A DNA stretch of 32,088 bases from a virus, in the IMG/VR virus record IMGVR_UViG_3300023178_000171, positions 1 through 32,088 of that record. The stretch is one strand, 5' to 3'. The notes beneath the pieces were generated by a model, which ran no database searches, was not told where the DNA came from, and saw only the letters and a list, made by a program, of their open reading frames with translations. The translations under genes and the position numbers were made by a program. Below are positions 1 to 32,088 of the stretch, piece after piece. Numbering within the stretch: position 1 is the stretch's first letter; the number at the start of each line of letters is the position of its first letter.

Positions 1-1203
1 ATAAGTGTCTGGAGCCATCATCATTTGATAAAGAACTTGATCGGGTGCTTCTCGTTGAGACCTAACAAATTTTCTAAGACTATTTAGGTCTGTACTTTCA
101 TTATATACTTTGCCTTTTTTCTTATCGTCGGCAAAGTTTTCTGCAAGTTCAGCAACTTCATCAGGCACTGCAAACTGCCATACAGTAGCTTTACCGTTCT
201 GTGCCATCATTGCAGTAAGTCTTGTGTTACCACCTACAAGTTCTTTGTATCCGTCACTGTAAACAGCAACGATAGGCATTTCAACATCGCCACTTTTTAG
301 TTGTGCTAATGCTCTTGCTTGTTTGTTTTTATCTAAACTTTTAAATGAGTTAGGGTCTGCTGCATCTGTGTTATTAATATCTTTAGCACTTTTAATAGTT
401 ACTGCTTTGCCCTTCTTAGCAAGTTCAATCCAAGCATCCTTGCCAATCTTTTGAAACTCTGGATAGCGGTTTGCTTCTTCCCATTCATAATCAAAGTTTG
501 GTTTTATAAATGCTTCGTTGGTTTTCTTACGTCCTTGGCAATGCGCCTTTTGCGAAAAGCCTTTAGGATTGTTGCAATTAATACTACGCTTATATTTCTG
601 ACTCCATTTTTCTTCTAGTGCTTTATATATTGCACCGGGCTCTTTTGGCGTTTCTTCTTCTATACTATGACCGCCTTCCATAAGAGCAAGTTCCATTGAT
701 GTAAAACGTTCGTTGTATGCTACATCAGTTGATGCTTTTGCTTTTGCACCGTGTGGATGTTTTGGATTAATACCAACAGGCTCACCGTTCATTAGTTGTG
801 ACATATCTACACTTTTACCTAAGGCATCTAACAGCTGGTGTAGCTTATCGTCTGGGTCGTATCCTCCAGATTCGTAGTCCGGTTTACCACGTACTTCTGT
901 ACGTCTGCCTGTTTCTGTATTTGTTATGTTTAGCACAAGCATCTTTTTATCACGTTCTAGTTGTAACTTATAACCTTCTGCTAGACCTAAATTAAATAAA
1001 ACGTTTGCATTTCCTTTGCTGTTTATTACAGGCGGAATGCCTTTTTTATCTAATTTATTTCCAAACTTTTTTGCTTGTCTTTGTGTTTCGCCTGGCTTTA
1101 CATCCACAGTCATACTTGTAATATATCTTGGATCTTTAGCCATCTTTTTATTGTGGGCTACAACACCTACTGCTGCTTCTTCTGCGAGGTCGCTCATTTT
1201 CAT
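1..1203 (-). CDS. ParB/sulfiredoxin-like domain protein, 3' end outside window
   Basis: The frame is open for 401 codons from the ATG at 1203 to the window edge, so the C-terminus is missing. The start forms an ATGA overlap with the stop of the upstream 71-residue gene, which supports it over the ATG two codons later. Near residue 323 there is VGGNTRLTAM, preceded by a segment reading MPIVAVYSDGYKEL. This resembles the ParB/sulfiredoxin-fold pattern in which a G-G-N/H-x-R-L box follows a beta strand. Around residues 207-224 is a Cys/His motif (INCNNPKGFSQKAHCQGRKK) that I associate with T4-like marine phage proteins of unknown role. The ParB-like fold is inferred from a short motif, and no nuclease or partition function is shown. 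It ends a run of genes for nucleotidyl-transfer-type proteins. Confidence 0.6.
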   Translation of the reverse strand, partial: MKMSDLAEEAAVGVVAHNKKMAKDPRYITSMTVDVKPGETQRQAKKFGNKLDKKGIPPVINSKGNANVLFNLGLAEGYKLQLERDKKMLVLNITNTETGRRTEVRGKPDYESGGYDPDDKLHQLLDALGKSVDMSQLMNGEPVGINPKHPHGAKAKASTDVAYNERFTSMELALMEGGHSIEEETPKEPGAIYKALEEKWSQKYKRSINCNNPKGFSQKAHCQGRKKTNEAFIKPNFDYEWEEANRYPEFQKIGKDAWIELAKKGKAVTIKSAKDINNTDAADPNSFKSLDKNKQARALAQLKSGDVEMPIVAVYSDGYKELVGGNTRLTAMMAQNGKATVWQFAVPDEVAELAENFADDKKKGKVYNESTDLNSLRKFVRSQREAPDQVLYQMMMAPDTY

Positions 1204-1415
1204 TTTTTGCGTCCTCTAAACTGCACAGGTCCTGTCATGTAAGGTTTCGAAAACCAAAGTTTAAACCAGTCTTCATCACCTGGTTTAAGTTTCATTGCTT
1301 TTTCTTTTTTCTTTAAAGCCGCAGCAGTTTCACTAGGATTCTCATCTACTTTGTATTCTGAGTAACCTTTGAATTCATTTATACCTGCTAATCTTTTTAA
1401 AGTTTCTATATCCAT
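1200..1415 (-). CDS. Small conserved phage protein, 71 aa
   Basis: A short charged protein starting MDIETLKRLAGINEFKGYSE and ending in a basic GRKK tail. The LKRLAGI-type N-terminus is a short motif I have seen in other T4-like marine phage proteins, but I know no function for it. The gene is coupled on both sides: its ATG overlaps the upstream stop (TAATG) and its TGA overlaps the next ATG (ATGA). This tight packing is the main evidence that it is real. There is no membrane segment or signal peptide. It may be a virion or head accessory protein by neighbourhood only. Confidence 0.6.
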   Translation of the reverse strand: MDIETLKRLAGINEFKGYSEYKVDENPSETAAALKKKEKAMKLKPGDEDWFKLWFSKPYMTGPVQFRGRKK

Positions 1416-2449
1416 TAGTCTGCGTTTCTTACTTGATACTTTATACCCAAGCGATCAAATAATTTACTTGCAGTTACCATAGATGTCAATGCTTGTTTAA
1501 TCTGCGGTAAGTAGTCTGAATTATTTTCTACTTTTTGCATAAATGCTTTTGCTTGATCTGGTTTAATAAAAATTAGTTTGCCGCTCCATGCAGCACCTTT
1601 TCTGTAAAAACTTAGGAAGTGTTCTTGGCCGTCTGACCTTGCTGCAATCCAATCTAGTACTTTTAATTTGTTTGGGTCTTGCTCTTTGATACTTGCATTA
1701 TCTGTTTTAGTACCAAATATTTCGTCAACTTCTTTATCTTTTTTCTTTTTCTTTTCGTCGCTGCTATGACCAAAAGTTTTATGTACAAGTTTATCTAATT
1801 TTTTGTGGAACTCGTCTTCTTCATCTGGTGTGGCATCTTCTTGTTGTCCGCCTAATGCTTTGTCTAATAGTTTTACAGCAACTTCTGCACCGCCACCGTA
1901 CATTAGTTTAGCAGCTTTTAATTTATCTTCATCGCTCATGTTAGGCCATGAAGCTCTAAGTTCGCTCGCACTTTTAATTGACATTCCGCTAAAATCAAAA
2001 TTGATTGTCGGACCGTATGCCATATAACCCATTTCGTCTGCTGTGTTTAAATCTTTACCTGTGTATGTACGCAGATATCCTGGCTCGCCGTTCTTTTTAG
2101 TTTGGTCTGGTAAAGGCTGTTCTGTTTTGTCTTTTTCGCTGCGTATAAAAACAAGTGCAGTGTTGTCGTCTAGTAGTCCAGCATATTCTCTATTGTTAAA
2201 AGGACTTTTAACTTGCATGAAGTTACTTTCAGGAACACCTGCCATAGCAGCAAGTTTCTTTTTAACATCAAACGGAAAAGGTCTAGTTGCAGTATCGTTT
2301 GTTGCTGCTACATATACATTAGACTGGCCAAATGTTTTTACTGCCCAATCATACAAACTTTTATGTCCAGGATGAAAAGGATGAAATCCGCCTGGCATAA
2401 CTGCTACTATTTTTCTTGCTTTTGCTTCATACAGTTCACGTAAAAACAT
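1415..2449 (-). CDS. HxGH-family nucleotidyltransferase (cytidylyltransferase/NMNAT-like)
   Basis: The N-terminal 170 residues look like an alpha/beta nucleotidyltransferase: GGFHPFHPGHKSL at 21-32 supplies the HxGH motif (H26-P-G-H29), and SIKSASELR at 157-165 resembles the second (S/T)xxxxR motif. The family transfers NMP onto a phosphate or base acceptor (NMNAT, PPAT and CTP:phosphocholine-type enzymes); the substrate cannot be read from the sequence. The second half (about 195-344) is a Lys/Glu-rich linker followed by an unrecognised domain. The N-terminus MFLRELYEAKARK resembles the T4 capsid-targeting peptides, with a possible prohead-protease site LYE/A. Start is ATG with AAGGAA upstream. 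It lies directly downstream of the KxDG protein, probably cotranscribed. Confidence 0.75.
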   Translation of the reverse strand: MFLRELYEAKARKIVAVMPGGFHPFHPGHKSLYDWAVKTFGQSNVYVAATNDTATRPFPFDVKKKLAAMAGVPESNFMQVKSPFNNREYAGLLDDNTALVFIRSEKDKTEQPLPDQTKKNGEPGYLRTYTGKDLNTADEMGYMAYGPTINFDFSGMSIKSASELRASWPNMSDEDKLKAAKLMYGGGAEVAVKLLDKALGGQQEDATPDEEDEFHKKLDKLVHKTFGHSSDEKKKKKDKEVDEIFGTKTDNASIKEQDPNKLKVLDWIAARSDGQEHFLSFYRKGAAWSGKLIFIKPDQAKAFMQKVENNSDYLPQIKQALTSMVTASKLFDRLGIKYQVRNAD

Positions 2450-2458
2450 TTTAATTCC

Positions 2459-3547
2459 TTAATTCGGCTGCCATCTAGTTCTAGGAACAAGTTTAGTTTT
2501 ACTTCCTAGTGCAACGTATCCTTCGCCGCCTTTTTCGCCTTTTGTATTTGCCTTAACGTCTGCATCAGCATCATCTAGTTGATCTATAATTTGATCTTTT
2601 GCAGTCATGATATCTTTAACTAATTTAAAAATTGCCGGAATAGCTTTTGGACTTTCTTCCGCCATTGCTTTTATTTTAGCCTGCTTGTTATTACTTACTT
2701 TTGATGTAGCCAGCCAATCAAAGAATCCTGAATCGATATTTTTTAACTGCTGTGTACGAGTCATGTGATTTACATATGTATAGATAATATTTTTCATATC
2801 ACTAAGGCCGGGTCTAGTTTCTAAAAAGTCATCTATAATTTTACCGTATTGTTTTGCATCCTGTCTTACATTACCAACTGCTCTAGTATCTACTTTAGGT
2901 TGGTGTGATACATAAGTTTGTCCAAGTACTACGGCATCATTACTATTCAATTCTTGTACGTCTTTGATTGGCGTACCTGAAGAACCTCCAAACTCATTAT
3001 ATTTGGTATGAACTACTACACCAACTTTTGAATTTTCTATACGTTTTCCAAGTTGACTGTCACTCTTAACTGTGTAGGTAACTTTGTTCGGAGTAAACTT
3101 AACTTCACCGTTAGAACTTGCAAAAGGTTTCCTAGGAGTGTATAATAAATCTCCGTATACAAACCCTCTAAAATCTGAAGGTGTAGCTGCTTCCATGATT
3201 TGAAATATTTCTGCCATGTCAGCACTAAACTCTTTTCTCCATTCTTCACCTTTTCCGGTGTTTAGAATAAAGTTAGATAAATCTTCCGGACTAGTACTTT
3301 TATTCCGCCCCCAACCGTTTTTGCCTACTAAAACAAATTGCCCGTCATCTTCGCGGCCCCAATATATTGTAGGGTTGCCGTCCCATTTGATTGCAACATC
3401 TCCTGCATCGCTTCCTAGTTTATCTAGAATATCAGCTGCTTTCTGAGCACCAGCAGAGCCGTCAATGAATACAAGATCTTCTAAATGATTGTATTCTCTA
3501 CCAACTTTGGCTTCAGTAAGAATTTGACGGAATTCTGTAAAACGCAA
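2459..3547 (-). CDS. DUF6267-like phage protein with ligase-type KxDG motif
   Basis: 362 residues starting at TTG (3547), with a strong AAGGAG nine bases upstream. No ATG would keep the conserved N-terminus. Residues 51-60 read VAIKWDGNPT, a K54-x-D-G box like motif I of covalent nucleotidyltransferases (DNA/RNA ligases, capping enzymes). FRGFVYGDLLY near 126-136 and GVVVHTK near 176-182 fall where motifs III/IIIa and IV would lie. From memory it matches the family annotated as DUF6267 in T4-like marine phages, which shares a (K)(W/Y)DG(N/A)P(T/A)I core. Function is unproven. The N-terminus MRFTEFRQILTEAK resembles a capsid-targeting peptide with an LTE/A cleavage site. Confidence 0.65.
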   Translation of the reverse strand: MRFTEFRQILTEAKVGREYNHLEDLVFIDGSAGAQKAADILDKLGSDAGDVAIKWDGNPTIYWGREDDGQFVLVGKNGWGRNKSTSPEDLSNFILNTGKGEEWRKEFSADMAEIFQIMEAATPSDFRGFVYGDLLYTPRKPFASSNGEVKFTPNKVTYTVKSDSQLGKRIENSKVGVVVHTKYNEFGGSSGTPIKDVQELNSNDAVVLGQTYVSHQPKVDTRAVGNVRQDAKQYGKIIDDFLETRPGLSDMKNIIYTYVNHMTRTQQLKNIDSGFFDWLATSKVSNNKQAKIKAMAEESPKAIPAIFKLVKDIMTAKDQIIDQLDDADADVKANTKGEKGGEGYVALGSKTKLVPRTRWQPN

Positions 3548-3548
3548 A

Positions 3549-3881
3549 TTAGTATGCTCCTTGCTTGATGTTTTCCATTTCTTCAGAGTATAGTCTCTGT
3601 ATAAGAGCTTGTCTATCCTCTAAATCAAATAAATCTGCAGGAGTTCTACCTACGTTAAATTTTTGACAATAGCCTTCACATGCTTTATCTACAACTGGAC
3701 CTAACATTTTGTTAGCATCAACTTTTTTACCTGCTTGGCATGCAGTTTTCATTTTGTCTACAACAGGGAAAAAACTTTTGCGATAAAACTGTGGATCATT
3801 ACGCATGAATACAGCAACATCATCTACTACATCAAAAGGAAGACTGTCGTCTACTGGTTGTGAAAATTCATCAATACGCAT
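3549..3881 (-). CDS. Conserved phage protein of unknown function, 110 aa
   Basis: I place the start at the ATG at 3881 (MRIDEFSQPVDD), four bases after the stop of the upstream gene. A longer reading back to 3953 would overlap that gene's conserved C-terminus by about 70 bases. The protein is soluble-looking and helical, with a Cys pair (AC..., ACEGYC) in the middle and no signal or membrane segment. I do not recognise a family. Its MRIDEF start resembles the N-termini of the two downstream nucleotidyl-transfer proteins but lacks an obvious protease site. It is probably cotranscribed with them. Confidence 0.6.
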   Translation of the reverse strand: MRIDEFSQPVDDSLPFDVVDDVAVFMRNDPQFYRKSFFPVVDKMKTACQAGKKVDANKMLGPVVDKACEGYCQKFNVGRTPADLFDLEDRQALIQRLYSEEMENIKQGAY

Positions 3882-3882
3882 A

Positions 3883-4440
3883 TTACCACTTCCTACATGA
3901 CCAGTAACGTGCTTTAGTACGTGGACCTGGGTTATCACAATTATGTCTAGCACGGAATGAACGTCTACGTGCTGGATTACTTTTCTTAATTTTTGATTTT
4001 TTATCGCCGAAGTTTACTTTTTTAACGTTCTTTGTTTTTGGGTCACGGACATAAACTTTAAACTTCTTTACATCACCTTGCATAGGCTTGCCTAGTTTAA
4101 CTTTGCGTCCTTGATATTCTGCTTCGTCCATTTCATCATCTTCGTTAAACCACATAACACCATATGCTTCAAAAAATTCATTATCGTCGTCGTATGTTTC
4201 TTCTGTAATAGCATCGTCGCCTACGATAATATCAAAGTCTTCATACCCCTCTGCAAACAAATAATTTGCCAGTTTGTTTGCATATTCGTCTGCTTCTGCT
4301 TCGTCTAACTCACGAGGCAAAGGAATTTGCATTACTGTAGTGTCTTGCTCAGTATCAAAAGTTTCGTATAACGGAAAAACTGACTCGTCTAGTTTTTTAG
4401 TCTCTTGTTTTTCCATTACGACAGTGACAAAATGTTCCAT
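3883..4440 (-). CDS. Acidic/basic two-part protein with Cys-rich tail, 185 aa
   Basis: The first ~105 residues are strongly acidic (runs such as DDDNEFFE and NEDDEMDE). The last ~75 are basic and end in an Arg/Cys/Trp tail containing NPARRRSFRARHNC, then DNPGP and RYWSCRKW. I associate that tail with C-termini of several proteins in marine T4-like phages; its role is not known to me, although a nucleic-acid or metal-binding module is plausible. A GATAAATA box lies 27 bases upstream of the ATG, and AAAGGA sits at a normal distance, so this gene probably starts a late transcript covering the genes down to 1. Translation start ATG at 4440 is well supported. Confidence 0.7.
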   Translation of the reverse strand: MEHFVTVVMEKQETKKLDESVFPLYETFDTEQDTTVMQIPLPRELDEAEADEYANKLANYLFAEGYEDFDIIVGDDAITEETYDDDNEFFEAYGVMWFNEDDEMDEAEYQGRKVKLGKPMQGDVKKFKVYVRDPKTKNVKKVNFGDKKSKIKKSNPARRRSFRARHNCDNPGPRTKARYWSCRKW

Positions 4441-4465
4441 GACCTATCCTTTTAAATATATAATA

Positions 4466-5158
4466 CTATTTATCTATGTTACCACGGTAAACTAATTTGT
4501 CGACTCTCCGTATAGAATTTCCTACAAGCATATAAATCATATTCAAAACTTTTTCGTCTCGAACATAAAAGTAAAAACCGTTTGCATACCAGTTATTTTC
4601 AAGTGCTTCTAAAGCTCTATAACCAACTTTAGACTTGTCGGTATTTGCTCTAAGCCAACTAGCAATACCTGAGCCTGATTTGTTACTATTTAAGGTGATT
4701 TTAATAGGAAATACAGGCTCATTATCTACAAGTATAATGTTTTGATCAGAAGTTAGATGTCCTACTTCTTCGTCATCAGGTTTCATTACCTCTCTAGGGT
4801 CGCTTGCAATCCTTGTTATAGTATCTATTAACTTTTCATTATTTGAGTATACACTAATGTTACCGTTTGGTGTTACACGTACAGTATAATCAGCTTGAGA
4901 TTTGAGTATTAAATAGATTTTTCTTGCATCTTGGTATACCTTTTCAGGAACTTCTTCGTCGTATCTAAACTTCCGGCGGAACATCGGCTCGCCGTTTGCT
5001 CTTTGCTCTCTCAAAGTATCTAGTTCTGTTCTTACAAAACTTAGATTGCCGTGACGCTGCAATTCAGTTCTAAAGATATGACCAATAGGATTGTTTACAG
5101 TAACTTTGTAAAGATATTTTCCGTATGCTAGTTTGGAAGTCTTAGTGTACTGTATCAA
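4466..5158 (-). CDS. Conserved phage protein of unknown function, 230 aa
   Basis: Its reading frame opens with TTG at 5158 inside the last codons of clpA. A stop lies two codons upstream, and the next ATG is at residue 59, so TTG is the only near-terminal start that keeps the ordered N-terminal segment (KYLYKVTVNNPIGHIFR). The protein is mixed alpha/beta with no signal peptide or membrane segment. I do not recognise its fold. Coupling to clpA by a 17-base overlap suggests coordinated expression rather than a shared function. The late-promoter box for the next gene lies at its 3' end. Confidence 0.6.
   Translation of the reverse strand: MIQYTKTSKLAYGKYLYKVTVNNPIGHIFRTELQRHGNLSFVRTELDTLREQRANGEPMFRRKFRYDEEVPEKVYQDARKIYLILKSQADYTVRVTPNGNISVYSNNEKLIDTITRIASDPREVMKPDDEEVGHLTSDQNIILVDNEPVFPIKITLNSNKSGSGIASWLRANTDKSKVGYRALEALENNWYANGFYFYVRDEKVLNMIYMLVGNSIRRVDKLVYRGNIDK
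4467..4474 (-). promoter_or_regulatory. Late promoter box GATAAATA
   Basis: Exact GATAAATA on the minus strand, 27 bases before the ATG at 4440. It resembles the T4 late -10 (TATAAATA), which has no separate -35 element. It drives genes from 4440 to 1. Confidence 0.7.
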
Positions 5159-7397
5159 TTTCTACATCATCCGTAACTGTGTCTAATATAATTTCATCAT
5201 TTCTATAATCAATAGTTACACTTCCACCGGTTTTAAGACCGCCAAATAACATTTCTCTAGAAAGTGGACGTTTGATGTCTTTGTCGATTAAACGCTGTAG
5301 TGGACGAGCACCCATTTTACGATCAAAGCCTTTGTCTACCAAATAGTCTAAAGCATCATCTGTAATGTCTATTGCAATGTCTTTGTCAACAACCATGTTT
5401 TTAAGTTCTAACAAGAACTTGCCTACAATTTTCATCATAACTTCTTTAGTTAATTTACCAAATGTAATCGTAGCATCTAGTCTGTTGCGGAACTCCGGTG
5501 CAAAGAACTTTTTAAGCTCACCGTCTTCGTAATCTTTTTCAAAGTCATCTCCGAAACCAATTGAATTTTTCTCTGCTTCTTTTGCACCCAGGTTAGTTGT
5601 AAGAATCAAAATAGTATTTCTAGCATCTGCTTCTTTACCGTTTGAACCTGTAACTTTACCGTTGTCCATAACCTGTAGCAAAATTGTACTAACATCAGGA
5701 TGTGCTTTTTCAATCTCATCCATTAGAAGAACACAGTTAGGATGTTCTTGTAATTTAGTAATTAGCTGACCTGCATTTTCTTCGTGACCTACATAACCTG
5801 GAGGAGAACCAATTAGTTTACTTACACTATGACGTTCTTGGTATTCACTCATATCAAAGCGTACAAGTTCAACACCGAGTGCTTTGCTTAATTGTTTCGC
5901 AGTTTCTGTTTTACCTACACCTGTTGGACCCATAAACACAAAACTACCGATTGGCTTGTCTTCGGGTTTTAGTCCTGCTTGGGCAACAAGAATTTTATCA
6001 ACAATATTTTCAATTGCTTCATCTTGTCCGTAAACGACACTCTTAAGATTTTTATCTAGATTAACAAGATTGTCTGTTTCTCTTTCAGCAACTTGTTCAG
6101 TTGGAACCTTTAACACCTTACTTAATTCAAATTGTATTTGTTCTTCGTCTACAATCTTTGCACCTTCAAAGTCGTCTTTAAGTTTATACCTAGCACATGC
6201 TAAATCAATTAAGTCAATTGCTTTGTCAGGTAACTTTTTATCACTTTGGTATTTTACACTTAATTTAACTGCTGACTCGATTGCGTCTTCAGTAATTTCT
6301 GTATTGTGATAGTCCTCGTAATACTTCTTAATACCACGTAGTATTTCTTTTGTAGTATCCTTAGAAGGTTCACCAATTACTACACGTTGGAATCTACGCA
6401 TGAGCGCACGATCTTTTTCAAAGTACTTCCGATACTCCTCCCAAGTTGTTGATGCAACAACTTTTAAGTCGCCTTTTGTAAGTGCAGGTTTTAACATGTT
6501 AGCAAGATCGTTGGAACTATTCCCGCCGCCTGCACCAGCACCATTCATCATATGTGCTTCGTCAACAAACATAATTGTTTTGCCTTGTTTTGTAAGAGCT
6601 GCAAGCACAAGTTTAAAACGCTCTTCAAAGTCGCCGCGGTATTTAGAGCCTGCAAGCATAGCACCTATGTCAAGATTGTACACTTTGTACTCTTGTAAAA
6701 ACTTTGGAACATTTTTGTTTACAATATTAAATGCAAGACCTTCTGCAATAGCAGTTTTACCTACACCAGGATCGCCTACCATAAGCACATTGTTTTTACT
6801 TCTACGTCCTAATGCTAACGATAAACTTTCTAGTTCTTCTGAGCGTCCAATGATAGGATCAATTTTACCTTTTATTGCTTGATCATTTAAATCTGTAGTA
6901 AATGCTTTTAGTGCTTTCTTTGCCTCGCCTGAAATTTCTTCTTCCATGACCATATCGTCAAGTTCGCTGTTGACGAAAGCAGCAAAGTCATCTTTATCAA
7001 TACCCGACTTTGTACATAGATATTGTGCAATGCTTTTCTTTTCATTTAAGATACTAAGCAAAACGTCAACAAGTTCGATATTGTTACGTCCTGCAAACAA
7101 TACCTGTGTAAACGCTCTGTTTAGTACACGTTCAACAGTTTGTGTTTTCTTAGGTTTGAACTTAGATGTTTTGATAGTAATTTCTTCTAAGCCTGTTTTT
7201 AAATGATGCTCTAGATTGCTTTTAAGATACTCCACATCAGCATTAAATGCTTTGAGTTGATTATAAAATTTTTCTTCGCACATCATTGCGAATAAGAGAT
7301 GCTCTAGTGTAACATACTCGTGCTTCAGGCGTTGTGCGTCTCTAATCGATTTATCAAAGACTGCTTGTAGTTCTGCTGAAGGTTCAACCATACTCAT
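5142..7397 (-). CDS. clpA: ClpA-like AAA+ unfoldase with ClpP-docking loop
   Basis: 751 residues, close to bacterial ClpA (about 758). A Clp N-domain (about 1-145, with LEHLLFAM) is followed by AAA1 (Walker A GDPGVGKT at 208-215, Walker B FVDE at 277-280) and AAA2 (Walker A GPTGVGKT at 490-497, Walker B LLMDE at 557-561), then a C-terminal sensor-2 GARPLQR. No ClpB-type middle coiled coil is present. The tripeptide I613-G614-F615 lies just before the FAPEFRNRLD box, where ClpA and ClpX carry the [IL]G[FL] loop that docks on ClpP. This predicts that the phage unfoldase works with the host ClpP peptidase. It shares a 4-base ATGA overlap with the upstream peptide deformylase. Confidence 0.93.
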   Translation of the reverse strand: MSMVEPSAELQAVFDKSIRDAQRLKHEYVTLEHLLFAMMCEEKFYNQLKAFNADVEYLKSNLEHHLKTGLEEITIKTSKFKPKKTQTVERVLNRAFTQVLFAGRNNIELVDVLLSILNEKKSIAQYLCTKSGIDKDDFAAFVNSELDDMVMEEEISGEAKKALKAFTTDLNDQAIKGKIDPIIGRSEELESLSLALGRRSKNNVLMVGDPGVGKTAIAEGLAFNIVNKNVPKFLQEYKVYNLDIGAMLAGSKYRGDFEERFKLVLAALTKQGKTIMFVDEAHMMNGAGAGGGNSSNDLANMLKPALTKGDLKVVASTTWEEYRKYFEKDRALMRRFQRVVIGEPSKDTTKEILRGIKKYYEDYHNTEITEDAIESAVKLSVKYQSDKKLPDKAIDLIDLACARYKLKDDFEGAKIVDEEQIQFELSKVLKVPTEQVAERETDNLVNLDKNLKSVVYGQDEAIENIVDKILVAQAGLKPEDKPIGSFVFMGPTGVGKTETAKQLSKALGVELVRFDMSEYQERHSVSKLIGSPPGYVGHEENAGQLITKLQEHPNCVLLMDEIEKAHPDVSTILLQVMDNGKVTGSNGKEADARNTILILTTNLGAKEAEKNSIGFGDDFEKDYEDGELKKFFAPEFRNRLDATITFGKLTKEVMMKIVGKFLLELKNMVVDKDIAIDITDDALDYLVDKGFDRKMGARPLQRLIDKDIKRPLSREMLFGGLKTGGSVTIDYRNDEIILDTVTDDVEIDTVH

Positions 7398-7885
7398 TTT
7401 TTCCTCTTTTTCCTTTTCTTTAATGCCATGCTGAGTTTCAATTTACTCACCCTGCTTGTAAATTCTATTCCTTGTAGATGATCATACTCGTGCAGGAAGC
7501 AGCGAGCATCAATATCGTATAATTCTATTGTACATTCTTTTTGCTCAATGTCAAGATATTTTGCAACAATACCTCGTGGCCTTCTTACTTTCAAAAATAA
7601 ATCTGGATGACTTAAACATCCTTCTGGTGCTTCTTCTGTGTTTATAGTTACACTTTCAATTATTGGATTTATTATTGTTAAAGGACTTTTATCTTCTAGC
7701 AAATAAGGCTTTATAACAAATATTTGTGCATTCAAAGCAACTTGATTTGCACTTAGCCCCATGCCACCTTCTTCTAACATCAAGGCAGTCATTTCTTCAG
7801 AAATTTCTTTTGCATTTAGATTTGCAAAATCAAACTCGTCAACTTTCTTTTCTAACCAAGGGTCAGGGGATTTAACTAATTGCAT
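7394..7885 (-). CDS. def: Peptide deformylase
   Basis: Removes the N-formyl group from new polypeptides at the ribosome. All three family motifs are visible: GMGLSANQ (41-48, motif I, with one Ala replaced by Ser), EGCLS (88-92, motif II, metal ligand C90) and HEYDH (132-136, motif III, ligands H132 and H136, catalytic E133). At 163 residues it is near the bacterial length, ending in a very basic KKRKKRKK tail that is unusual for the family and may help ribosome or nucleic-acid contact (inference). AAGGAA precedes the ATG. It overlaps both dnaJ and clpA, making a three-gene proteostasis unit. Marine T4-like phages are known to carry deformylases. Confidence 0.95.
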   Translation of the reverse strand: MQLVKSPDPWLEKKVDEFDFANLNAKEISEEMTALMLEEGGMGLSANQVALNAQIFVIKPYLLEDKSPLTIINPIIESVTINTEEAPEGCLSHPDLFLKVRRPRGIVAKYLDIEQKECTIELYDIDARCFLHEYDHLQGIEFTSRVSKLKLSMALKKRKKRKK

Positions 7886-8678
7886 TTTTTATTTCCTTAA
7901 TTTTCATTAGTTCCATTTGATCTGTAATGTTTGGTGTATATCCTTTAATTGTAACATATAAGTTGCCTCGAGTGCCTGTGCGTTGATGAGGTATTCCGTA
8001 CCCTGGGACCGATAGTGTTGTTCCAGGATCAGTTCCTCTCTTAACATTGATTTTGACTTGCCTCTTATCTGGTGTTTCTACTATTATAACACATCCTAGC
8101 AATAAGTCAAATACATTTACTTTTTCGTGTGTGTAAATATTTAACCCATCTCGCTGGAATATTTTGTTGGGGGTTTCTTTAATTTGTATATACAAATCAC
8201 CACGTCCGGGATACGGACCTATGTCTCCCATTCCGCTATAGCGTATTCTATCTCCGTGCTTACATCCCGGAGGAATATTAATTTCTATTGTTTCTTCTTG
8301 TCCGTTTGATAGCCTATACGTAATATAAGATGTTTTACCTTGCATTACATCTTGTAATGTAACTGTAAATCCTAAAACTATATCTCTGCGCATATTGTGT
8401 TGCGCACGTTGATTAAACATTTGGCTAAAAATATCACCAAAACCTGCACCAAACGCATCTTCAAAATTTGTTGTGTTTATTCTGGCTTGAGGGTTATCAT
8501 ACTCTGCTCTTTTTTGCGGATCTTTTAGAGTATCATATGCTTCGTTGATTTGCTTAAATTTAGAATCATCCCCACCGGTACGATCAGGATGATTCTCCAT
8601 TGCTAATTTACGGAATGCAGTTTTGATTTCTTTGTCTGATGCAGACTTTGAAACACCTAATACTTTATAGTAGTCCAT
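7872..8678 (-). CDS. dnaJ: DnaJ/CbpA-type Hsp40 co-chaperone without zinc finger
   Basis: Residues 1-65 form a J domain with the HPD tripeptide at 30-32 that stimulates Hsp70 (DnaK) ATPase. After a short linker (about 66-95) come the two C-terminal substrate-binding barrels (IPPGCKHGDRIRYSGMGD and DRQVKINVKRGT-like segments) and the GNLYVTIK strand. There are no CxxCxGxG repeats, so it is a class II (CbpA/DnaJB-like) protein. It should recruit host DnaK, since no phage Hsp70 is seen in the window. The gene overlaps the downstream deformylase by 14 bases. It follows the lysis region after an 18-base gap. Confidence 0.93.
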   Translation of the reverse strand: MDYYKVLGVSKSASDKEIKTAFRKLAMENHPDRTGGDDSKFKQINEAYDTLKDPQKRAEYDNPQARINTTNFEDAFGAGFGDIFSQMFNQRAQHNMRRDIVLGFTVTLQDVMQGKTSYITYRLSNGQEETIEINIPPGCKHGDRIRYSGMGDIGPYPGRGDLYIQIKETPNKIFQRDGLNIYTHEKVNVFDLLLGCVIIVETPDKRQVKINVKRGTDPGTTLSVPGYGIPHQRTGTRGNLYVTIKGYTPNITDQMELMKIKEIKNAIS

Positions 8679-8695
8679 ACTACTACTTATTTAGG

Positions 8696-9094
8696 TTATT
8701 TGTCCTTTTTGCTAGATCCGGTGTACAAGCCAAACCATGCTGCACCCGCACCTACAACAACTGAAATAAGTCCGCTTTGTTCCATACTCGGTGCTGGAAG
8801 TTCCATGTACCAAATAACAGTTTTGTAAAGTAGTATGATATAAACTGTTAAGAATAAGCGTGGAAAAATTCTCCAAGCATCTACTGCTCGTGCTAGATGT
8901 ATAATTTTAGCATACGGATTAGGTCCTAGATCTTTTACACTTGTATCTACTTCTAAATCTAGTTTAACTTTTTTAGTTGCTCCAGAATTACTTGCTGGTA
9001 CAACAACTTCTGCTTCATAGTTTGTAGAAGCAGGAGCTGCTGCTGGTTTTGCTGCTGGTTTAGCGTCTAAGTCTTCAAGTTTTTTTCTTGGCAT
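8696..9094 (-). CDS. Two-segment membrane protein, holin candidate
   Basis: The first ~75 residues are hydrophilic and Ala/Pro/Lys-rich. They are followed by two membrane segments, about 79-99 (RLFLTVYIILLYKTVIW) and 108-126 (SGLISVVVGAGAAWFGLYT), and a short KKDK tail. The small second segment with the GAGAAWFGLY pattern matches proteins that I have seen in marine phage lysis regions. Position at the end of the endolysin-spanin-lipoprotein run makes a holin or pinholin-like role likely, but no biochemical motif defines holins. It overlaps the preceding membrane-protein gene by 20 bases. Confidence 0.65.
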   Translation of the reverse strand: MPRKKLEDLDAKPAAKPAAAPASTNYEAEVVVPASNSGATKKVKLDLEVDTSVKDLGPNPYAKIIHLARAVDAWRIFPRLFLTVYIILLYKTVIWYMELPAPSMEQSGLISVVVGAGAAWFGLYTGSSKKDK

Positions 9095-9371
9095 TTTTGC
9101 CCTCCAATTTTTCCAAGCGAGCCTCTAGCTCATCAATCTTTGATGTAATTTTAGGATACTTTACACGCCAAGCATTAGGATCGTTTTGGAACCAAGTCCA
9201 GCCCCAGCGTATTGCTAAGTATTCAAGTGCAGAATCAAACTTAGTTACACCCCAAGTTGCCATTCTTGTGTCTTTAAACCAAAATAGAAATGCGGCTCCT
9301 AATAATGAACCTGCGATGCTTGTGTAAATCCAAAGACGGTCACCCGCCATTTGCTGTATCATTTCCCACAT
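9075..9371 (-). CDS. Small membrane protein with C-terminal coiled coil
   Basis: 98 residues: an N-terminal membrane segment (about 12-32, LWIYTSIAGSLLGAAFLFWF), a Trp-rich juxtamembrane region (WGVTKFDSALEYLAIRWGWTW) and a C-terminal charged helix (IDELEARLEKLEGKN) that reads as a short coiled coil. An AATAAATA box lies 25 bases upstream of the ATG, and a GAGAGGGG ribosome site precedes it. It sits between the CHAP lipoprotein and the holin candidate and may be a lysis accessory or antiholin; that is contextual inference only. Confidence 0.65.
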   Translation of the reverse strand: MWEMIQQMAGDRLWIYTSIAGSLLGAAFLFWFKDTRMATWGVTKFDSALEYLAIRWGWTWFQNDPNAWRVKYPKITSKIDELEARLEKLEGKNAKKKT

Positions 9372-9385
9372 AGTATCCCCTCTCG

Positions 9386-9865
9386 TTAACTATGTGTATT
9401 TATTTCAGACCAGCGTCTAATTCCTAGTGCTTTCTTTGGATCATATAAATCATAACGTACTTGGTTTGCTTGGTTTCCACCTAGTATTATATAACTTCCG
9501 TCTTTTGCACGACCTATATAAAATCCTACGTGTCCCTTCCAACCTTCGCGCCCTCTAGGAAATATAACCAAGTCACCTCTTTGTATATCTTGCGGATTTA
9601 TAGGACTGCCCCAATCTAAAAAACTACGGGCCATTAGAGGATTTTCACTAACACTTCCGGAACCTGGAATGCCTTCCATTTCTAGTATAGCATTTACAAA
9701 CGCTGCACACCATTCTGTACGTACAGGATCTACTCCTACTAGTTCTCTAAGCTCTGTTCTGTTTTGACGTTCGTGTAAGCCGATATACTCTACTGCCTTA
9801 GCAGTATGATCAGGCGAAACTTTTACACAGCCTGCAAGGAGCGTTATGAGTAATAACTGTTTGAT
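9386..9865 (-). CDS. CHAP/TIGR02594-type cell-wall hydrolase lipoprotein with non-ATG start
   Basis: The first ATG in this frame (9679) lies inside the domain and would remove the likely catalytic Cys (EWCAAF, C53). Reading upstream to 9865 gives a textbook short lipoprotein signal, (M)IKQLLLITLLAGC, with the lipobox Cys at 13. The in-frame TAA at 9871-9869 fixes the limit. The only start that keeps the signal is ATC at 9865, a very rare initiation codon. The rest matches the family: PxxARSFLDWG, QRGDLVIF, GHVGFYIG (H112) and GGNQANQV. It is probably an outer-membrane-anchored peptidoglycan amidase or peptidase. The gene follows the outer spanin by 7 bases. Confidence 0.75.
   Translation of the reverse strand: MKQLLLITLLAGCVKVSPDHTAKAVEYIGLHERQNRTELRELVGVDPVRTEWCAAFVNAILEMEGIPGSGSVSENPLMARSFLDWGSPINPQDIQRGDLVIFPRGREGWKGHVGFYIGRAKDGSYIILGGNQANQVRYDLYDPKKALGIRRWSEINTHS
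9397..9404 (-). promoter_or_regulatory. Possible late promoter box AATAAATA
   Basis: AATAAATA (one mismatch to GATAAATA) 25 bases upstream of the membrane-protein ATG at 9371, inside the end of the CHAP lipoprotein gene. The spacing matches the better boxes, but the AT-rich context makes it uncertain. Confidence 0.4.
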
Positions 9866-9872
9866 ATATTAT

Positions 9873-10325
9873 TTATTTGAAAGGATTTAGCTTATCTAGT
9901 GTGGATTCTTGTGGAGCAGAATTTTGCGCCTCTACTTCTGCTTGTGCGCCTTTTATTTCCGCATTTGCATTTTCAAGTGCTTTTTCCGAGTCTTCATAGT
10001 AGTTTTGATAAGCAGCAATAATTGATTTTTGTTGCTGTAGCAAACGCATGATGTCGCTCATATTTAAAGATAGCGTTTCGTATCCGTCGTCTGTTAGTCC
10101 AATAAGTGCTGGATCTTTTTTATCTTTTAATAACTTCTCAAATACTTCTTGGTAGTTATCTTGTGTAATAACTATCCATTCTACGTCTTTTAAACGTAGT
10201 TGCTCAACTGGTGGTAATACTAAGTTAGGTTTATCAATCGGCTTTGCACTAATTTCTATTTGTCTAGGAGTTGTACCACATCCTACTAGTAATAGTGCAA
10301 CTAATGTTAGGGCTATAAATCTCAT
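9873..10325 (-). CDS. Lipoprotein, outer-membrane spanin candidate
   Basis: I start it at the ATG at 10325 (MRFIALTLVALLLVGC), an ATGA overlap with the upstream gene. A longer start at 10343 would put acidic residues before the signal. The lipobox LVGC places the lipid-modified Cys at 16. The mature 135 residues are hydrophilic, with a Pro-rich stretch (KPNLVLPPVEQLRL) and a long helix from about 95 to 140. The pairing with a single-pass coiled-coil inner-membrane protein directly upstream is the classic two-component spanin arrangement that fuses inner and outer membranes in the last step of lysis. The WIVITQDNYQEVFEKL core is a conserved marine-phage sequence from memory. Confidence 0.72.
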   Translation of the reverse strand: MRFIALTLVALLLVGCGTTPRQIEISAKPIDKPNLVLPPVEQLRLKDVEWIVITQDNYQEVFEKLLKDKKDPALIGLTDDGYETLSLNMSDIMRLLQQQKSIIAAYQNYYEDSEKALENANAEIKGAQAEVEAQNSAPQESTLDKLNPFK

Positions 10326-10819
10326 AAGTTCTTCCTCTTCCAAGCATCTGATTGAATATTTGGATCAAAGTTTGGATTTGCATCTCTCCAACACTCTGGA
10401 TTAATTTCGCTTGGTTTTGTTGCTGACAGTTCTGACTCTGTCAAAGGTGCCCCACTTAAAATTTCTAAACATCGTTGTGCATTTTTAGTTGCGCCGTTTA
10501 GAACACGTTCTGTTAGCCCTGGCTTAGCAGTTGCCGCGGCACCTATATCGTGTCGCGACAATCTATTTTCTAAAGCTCTATTACGATCGCTTATTGCTTG
10601 CCATTCGTTTTGTAGTCTAGCGTTTTCTGCTTGCATACTTTGAAATGCAGCCTGTTGTGCCTTAAGAGCTTCTTCATTGGTTTGTACGGCTGTCTCCAAC
10701 TTAGCATTATTTTCTGTTAGGATAGCAATACGTTCTTGGGTATCTTGATAATAGAGATACCCTGCTCCTGCCATTCCTGTCATTAAAAAGAAAAATACGA
10801 TTGCTAACTTAGTACCCAT
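10322..10819 (-). CDS. Inner-membrane spanin candidate (Rz-like)
   Basis: 165 residues with an N-terminal signal-anchor (about 4-24, LAIVFFFLMTGMAGAGYLYY) and a long coiled coil (about 27-90, with ILTENNAKLETAVQ and ENARLQNEWQAI). The C-terminal globular part has Cys at two sites (AQRCLEIL, NPECWRD). This N-in, periplasmic coiled-coil layout is typical of Rz-like i-spanins, which bridge to an outer-membrane lipoprotein. The next gene is exactly such a lipoprotein and overlaps by four bases (ATGA). It starts six bases after the endolysin stop codon. Confidence rests on topology and context. Confidence 0.72.
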   Translation of the reverse strand: MGTKLAIVFFFLMTGMAGAGYLYYQDTQERIAILTENNAKLETAVQTNEEALKAQQAAFQSMQAENARLQNEWQAISDRNRALENRLSRHDIGAAATAKPGLTERVLNGATKNAQRCLEILSGAPLTESELSATKPSEINPECWRDANPNFDPNIQSDAWKRKNL

Positions 10820-10824
10820 ACCAC

Positions 10825-11679
10825 CTACCCGAAGAGCTTTCCCAATGTTTTTGGTCCTAATACGCCATCAGCAACTAAACCGTTTGCAGTTTGCCATTCT
10901 TTAATTTGTCTTTCTGTTCCTGGACCAAAGATGCCGTCTGCTGGACTAATTTCAAGTTTTTCTTGTACTTCTGCAACAATAGGACCACGTGAACCTTTGC
11001 GTAATACTTGATTTAAATCATAGTCATGTTCTGGTTCTTCGTATTCTCCGCCTAGTACATCAAGAGCATGTTTCCAATGCTTTTTACGATCATCTAAGCC
11101 AATAGTGCCGCCGTTGATGCGCTTGGTCATTTTTACAATGTCCATGCTATCACAAAACTTATTGATATTGTTTTCGTCCCAGAACCAGCAAGCACTATCT
11201 AATGCACCTTTTTTGGTACGCACATAGTCTACTGCTTCTTCTACAGTCATATCTACATCTTCGGCGAATTCAGTGTAGTTGTAACGTCCAGTAAGCTGAA
11301 TAAGGCCGCCTCCGCGGAAACGCCAGCCATCACCGCTCGCTTCGTTTCCGTTGTCCATACGGTTTGCATAAATGACGTTAGCAATTTTTTCAGGCTGTCT
11401 ATGATACGCATTTGCATCTCTCCCTGCACGTTTAAAATATTTTGGAAATATAGTGTTAAGTGCTTTTGCACTATAGTTTAAGTTTTCTGTTAGAACTCTA
11501 AAGCCGCCGCTTTCGTGTCCACACTGTGCAATAAAGCCTGCTACTCTTGGAATAGTATTAATTTCCCAAAGTGGTAATATTTCAAGCATAGCTTCATACC
11601 ATGCCATCCAGTCATCTCTATGAATTAGCTCTTCAGCCATCCAAGGTTCAAAATCAAAATCGAAGTGTTCTTTAGCCAT
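10825..11679 (-). CDS. Endolysin: GH19-type lysozyme/chitinase domain plus peptidoglycan-binding domain
   Basis: The catalytic domain (about 1-205) carries AQCGHESGGF (likely acid E56), TENLNYSAKAL and GWRFRGGGLIQLTGRYNY, the hallmark blocks of the GH19 phage endolysins that cut glycan strands. The C-terminal ~65 residues (LRKGSRGPIVAEVQEKL, DGIFGPGT, QTANGLVADGVLGPKT) are a PG_binding_1 domain. I start at the ATG at 11679 because AAGGA lies 8 bases upstream and the preceding 50-residue gene ends just inside it. The upstream GTG at 11724 would overlap that gene heavily. There is no signal peptide, so it is holin-dependent. It opens the lysis cassette. Confidence 0.92.
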   Translation of the reverse strand: MAKEHFDFDFEPWMAEELIHRDDWMAWYEAMLEILPLWEINTIPRVAGFIAQCGHESGGFRVLTENLNYSAKALNTIFPKYFKRAGRDANAYHRQPEKIANVIYANRMDNGNEASGDGWRFRGGGLIQLTGRYNYTEFAEDVDMTVEEAVDYVRTKKGALDSACWFWDENNINKFCDSMDIVKMTKRINGGTIGLDDRKKHWKHALDVLGGEYEEPEHDYDLNQVLRKGSRGPIVAEVQEKLEISPADGIFGPGTERQIKEWQTANGLVADGVLGPKTLGKLFG

Positions 11680-11824
11680 CCATTGTATCCTTGTTTTCGC
11701 ACGACTCGCATCTACAACTGTCACAGACTTTTATCTGGTAAGAAGTATTATCGTAGTCTTTTTCTTCGCGATAATAGGCTGTACCACAGTGTGATTGATG
11801 CCCGCAATTTTTACAGTTGTGCAT
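11672..11824 (-). CDS. Small Cys-rich, zinc-ribbon-like protein, 50 aa
   Basis: The ATG at 11824 opens a 50-codon frame ending at TAA 11674-11672. It begins MHNCKNCGHQSHCG (C4, C7, C13) and continues to VCDSCRCESCEN (C34, C37, C39, C42). Two CxxC pairs about 27 residues apart suggest a small zinc-binding ribbon. It starts 8 bases after the upstream stop, and its end overlaps the endolysin ATG by 8 bases, filling an otherwise empty gap in a gapless genome. There is no strong Shine-Dalgarno, so translation may be coupled. Function unknown; a transcription or translation regulator of lysis genes is one option (inference). Confidence 0.6.
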   Translation of the reverse strand: MHNCKNCGHQSHCGTAYYREEKDYDNTSYQIKVCDSCRCESCENKDTMDG

Positions 11825-11832
11825 AATGATAT

Positions 11833-12546
11833 TTATTGTATTCTTTCTAATACAACAGTAGTTCCGGAGTTTTCAAATGTTAATTTGTTACCGTATTTTG
11901 TTATATTATAGTCACCAACATATTTTGATAAGAAGATAATTTCTGCAAAGTCATCAGCATTAAACGATTCTTTAATAGCATCTAGTGTTTGTTGGGTTGG
12001 TCCACAATCTACAAATCTAAAGTGCAACGGGTCTGCATATTTTTTTGATATCTGTAAAACATCGTCCCACATTTCAATAGACTCTACATAACTACGATTA
12101 AAAAAGTTTTTGTAGTTTTCCATGTTTGATTCGTTAACACTAATGCCGTACTGTTCTGGATCAACAGGCATATCTTCAAGATTCTCTTCACTTAGATCTT
12201 TTGATTTCCAATTTTTGTAATAGCGGAATTTTAAACGATCTAAGTCAGCTAGTTTTTTAACACCGTCAGCAAGTTCCATAATATTTGATCTTGCATCTTT
12301 GTCTCTTGCTAACTCTACAAATACTTTGTATGTGCCGTCGCTTTGTTCACCTTTTGTAGCATCTGCGTCAAGTACAAATGCATAACCTTTTTCGATAAAG
12401 CTCATAAGGTCTTCTGCTACTAATTGGTCTTTAACGCTAAAACTTACAGTAACAATATCTTTGTCTTCTCCCATTTTTGAAGCATAAGAATCTATTTCAA
12501 AAATGTCGTACACCATATCTCTCAAATCACTATTACGTAATCCCAT
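11833..12546 (-). CDS. Conserved phage protein of unknown function, 237 aa
   Basis: Begins MGLRNSDLRDMVYDIFEIDS and contains a VTVSFSVKDQLVAEDLMSFIEKGYAFVLDAD region. I recognise this as recurring in marine T4-like phages without an assigned function. It is soluble, acidic and mixed alpha/beta, with no signal or membrane segment. Its ATG overlaps the stop of the upstream 179-residue gene (TAATG), and the two probably form one late transcript from the GATAAATA box at 13114-13121. The pair always adjacent could mean a complex, but that is inference. Confidence 0.65.
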   Translation of the reverse strand: MGLRNSDLRDMVYDIFEIDSYASKMGEDKDIVTVSFSVKDQLVAEDLMSFIEKGYAFVLDADATKGEQSDGTYKVFVELARDKDARSNIMELADGVKKLADLDRLKFRYYKNWKSKDLSEENLEDMPVDPEQYGISVNESNMENYKNFFNRSYVESIEMWDDVLQISKKYADPLHFRFVDCGPTQQTLDAIKESFNADDFAEIIFLSKYVGDYNITKYGNKLTFENSGTTVVLERIQ

Positions 12547-13085
12547 TATGCTGGTGCTCCTGCGTCTGCTGGTGCTGCTGCATCAGGTGCTGCGGCTGCT
12601 GCATCTGCTCCTTGATCTTCGGGTGTAATGTTTTCATCTGTACCAGAATCAAGTTTAGCATATACTTCTTCAGCATACCCTGTGTAAATATCAACAATTA
12701 GTTTCTTTGGCATTTGGATTTCAACAATCCAAATTGGAAGTTTATCTAGTTTACCTTTTTTAGTGCCTGGACGAATATCTTCCGGCTTTCTAATTTTACG
12801 AGGTTGTATCATGTGTGACTTCATAAATTTGACTTTGCAGTCATAGTCTAGCAAACGCTTGCCGCCCATAGGGTCAGGCATTTTGTCTCTTGGCCACATA
12901 AATGCACATGTTACCCAATGTCGTTCTATCTTAGGACCATCAGCAAGCTCACCATCTTCCCAATTCTCGTACACATATATGTCAAGTTCGTCTAAAACTC
13001 TTTCGAAATCTTTTAGGACAGTGAATGCTGTATTTGATCCGTATACAGTTTCAACATTTTTAATTATGTCTAACACGTCATGCAT
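12546..13085 (-). CDS. Conserved phage protein with Ala/Pro-rich tail, 179 aa
   Basis: Residues 1-150 form a compact domain with a strongly conserved-looking middle: HWVTCAFMWPRDKMPDPMGG, RLLDYDCKVKFMK and RPGTKKGKLDKLPIWIVEI. I associate this pattern with marine T4-like phages, function unknown. The last ~28 residues are low complexity (Asp/Ala/Pro). A GATAAATA late-promoter box lies 28 bases upstream of the ATG, in the divergent region shared with phoH. It is the first gene of the leftward late transcript that reaches the lysis cassette. Confidence 0.68.
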   Translation of the reverse strand: MHDVLDIIKNVETVYGSNTAFTVLKDFERVLDELDIYVYENWEDGELADGPKIERHWVTCAFMWPRDKMPDPMGGKRLLDYDCKVKFMKSHMIQPRKIRKPEDIRPGTKKGKLDKLPIWIVEIQMPKKLIVDIYTGYAEEVYAKLDSGTDENITPEDQGADAAAAAPDAAAPADAGAPA

Positions 13086-13113
13086 GATTATCTTCCATTT
13101 TTCTAACTATACT

Positions 13114-13121
13114 TATTTATC
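13114..13121 (-). promoter_or_regulatory. Late promoter box GATAAATA (leftward)
   Basis: Exact GATAAATA on the minus strand, 28 bases before the ATG at 13085. It is the likely late promoter for the two conserved unknowns and the lysis cassette. Confidence 0.7.
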
Positions 13122-13158
13122 GCTTTTATGTATTATAGTTTTATTTCTTATCTTCGGT

Positions 13159-13166
13159 GATAAATA
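13159..13166 (+). promoter_or_regulatory. Late promoter box GATAAATA (rightward, phoH)
   Basis: Exact GATAAATA on the plus strand, 59 bases before the phoH ATG. It sits back to back with the leftward box at 13114-13121, so the two form a divergent promoter region. The longer leader leaves room for the RNA hairpin at 13171-13199. Confidence 0.65.
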
Positions 13167-13170
13167 CCAT

Positions 13171-13199
13171 GTAGGGCAATGCCCTCGGGCTTATCCTAC
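13171..13199 (+). promoter_or_regulatory. Potential hairpin in phoH 5' leader
   Basis: GTAGG (13171-13175) can pair with CCTAC (13195-13199). Inside, GGGC (13174-13177) can pair with GCCC (13181-13184) over an AAT loop. An alternative pairing GCC/GGC (13181-13183 with 13188-13190) is mutually exclusive with that one. It lies between the promoter box and the strong AAGGAGG, so it may affect translation or stability. Stability was not computed. Confidence 0.35.
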
Positions 13200-13225
13200 G
13201 CTTTTCCTATAATAAGGAGGACTTA

Positions 13226-13948
13226 ATGGGAGCAAAAAGAAAGGCTGCAAAGCAGCATTCAAACTTTAACTACACTAATGTAGTTGACATCAAACCATTC
13301 CAAAAAAAGCAAAAAGTAACTATACTTCCTAGAAACAAAAATCAAGAAAGCTACACAATTAAATTATTAGATCCTACTAAAGACATTGTTTTTGGTATAG
13401 GACCTGCAGGCACAGGTAAAACATTACTTGCTGTACAAGTAGCTGTAAAATTATTTAAGGAAGGAACAGTTGATAAGATTATAGTAACTAGACCAGCAGT
13501 AAGTGTTGACGAAGATTTAGGATTCCTACCAGGAACACTAGAACAGAAAATGGCACCTTGGACTAGACCTATATTCGACGTGCTTAGGGAATATTTTAAC
13601 GCTCGTGAAATTGAAGGTATGATAGAGGAGGGGATAATCGAAATCGCACCACTAGCGTACATGCGTGGCAGAACGTTTAAAAATAGTTTTATACTAGCAG
13701 ACGAAATGCAAAACGCAACACCTAATCAAATGAAAATGTTATTAACAAGATTAGGTGAAGGATCTATGATGGCTGTAACCGGAGACCTAGCTCAAGCAGA
13801 TAGGTTAAAAGATAACGGACTGATAGATTTTACAAACCTTTTGAAACACAGCAACGCAACCCATTTGGACATAGTCCACTTTGCCCAAGGAGATATTGAA
13901 CGGCACAATGCAGTAAAAGAAGTCTTACAAGTATACGGAGACGAATAA
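13226..13948 (+). CDS. phoH: PhoH-like P-loop ATPase
   Basis: 240 residues: a short basic N-terminus, then a PhoH ATPase domain with Walker A GPAGTGKT (59-66), TRPAVSVDEDLGFLPG (about 88-103), Walker B ILADE (146-150) and the MLLTRLGEGSMMAVTGD box with TGD. PhoH proteins are common in marine phages. Their role is unsettled, with ATPase and RNA-related activities proposed for homologues. This is the only plus-strand gene here. It has its own GATAAATA box 59 bases upstream, a strong AAGGAGG five bases before the ATG, and a hairpin right after the stop. This makes it a self-contained unit inserted against the direction of its neighbours. Confidence 0.95.
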   Translation: MGAKRKAAKQHSNFNYTNVVDIKPFQKKQKVTILPRNKNQESYTIKLLDPTKDIVFGIGPAGTGKTLLAVQVAVKLFKEGTVDKIIVTRPAVSVDEDLGFLPGTLEQKMAPWTRPIFDVLREYFNAREIEGMIEEGIIEIAPLAYMRGRTFKNSFILADEMQNATPNQMKMLLTRLGEGSMMAVTGDLAQADRLKDNGLIDFTNLLKHSNATHLDIVHFAQGDIERHNAVKEVLQVYGDE

Positions 13949-13970
13949 GATAAGGGGGAAACCCCTTATC
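13949..13970. terminator. Hairpin between convergent phoH and metabolic operon
   Basis: A perfect 9-bp stem, GATAAGGGG / CCCCTTATC, with a GAAA tetraloop on the plus strand begins right after the phoH stop (13948). The minus-strand gene's stop codon lies within its other arm. No long U-run follows on the plus strand, so it may act as an RNA-stabilising hairpin or a weak bidirectional terminator. Confidence 0.7.
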
Positions 13971-14178
13971 GCCTTGCTAGTGTAAACCACATAGCATCTT
14001 TTGGATTTACAAAAGTTGCAATAGCAGAACTGTTGTCATCGAAATACCAACCATACTCGTCTTTACAATATTTTTCACACCACATTAAATCGGTTTGATG
14101 TATACCAGGTTGATCTAGTGGTACTTGATGCTCGTATTCTTTGAGGTAGCCTCTTAGATAAGTTGTTTTATCAGCCAT
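13966..14178 (-). CDS. Small conserved phage protein, 70 aa
   Basis: I use the ATG at 14178 ([18 protein letters not shown]). The TTG at 14205 would only lengthen the overlap with the upstream gene. The body has a Cys/Trp-rich centre (DLMWCEKYCKDEYGWYFDD) and ends WFTLARR. No family is recognised, and there is no signal or membrane segment. It overlaps the upstream 71-residue gene by 25 bases and is the last gene of the leftward metabolic operon. Its stop codon lies within the hairpin shared with phoH. Confidence 0.55.
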   Translation of the reverse strand: MADKTTYLRGYLKEYEHQVPLDQPGIHQTDLMWCEKYCKDEYGWYFDDNSSAIATFVNPKDAMWFTLARR

Positions 14179-14369
14179 TCGTTTTTCGTGTATATTAAAG
14201 TCCAATAGTTACTTCTAATAGGGTGTGCTATTTCATTGTCTATATACATTTCAACATGATAATAGTATTTTAACCAAACAGTTTTTTTGCTTGTTGTTTT
14301 TACTGGCCACCAAGCAAATTTTTTTATAACTTTTTTGTGCGGGTCCGGTTGCCAGTTTGCTCCCATCAT
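14154..14369 (-). CDS. Small basic Trp/Tyr-rich phage protein, 71 aa
   Basis: Starts [20 protein letters not shown] and is rich in aromatic and basic residues ([24 protein letters not shown]). The pattern looks like a small beta-rich protein that I have seen as a hypothetical in marine phages. Its first ATG overlaps the thyA stop (ATGA), which argues for translational coupling. It may be a nucleic-acid-binding or enzyme-partner protein, but nothing in the sequence proves it. Confidence 0.55.
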
Positions 14370-15232
14370 ACTGCCATCGGTGCCTTTATGCTATCCATTG
14401 GATCGTAGTCTACTAGTTTATAGTCTGCAGGTTTAGTTTCTATAATTTCTTTAAGATTTGTAAAGTAGGGCATTTCTAGTGTAGGTCCGGGTCTAGGCTC
14501 TCTACTTATTTGCTCGTTTACTTGTTCTAAATGATTAAGATAGATATGACAGTCTCCGCCTGTCCAGATAAAATCTCCAACTTCTAATTCTAGTAATTGT
14601 GCAAACATGTGTGTAAGCAAACTATACGATGCAATATTAAAAGGCACACCTAAAAACATATCTGCACTTCTCTGATAGAGTTGGCAACTCAACTCACCAT
14701 CTGTAACATTAAATTGGAATAGTGCATGACAAGGAGGCAGCGCCATTACATTTACACGATCTGCATTCCATGCACTAACAATGTGTCTGCGGCTGTCCGG
14801 ATTATGATATAGACTTTCTAGCACTTCGGCAATTTGATCAACGTGTCCTAGTTCTGCATCCCAGTTGCGCCATTGATGTCCGTACACTGGACCTAAATCC
14901 TTTGTTGTATCGTCGTTTACGTAACCTAAGTCTTTTGCTTGCTTGTCAGCATTGGCAGTCCAGATAGTAGTTTTGCCTATTAGTTCTTCTCTAGGTTTAC
15001 CGTAGTGTATTTCTGCCAGCCTGCGTTCATCTGCGCTACCTTCAAGCATCCACAGTAATTCACTTACCACACTTTTCCATGCAAGTTTTTTTGTAGTAAC
15101 AGCTGGAAACGTTTCACGTAAGTCAAAACGCATTTGATGACCAAACACGCTTCTAGTACCTACACCAGTTCTGTCCGATTTATCTTTTCCGTTTTCTAAA
15201 ATGTATTTTAAAGCATCAATATACTGCTTCAT
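14366..15232 (-). CDS. thyA: Thymidylate synthase
   Basis: 288 residues. Makes dTMP from dUMP with methylene-THF. Visible signatures: [12 protein letters not shown] near the N-terminus, [10 protein letters not shown] (phosphate Arg pair), catalytic C168 in [30 protein letters not shown] and HIYLNH. N199 in FNIAS is the residue that distinguishes thymidylate synthase from dCMP hydroxymethylase (Asp there), so this is not a hydroxymethylase. I start at 15232, with AAGGA six bases upstream; an ATG at 15316 in the same frame would overlap folA by 100 bases. The 17-base overlap with folA couples dihydrofolate recycling to its producer. Confidence 0.96.
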
Positions 15233-15722
15233 GTGCTTTCCTTTTTTCGAAAATCTTAAATGTAACTTCTTGATGTTCTTCTCTCCACATTTCTGTGAAT
15301 CGATTGTTAATTTCATCTAGAGGTAAAAATGTGTCACATTTATAATCACCGGGTATTAGACTTAGATAAAACTCGTCAATAATGTCTAATGTCTGTTCTA
15401 CAATGTTAGGACCACCGATGACCCATGTTTCTCTTTTGGGATAAATTTCGGAAAGGCTTTTTATTTCAGAACATAAATCTCCTGAAATATATTTGTCAGC
15501 ACCTTTGTGTATTTCTGGCTGTGATGTTGCAATTACATTTACACGCTTAGGTAAAGGCCTAGGCATGTGTGGATCAATCCAAGTAGTTGATCCCATAACA
15601 ACTATTCCTTCAACAGTGTTGTCTTTAAACCATTTTAAGTCTGTTGGATTATGCGGCCAGGGCAGTGTACCGTCCTTGCTTACACCGCCCTTGTCGTCAC
15701 ATGCTAGTATTGCTCTAATCAT
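15216..15722 (-). CDS. folA: Dihydrofolate reductase
   Basis: 168 residues, the usual bacterial length. Regenerates tetrahydrofolate from the dihydrofolate made by thymidylate synthase, the next gene. Signatures: [16 protein letters not shown] (substrate Asp region), VVMGSTTW (NADPH), and TWVIGGPNI (the WxIGG cofactor loop). The start ATG overlaps the ferredoxin stop by one base (TGATG). T4 and many relatives carry the same frd-td order, so this is a standard phage nucleotide-synthesis pair. Confidence 0.95.
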
Positions 15723-16075
15723 CAGTCGCCCTTCCCTGGCTTTTCTGAGAAGTGTTCTTCGTACTTGTTAGGTACACCGTTCCAGTCGTCTGCATCTTCT
15801 GGAACATCTTCTTCTCTAACTTCTGTAATGTTAGGCCACTTTTGCGAATATTCTCTGTTTAATTCTTCCCAGAATATTTGCTGTCCTGGTTCTAATGCAT
15901 TGTCTGCTACAATAGCATCTACAGGACACTCTGGTTCGCAAACTCCGCAGTCAATACATTCATCCGGATGTATTACTAACATGTTTTCGCCTTCATAAAA
16001 ACAATCTACTGGACAAACTGCAACACAATCCATATGCTTGCATCGTATACAATTGTCAGTTACTAAGTATGTCAT
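15722..16075 (-). CDS. fdxA: 7Fe ferredoxin (FdxA-type, 3Fe-4S plus 4Fe-4S)
   Basis: 117 residues starting [22 protein letters not shown], with Cys at 9, 12, 17, 21, 25, 40, 43, 46 and 50. The second group [12 protein letters not shown] and the [17 protein letters not shown] stretch are near-signatures of proteobacterial FdxA, whose clusters are 3Fe-4S and 4Fe-4S. The C-terminal 60 residues follow the FdxA pattern ([15 protein letters not shown]). It should act as a soluble electron carrier. The close family match to alphaproteobacterial enzymes suggests acquisition from a host (inference). It is coupled to the oxygenase gene upstream by ATGA and sits before folA. Confidence 0.94.
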
Positions 16076-16749
16076 ACTGGTTCCATATCCCTTATTCGTG
16101 CGTTATAAGCCATATTTACACGCTGTCTTGTTTTATGAGGATTAGATTCGACATCGTGTATTAAATAACTTGGAAATAAAATTACATCGCCGTCGTCTGG
16201 TTCATACCGGCTTACACCGTGCCAAGGCCAGAGGTAGTGCGATGACCCCATAAGATAATTTTGTGGTTGGAAATTTATTCCACCTGTTCCTGTTGCTTGT
16301 AAATATATCACTCCACTGATAAAGTTATGTGAATGGCTGTGTGCAATATTTCCTGCACCAGGATCATTTACATTTGCCCAAGCATCAAACACCATTCTAT
16401 CTGTAATTTTTTTCCATTCTTCTGTTACTCTAGGCTTAATTGCTCCGTCAGCAAGCGACATCAATCCGTCTTTGTATTCTAATGCACAAGTCATCATTAA
16501 CTCACTTAAAAAATATTTGTGTTCGTGTGTCATATGATCACTTAGATGAGGCTTGCCTCTCCAGCAACCAGTGTTACTATCGCTGTTTAGATGCGAAACA
16601 TCTTCGTATGTAGGATCTTTTGAAATATCAATGATTGCTTGTGCAATTTCTGTTGCAACGTGTTTCGGTATTGCATTTTTTATATGCATTATAGGGCTAA
16701 CTTCACCGCACGTTGTAGTAATTTTCCAGGGAAATTTATTTACTTGCAT
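16072..16749 (-). CDS. 2OG-Fe(II) oxygenase (TIGR02466-like), copy 2
   Basis: 225 residues. [14 protein letters not shown] (H137-L150) supplies the first His ligand region, [15 protein letters not shown] the distal His (H198), and RQRVNMAYN the Arg (R210) that binds 2-oxoglutarate. The Asp/Glu ligand is not obvious, as in the TIGR02466 group, where the motif is HxH. Substrate unknown: protein, nucleic acid or small molecule are all possible. It overlaps the upstream paralogue-like oxygenase by 14 bases and the ferredoxin by ATGA. Confidence 0.82.
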
Positions 16750-17461
16750 TTGATTTTTTCATCCTTTCTGCATCTTCGCTTGGAACAACAACGGCATTAT
16801 AACTAATGAGCACCCGATCATCTGGTCCAGCATAAGATGAACCGTCATGTGGTATCCAACTAGGGAATAGTACTAGCAGACCTTCTTTAGGTGTCATACT
16901 AGTTACGTTACTACTTGACCACCAATGACTACCTAAGTCGCCTTGTGCTGTATTTGAATATTGATTATACCATGTGTTGATACCGTTATTTGTTTCCATA
17001 TCACAGTGTTTGGTTTTTACATAAAATATACCTGACCAACTACTACCGCCGTGAGTATGAACAGCATGAGCTCCGCCATTATTTGTAACATGATACCAAC
17101 TATCTGTAATGATAGTTTTAGTTGTAAGTCCTAGAGGTAAACTAAATTCTTCTCTTTCGTGGGGTAAAGCATTATGAACAACTTCCTGTACAGCCTGCTC
17201 AAAAAATATTTTTAATTTATTAAGTATAGGATATTCATCACCACGCTGTATAAAATCAAATGTACTTTCTTTTAAACCTTTTGATTTTGCTTGCGGAGCA
17301 ACACCGCTTTCTACATCTTTAGTTTGTTTACCCACACAATCGTAGACACAGTCTAAAATTGCTTTTTTATCAAAATCAAAGTCTCTGTATCTAAATGTAA
17401 ACATGTATTGCGGCCAAAGTTGATGTGCATCACCGGGTACTGCTAACATTGTTTCCTTCAT
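16736..17461 (-). CDS. 2OG-Fe(II) oxygenase, copy 1
   Basis: 241 residues. HAVHTHGGSSWSGIFYV (from H122; likely ligands H125 and H127), LLVLFPSWIPHDGSS (H195) and DDRVLISYN (R206) match the double-stranded beta-helix core of 2OG-Fe(II) dioxygenases. It resembles the next gene in layout but is not a close copy, so the two may act on different substrates or as a heteromer. The ATG overlaps the clamp-loader stop by ATGA. T4-like marine phages often encode such enzymes, with unknown targets. Confidence 0.8.
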   Translation of the reverse strand: MKETMLAVPGDAHQLWPQYMFTFRYRDFDFDKKAILDCVYDCVGKQTKDVESGVAPQAKSKGLKESTFDFIQRGDEYPILNKLKIFFEQAVQEVVHNALPHEREEFSLPLGLTTKTIITDSWYHVTNNGGAHAVHTHGGSSWSGIFYVKTKHCDMETNNGINTWYNQYSNTAQGDLGSHWWSSSNVTSMTPKEGLLVLFPSWIPHDGSSYAGPDDRVLISYNAVVVPSEDAERMKKSNASK

Positions 17462-18375
17462 TCAATTCTCGCCAATCTAATAAGTGTTGCTGCCAAATTA
17501 ATCTCTGGATCTACAACAAGAGTATGATCAACCATCCCCTGCTTAATAATTAGCACAGCTTTGTCTTGTTGCTCCTCGTTTCCGAACAGTTCAATGTTAT
17601 CATACAACCAACGATACACTTCTTCCATTTCCTCTGGACGAATTGCACCACACAATAGTTTACGTGCTTCTTGAATTTTGCCTGCTTTAAACAGTTCAAC
17701 CATTTCAAGTTTCCAGTCGCTTTCGCCTGTATCACCTTCATGTGGTGCAAGTAACTGCCCGTCTGTGCTATTCATTTGCACCATGTTAATACACTTACGC
17801 AAGTCTGGGTAGGTTGCTTTTACATAAGTGTCTAGTGTATCCAAGTCTGGAGTAACACCTTCTGTTATAAGAATCTCTGCAACTCTTGCTGTAAACTCTG
17901 TCTGATCGATCTTGGCAATATGAAATCCTTGACAACGACTGTGAATAGCAGGAATAATCCTGTTAGGATAATTGCAAGTAAGTATGAAGCGTGAAGTAGT
18001 ATGATATTCTTCCATAACACCACGCAATGCTGCTTGAGCGTTTGGAGACAAGTAATCAGCCTCATCTAGTAGTACCACTTTAAAGTCGCCAAATGGAATC
18101 ATTTGTACGAAGTTTACAATTTTATCACGAACGTCATCTACTGAGTTTGTTCGCGATGCGTTAATTTCTAATATGTCTAAATCGTTGACGTCTAACTCGT
18201 TGAATAACAGTTTTGCCAACGTTGTTTTTCCGATGCCAGCATTGCCTGAAAACAGCAAGTGCGGGATTGTTTTGTCTTTTATCCACGTTTGTACCTGTTT
18301 ACGCTGTGCGTCATCTCTAAACACATAACCGTCTACTGTTTTTGGACGATACTTTTCTACCCATAGTTCTTTCAT
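17458..18375 (-). CDS. 44: Sliding-clamp loader large subunit (T4 gp44-like)
   Basis: 305 residues. AAA+ ATPase of the phage replisome that opens the gp45 clamp and loads it on primer-template. Signatures: N-terminal LWVEKYRPKTVDGYV, Walker A GNAGIGKT (44-51), Walker B VVLLDEADYL (about 100-109), the SRC arginine-finger motif (HSRCQGF) and a C-terminal helical collar. Length and order agree with T4 gp44 (319). The gp62 partner is not seen in the window. It is coupled on both sides by ATGA overlaps and may be driven by the promoter at 18626-18654. Confidence 0.95.
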   Translation of the reverse strand: MKELWVEKYRPKTVDGYVFRDDAQRKQVQTWIKDKTIPHLLFSGNAGIGKTTLAKLLFNELDVNDLDILEINASRTNSVDDVRDKIVNFVQMIPFGDFKVVLLDEADYLSPNAQAALRGVMEEYHTTSRFILTCNYPNRIIPAIHSRCQGFHIAKIDQTEFTARVAEILITEGVTPDLDTLDTYVKATYPDLRKCINMVQMNSTDGQLLAPHEGDTGESDWKLEMVELFKAGKIQEARKLLCGAIRPEEMEEVYRWLYDNIELFGNEEQQDKAVLIIKQGMVDHTLVVDPEINLAATLIRLARIE

Positions 18376-18647
18376 TCTACCTCCGCTCCGAAGCCGTCCT
18401 TAGTGGAGTACAACTTCTTAATTTTTCTACCATCAATTTCGTCACCTAATGTCACATACGGTCCGCCACTTGGATCAAACATACCTAAATCTTGATCATC
18501 GATACCTTTAACACCTTCTTTACTTCCGTAACGACAATATTTTAAACTTTCGCCTTCCATAGTAAATTCATATGTGCTTTCAGAAACTTTAGTCCAAGTA
18601 TAAGCATCTCTATATCTATTTGTATATTTTACATTAGATTTGAACAT
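18372..18647 (-). CDS. Conserved small phage protein, 91 aa
   Basis: Contains TNRYRDAYTWTKVS near the start, SLKYCRYG and DLGMFDPSGGPYVTLGDEIDG in the middle. I recall this pattern from marine T4-like phages as a hypothetical. No signal or membrane segment. The ATG at 18647 has a weak ribosome site and lies within a strong promoter (18626-18654). Transcripts from that promoter would begin inside this gene, so it may need the upstream promoter for its own expression. It couples to gp44 by ATGA. Confidence 0.65.
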   Translation of the reverse strand: MFKSNVKYTNRYRDAYTWTKVSESTYEFTMEGESLKYCRYGSKEGVKGIDDQDLGMFDPSGGPYVTLGDEIDGRKIKKLYSTKDGFGAEVE

Positions 18648-18654
18648 TTGTCAA
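18626..18654 (-). promoter_or_regulatory. Sigma-70-like promoter TTGACA-17-TAAAAT
   Basis: -35 TTGACA at 18654-18649 and -10 TAAAAT at 18631-18626, with a 17-base spacer. It overlaps the ATG of the 91-residue gene (18647), so a transcript would begin near 18619 inside that gene and cover gp44 onward. The spacing and hexamers match consensus and the two other early promoters, which argues against chance. Confidence 0.6.
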
Positions 18655-19116
18655 TTAATCCCATAAGTTTTCATAATATTTTCCAAATAGTCGGAACCCA
18701 TTTGAAATACGATCTTGTTCTTTTTGTATCTCGTCTCTACTATCAAAACGCATGTACACATCGTCCTTGTTTGCTTTACAATCAAATGCATAAATCATTT
18801 CGTCTAACACCCAGTCCCAACGTACAAAAAAGTTTTTGTCAGTGGTGCCGTCTTTGTTGTATGCGGCAATTTCTTTTTTAGACGGACGTAATTCTTTGGG
18901 TACGTCTTTGTAATCTATTTGTGGTGCTCCGTGCTTGGTCTCTTTCAGCTGTTTGAGCATAGGCAGGACAATGTGAGCAAGGGTATGATCCATGCTCCAA
19001 GTGTCCCATTTGTCAATGTGTACCTTTACCTTTTGCTCTGAATTGTATCCGAACTTATCATACAACCAGTTACTCCACGGCCAGTGATTTGGAAACTTTC
19101 CTATTTTAACTTTCAT
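18655..19116 (-). CDS. Conserved phage protein of unknown function, 153 aa
   Basis: Contains the blocks VKVHIDKWDTWSMDHTLAH, ILPMLKQLKETKHGAPQID, RWDWVLDEMIYAFDC and NGFRLFGKYYENLWD. This arrangement is widespread in tailed phages as a hypothetical protein whose function I do not know. Conserved Asp, His and Trp residues could suggest an enzyme. The ATG overlaps the BPSL0761-like gene by 11 bases. Soluble, no signal peptide. Confidence 0.75.
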   Translation of the reverse strand: MKVKIGKFPNHWPWSNWLYDKFGYNSEQKVKVHIDKWDTWSMDHTLAHIVLPMLKQLKETKHGAPQIDYKDVPKELRPSKKEIAAYNKDGTTDKNFFVRWDWVLDEMIYAFDCKANKDDVYMRFDSRDEIQKEQDRISNGFRLFGKYYENLWD

Positions 19117-19303
19117 AATCTACCTCTTCGAAACTTTCCTTAATGTATGCCATATGATATTGCGAAGGGTAGTGCCTTAACAACCTACCTGCTTCTTCTC
19201 TAACTGCTCGCGGCACACGAGGATACTTCTTAGGATCTCGCAAGTCCATTAGGAATCTTTCTACATTTAGCACTGCGTTTGTTCTTTCAATAGGTAATGT
19301 CAT
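19106..19303 (-). CDS. BPSL0761-family small protein
   Basis: 65 residues. ERTNAVLNVERFLMDLRDPK, then VPRAVREEAGRLLRHYPSQY match the small BPSL0761 family found in bacteria and phages, which has no established function. The LLRHYP motif is the most diagnostic part. It joins the neighbouring genes through an ATGA overlap and an 11-base overlap. Probably cytosolic and helical. Confidence 0.78.
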   Translation of the reverse strand: MTLPIERTNAVLNVERFLMDLRDPKKYPRVPRAVREEAGRLLRHYPSQYHMAYIKESFEEVDYES

Positions 19304-19680
19304 GCTAAGTCCGTTATAAGTTTATAGTTGTCCCACGCTTTTTGTTGCGCAGGATTCATTTCGTCTTGAGGTACTACACACTCTAACCAGTAGTAAGGCA
19401 TACGTCGAGGATGAGCACCAAACTGACGAGGCTGATGCAGTTTGCCGTCTTCATACAAGTCAATTAGAATTTCACGCATCTCTTGTTCGTGATCTTCTAG
19501 GCCTGCCCATTCAGGATTGCTTAGGCCACCGTGCAAATAACCTTCCCAAATCTGTTTCCAGTGGCTGTCATTGTTAGGATCTACATCTGTGCGGGCAACA
19601 ATTACTAACACATCGTCGATGTATACACGTTCTTCTAAAATATCACGCATACAACGTGACAGGCTTAGTCCAATTTTCAT
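19300..19680 (-). CDS. Conserved phage protein of unknown function, 126 aa
   Basis: Begins MKIGLSLSRCMRDILEERV and contains VLVIVARTDVDP, HWKQIWEGY and a C-terminal YYWLECVVPQDEMNPAQQKA segment. I recognise the SLSRC(M/V)RDI start from other phage hypotheticals. The central part could be a small alpha/beta domain, but no catalytic motif is seen. ATGA overlaps on both sides place it in the coupled operon between the MazG-like enzyme and the BPSL0761-like protein. Confidence 0.65.
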   Translation of the reverse strand: MKIGLSLSRCMRDILEERVYIDDVLVIVARTDVDPNNDSHWKQIWEGYLHGGLSNPEWAGLEDHEQEMREILIDLYEDGKLHQPRQFGAHPRRMPYYWLECVVPQDEMNPAQQKAWDNYKLITDLA

Positions 19681-19955
19681 CTAATTAGAGTGCTCCACTT
19701 AACAAGTTTATCACGCTTTACATTTACACGTTCAGCAATTTCTTTGTGTGTAACTATACTATGATCGATCATTAGTTCAATCATACATTGTACATCGCCT
19801 ATTTCTTCCATCAACTTAATACGTTGATCTTCTTCAATTTGATCAAGTGTTTCATATTTACGAATAATTTTACTACAACGTTGTGTTAATTCGCCACATT
19901 CTTCCATCGTGATTGTCATTAATTGTTGTAAATTATTAATTGGACTATTTAACAA
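19677..19955 (-). CDS. MazG-like NTP pyrophosphohydrolase, short form
   Basis: 92 residues, all helical. The paired metal motifs of the all-alpha NTP pyrophosphatases are EECGE (E18, E19, E22) and EEIGD (E50, E51, D54), about 28 residues apart. The start is TTG at 19955, with AAGGA eight bases upstream. Starting at the ATG at 19919 would cut the first helix. It overlaps the exonuclease by 11 bases. MazG-like enzymes remove non-canonical NTPs or may act on (p)ppGpp in phage-infected cells; the substrate here is not known. It is one of two such enzymes in the window. Confidence 0.78.
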   Translation of the reverse strand: MLNSPINNLQQLMTITMEECGELTQRCSKIIRKYETLDQIEEDQRIKLMEEIGDVQCMIELMIDHSIVTHKEIAERVNVKRDKLVKWSTLIR

Positions 19956-20472
19956 TGTTTAATTCCTTATATGCAACTTGTACTGACTTTGCTTGAAAGT
20001 ATGCATCTGCTAGTGCATTGTGCAAATCACTTTGCATTGCCTTACGTGGATCTTCTTTTAGACAAGCAAACAATGTGCGGCTATCACGCACTTGCCAAAA
20101 GTTCCAAGGTATAGGTTTACTACACTGACGACACATATCTTCAATGATTGTAATATCAAAGCCGTAGCCGTGTCCCCATAGTACATCAACACCTACCATC
20201 CACTTAGGAAGTGATTCAATAAATGTGTCCATAGCAACACGCCCTTCTTCTGAGAACGCTTCTTCTTGCACCTTAGGATCTTGACGCCCCCACCAAGCAA
20301 TAGTATCATCACTTACTTGTCTGTATTGGCTATCAATGTCTAGTTTGTAGTAAAACTCACTGTGCGGTTCTGCGTCCGAGAAAGGATCAAACTTTACTCC
20401 GCCTACGGTTAACACTGCGGCATGCGGTGTTGTGTGCAGAGTTTCTAAATCAATCATTGCATGAGTTGTCAT
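19945..20472 (-). CDS. DEDDh 3'-5' exonuclease (DnaQ/Rv2179c-like)
   Basis: 175 residues. Exo I is MIDLETL (D8, E10), Exo II is GHGYGFDITII (D106) and Exo III is HNALADAY (H151, D156), giving the full DEDDh set. It resembles the phage DexA-type and Rv2179c-like single-domain exonucleases. Substrate may be RNA or DNA. As the first large gene after the palindromic promoter at 20638-20683, it should be expressed early, coupled by ATGA to a 53-residue membrane protein. Confidence 0.88.
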   Translation of the reverse strand: MTTHAMIDLETLHTTPHAAVLTVGGVKFDPFSDAEPHSEFYYKLDIDSQYRQVSDDTIAWWGRQDPKVQEEAFSEEGRVAMDTFIESLPKWMVGVDVLWGHGYGFDITIIEDMCRQCSKPIPWNFWQVRDSRTLFACLKEDPRKAMQSDLHNALADAYFQAKSVQVAYKELNIVK

Positions 20473-20630
20473 CTGTTACCTTTTTCAAATCCAATGCCAG
20501 TTAAAATTAAAAATACATACAACAAAGGCCACGCCCAACCTGTGAGGTAGCCTGTCACATGAAGCACAAGTAATGCTATACCTGTAGCACCTGCTGTGCC
20601 TATACCTGTTCTACTTTCTGGTAATTTCAT
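20469..20630 (-). CDS. Small early membrane protein, 53 aa
   Basis: An ATG at 20630 with AAGGAG six bases upstream opens 53 codons to the TGA at 20471-20469, which overlaps the exonuclease ATG (ATGA). The protein is almost all hydrophobic: a Gly/Ala-rich segment at about 9-30 (IGTAGATGIALLVLHVTGYL) and a second at about 32-47 (WAWPLLYVFLILTGIG), with a short EKGNR tail. It is first in line after a consensus promoter and an operator-like repeat. A small early membrane protein could affect the host envelope or exclude other phages (inference). Confidence 0.75.
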   Translation of the reverse strand: MKLPESRTGIGTAGATGIALLVLHVTGYLTGWAWPLLYVFLILTGIGFEKGNR

Positions 20631-20637
20631 GAGATCT

Positions 20638-20677
20638 CCTTACAATTTATACATATTATAACGCATAAACTGTAAGG
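20638..20677. promoter_or_regulatory. Operator-like inverted repeat around early promoter
   Basis: Two 13-base arms, 20638-20650 (ccttacaatttat) and 20665-20677 (ataaactgtaagg), are complementary at 12 of 13 positions and are separated by 14 bases that contain the -10. The outer arm adjoins the -35 and the inner arm overlaps the start site and Shine-Dalgarno. Since only one arm is transcribed, this looks like a DNA operator for a dimeric regulator, not an RNA hairpin. Confidence 0.6.
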
Positions 20678-20683
20678 AGTCAA
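20655..20683 (-). promoter_or_regulatory. Sigma-70-like promoter TTGACT-17-TATAAT
   Basis: -35 TTGACT at 20683-20678 and -10 TATAAT at 20660-20655, spacer 17. Expected start is near 20648, giving a leader of about 18 bases with AAGGAG before the ATG at 20630. It probably drives the early operon starting with the 53-residue membrane protein and the exonuclease. Confidence 0.88.
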
Positions 20684-20691
20684 GTGTTAAT

Positions 20692-21045
20692 TTAAATAAA
20701 TTGTGCCAATTCAGGTGCTTTCCAGCCTTCTGGCTTCAGCACCTTGCCATCTTCACGTTTGCGAACTTTGCCTGTGTCTGGATCAATCTTAGCAAAGTTT
20801 GTACGCATTACTTCTTCCCAAGCACCTTCTCCGTCAAAGCCGGCTGCACGAATAGCACCCATAGTAACAACTAGGATATCAACAAGTGCATCAAGTTGTT
20901 CTACACGATCATTGTCTTCTACTGCATCTGCAAGTTCATGAAACTCTTCTTCAATAAGACCGAGATACATTTTGTAGTTTGCTTCACTAGGCTCTTGATC
21001 ACATGCTGAGCCAAAGCGTTCAATATCTGCAAAAGGATTTGTCAT
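20692..21045 (-). CDS. MazG-like/PRA-PH-like NTP pyrophosphohydrolase
   Basis: 117 residues. LIEEEFHELADAV (E32-E37) and LDALVDILVVTMGA (D52, D56) are the paired metal-binding helices of the MazG/HisE all-alpha pyrophosphatase superfamily. The C-terminal stretch NFAKIDPDTGKV, KREDGKVLKPEGW is typical of a phage subgroup that resembles phosphoribosyl-ATP pyrophosphohydrolases. It should hydrolyse an NTP to NMP and pyrophosphate; substrate unknown. AGAGG precedes the ATG. Its stop is next to the early promoter for the following operon. Confidence 0.83.
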   Translation of the reverse strand: MTNPFADIERFGSACDQEPSEANYKMYLGLIEEEFHELADAVEDNDRVEQLDALVDILVVTMGAIRAAGFDGEGAWEEVMRTNFAKIDPDTGKVRKREDGKVLKPEGWKAPELAQFI

Positions 21046-21053
21046 TTATACCT

Positions 21054-21455
21054 CTATTGGTTAACAAACGAACCTGGGTCAATAGTTGCCGGTCCGTCAC
21101 TGTATTCATTACCGATGCTTACATCTTCTGGTTTTTCTTCTGAATAAGCAAGTATACTTTCTGCTTCAACCATACGAACTTCTTTTTCTCCGTCTGGGGT
21201 TTCTAGCTTGATGCTTCTAGTCCAACGACCGTGTTCAACTAGCACCCAATGTCCAACTTCAAACTCGTCTTTGTTGTCTGGGCCTTTGTCGTATACTTTG
21301 CCCCAACGTGGATATATGCCACGTGTGGTTCCGTCGTCATCTCTTAAGATAAGTCCGCTTTTGGTCTTTTGTTCACCAAAATACATATCACTAACAAGTA
21401 CTCTGTTACCGATAGCTCTTAGTTCACCTTCAATTTTATTCAAGTTTATTGACAT
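21054..21455 (-). CDS. GroES-like co-chaperonin (T4 gp31 role)
   Basis: 133 residues. The N-terminal RAIGNRVLVSDMYFG and KTKSGLILRDDDG resemble the GroES barrel start and the mobile loop that contacts GroEL. GKVYDKGP and GHWVLVEHG match later barrel strands, and ESILAY the last strand. The ~30-residue Asp/Glu-rich tail is an addition. By analogy with T4 gp31, it would pair with host GroEL to fold the major capsid protein. AGAGGA lies upstream of the ATG. It is another component of the phage's chaperone set, along with DnaJ and ClpA. Confidence 0.75.
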   Translation of the reverse strand: MSINLNKIEGELRAIGNRVLVSDMYFGEQKTKSGLILRDDDGTTRGIYPRWGKVYDKGPDNKDEFEVGHWVLVEHGRWTRSIKLETPDGEKEVRMVEAESILAYSEEKPEDVSIGNEYSDGPATIDPGSFVNQ

Positions 21456-21472
21456 AGTTTCCTCTTATGATA

Positions 21473-21856
21473 TTAGTCACCTTTTTTAACAAAGTTACCT
21501 TCGTCGTCTTCTACCCACTCTTCGTCCATTTCATCAAGCATTGCTTGTTCTTCACTAGTGACCTCATCTGGTTGGTTGTTTTTAACCGGGGCTGCGGAAG
21601 CTGCTGGCTTTGGTGCTGCTGACTTTTGTCTAAAGGTTCCTTGCTCGTCTCTGACTGCGTTTGGATTTTTTTCATAATATTCCTTTATGATGTCTTCTCT
21701 CTTACGAACAATTTTGCCGCCTGGTCCTAATTCATCGCCTCGGGCATTTACACGGGCGTTACCAACGGCTGGTGTAAGTTCATTCTTCTTTCGAAGAAGA
21801 TCCATATCGATGGCTCTACCTCTCATCGATCTGTGTTGTTTTTGTATATTAGCCAT
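21473..21856 (-). CDS. Conserved phage protein with disordered acidic tail, 127 aa
   Basis: The N-terminal half (KQHRSMRGRAIDMDLLRKKN, VNARGDELGPGGKIVRKRED) is basic and highly conserved in my memory of T4-like marine phages. The second half is Ala/Pro-rich, then acidic, and ends DEEWVEDDEGNFVKKGD. It may be a structural or head-associated protein, but no function is known. A GATAAGTA box (one mismatch to GATAAATA) lies 21 bases upstream and AGGAG precedes the ATG, so it could be expressed as a late gene. Confidence 0.65.
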   Translation of the reverse strand: MANIQKQHRSMRGRAIDMDLLRKKNELTPAVGNARVNARGDELGPGGKIVRKREDIIKEYYEKNPNAVRDEQGTFRQKSAAPKPAASAAPVKNNQPDEVTSEEQAMLDEMDEEWVEDDEGNFVKKGD

Positions 21857-21877
21857 ATAAGTCTCCTATTGTTAAAC

Positions 21878-21885
21878 TACTTATC
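21878..21885 (-). promoter_or_regulatory. Possible late promoter box GATAAGTA
   Basis: GATAAGTA differs from GATAAATA at one base and lies 21 bases upstream of the ATG at 21856, within the typical window. It may give late expression of the 127-residue protein and the co-chaperonin. Confidence 0.45.
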
Positions 21886-22402
21886 TCAGGAACTCTCTCC
21901 AATCCAGGCCATACTGGATTGAATTAATACGATGCACACCTATTAAGTATAGCACATAACTTGCTACACTACTACCTCTACCTACACCCCATACAATATT
22001 ATTCTCACGCATAAAGTCTACAAGATAGATCATATACTGTAGTAGAGGCATCATATTGCGCCCTGCAAACTCTGCTAATTCTTCAGCACATCTTGCTGTT
22101 TCTTCTTGTGTTTCACACTTTGTTAGAATATAGTTATGTACGTTAAGTTCTTTATACTCTTTCGGCATAAACCATTCACCCTGACATACACCGTCAAAAG
22201 TCTTTTGATCTACATCTAATGGAATATACTTTTGCAGTTTAGGAAGACCTTGTTCTTCCATAGCACTATTAAACTTATCTATTTCGTCTGTAGGGTTACA
22301 TAGTACCACATGAACTTTATCCGCATGACCTGAATAGATCATATCGATTAAATCGCGGTTAGAGAATCTTGGTATTCCTAGTGAATCTGTTTTCATAAGC
22401 AT
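21881..22402 (-). CDS. Stand-alone DnaE (PolIII alpha)-like fragment, no catalytic palm
   Basis: 173 residues. The C-terminal ~45 (VWGVGRGSSVASYVLYLIGV, then SIQYGLDWREFLR) match the GRGS region of bacterial DNA polymerase III alpha, where a GRGSxxxSxVxYxLGI segment precedes the FERFLNPER(x)PDFD loop. The protein stops at FLR, just before the first catalytic Asp motif. The preceding ~100 residues (KYIPLDVDQKTFDGVC, AEELAEFAGRN) fit the helical region before GRGS. It is too short to polymerise and may have been repurposed to bind DNA, clamp or host replisome. A TTGACA-17-TAAAAT promoter places the transcription start at about the ATG, so the mRNA may be leaderless. Confidence 0.75.
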   Translation of the reverse strand: MLMKTDSLGIPRFSNRDLIDMIYSGHADKVHVVLCNPTDEIDKFNSAMEEQGLPKLQKYIPLDVDQKTFDGVCQGEWFMPKEYKELNVHNYILTKCETQEETARCAEELAEFAGRNMMPLLQYMIYLVDFMRENNIVWGVGRGSSVASYVLYLIGVHRINSIQYGLDWREFLR

Positions 22403-22408
22403 TAATGT

Positions 22409-22437
22409 ATTTTACGATACATTTATCAGATTGTCAA
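22409..22437 (-). promoter_or_regulatory. Sigma-70-like promoter TTGACA-17-TAAAAT
   Basis: -35 TTGACA at 22437-22432 and -10 TAAAAT at 22414-22409, with a 17-base spacer, embedded in the last codons of the 79-residue gene (the -10 overlaps its stop). The predicted start falls at about 22402, the first base of the DnaE-like ATG, with no Shine-Dalgarno between. Confidence 0.8.
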
Positions 22438-22651
22438 GACCTTTATTGCCATTTTCTTGGTCTTGCTGTTGATTTAATTTTTGTTTTGCTCTGCGGGATT
22501 GTAATTCTAACTTATACTCTTCAATCAGCATTGTAATCTGCATTTGTACACCTGCATTTGCTGTTTGCCAATATCTTTTTTGCAGTTGGAAATATCTTTC
22601 CTCTAGTTCATTGTCAGAGTATGTTGATAAATCGCCTGTACCTGGGTGCAT
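22412..22651 (-). CDS. Small helical conserved phage protein, 79 aa
   Basis: Begins MHPGTGDLSTYSDNELEERY and continues as one or two amphipathic helices (LQKRYWQTANAGVQMQITML, EEYKLELQSRRAKQK) with a Gln/Asn-rich tail. It resembles small tail-region hypotheticals of marine T4-like phages. Start ATG follows the stop of the fibre gene by one base (TAACATG). Its last codons contain the -35 and -10 of the DnaE-like gene's promoter. No function is known. Confidence 0.65.
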   Translation of the reverse strand: MHPGTGDLSTYSDNELEERYFQLQKRYWQTANAGVQMQITMLIEEYKLELQSRRAKQKLNQQQDQENGNKGLDNLINVS

Positions 22652-22652
22652 G

Positions 22653-23255
22653 TTATGCTTCCGAGAATTCGCCTACTTTTCTACCAAACACTGTAGCACC
22701 ACCGTTTGATGTCCAAAACTCTAAAATAACAATATTATCGTTATTTAGAGTAACAGTACTAGTCATCGAATCATCAACGTAAAGTACGCCGCCGCCGAAG
22801 ATAGTAAATTCAACATCGGTCGAATTTGTATTGCCGTCTGCTCTTGCAATTTCTAATGTAATTTTTGCAAGTCTATCTTCGTTATTACCTCCAGCACTTG
22901 AAGGTAAAGGCCATTCAGAAAGAACAACTGTTTTATCCCCGCCGAAGCGTAAAATTTGATAGTGACCGTTTGTAAAGTTGACTTGAGGAGTTTCTGGACC
23001 GTCTGTAAATGTTGTAGACTGTAAAACTTTTTGTGTCGAACTATCTAAGTTTGCGTCAATAACTGCTGTACCAGCAAAATTATTCGCTTCATTTAACTTA
23101 ACTGTGTTAGTTTGTAATGCTTCTATTTCTGTTTTAGCATTGCTAAAATTTGATTCAATAATAGAAAAATTATCTCTAAAGCCACGTGTATCGTTGTCTA
23201 CACCTGCTTGTGGATAGTTTACATCTATTTCATTTACTCTAATGTTACTGGCCAT
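22653..23255 (-). CDS. Fibre/structural protein, 200 aa
   Basis: Starts MASNIRVNEIDVNYPQAGVD followed by RGFRDNFSIIESNFSNAKTE. This FRDNF(S/A)xI motif is one I know from virion structural proteins of T4-like cyanophages. A coiled-coil stretch (about 33-60) precedes a beta-rich C-terminal domain. GATAAATA lies 16 bases upstream and GAGGA sits in the leader, so expression is late. It follows the YHYH protein and is likely a tail-fibre or baseplate accessory. Confidence 0.72.
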   Translation of the reverse strand: MASNIRVNEIDVNYPQAGVDNDTRGFRDNFSIIESNFSNAKTEIEALQTNTVKLNEANNFAGTAVIDANLDSSTQKVLQSTTFTDGPETPQVNFTNGHYQILRFGGDKTVVLSEWPLPSSAGGNNEDRLAKITLEIARADGNTNSTDVEFTIFGGGVLYVDDSMTSTVTLNNDNIVILEFWTSNGGATVFGRKVGEFSEA

Positions 23256-23271
23256 ATTTTTTTCCTCAAAG

Positions 23272-23279
23272 TATTTATC
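23272..23279 (-). promoter_or_regulatory. Late promoter box GATAAATA
   Basis: Exact GATAAATA, 16 bases before the ATG at 23255, with GAGGA in between. The leader would be very short, but still includes the ribosome site. Confidence 0.65.
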
Positions 23280-23284
23280 TTGTT

Positions 23285-26200
23285 TTAAACGTTATATTGA
23301 TAATTTGGAAATAGAATGTATTGTTCATTCACATTATCAAGCGTTCTATCAATTATATATCTATCTATTGTAAAGTCGATATTTTTTACATCAAAATTTC
23401 CTTGATTGATTTCATTTTTAATGTTTAATAAAATATCTGCACTTCTTCCTGGTTTACAATAGCAGACTGGAACTGCTGTTGTGTAATCCAATTCTCTTAG
23501 TTCGGTATCTGCTTGCGGTGTACGCATCCATAGTGGAAGATACAATCTATCATTACCGCCTGTTATTTCAATCCTATCTCTCATATGATCAATATTTGAA
23601 TTATAACGTATATTGTCAGATGTTTGTGCTACATTAACACTAGTATTATCTGCTTTAATTGTTGTATGTGTAGGTCTTATACGCATTGGTTCGCTATCTG
23701 CTTTAAGAAGTGTAACGGTAATTTCTTGATCGCCACGAATAGTAATAGTAAAGTCTTCGTTATCTGCGTCTATAGCAATATTACTTCCTTCTCTAGGATC
23801 TATTATAATTTCTTCTTGGCTAGGAACAATAAATCTTACTGTTTGTCTACCATAGATAGGAACTTCCGAAATACCACTTGCTGTATTTGTATTGTCATCT
23901 GCAATAGAGTATTCTATACTGTCAACTGTTAGTCTGTTTTTATTGGTGATTGTAAACGACTTTTTCGTTGTTCCTTGTTTTGGTTTTTGCGGATCTATTA
24001 CTTCTATATAAACAACTTCGTATATAGTTTCTGTGGTGCCAGGTTCTCTAGCAATCGCAGTTTTAAACTCACCTAATCTAAGTCTACGTCTTTTGTGATG
24101 CTGGGCTGTTGCAGCAACAAAAACATCTACATTTTTAGATTCTATACCAGCATATGCTAACATCTGAATTTGTTTTTGGATACCAAATTCTGGATCATCT
24201 GGTCTATAAATATATTCTGGAACAAATACATCTGGATTACTAACGAATGTTTGATAACTATTTCTGTTTCTTTGTTCTAAAAGAGGACGCATATACAAGT
24301 TACTATAGCGCAAATTGTCTTCATCACTTACCTTTAAAACAAATTCTCTAGTAATTGCACTTAACCCAAATCTATCTCTTGCTTCTACAGTAAATTTGTA
24401 CTCTCTATCAAATGTTGTTCGTTCGCCGCTTATACCGTCAAAGGTAGTTGCGTTTGCATCAAAGGTTGTTAATCCAGGACCATTTACATCTTGATACTGT
24501 CTAGGGCGTCCTATTAATTCTCCTGATCGATTTAATCTTATACCAAACGGTAAACGTCCGCTTTCTAGTGTGTAAATCAAACTAGTATCGGGTACAGTGG
24601 TAGTTGCTTGTACTCTTAGTGTACTTAAAAAGTTTGCCGGCAGTGTTCCTAGATCACTGTCGGTAATCCATCTAATTGTAGTATCAATTTCACCTATAAT
24701 TTGTATTTCAAAGGTTTTACTTTTAGAAGGAAAATCTACTAATTCGTCTGTTTCTGCAACAGCGACATCCTTGCTAAAGAAATCTCCTCTGAATAGTGCT
24801 ATACCTATGTTACGTCCGTCTGTTATATTTCTTTGTAGAGGATTTTGTAGATTTAATTTATTTTCATTATCTCTTGTAATAGTTAATAGGGTTGAGCCGT
24901 TTTCTGTTCCGTAAAAGAATTCTGCAACTTTAGAAATCAAACGTGTAAATGCTGTACTAGGCATTCTAACAGCAAATGCACCAGTATTTTTTTGTTCTAT
25001 TGTAATTTCACCCTGTACATATTTTCTGCTTAAGGATTGTATAAGCATATTGTTATTTGTTTCTTGATCTAACAACAGCTGGCTTGCAGCAACATATTGC
25101 CATCTTAGCGCATCAAACTCAAGAATAAATTCGCCGTTATCGTCGGTTATCGGAGCACCTAGTTCGTCAGTTACTGATTTAGCAGTAAAGGAATCACCGA
25201 GAACTACTACTTTCATAATCCCGTTACCACCTGATAAAGGTAGTTTGTCTATATTAGTATTTGGATTTAAAGCACCAGATTTTGTTGTGTGTATCATTAG
25301 TGTATTAACGTCAAATATTCGCAAGAAGTAAATTGTATTTGCATCTGCTCCTATTGGTAACTGACCTGTACTTTCTAGTTGCACTGGTGCTCCGTTGAGC
25401 GAGTCTGCATCAAGTCCGTGTAACGGAGATATAATATTACCTGCAATATATTGTTGTACTGTAGCATCTATAGAACTTTTGTCGCCGAAAGCTACTTGAT
25501 ATATTCCAGCCTGATATGTTTCATCACCGGCATAACTTGCATAGTCTCCTAGATTGTATTCTGTTCCAACAGTCATCTCTAAACTAGAATTGCTTGCATA
25601 TACTGCTCCAAAGTTTCTGTCTCTTACTGAATACTCTAGATAAGGTACTATGCTATCAATTGTATAAAATTCGTTTTGAGAAAATCTTATCTGACGACCA
25701 AGAATTTTATCTTGCTGTTCGCCTGTAAGTTCGCGAACAAATAGATGATTTTGTTGGGCTACTCCTGGCTTTGTTAAACTTAAAGAAATATAAGGATCTA
25801 AAGAATTATCTAGAGTGATAGTATCATATTCAGGATTGGTGTCATCAACTGCTGTTACTTTATATTCTTTATCATAAAGTTTAATAGATCTCGTTACAAG
25901 TTCTTTTAAATCGTCTACACCGTCTATATCACCAGTAAGATCTAGCTTACCTATTTTAAAGGTAGTTGCTCCTAACAGTGTGTCTTCGTAGAACGTGCCA
26001 AATATAGTTGCAGTTCCCGTATCACCTTCAAATCTAGTTGCTGTAACACTAAATTTATAGTTCTCTGTGATTGCTGGCTGATAAGGAACACGGCCTGTTA
26101 CTTCGCCCGATTTGGTATCAAGTGACATGCCCGGAGGCAATTGACTAGGAGTACCGTCATCATTAAAATCGTCTAGAGTATAGTATACTTGACCGTATAA

Positions 26201-28084
26201 AAATTCGTTCTCGATCACATCTAAAAACAAAGTTACATAGTTATTTGCTCGTCTAAATCCTAAGTCTCTTGGAGTTAACCATACTGGGTTTCTAAGATAT
26301 GTGTTATCTGCTGTAAATATGCCTGTTCCTGATTGCATAATTGCGTTATCAGCACGTAGGTAATCATCGCCTACTAGGTATACATTAAATTCTCTTTTTA
26401 CAAAAGTATCACCGTCTGTAACTGTAACTATAAACGGATAGTAACGATTTAATTTTTTAGGTATAAGTGTAGGTATATTAAAATCATAGTTTTCTAAATC
26501 ATAAAAATAAGTACCGTATCCGTTAGCACTTTTTACATTATAATCAGCCATAATACTGTCATATAAATCTTGATCATATCCTGCATCTTTTTGACTTCTA
26601 GCAAGAGCAAACAAAGGTTCAACAATACCTTGTATTTTTCCGTCGTCAGTTAATGTTAATCCCGGAGGTAGTTCTCCGTCGCCTTCAGCAATAAAGTATG
26701 ATAGCGTATCGCCCGCGGGCAAGTCGTTGTCATCTGCAAGCAGTTGATAATCGATTAACTCGTTATCTAAAACAAAATAATGATTACTCGGTCCGGCATC
26801 TAATAATCCTGAAGGTGTTAACCAATAAGGTTCATCTGGTCCTGAAGTAATTATTTCAAAAGTTCTATCTTCAGTTCTAGCATTAAAGTAGGCACGTAAA
26901 ACAAATCTCGATACTGTGTCTCTTTCTACCTCAAAAGGAGTTCCTTTAATTGCGGTGCCTTCAATTCGTAATCCAGCAGGCAATGATCCTGCTATTAGCT
27001 CTATTCTTGGACTTATACCGTTTGCAACAGGTAATCTTATTTCAATAGTATTTCTTTCTATAATAGTACTTAAAATATTACCACTACCTAAGTTCCACAA
27101 ACTCTCTACATATCTTTGTTCGCCTAATCCTGCTGTTCTTGCTTGTTTAGTTTGATTACCAAAAAAATAAGGATATGCAGGTTCTTCAAGTGTTAAATCT
27201 GTAAATGTTATAAAATATGCATATGTTCCGTTCGGAAACTCTGGAGTTTTACAATATCTTCCGTTGTATTGATCAAGTGTCCCTATATTTTCAATGTACT
27301 CATAGTCTTGTATATAAGTTCCTAGTTCTAAGGTATAAAGATCATCACCTATATCTATTTGATCTGTTTCTTTGTATCCTTCTGGTCTATGTCTATCGTT
27401 TGTTTTTAACCTATAACTAGATGACATTACAGATGCTCTGCTGTTAGTATCGTCAGGGTCTTTATATCCGTACGGACCGTATATAGGATATCCATCAAAG
27501 CAAAATCCTATTATCTTACTGTGTCCGTCTGCATGTCGCATGTGATCTTTACCGAACGAAGTATCTCCATAATATTTGTTAGTAGAATATACTTTTGCAT
27601 CTTGGAAAACACTTTTTAGAAACTCGCCGCTGTAATAGCCGTAAGACCCAAATGCATCTGGAGATCCTGTTGCTGCATCTAATTTAAATACAGATTTCAA
27701 ACGAAAGACATCAAAATTTAATCCAGGATGAGGTTCTGAGCTACTTGTAGGTAGTTGCTGAATAGGAAAAGAAGGGCTATTTAAGAACACTCCGTTTGCA
27801 GCTATTCCGATAGGACCTGTACGTCTATCAGTAGCATTTTCACTATTACGTGTTCCTCTATAAGTAAATGTTAAATCTCTACTTTGTTTTGTAATATTAT
27901 TATTTTCAAGGAAGTTTCGGCGTTCGTTTGCCCCATCATTAATTAAAGGGGTTCCAGCCGCCGCTGGAAACGGGTCACCATCTGTGACTAATCTAATTGT
28001 TTCGCCTTCTAACCCTATTTCTGTAATACTAGGATATTGTCCTGTGTTATCTGAAATAGCAATATCGTCAGGTTTAAATGCCAT
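23285..28084 (-). CDS. Giant YHYH-domain tail/fibre protein with Ig-like repeats
   Basis: 1599 residues. The N-terminal ~290 contain a YHYH domain (HADGHSKIIGFCFDGYPIYG, GRYCKTPEFPNGTYAYF). Four putative-Ig (He_PIG) units follow, marked by SLPAGLRIEGTAIKG, ELPPGLTLTDDGKIQG, QLPPGMSLDTKSGEVTG and RLPFGIRLNRSGELIG. The rest is beta-rich and the C-terminal ~120 residues are a separate region. The layout is that of a virion surface or fibre protein, not an enzyme; YHYH domains are common in large phage structural proteins. GATAAATA is 21 bases upstream. No transmembrane segment is visible. Confidence 0.85.
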   Translation of the reverse strand: MAFKPDDIAISDNTGQYPSITEIGLEGETIRLVTDGDPFPAAAGTPLINDGANERRNFLENNNITKQSRDLTFTYRGTRNSENATDRRTGPIGIAANGVFLNSPSFPIQQLPTSSSEPHPGLNFDVFRLKSVFKLDAATGSPDAFGSYGYYSGEFLKSVFQDAKVYSTNKYYGDTSFGKDHMRHADGHSKIIGFCFDGYPIYGPYGYKDPDDTNSRASVMSSSYRLKTNDRHRPEGYKETDQIDIGDDLYTLELGTYIQDYEYIENIGTLDQYNGRYCKTPEFPNGTYAYFITFTDLTLEEPAYPYFFGNQTKQARTAGLGEQRYVESLWNLGSGNILSTIIERNTIEIRLPVANGISPRIELIAGSLPAGLRIEGTAIKGTPFEVERDTVSRFVLRAYFNARTEDRTFEIITSGPDEPYWLTPSGLLDAGPSNHYFVLDNELIDYQLLADDNDLPAGDTLSYFIAEGDGELPPGLTLTDDGKIQGIVEPLFALARSQKDAGYDQDLYDSIMADYNVKSANGYGTYFYDLENYDFNIPTLIPKKLNRYYPFIVTVTDGDTFVKREFNVYLVGDDYLRADNAIMQSGTGIFTADNTYLRNPVWLTPRDLGFRRANNYVTLFLDVIENEFLYGQVYYTLDDFNDDGTPSQLPPGMSLDTKSGEVTGRVPYQPAITENYKFSVTATRFEGDTGTATIFGTFYEDTLLGATTFKIGKLDLTGDIDGVDDLKELVTRSIKLYDKEYKVTAVDDTNPEYDTITLDNSLDPYISLSLTKPGVAQQNHLFVRELTGEQQDKILGRQIRFSQNEFYTIDSIVPYLEYSVRDRNFGAVYASNSSLEMTVGTEYNLGDYASYAGDETYQAGIYQVAFGDKSSIDATVQQYIAGNIISPLHGLDADSLNGAPVQLESTGQLPIGADANTIYFLRIFDVNTLMIHTTKSGALNPNTNIDKLPLSGGNGIMKVVVLGDSFTAKSVTDELGAPITDDNGEFILEFDALRWQYVAASQLLLDQETNNNMLIQSLSRKYVQGEITIEQKNTGAFAVRMPSTAFTRLISKVAEFFYGTENGSTLLTITRDNENKLNLQNPLQRNITDGRNIGIALFRGDFFSKDVAVAETDELVDFPSKSKTFEIQIIGEIDTTIRWITDSDLGTLPANFLSTLRVQATTTVPDTSLIYTLESGRLPFGIRLNRSGELIGRPRQYQDVNGPGLTTFDANATTFDGISGERTTFDREYKFTVEARDRFGLSAITREFVLKVSDEDNLRYSNLYMRPLLEQRNRNSYQTFVSNPDVFVPEYIYRPDDPEFGIQKQIQMLAYAGIESKNVDVFVAATAQHHKRRRLRLGEFKTAIAREPGTTETIYEVVYIEVIDPQKPKQGTTKKSFTITNKNRLTVDSIEYSIADDNTNTASGISEVPIYGRQTVRFIVPSQEEIIIDPREGSNIAIDADNEDFTITIRGDQEITVTLLKADSEPMRIRPTHTTIKADNTSVNVAQTSDNIRYNSNIDHMRDRIEITGGNDRLYLPLWMRTPQADTELRELDYTTAVPVCYCKPGRSADILLNIKNEINQGNFDVKNIDFTIDRYIIDRTLDNVNEQYILFPNYQYNV

Positions 28085-28105
28085 ATAAAAACTCCCTATA
28101 TAGCA

Positions 28106-28113
28106 TATTTATC
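28106..28113 (-). promoter_or_regulatory. Late promoter box GATAAATA
   Basis: Exact GATAAATA 21 bases upstream of the ATG of the giant YHYH protein (28084), with GGGAG as ribosome site between. Confidence 0.7.
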
Positions 28114-28122
28114 GTTAAACTA

Positions 28123-28839
28123 TTAGAAGAAGCCGCCGTCAATGTTACGTAATTCAGGTGTTTGGAAAGTTCCGAGATCAACTTCTGTTTGTCCTATCAT
28201 CCATTCTAGAATGTTATCTACTGTGTCAGAAAATGAACCAAAATCAAATCCGGCTGTAAGTGTATCCTGGAATGCTTGTAGATCTCTTACATCTATGCCG
28301 TATACTAGTCCAGTTACTCCGCCTTCTAGTGCAGCATTCACTGTTGTTGCAGATACTGTGTTAACGTTAATAATATTGTTATTTAATGCATCTAGCGTAC
28401 CGCCTAATTGCGGAGTAGTATCTGTTACAATATCAGATTCTGTATTTGTAATTGTAAGTGTGTCATTTACTAAAGAAGTGCTAATACCTTCTCCGCCGAC
28501 AATATTTAAAGTGCTACCTTCTGCAAGTATAATGCTGCCACTTTCAGAACTAACTATTAGTTGTTGAAGGCCGCCAACTGCATCAAATGTAATAGTGTTC
28601 TCAGAAGAAGTAAGACTAATATTTGTTCCGCCTACTAACTTTTTAAATTGTAAGTCGTAATTGACTCTGTTAGAAAACACACCTTCACCTACATTACCTA
28701 GGTTACTAGCAGTTGTCTGTTCATCGTCTCGTAGGTCTAGTTCTTCAAAATTTTGATTAATTTTGATCATTGCTTCACGAAGGTCATCCCCTGTACCGTC
28801 GTTTGCAATATTTCCTACATTTATTAGTGATATAGCCAT
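28123..28839 (-). CDS. Fibre-type structural protein, 238 aa
   Basis: The start MAISLINVGNIANDGTGDDL, then REAMIKINQNFEELD is a signature I recognise in phage fibre proteins (GTGDxLRxAxxKINxNF), usually forming the virion-attachment end. A beta-rich middle with repeats of hydrophobic-Gly patterns (GGEGISTSLVNDTLTITN, TPQLGGTLDALNNNIIN) is typical of trimeric fibre shafts. GCTAAATA (one mismatch from GATAAATA) lies 18 bases upstream, and GGAGA precedes the ATG. Confidence 0.78.
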   Translation of the reverse strand: MAISLINVGNIANDGTGDDLREAMIKINQNFEELDLRDDEQTTASNLGNVGEGVFSNRVNYDLQFKKLVGGTNISLTSSENTITFDAVGGLQQLIVSSESGSIILAEGSTLNIVGGEGISTSLVNDTLTITNTESDIVTDTTPQLGGTLDALNNNIINVNTVSATTVNAALEGGVTGLVYGIDVRDLQAFQDTLTAGFDFGSFSDTVDNILEWMIGQTEVDLGTFQTPELRNIDGGFF

Positions 28840-28857
28840 TTACTTCTCCGTTGTATG

Positions 28858-28865
28858 TATTTAGC
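28858..28865 (-). promoter_or_regulatory. Possible late promoter box GCTAAATA
   Basis: GCTAAATA (one mismatch to GATAAATA) 18 bases before the ATG at 28839, overlapping the stop codon of the subtilase gene. The position fits the series but the match is imperfect. Confidence 0.45.
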
Positions 28866-31641
28866 TAACAATTATTCTTCCGTGTGCATCATTAAAGAGA
28901 CTGCTTTGATAATAGAATATGCCTCTTGCTCTAGGCCTAAATGTAATAGTTCCTGATGTTGCACCTTGACCTATACTATCGCCGACTTGATTATCTGTTC
29001 CCGGACCTTGTACATCTTTCATGTAAATTGGACGCCCTGCACTACTTACTGTAAATAGTATTGTATCCCCGTAATCTATGTTAATGTCTATGTTATTACC
29101 AAAGATACCCGTTGTTCTATCTTGTCCGGCAACTTCAAACGCATTATCTCCTTGTTTAGATATAAAGATATCAAATTGTACACCTGGAGGTCTAGCAGGT
29201 GATGCATCTAATAAGTCTACTTCAAGGAATTCACTTCTACCATCTAGTTCTAGTTGCATTACTTCCGAACCTTCTGTTGTTAAATCTCTTGTAGTTGTTA
29301 TAGTTGTTGTTGCAGTATTGTCATTTACTATAAATGATCCTGTTAATGATTCGTTTATATCACTTGCACTGATTCCTGTAATTGTATAAGGAACACTAGT
29401 TCCGTCAAACACATCAGTTGTTGTAAGTGTAAATGTGACACCAAAGCCTTCATCAATTTCGGCATCACTGACAGAAAGTGAATAAGTTGGTGTTTTACTA
29501 GTATCTGTTACAGATACAAACACTGGATTAGCAAACGGGTCATCTAAAGAAAATGTAATTAGTTCAGTACCTTCAGTTAGTTGATCTTCTCTAAGTGTTA
29601 TGCTTACACTCCCTGCTCCGCTTACAAGATTTATATTACCTGTAATACTACCTGAGCTTAAATCAAATTCATCTATGCCAGTAATTGTATAACCTAGTAA
29701 TCCGTCTTCTACGTTTTTCGTAGATAGTGTAAATGTTACAGTGTCACCTTCGTTGATAACATCAGCACTCTTAGTAAGTGTGTACACCGGTCTTTGATCT
29801 GTAGTACTTGTGTCGTTAATTTGTATACCAATTTCGGCTTTGCCGTTATCTAATGTTAGCACAAAATTTTGATCACCTTCTGTTGTCAAATCAACTGTGG
29901 TAGGAAATGTAAGACTTGCTGTATTACTATTAACAACAAAATTACCAGTTAGTGAAACACCGTCAATGTCTTCAGATTCGATTCCTGTAATTGTATAAGG
30001 AACACTGGTTCCGTTTGCAACATTTTCAGTTGTTAAGGTAATTGTAAAAGATTGTCCTTCGTCTACTTCTAAAACATTCTTAGTAAGTGCATACGTTCTG
30101 TGAGTTGGGAAACTAGACGATAATAAAATATTACTGTTATAAATGTTGTATGCAAACTTATTTTCGCCGCCCCAAAGGCTTCTAGAATTTCCATAATCTG
30201 TATCAAGCCCTGTGCTTGTGAGTTTATTATCTTGCACATTAGACATGAACCATGTTTTAACTTGCGCAGGAGTAGCACTTGGATTGAGTCCTAAGTACAA
30301 TGCGATCATTCCTGCAACTTGTGGAGCTGCCATACTTGTACCGCTTATGTTTGCTTGCTGGAAGAAAGAACTTCCTTCCCCTTGTTCATAGTCTGCTGTA
30401 GCAAAATCTGCAACAACACTTGCTGCACTCATAATATTTGTTCCTGGTGCAAATACTGTTGTGCCAGGCCCTGAATTACTCGATTGTGCTTTTTGTTCTG
30501 CTCCTACACCGATAGTAGAATCAACGTTATTTACAATAAACGCTTCGTCATCATAAGGAGACATACCTCGGTGATAAAACCTAGTATCACCGTAGAAACT
30601 ACTATTCCAACTGTTATCATAATCATCTCCGCCGGGTACATCTACTTTGTGAAAATCATTACCCGATGCAATTACAACATGTACACCTTCGTCAATAAGT
30701 TCTTGCACATCAACGTCAACACTGGCTACTCTATAAGGATGATTAAAAGATACACCATCAAAGCTACCTGTCATGCCTCTATTAGTATCTCTATTAATAC
30801 CTGTCCAAGGAACTCCTCTATAAGTGCCTCCAGTTACACCTATGTACCTGCTAAAAAATCCCCAACTCATATTAATCACAGTAGGTCTTTTGTATCCTGT
30901 GCTAGGTTCAATAGGCTTATTACGATGCCATAATTTCATTAAGTCAAAAGCAGTTGTATAAGAAATACCTACAGAAGGATCATTAGATCCTTCTAAACCT
31001 GCAACTTTCATAGAAAAAATTTGTGCGTCTTTTGCCCAACCAAAATAAAGTCCTGTTGCAATGCCAGCAACGTGTGTTCCATGTCCGCTGTAATCGTTAT
31101 AAAATCCCGAAGGCTGAGTGCCTGATACTCCGGCAGCAGAATACCAGTTTATATTTTGTACTCTGCTATTGCCTTCTCTATCAGCAAATTCTGGATGTGT
31201 AGAATAAATTCCACTATCCATTATAACTACATCTACACCAGTACCTTTTATTGTATAGTTATATCCACCGTCTACGGTATTACCGGTATAAGGATCATCT
31301 ACTTCGTTTAAGCGTCTTAATCCCCAGTTTACAAACGCACCGCTATCGGAAGTTGTTTTAGTAAAGTCGCTTTCTTGCACAGCATGACGTCCTATAAAAA
31401 TGTCATCTCTGTCTAAAGGATTTATCTCTACAGCGTAAACTCTGTCATCTTCACGCAATGCTGCTGCTTCTTCATCTGTAAGCATGTAGTGAGTATTTCT
31501 GTAACTGCCTTCTCGAGGATCTGCAATGTCAACAGCTCTGTTTGGAATCGCTCCTGCACCTGTTGATGCAATCATTTCTGCATCAAATGCAGCATAATCA
31601 ACGTTGCGGTTTAGACTAACTACGTATTCTTTTTCGCTCAT
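28861..31641 (-). CDS. Virion-associated subtilase with prodomain, Calx-beta repeats and cupredoxin-like tail
   Basis: 926 residues. Residues 1-75 (EYVVSLNRNVDYAAF, LTDEEAAALREDDRVYAVEI) resemble an inhibitor-I9 prodomain. Residues ~130-455 are a peptidase S8 domain with an intact triad: D142 (VIMDSGI), H187 (SGHGTHVAG), S436 (SGTSMAAPQVAG), plus the oxyanion Asn N328. Three Calx-beta-like repeats occupy about 516-813. The last ~105 residues fit a phage cupredoxin-like domain, but the usual copper ligands look lost (R870, S913 and F916 where H, C and H are expected). No signal peptide. Likely a tail adhesin or envelope-processing enzyme. AAGGAG lies five bases before the ATG. Confidence 0.88.
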   Translation of the reverse strand: MSEKEYVVSLNRNVDYAAFDAEMIASTGAGAIPNRAVDIADPREGSYRNTHYMLTDEEAAALREDDRVYAVEINPLDRDDIFIGRHAVQESDFTKTTSDSGAFVNWGLRRLNEVDDPYTGNTVDGGYNYTIKGTGVDVVIMDSGIYSTHPEFADREGNSRVQNINWYSAAGVSGTQPSGFYNDYSGHGTHVAGIATGLYFGWAKDAQIFSMKVAGLEGSNDPSVGISYTTAFDLMKLWHRNKPIEPSTGYKRPTVINMSWGFFSRYIGVTGGTYRGVPWTGINRDTNRGMTGSFDGVSFNHPYRVASVDVDVQELIDEGVHVVIASGNDFHKVDVPGGDDYDNSWNSSFYGDTRFYHRGMSPYDDEAFIVNNVDSTIGVGAEQKAQSSNSGPGTTVFAPGTNIMSAASVVADFATADYEQGEGSSFFQQANISGTSMAAPQVAGMIALYLGLNPSATPAQVKTWFMSNVQDNKLTSTGLDTDYGNSRSLWGGENKFAYNIYNSNILLSSSFPTHRTYALTKNVLEVDEGQSFTITLTTENVANGTSVPYTITGIESEDIDGVSLTGNFVVNSNTASLTFPTTVDLTTEGDQNFVLTLDNGKAEIGIQINDTSTTDQRPVYTLTKSADVINEGDTVTFTLSTKNVEDGLLGYTITGIDEFDLSSGSITGNINLVSGAGSVSITLREDQLTEGTELITFSLDDPFANPVFVSVTDTSKTPTYSLSVSDAEIDEGFGVTFTLTTTDVFDGTSVPYTITGISASDINESLTGSFIVNDNTATTTITTTRDLTTEGSEVMQLELDGRSEFLEVDLLDASPARPPGVQFDIFISKQGDNAFEVAGQDRTTGIFGNNIDINIDYGDTILFTVSSAGRPIYMKDVQGPGTDNQVGDSIGQGATSGTITFRPRARGIFYYQSSLFNDAHGRIIVS
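29203..30096 (-). repeat. Three Calx-beta-like protein repeats with near-identical DNA block
   Basis: The subtilase gene encodes three tandem repeats (about residues 516-614, 620-715, 720-813) sharing Y-x-L-x(5-9)-EG-x(3)-T-x-T-L and YTITGI...LTGxF patterns. Repeats 1 and 3 also share a 35-base DNA block, at 29980-30014 and 29371-29405, with one mismatch and 609 bases apart, implying recent duplication or recombination. Confidence 0.8.
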
Positions 31642-31650
31642 TGTTGCTCC

Positions 31651-32088
31651 TTACCATGCTGCACCAAACTGCCAGTTTTGTTTGCGCCATATATCAACAC
31701 TTCCTGTTGTGTAGTCTGCTACACAGAAGTAAATTGATGCACCGTCAAATGCAACTTCGCCGATTCTGTCTCCTGATGATCCTTTAGATGTAGAAGGAAT
31801 GTTGGTTGTTCTAATTCTAAATACGTTACCGTTTATAGTAGTATCTGTTACTCCACTGGCACCAATAATAATTTCTGCTGTTGCACCTGTTGTATGTCCT
31901 GTACCAATGTTTACGTTACCGTCTGTTGTACTATCGCCACCGTCTATATAAACGTTACCGCCGGTGCCTGCTGTTGCACCGCCTGCTCTTAGTATAATCG
32001 AGCCACCGATTGCTGTGTTACTTGCACCTGCAATAAGATTCACGTTGCCGCCGTCTTGGCCAGCTAGTTGTGCATCACCCGGTAATAG
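31651..32088 (-). CDS. Fibre protein, C-terminal part (5' end outside window)
   Basis: The frame stays open from the window edge (LLPGDAQLAGQDGGNVNL...) to the TAA at 31653-31651, so the apparent start at GTG 32043 is not the real one. The visible part has Gly-rich repeats of a GG-(x)n-NVxI type (GGSIILRAGGATAGTGGNVY, DGGDSTTDGNVNIG), typical of beta-helical fibre shafts. The C-terminus (GDRIGEVAFDGASIYFCVAD, DIWRKQNW) matches a fibre end motif I know from marine phages. It probably lies in one transcript with the subtilase gene nine bases on. Confidence 0.8.
   Translation of the reverse strand, partial: LLPGDAQLAGQDGGNVNLIAGASNTAIGGSIILRAGGATAGTGGNVYIDGGDSTTDGNVNIGTGHTTGATAEIIIGASGVTDTTINGNVFRIRTTNIPSTSKGSSGDRIGEVAFDGASIYFCVADYTTGSVDIWRKQNWQFGAAW

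What the first reader, a model, noticed from the sequence alone, without database searches (positions are those of the whole stretch)
2400..3547. Two nucleotidyl-transfer proteins carry T4-like capsid-targeting N-termini
The HxGH nucleotidyltransferase starts MFLRELYE-AKA and the KxDG protein starts MRFTEFRQILTE-AKV. T4 internal proteins and Alt begin with a short peptide such as MKTYQEFIAE-A, cleaved by the prohead protease gp21 after (L/I)xE before A/G. Both proteins here show an amphipathic N-terminus ending LxE/A. The inference is that both enzymes are packaged in the capsid and injected with the DNA to act on the host at once. The pairing of an HxGH enzyme with a ligase-like KxDG protein could then be an injected RNA- or NAD-directed modification system.
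Basis: partly seen in the sequence, partly recalled or inferred. Interest (0 to 1): 0.78.

Follow-up and report, generated by a model that had tools for sequence, protein, structure and literature searches.

The report
Phage enzymes with capsid-packaging leader peptides
Two neighbouring enzymes of a marine T4-like virus of bacteria begin with a short detachable tag of the kind phage T4 uses to load proteins into its head, so both are probably carried in the virus particle and delivered into the host cell with the DNA.

Summary
In detail: MFLRELYE|A (HxGH enzyme) and MRFTEFRQILTE|A (KxDG enzyme). The bare motif [LIVMF]xE[AGS] near an N-terminus is no more than chance genome-wide; comparative evidence carries the case. 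In 33 distinct HxGH N-termini P1 Glu and P3 Leu/Ile are invariant; in 20 KxDG relatives M1, R2, L10 and E12 are invariant while leader length varies. The leader is a detachable module: cyanophage-type loci carry it on HxGH (47/47), never on KxDG (0/49); loci related to phage DLP_6 carry it on KxDG (~62/62); the window's clade on both. In the DLP_6 group the conserved positions are those mapped experimentally in T4's capsid-targeting sequence (4, 7, 8, 10), and cleavage would recreate the N-terminus of leaderless homologues. Published mass spectrometry places HxGH homologues in virions of three T4-like cyanophages; all three bear the leader. Large relatives encode a gp21-like S77 protease, and their capsid protein has a matching predicted site (YLSE|S). 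KxDG carries RNA-ligase motifs; HxGH has a PPAT/NMNAT fold; they are fused in S-PM2. Packaging is likely (~0.82). The pair's function is unproven; an RNA-repair or adenylyl-transfer kit is my best guess.

The parts
2426..2449 (-). HxGH enzyme leader MFLRELYE (residues 1-8), predicted gp21-type propeptide; cut predicted between E8 and A9
   Evidence: P1 Glu 33/33, P3 Leu/Ile 33/33, P1' Ala 27/33 in distinct homologues; low-confidence helix 2-7 in the AF2 model
1415..2425 (-). HxGH nucleotidyltransferase body, with variable mosaic C-terminus after about residue 200
   Evidence: PF01467 at cut-off; fold match PPAT Z 11.4, NadD about Z 10, Foldseek NadD E 3e-4; alignment A2
2363..2374 (-). HPGH catalytic motif (residues 26-29)
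   Evidence: invariant in A2
3512..3547 (-). KxDG enzyme leader MRFTEFRQILTE (residues 1-12), predicted gp21-type propeptide; cut predicted between E12 and A13
   Evidence: M1, R2, L10, E12 invariant with variable spacer; T4 register met; AF2 helix 4-10 then disorder 10-17 before the domain
2459..3511 (-). KxDG enzyme body (DUF6267), ligase-like covalent nucleotidyltransferase with a helical region at residues 224-326
   Evidence: PF19782 E 9e-30 over residues 20-358; invariant K54, D56, G57, D133, E342, G343, V345, K352; RNA ligases are the top fold matches, Z 5-5.9
3377..3388 (-). KWDG motif I (residues 54-57), proposed adenylylated lysine K54
   Evidence: K, D and G invariant in 55 homologues
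3556..3562 (-). ribosome-binding site AAGGAGC upstream of the TTG start of the KxDG gene
   Evidence: sequence
1200..1415 (-). 71-aa neighbour starting MDIETLKRLAGINEF, sharing an LKRLAG motif with the scaffold C-terminus of relatives; possible head-associated protein

Best explanation
Both N-termini are T4-type capsid-targeting propeptides. During head assembly the leader docks the enzyme into the prohead core; the phage's gp21-like S77 protease then cuts after (L/I)xE, leaving mature enzyme in the head to be ejected with the DNA. Shown by computation: presence, conservation, modular gain and loss of the leader, cognate protease and matching capsid-protein site in relatives. Shown by others: presence of leader-bearing HxGH homologues in virions of three cyanophages. 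Inferred: cleavage, packaging and injection of these two proteins. As to what they do inside the cell, my best guess is a preloaded nucleotidyl-transfer kit: the KxDG protein as an RNA-ligase-like enzyme that seals or adenylylates RNA (for instance tRNA cut by host defence), and the HxGH protein as an adenylyltransferase serving the same reaction or topping up NAD+. That functional step is inference, at about 0.4; the confidence given below is for the packaging claim.
For: Conserved P1 Glu and P3 Leu/Ile in both families. Leader occurs as a module that changes owner: cyano-type loci HxGH 47/47 and KxDG 0/49; DLP_6-like loci KxDG about 62/62 and HxGH mostly none; window clade both. In DLP_6-like KxDG only the positions equivalent to T4 CTS 4, 7, 8 and 10 are conserved (hydrophobic 55/55, F/Y 51/55, L/I 54/55, E 54/55) and the residues between them vary; mutational work on IPIII found targeting at 4 and 7 and processing at 8 and 10 (PMC9026906). 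Cleavage would give xKNTHMEHLED, the N-terminus of leaderless cyanophage homologues, M[AS]KNTHLEHLED. Virion proteomes: S-SCSM1 ORF91 MKSFLQFLKE|A, S-SZBM1_140 MRFRQFIIE|A, S-CREM2 gp154 MKNFSSFLTE|A, whereas the neighbouring leaderless S-SZBM1_141 is not named in the published paper's MS table. The register picks out only about one annotated gene of S-SCSM1, the NMNAT. S77 protease and gp23 in G001, G006 and G008; G001 gp23 site YLSE|S. Other leader-bearing proteins of relatives are virion structural families, one with a weak hit to 'internal head protein' over residues 1-29. Another HxGH subfamily in G008 also bears MKIRSLFE|A. Fusion KxDG-HxGH in S-PM2.
Against: No proteomics for this phage or its close clade. 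The HxGH leader is only 8 residues and lacks the hydrophobic residue at -3. The S-PM2 fusion, S-RSM4, P-HM2 and S-CAM4 carry no leader on either enzyme. S-CBWM1, not T4-like, has a virion NMNAT without a leader. The authors of the S-CREM2 study note that such proteins could be contaminants. The DLP_6-like set was partly gathered with a pattern from the leader itself. The window is a 32-kb fragment in which no head-protease gene was seen.
Confidence: 0.82

Rival explanations
1. The leader is a retained amphipathic helix that docks the enzymes on the scaffold or on a partner protein and is never cleaved; the Glu is a binding contact.
For: AF2 gives a short helix at KxDG residues 4-10; targeting and cleavage are separable in T4.
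Against: Variable spacer between the conserved start and the conserved LxE, disordered junction, P3/P1 conservation, and a match to the predicted cut of the capsid protein.
Confidence: 0.1
2. The resemblance is coincidental: short N-terminal amphipathic sequences with LxE are common.
For: The bare motif is not enriched at N-termini genome-wide.
Against: Conservation in 33 HxGH and 20 KxDG relatives, the same register in two other groups, and 3 of 3 virion-detected T4-like HxGH homologues carrying it.
Confidence: 0.03
3. For function rather than packaging: the pair supports NAD+ metabolism (an NMNAT-like HxGH enzyme restoring NAD+ at entry, KxDG using or remodelling it) rather than RNA repair.
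For: Foldseek top hits are NadD enzymes; phage NAD+ synthesis enzymes are known countermeasures (PMC9503650); cyanophage papers name the homologues NMNAT.
Against: PPAT scores as high or higher, so the substrate is unassigned; the partner has RNA-ligase motifs, and in 43 of 90 related KxDG loci an unassigned NTase-like gene with an SSGDLDLNTD motif lies close by, in loci without HxGH.
Confidence: 0.35

Closest known systems
T4 internal proteins IPI-III and Alt with capsid-targeting sequences cut by gp21
   Same: N-terminal leader of 8-12 residues, hydrophobic register (KxDG), (L/I)xE cut site, S77 protease in relatives, unrelated cargo domains
   Different: Cargo is a ligase-like enzyme and a HxGH nucleotidyltransferase rather than an ADP-ribosyltransferase or small inhibitors; the HxGH leader is shorter and lacks one register position
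Virion-associated NMNAT/cytidylyltransferase of cyanophages S-SCSM1, S-SZBM1 and S-CREM2
   Same: HxGH motif and an N-terminal leader; MS-detected in virions
   Different: Different HxGH subfamily (FGRFNPPxxGH versus GGFHPFHPGH); the DUF6267 neighbour in S-SZBM1 is leaderless and S-SCSM1 has none detectable
T4 RNA ligase 2 / Trl1 / Naegleria RNA ligase superfamily
   Same: Motifs I KxDG, III GD, IV EGxV, V KxV and best fold matches (Z 5-6)
   Different: No detectable sequence similarity to solved ligases; extra helical region; activity unknown
Polyvalent and NAD+/ADPr effectors packaged in myovirus heads (Iyer and co-workers, PMC5512222 and PMC9503650)
   Same: Head-packaged enzymes thought to act at once on entry; variable C-terminal mosaics
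   Different: Those surveys infer packaging from fusions or gene neighbourhood; here a cleavable leader is the evidence

Membership tests
T4-type capsid-targeting sequence | N-terminal propeptide of about 6-20 residues ending in (L/I)xE | tested here: met
   8 and 12 residues; P3 and P1 conserved
T4-type capsid-targeting sequence | Hydrophobic residues at CTS positions 4 and 7 (register -6 and -3 from P1), KxDG leader | tested here: met
   F6 and I9 relative to E12; DLP_6-like relatives 55/55 and 51/55
T4-type capsid-targeting sequence | Same register, HxGH leader | tested here: not met
   E5 at -3; F2 at -6. The HxGH leader works like a CTS at the cut site but is at best a shorter variant
T4-type capsid-targeting sequence | Cognate gp21-like protease and gp23 in the same genome | tested here: met
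   In relatives G001, G006 and G008; cannot be tested in the 32-kb window fragment
T4-type capsid-targeting sequence | Leader removed and mature protein present in virions | not testable with these tools
   Homologues found in virions by MS; their N-termini are not reported
Covalent nucleotidyltransferase (RNA ligase) superfamily | Motifs I (KxDG), III, IV and V | tested here: met
   Invariant K54, D56, G57; G132, D133; E342, G343, V345; K352 in 55 sequences
Covalent nucleotidyltransferase (RNA ligase) superfamily | Ligase fold | tested here: inconclusive
   Top VIA-align rows are RNA ligases but Z is 5-5.9; Foldseek E above 0.3
Covalent nucleotidyltransferase (RNA ligase) superfamily | Lysyl-AMP formation and strand sealing | not testable with these tools
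   needs enzyme assay
HxGH nucleotidylyltransferases (PPAT, NMNAT, CTP transferases) | HxGH motif and nucleotidylyltransferase fold | tested here: met
   HPGH invariant; Z 11.4 to PPAT, about 10 to NadD
NMNAT | NMN/NaMN specificity | not testable with these tools
   PPAT, NadD and NadM folds score alike

The most novel reading that the evidence does not exclude
T4-like phages of the sea carry a preloaded RNA-repair kit in the head: an RNA-ligase-like enzyme (DUF6267) and a HxGH adenylyltransferase, injected at entry to mend or modify host RNA before any phage gene is expressed, with the packaging tag passed between the two partners in different phage lineages.
Probability: 0.3. Interest if true: 0.82.

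Novelty: new variant of a known kind. Interest (0 to 1): 0.64.

Why it matters
Virion proteomics of cyanophages repeatedly finds an NMNAT-like enzyme whose presence had no explanation other than 'carried or contaminant'. A detachable T4-type leader explains it, predicts which homologues are packaged, and adds a widespread unannotated protein (DUF6267, RNA-ligase-like) to the probable injected set. It gives a sequence rule, testable on existing spectra, for finding head-delivered effectors in abundant marine T4-like phages.

Tried and rejected
Bare-motif enrichment across five genomes gave no N-terminal excess, so single-sequence motif counting was dropped as evidence. Stricter leader expressions gave 8 seen against about 1 expected and 15 against about 4 for the T4 register: supportive but modest. 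Sequence searches of solved structures with either alignment gave no true match (the ribosomal-protein hits fall in a lysine-rich stretch). No KxDG-HxGH fusion was found in the fetched loci; it was then found in S-PM2. A role of the leaderless cyanophage DUF6267 as a passenger packaged by its leader-bearing partner was considered and not supported: S-SZBM1_141 is not named in the published paper. No Pfam nucleotidyltransferase match was found for the SSGDLDLNTD neighbour, so its Pol-beta-like reading rests on the motif only. A PHROG scan of 55 DUF6267 members did not bring out the internal-head-protein family through the leader.

Full report
What is there. On the minus strand the window encodes a HxGH nucleotidyltransferase (1415-2449, 344 aa, MFLRELYEAKARK...) and, just upstream in transcription, a KxDG protein (2459-3547, 362 aa, TTG start, MRFTEFRQILTEAKVGREY...). 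Pfam places the first at the cut-off of CTP_transf_like from residue 18 and the second in DUF6267 from residue 20, so both leaders lie outside the recognised domains. The window is a 32,088-base virus fragment.

Chance. The bare motif [LIVMF]xE[AGS] is no commoner in the first 17 residues than further in, in the window or in five related genomes. The case therefore cannot rest on this sequence alone.

Conservation. In 33 distinct N-termini of window-type HxGH proteins the P1 residue is Glu in all, P3 is Leu or Ile in all, and P1' is Ala in 27; several neighbouring positions are much more variable. P3 Leu is written with many different codons, so the amino acid, not the DNA, is kept. In 20 KxDG relatives M1, R2, L10 and E12 are invariant while the spacer between MR[FY]xEF and LTE and the junction after it change length.

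A detachable module. I compared three groups of loci. In cyanophage-type loci DUF6267 begins directly M[AS]KNTHLEHLED without a leader (0 of 49) and the HxGH neighbour starts M[RK][FY]xxF[IL]xE|A followed by a linker (47 of 47). In loci related to Stenotrophomonas phage DLP_6 the reverse holds: DUF6267 starts MxxFxx[FY][LI]xE|xKNTHMEHLED in about 62 of 62 (two of them judged by eye) and HxGH is mostly leaderless. In the window's clade both carry it (entries scored false in that clade only because four residues follow the Glu or a longer insert does). Cutting after the Glu in the DLP_6 group would yield xKNTHMEHLED, the natural N-terminus of the leaderless homologues. The DLP_6-like set was found with six patterns, one of them from the leader, a mild bias. 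In G008 a HxGH protein of a different subfamily sits beside KxDG and also has MKIRSLFE|A.

Register. In T4 IPIII, targeting depends on residues 4 and 7 and processing on 8 and 10 of the capsid-targeting sequence, and gp21 cuts after L/I-x-E (PMC9026906). In 55 distinct DLP_6-like KxDG leaders exactly those positions are constrained (hydrophobic 55/55; F/Y 51/55; L/I 54/55; E 54/55) and the rest vary. The window KxDG leader fits the register shifted by two; the window HxGH leader fits P3 and P1 but not position -3.

Virion evidence from the literature. [quoted passage not shown] All three begin with a leader: MKSFLQFLKE|A, MRFRQFIIE|A, MKNFSSFLTE|A. In S-SCSM1 the register is met by essentially one annotated gene, the NMNAT. 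In S-SZBM1 the adjacent leaderless DUF6267 was not named. Against this, S-CBWM1, which is not T4-like, has a virion NMNAT without a leader, and the S-CREM2 authors caution about contamination.

Machinery. Relatives G001, G006 and G008 encode an S77 prohead protease and gp23. The gp23 of G001 has NTRKYLSE|SATSG at the place where, from my knowledge of T4 gp23, its cut would lie; the cyanophage capsid proteins have FLAE|A, ILTE|A and LLTE|A. P1' Ser or Ala therefore suits these proteases (inference). Other leader-bearing proteins of the relatives fall in virion structural families, one with a weak match to 'internal head protein' over residues 1-29 (E 0.008).

The enzymes. AlphaFold2 gives the KxDG protein at mean pLDDT 86 with a leader helix 4-10, disorder 10-17, then the domain. 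The best structural rows are RNA ligases (Trl1 Z 5.9, T4 Rnl2 5.7, Naegleria 5.7, trypanosome REL1 5.6), low but coherent, and motifs I, III, IV and V are invariant in 55 homologues. HxGH is PPAT/NMNAT-like (Z up to 11.4), with a highly variable mosaic C-terminus. The two are adjacent or near in cyanomyoviruses and DLP_6 and fused in S-PM2d138 (591 aa with both KWDG and FGRFNPPTTGH). In 43 of 90 window-clade KxDG loci a protein with an SSGDLDLNTD motif lies nearby and in 28 a HxGH gene, never both. In G005 HxGH and KxDG lie about 100 kb apart, so adjacency is not obligatory.

Conclusion. Packaging through a T4-type cleavable leader is the best explanation (about 0.82). Delivery of both enzymes together is predicted in this clade; in the other groups mainly one partner carries the tag. 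The substrate and purpose remain open; an RNA-repair or adenylyl-transfer role at entry is my best guess.

Noticed in passing
window 1200-1415 (-); G001 gene at 86583-87671 and 41204-42775: An [IML]K[RK]LAG[ILV] motif opens the 71-aa neighbour of HxGH and closes the gp22 scaffold and another head-family protein of relatives (4 seen against 0.4 expected in G001); possibly a second prohead-docking motif.
   Followed up: partly
L007 KxDG N-terminus; G005 100720-101094: A Cys-rich cassette (DWVCGKCYADPCVCES) lies between leader and body of one KxDG protein and a similar one follows the leader of an unrelated small protein.
   Followed up: no
window-clade loci such as L059, L061, L070: KxDG genes have either a HxGH gene or a gene with SSGDLDLNTD (perhaps a Pol-beta-type nucleotidyltransferase, MILKE|GGN start) nearby, never both in the fetched loci.
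   Followed up: partly
L217 26013-26726 (S-CREM2 gp156): An MS-detected virion protein of S-CREM2 near the cytidylyltransferase matches the nucleotidyltransferase domain NTP_transf_2 (E 3e-4).
   Followed up: partly
L003 HxGH protein residues 210-694: C-termini of HxGH proteins are a mosaic (163-800 aa), including membrane-like segments and a basic Cys tail KGKSRPGRVKRSGASCNGSV...HWCANMKSG shared with other proteins of these genomes.
   Followed up: no
window 28861-31641 (-): A 926-aa ORF with a subtilisin-type catalytic triad (DSGIYS, GHGTHVAGI, GTSMAAPQ) beside long structural-looking ORFs (read by eye).
   Followed up: no
window 9873-10819 (-): A probable two-part spanin: a membrane-anchored coiled-coil ORF followed by a lipoprotein-type ORF, next to an endolysin-like gene with a peptidoglycan-binding end (read by eye).
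   Followed up: no
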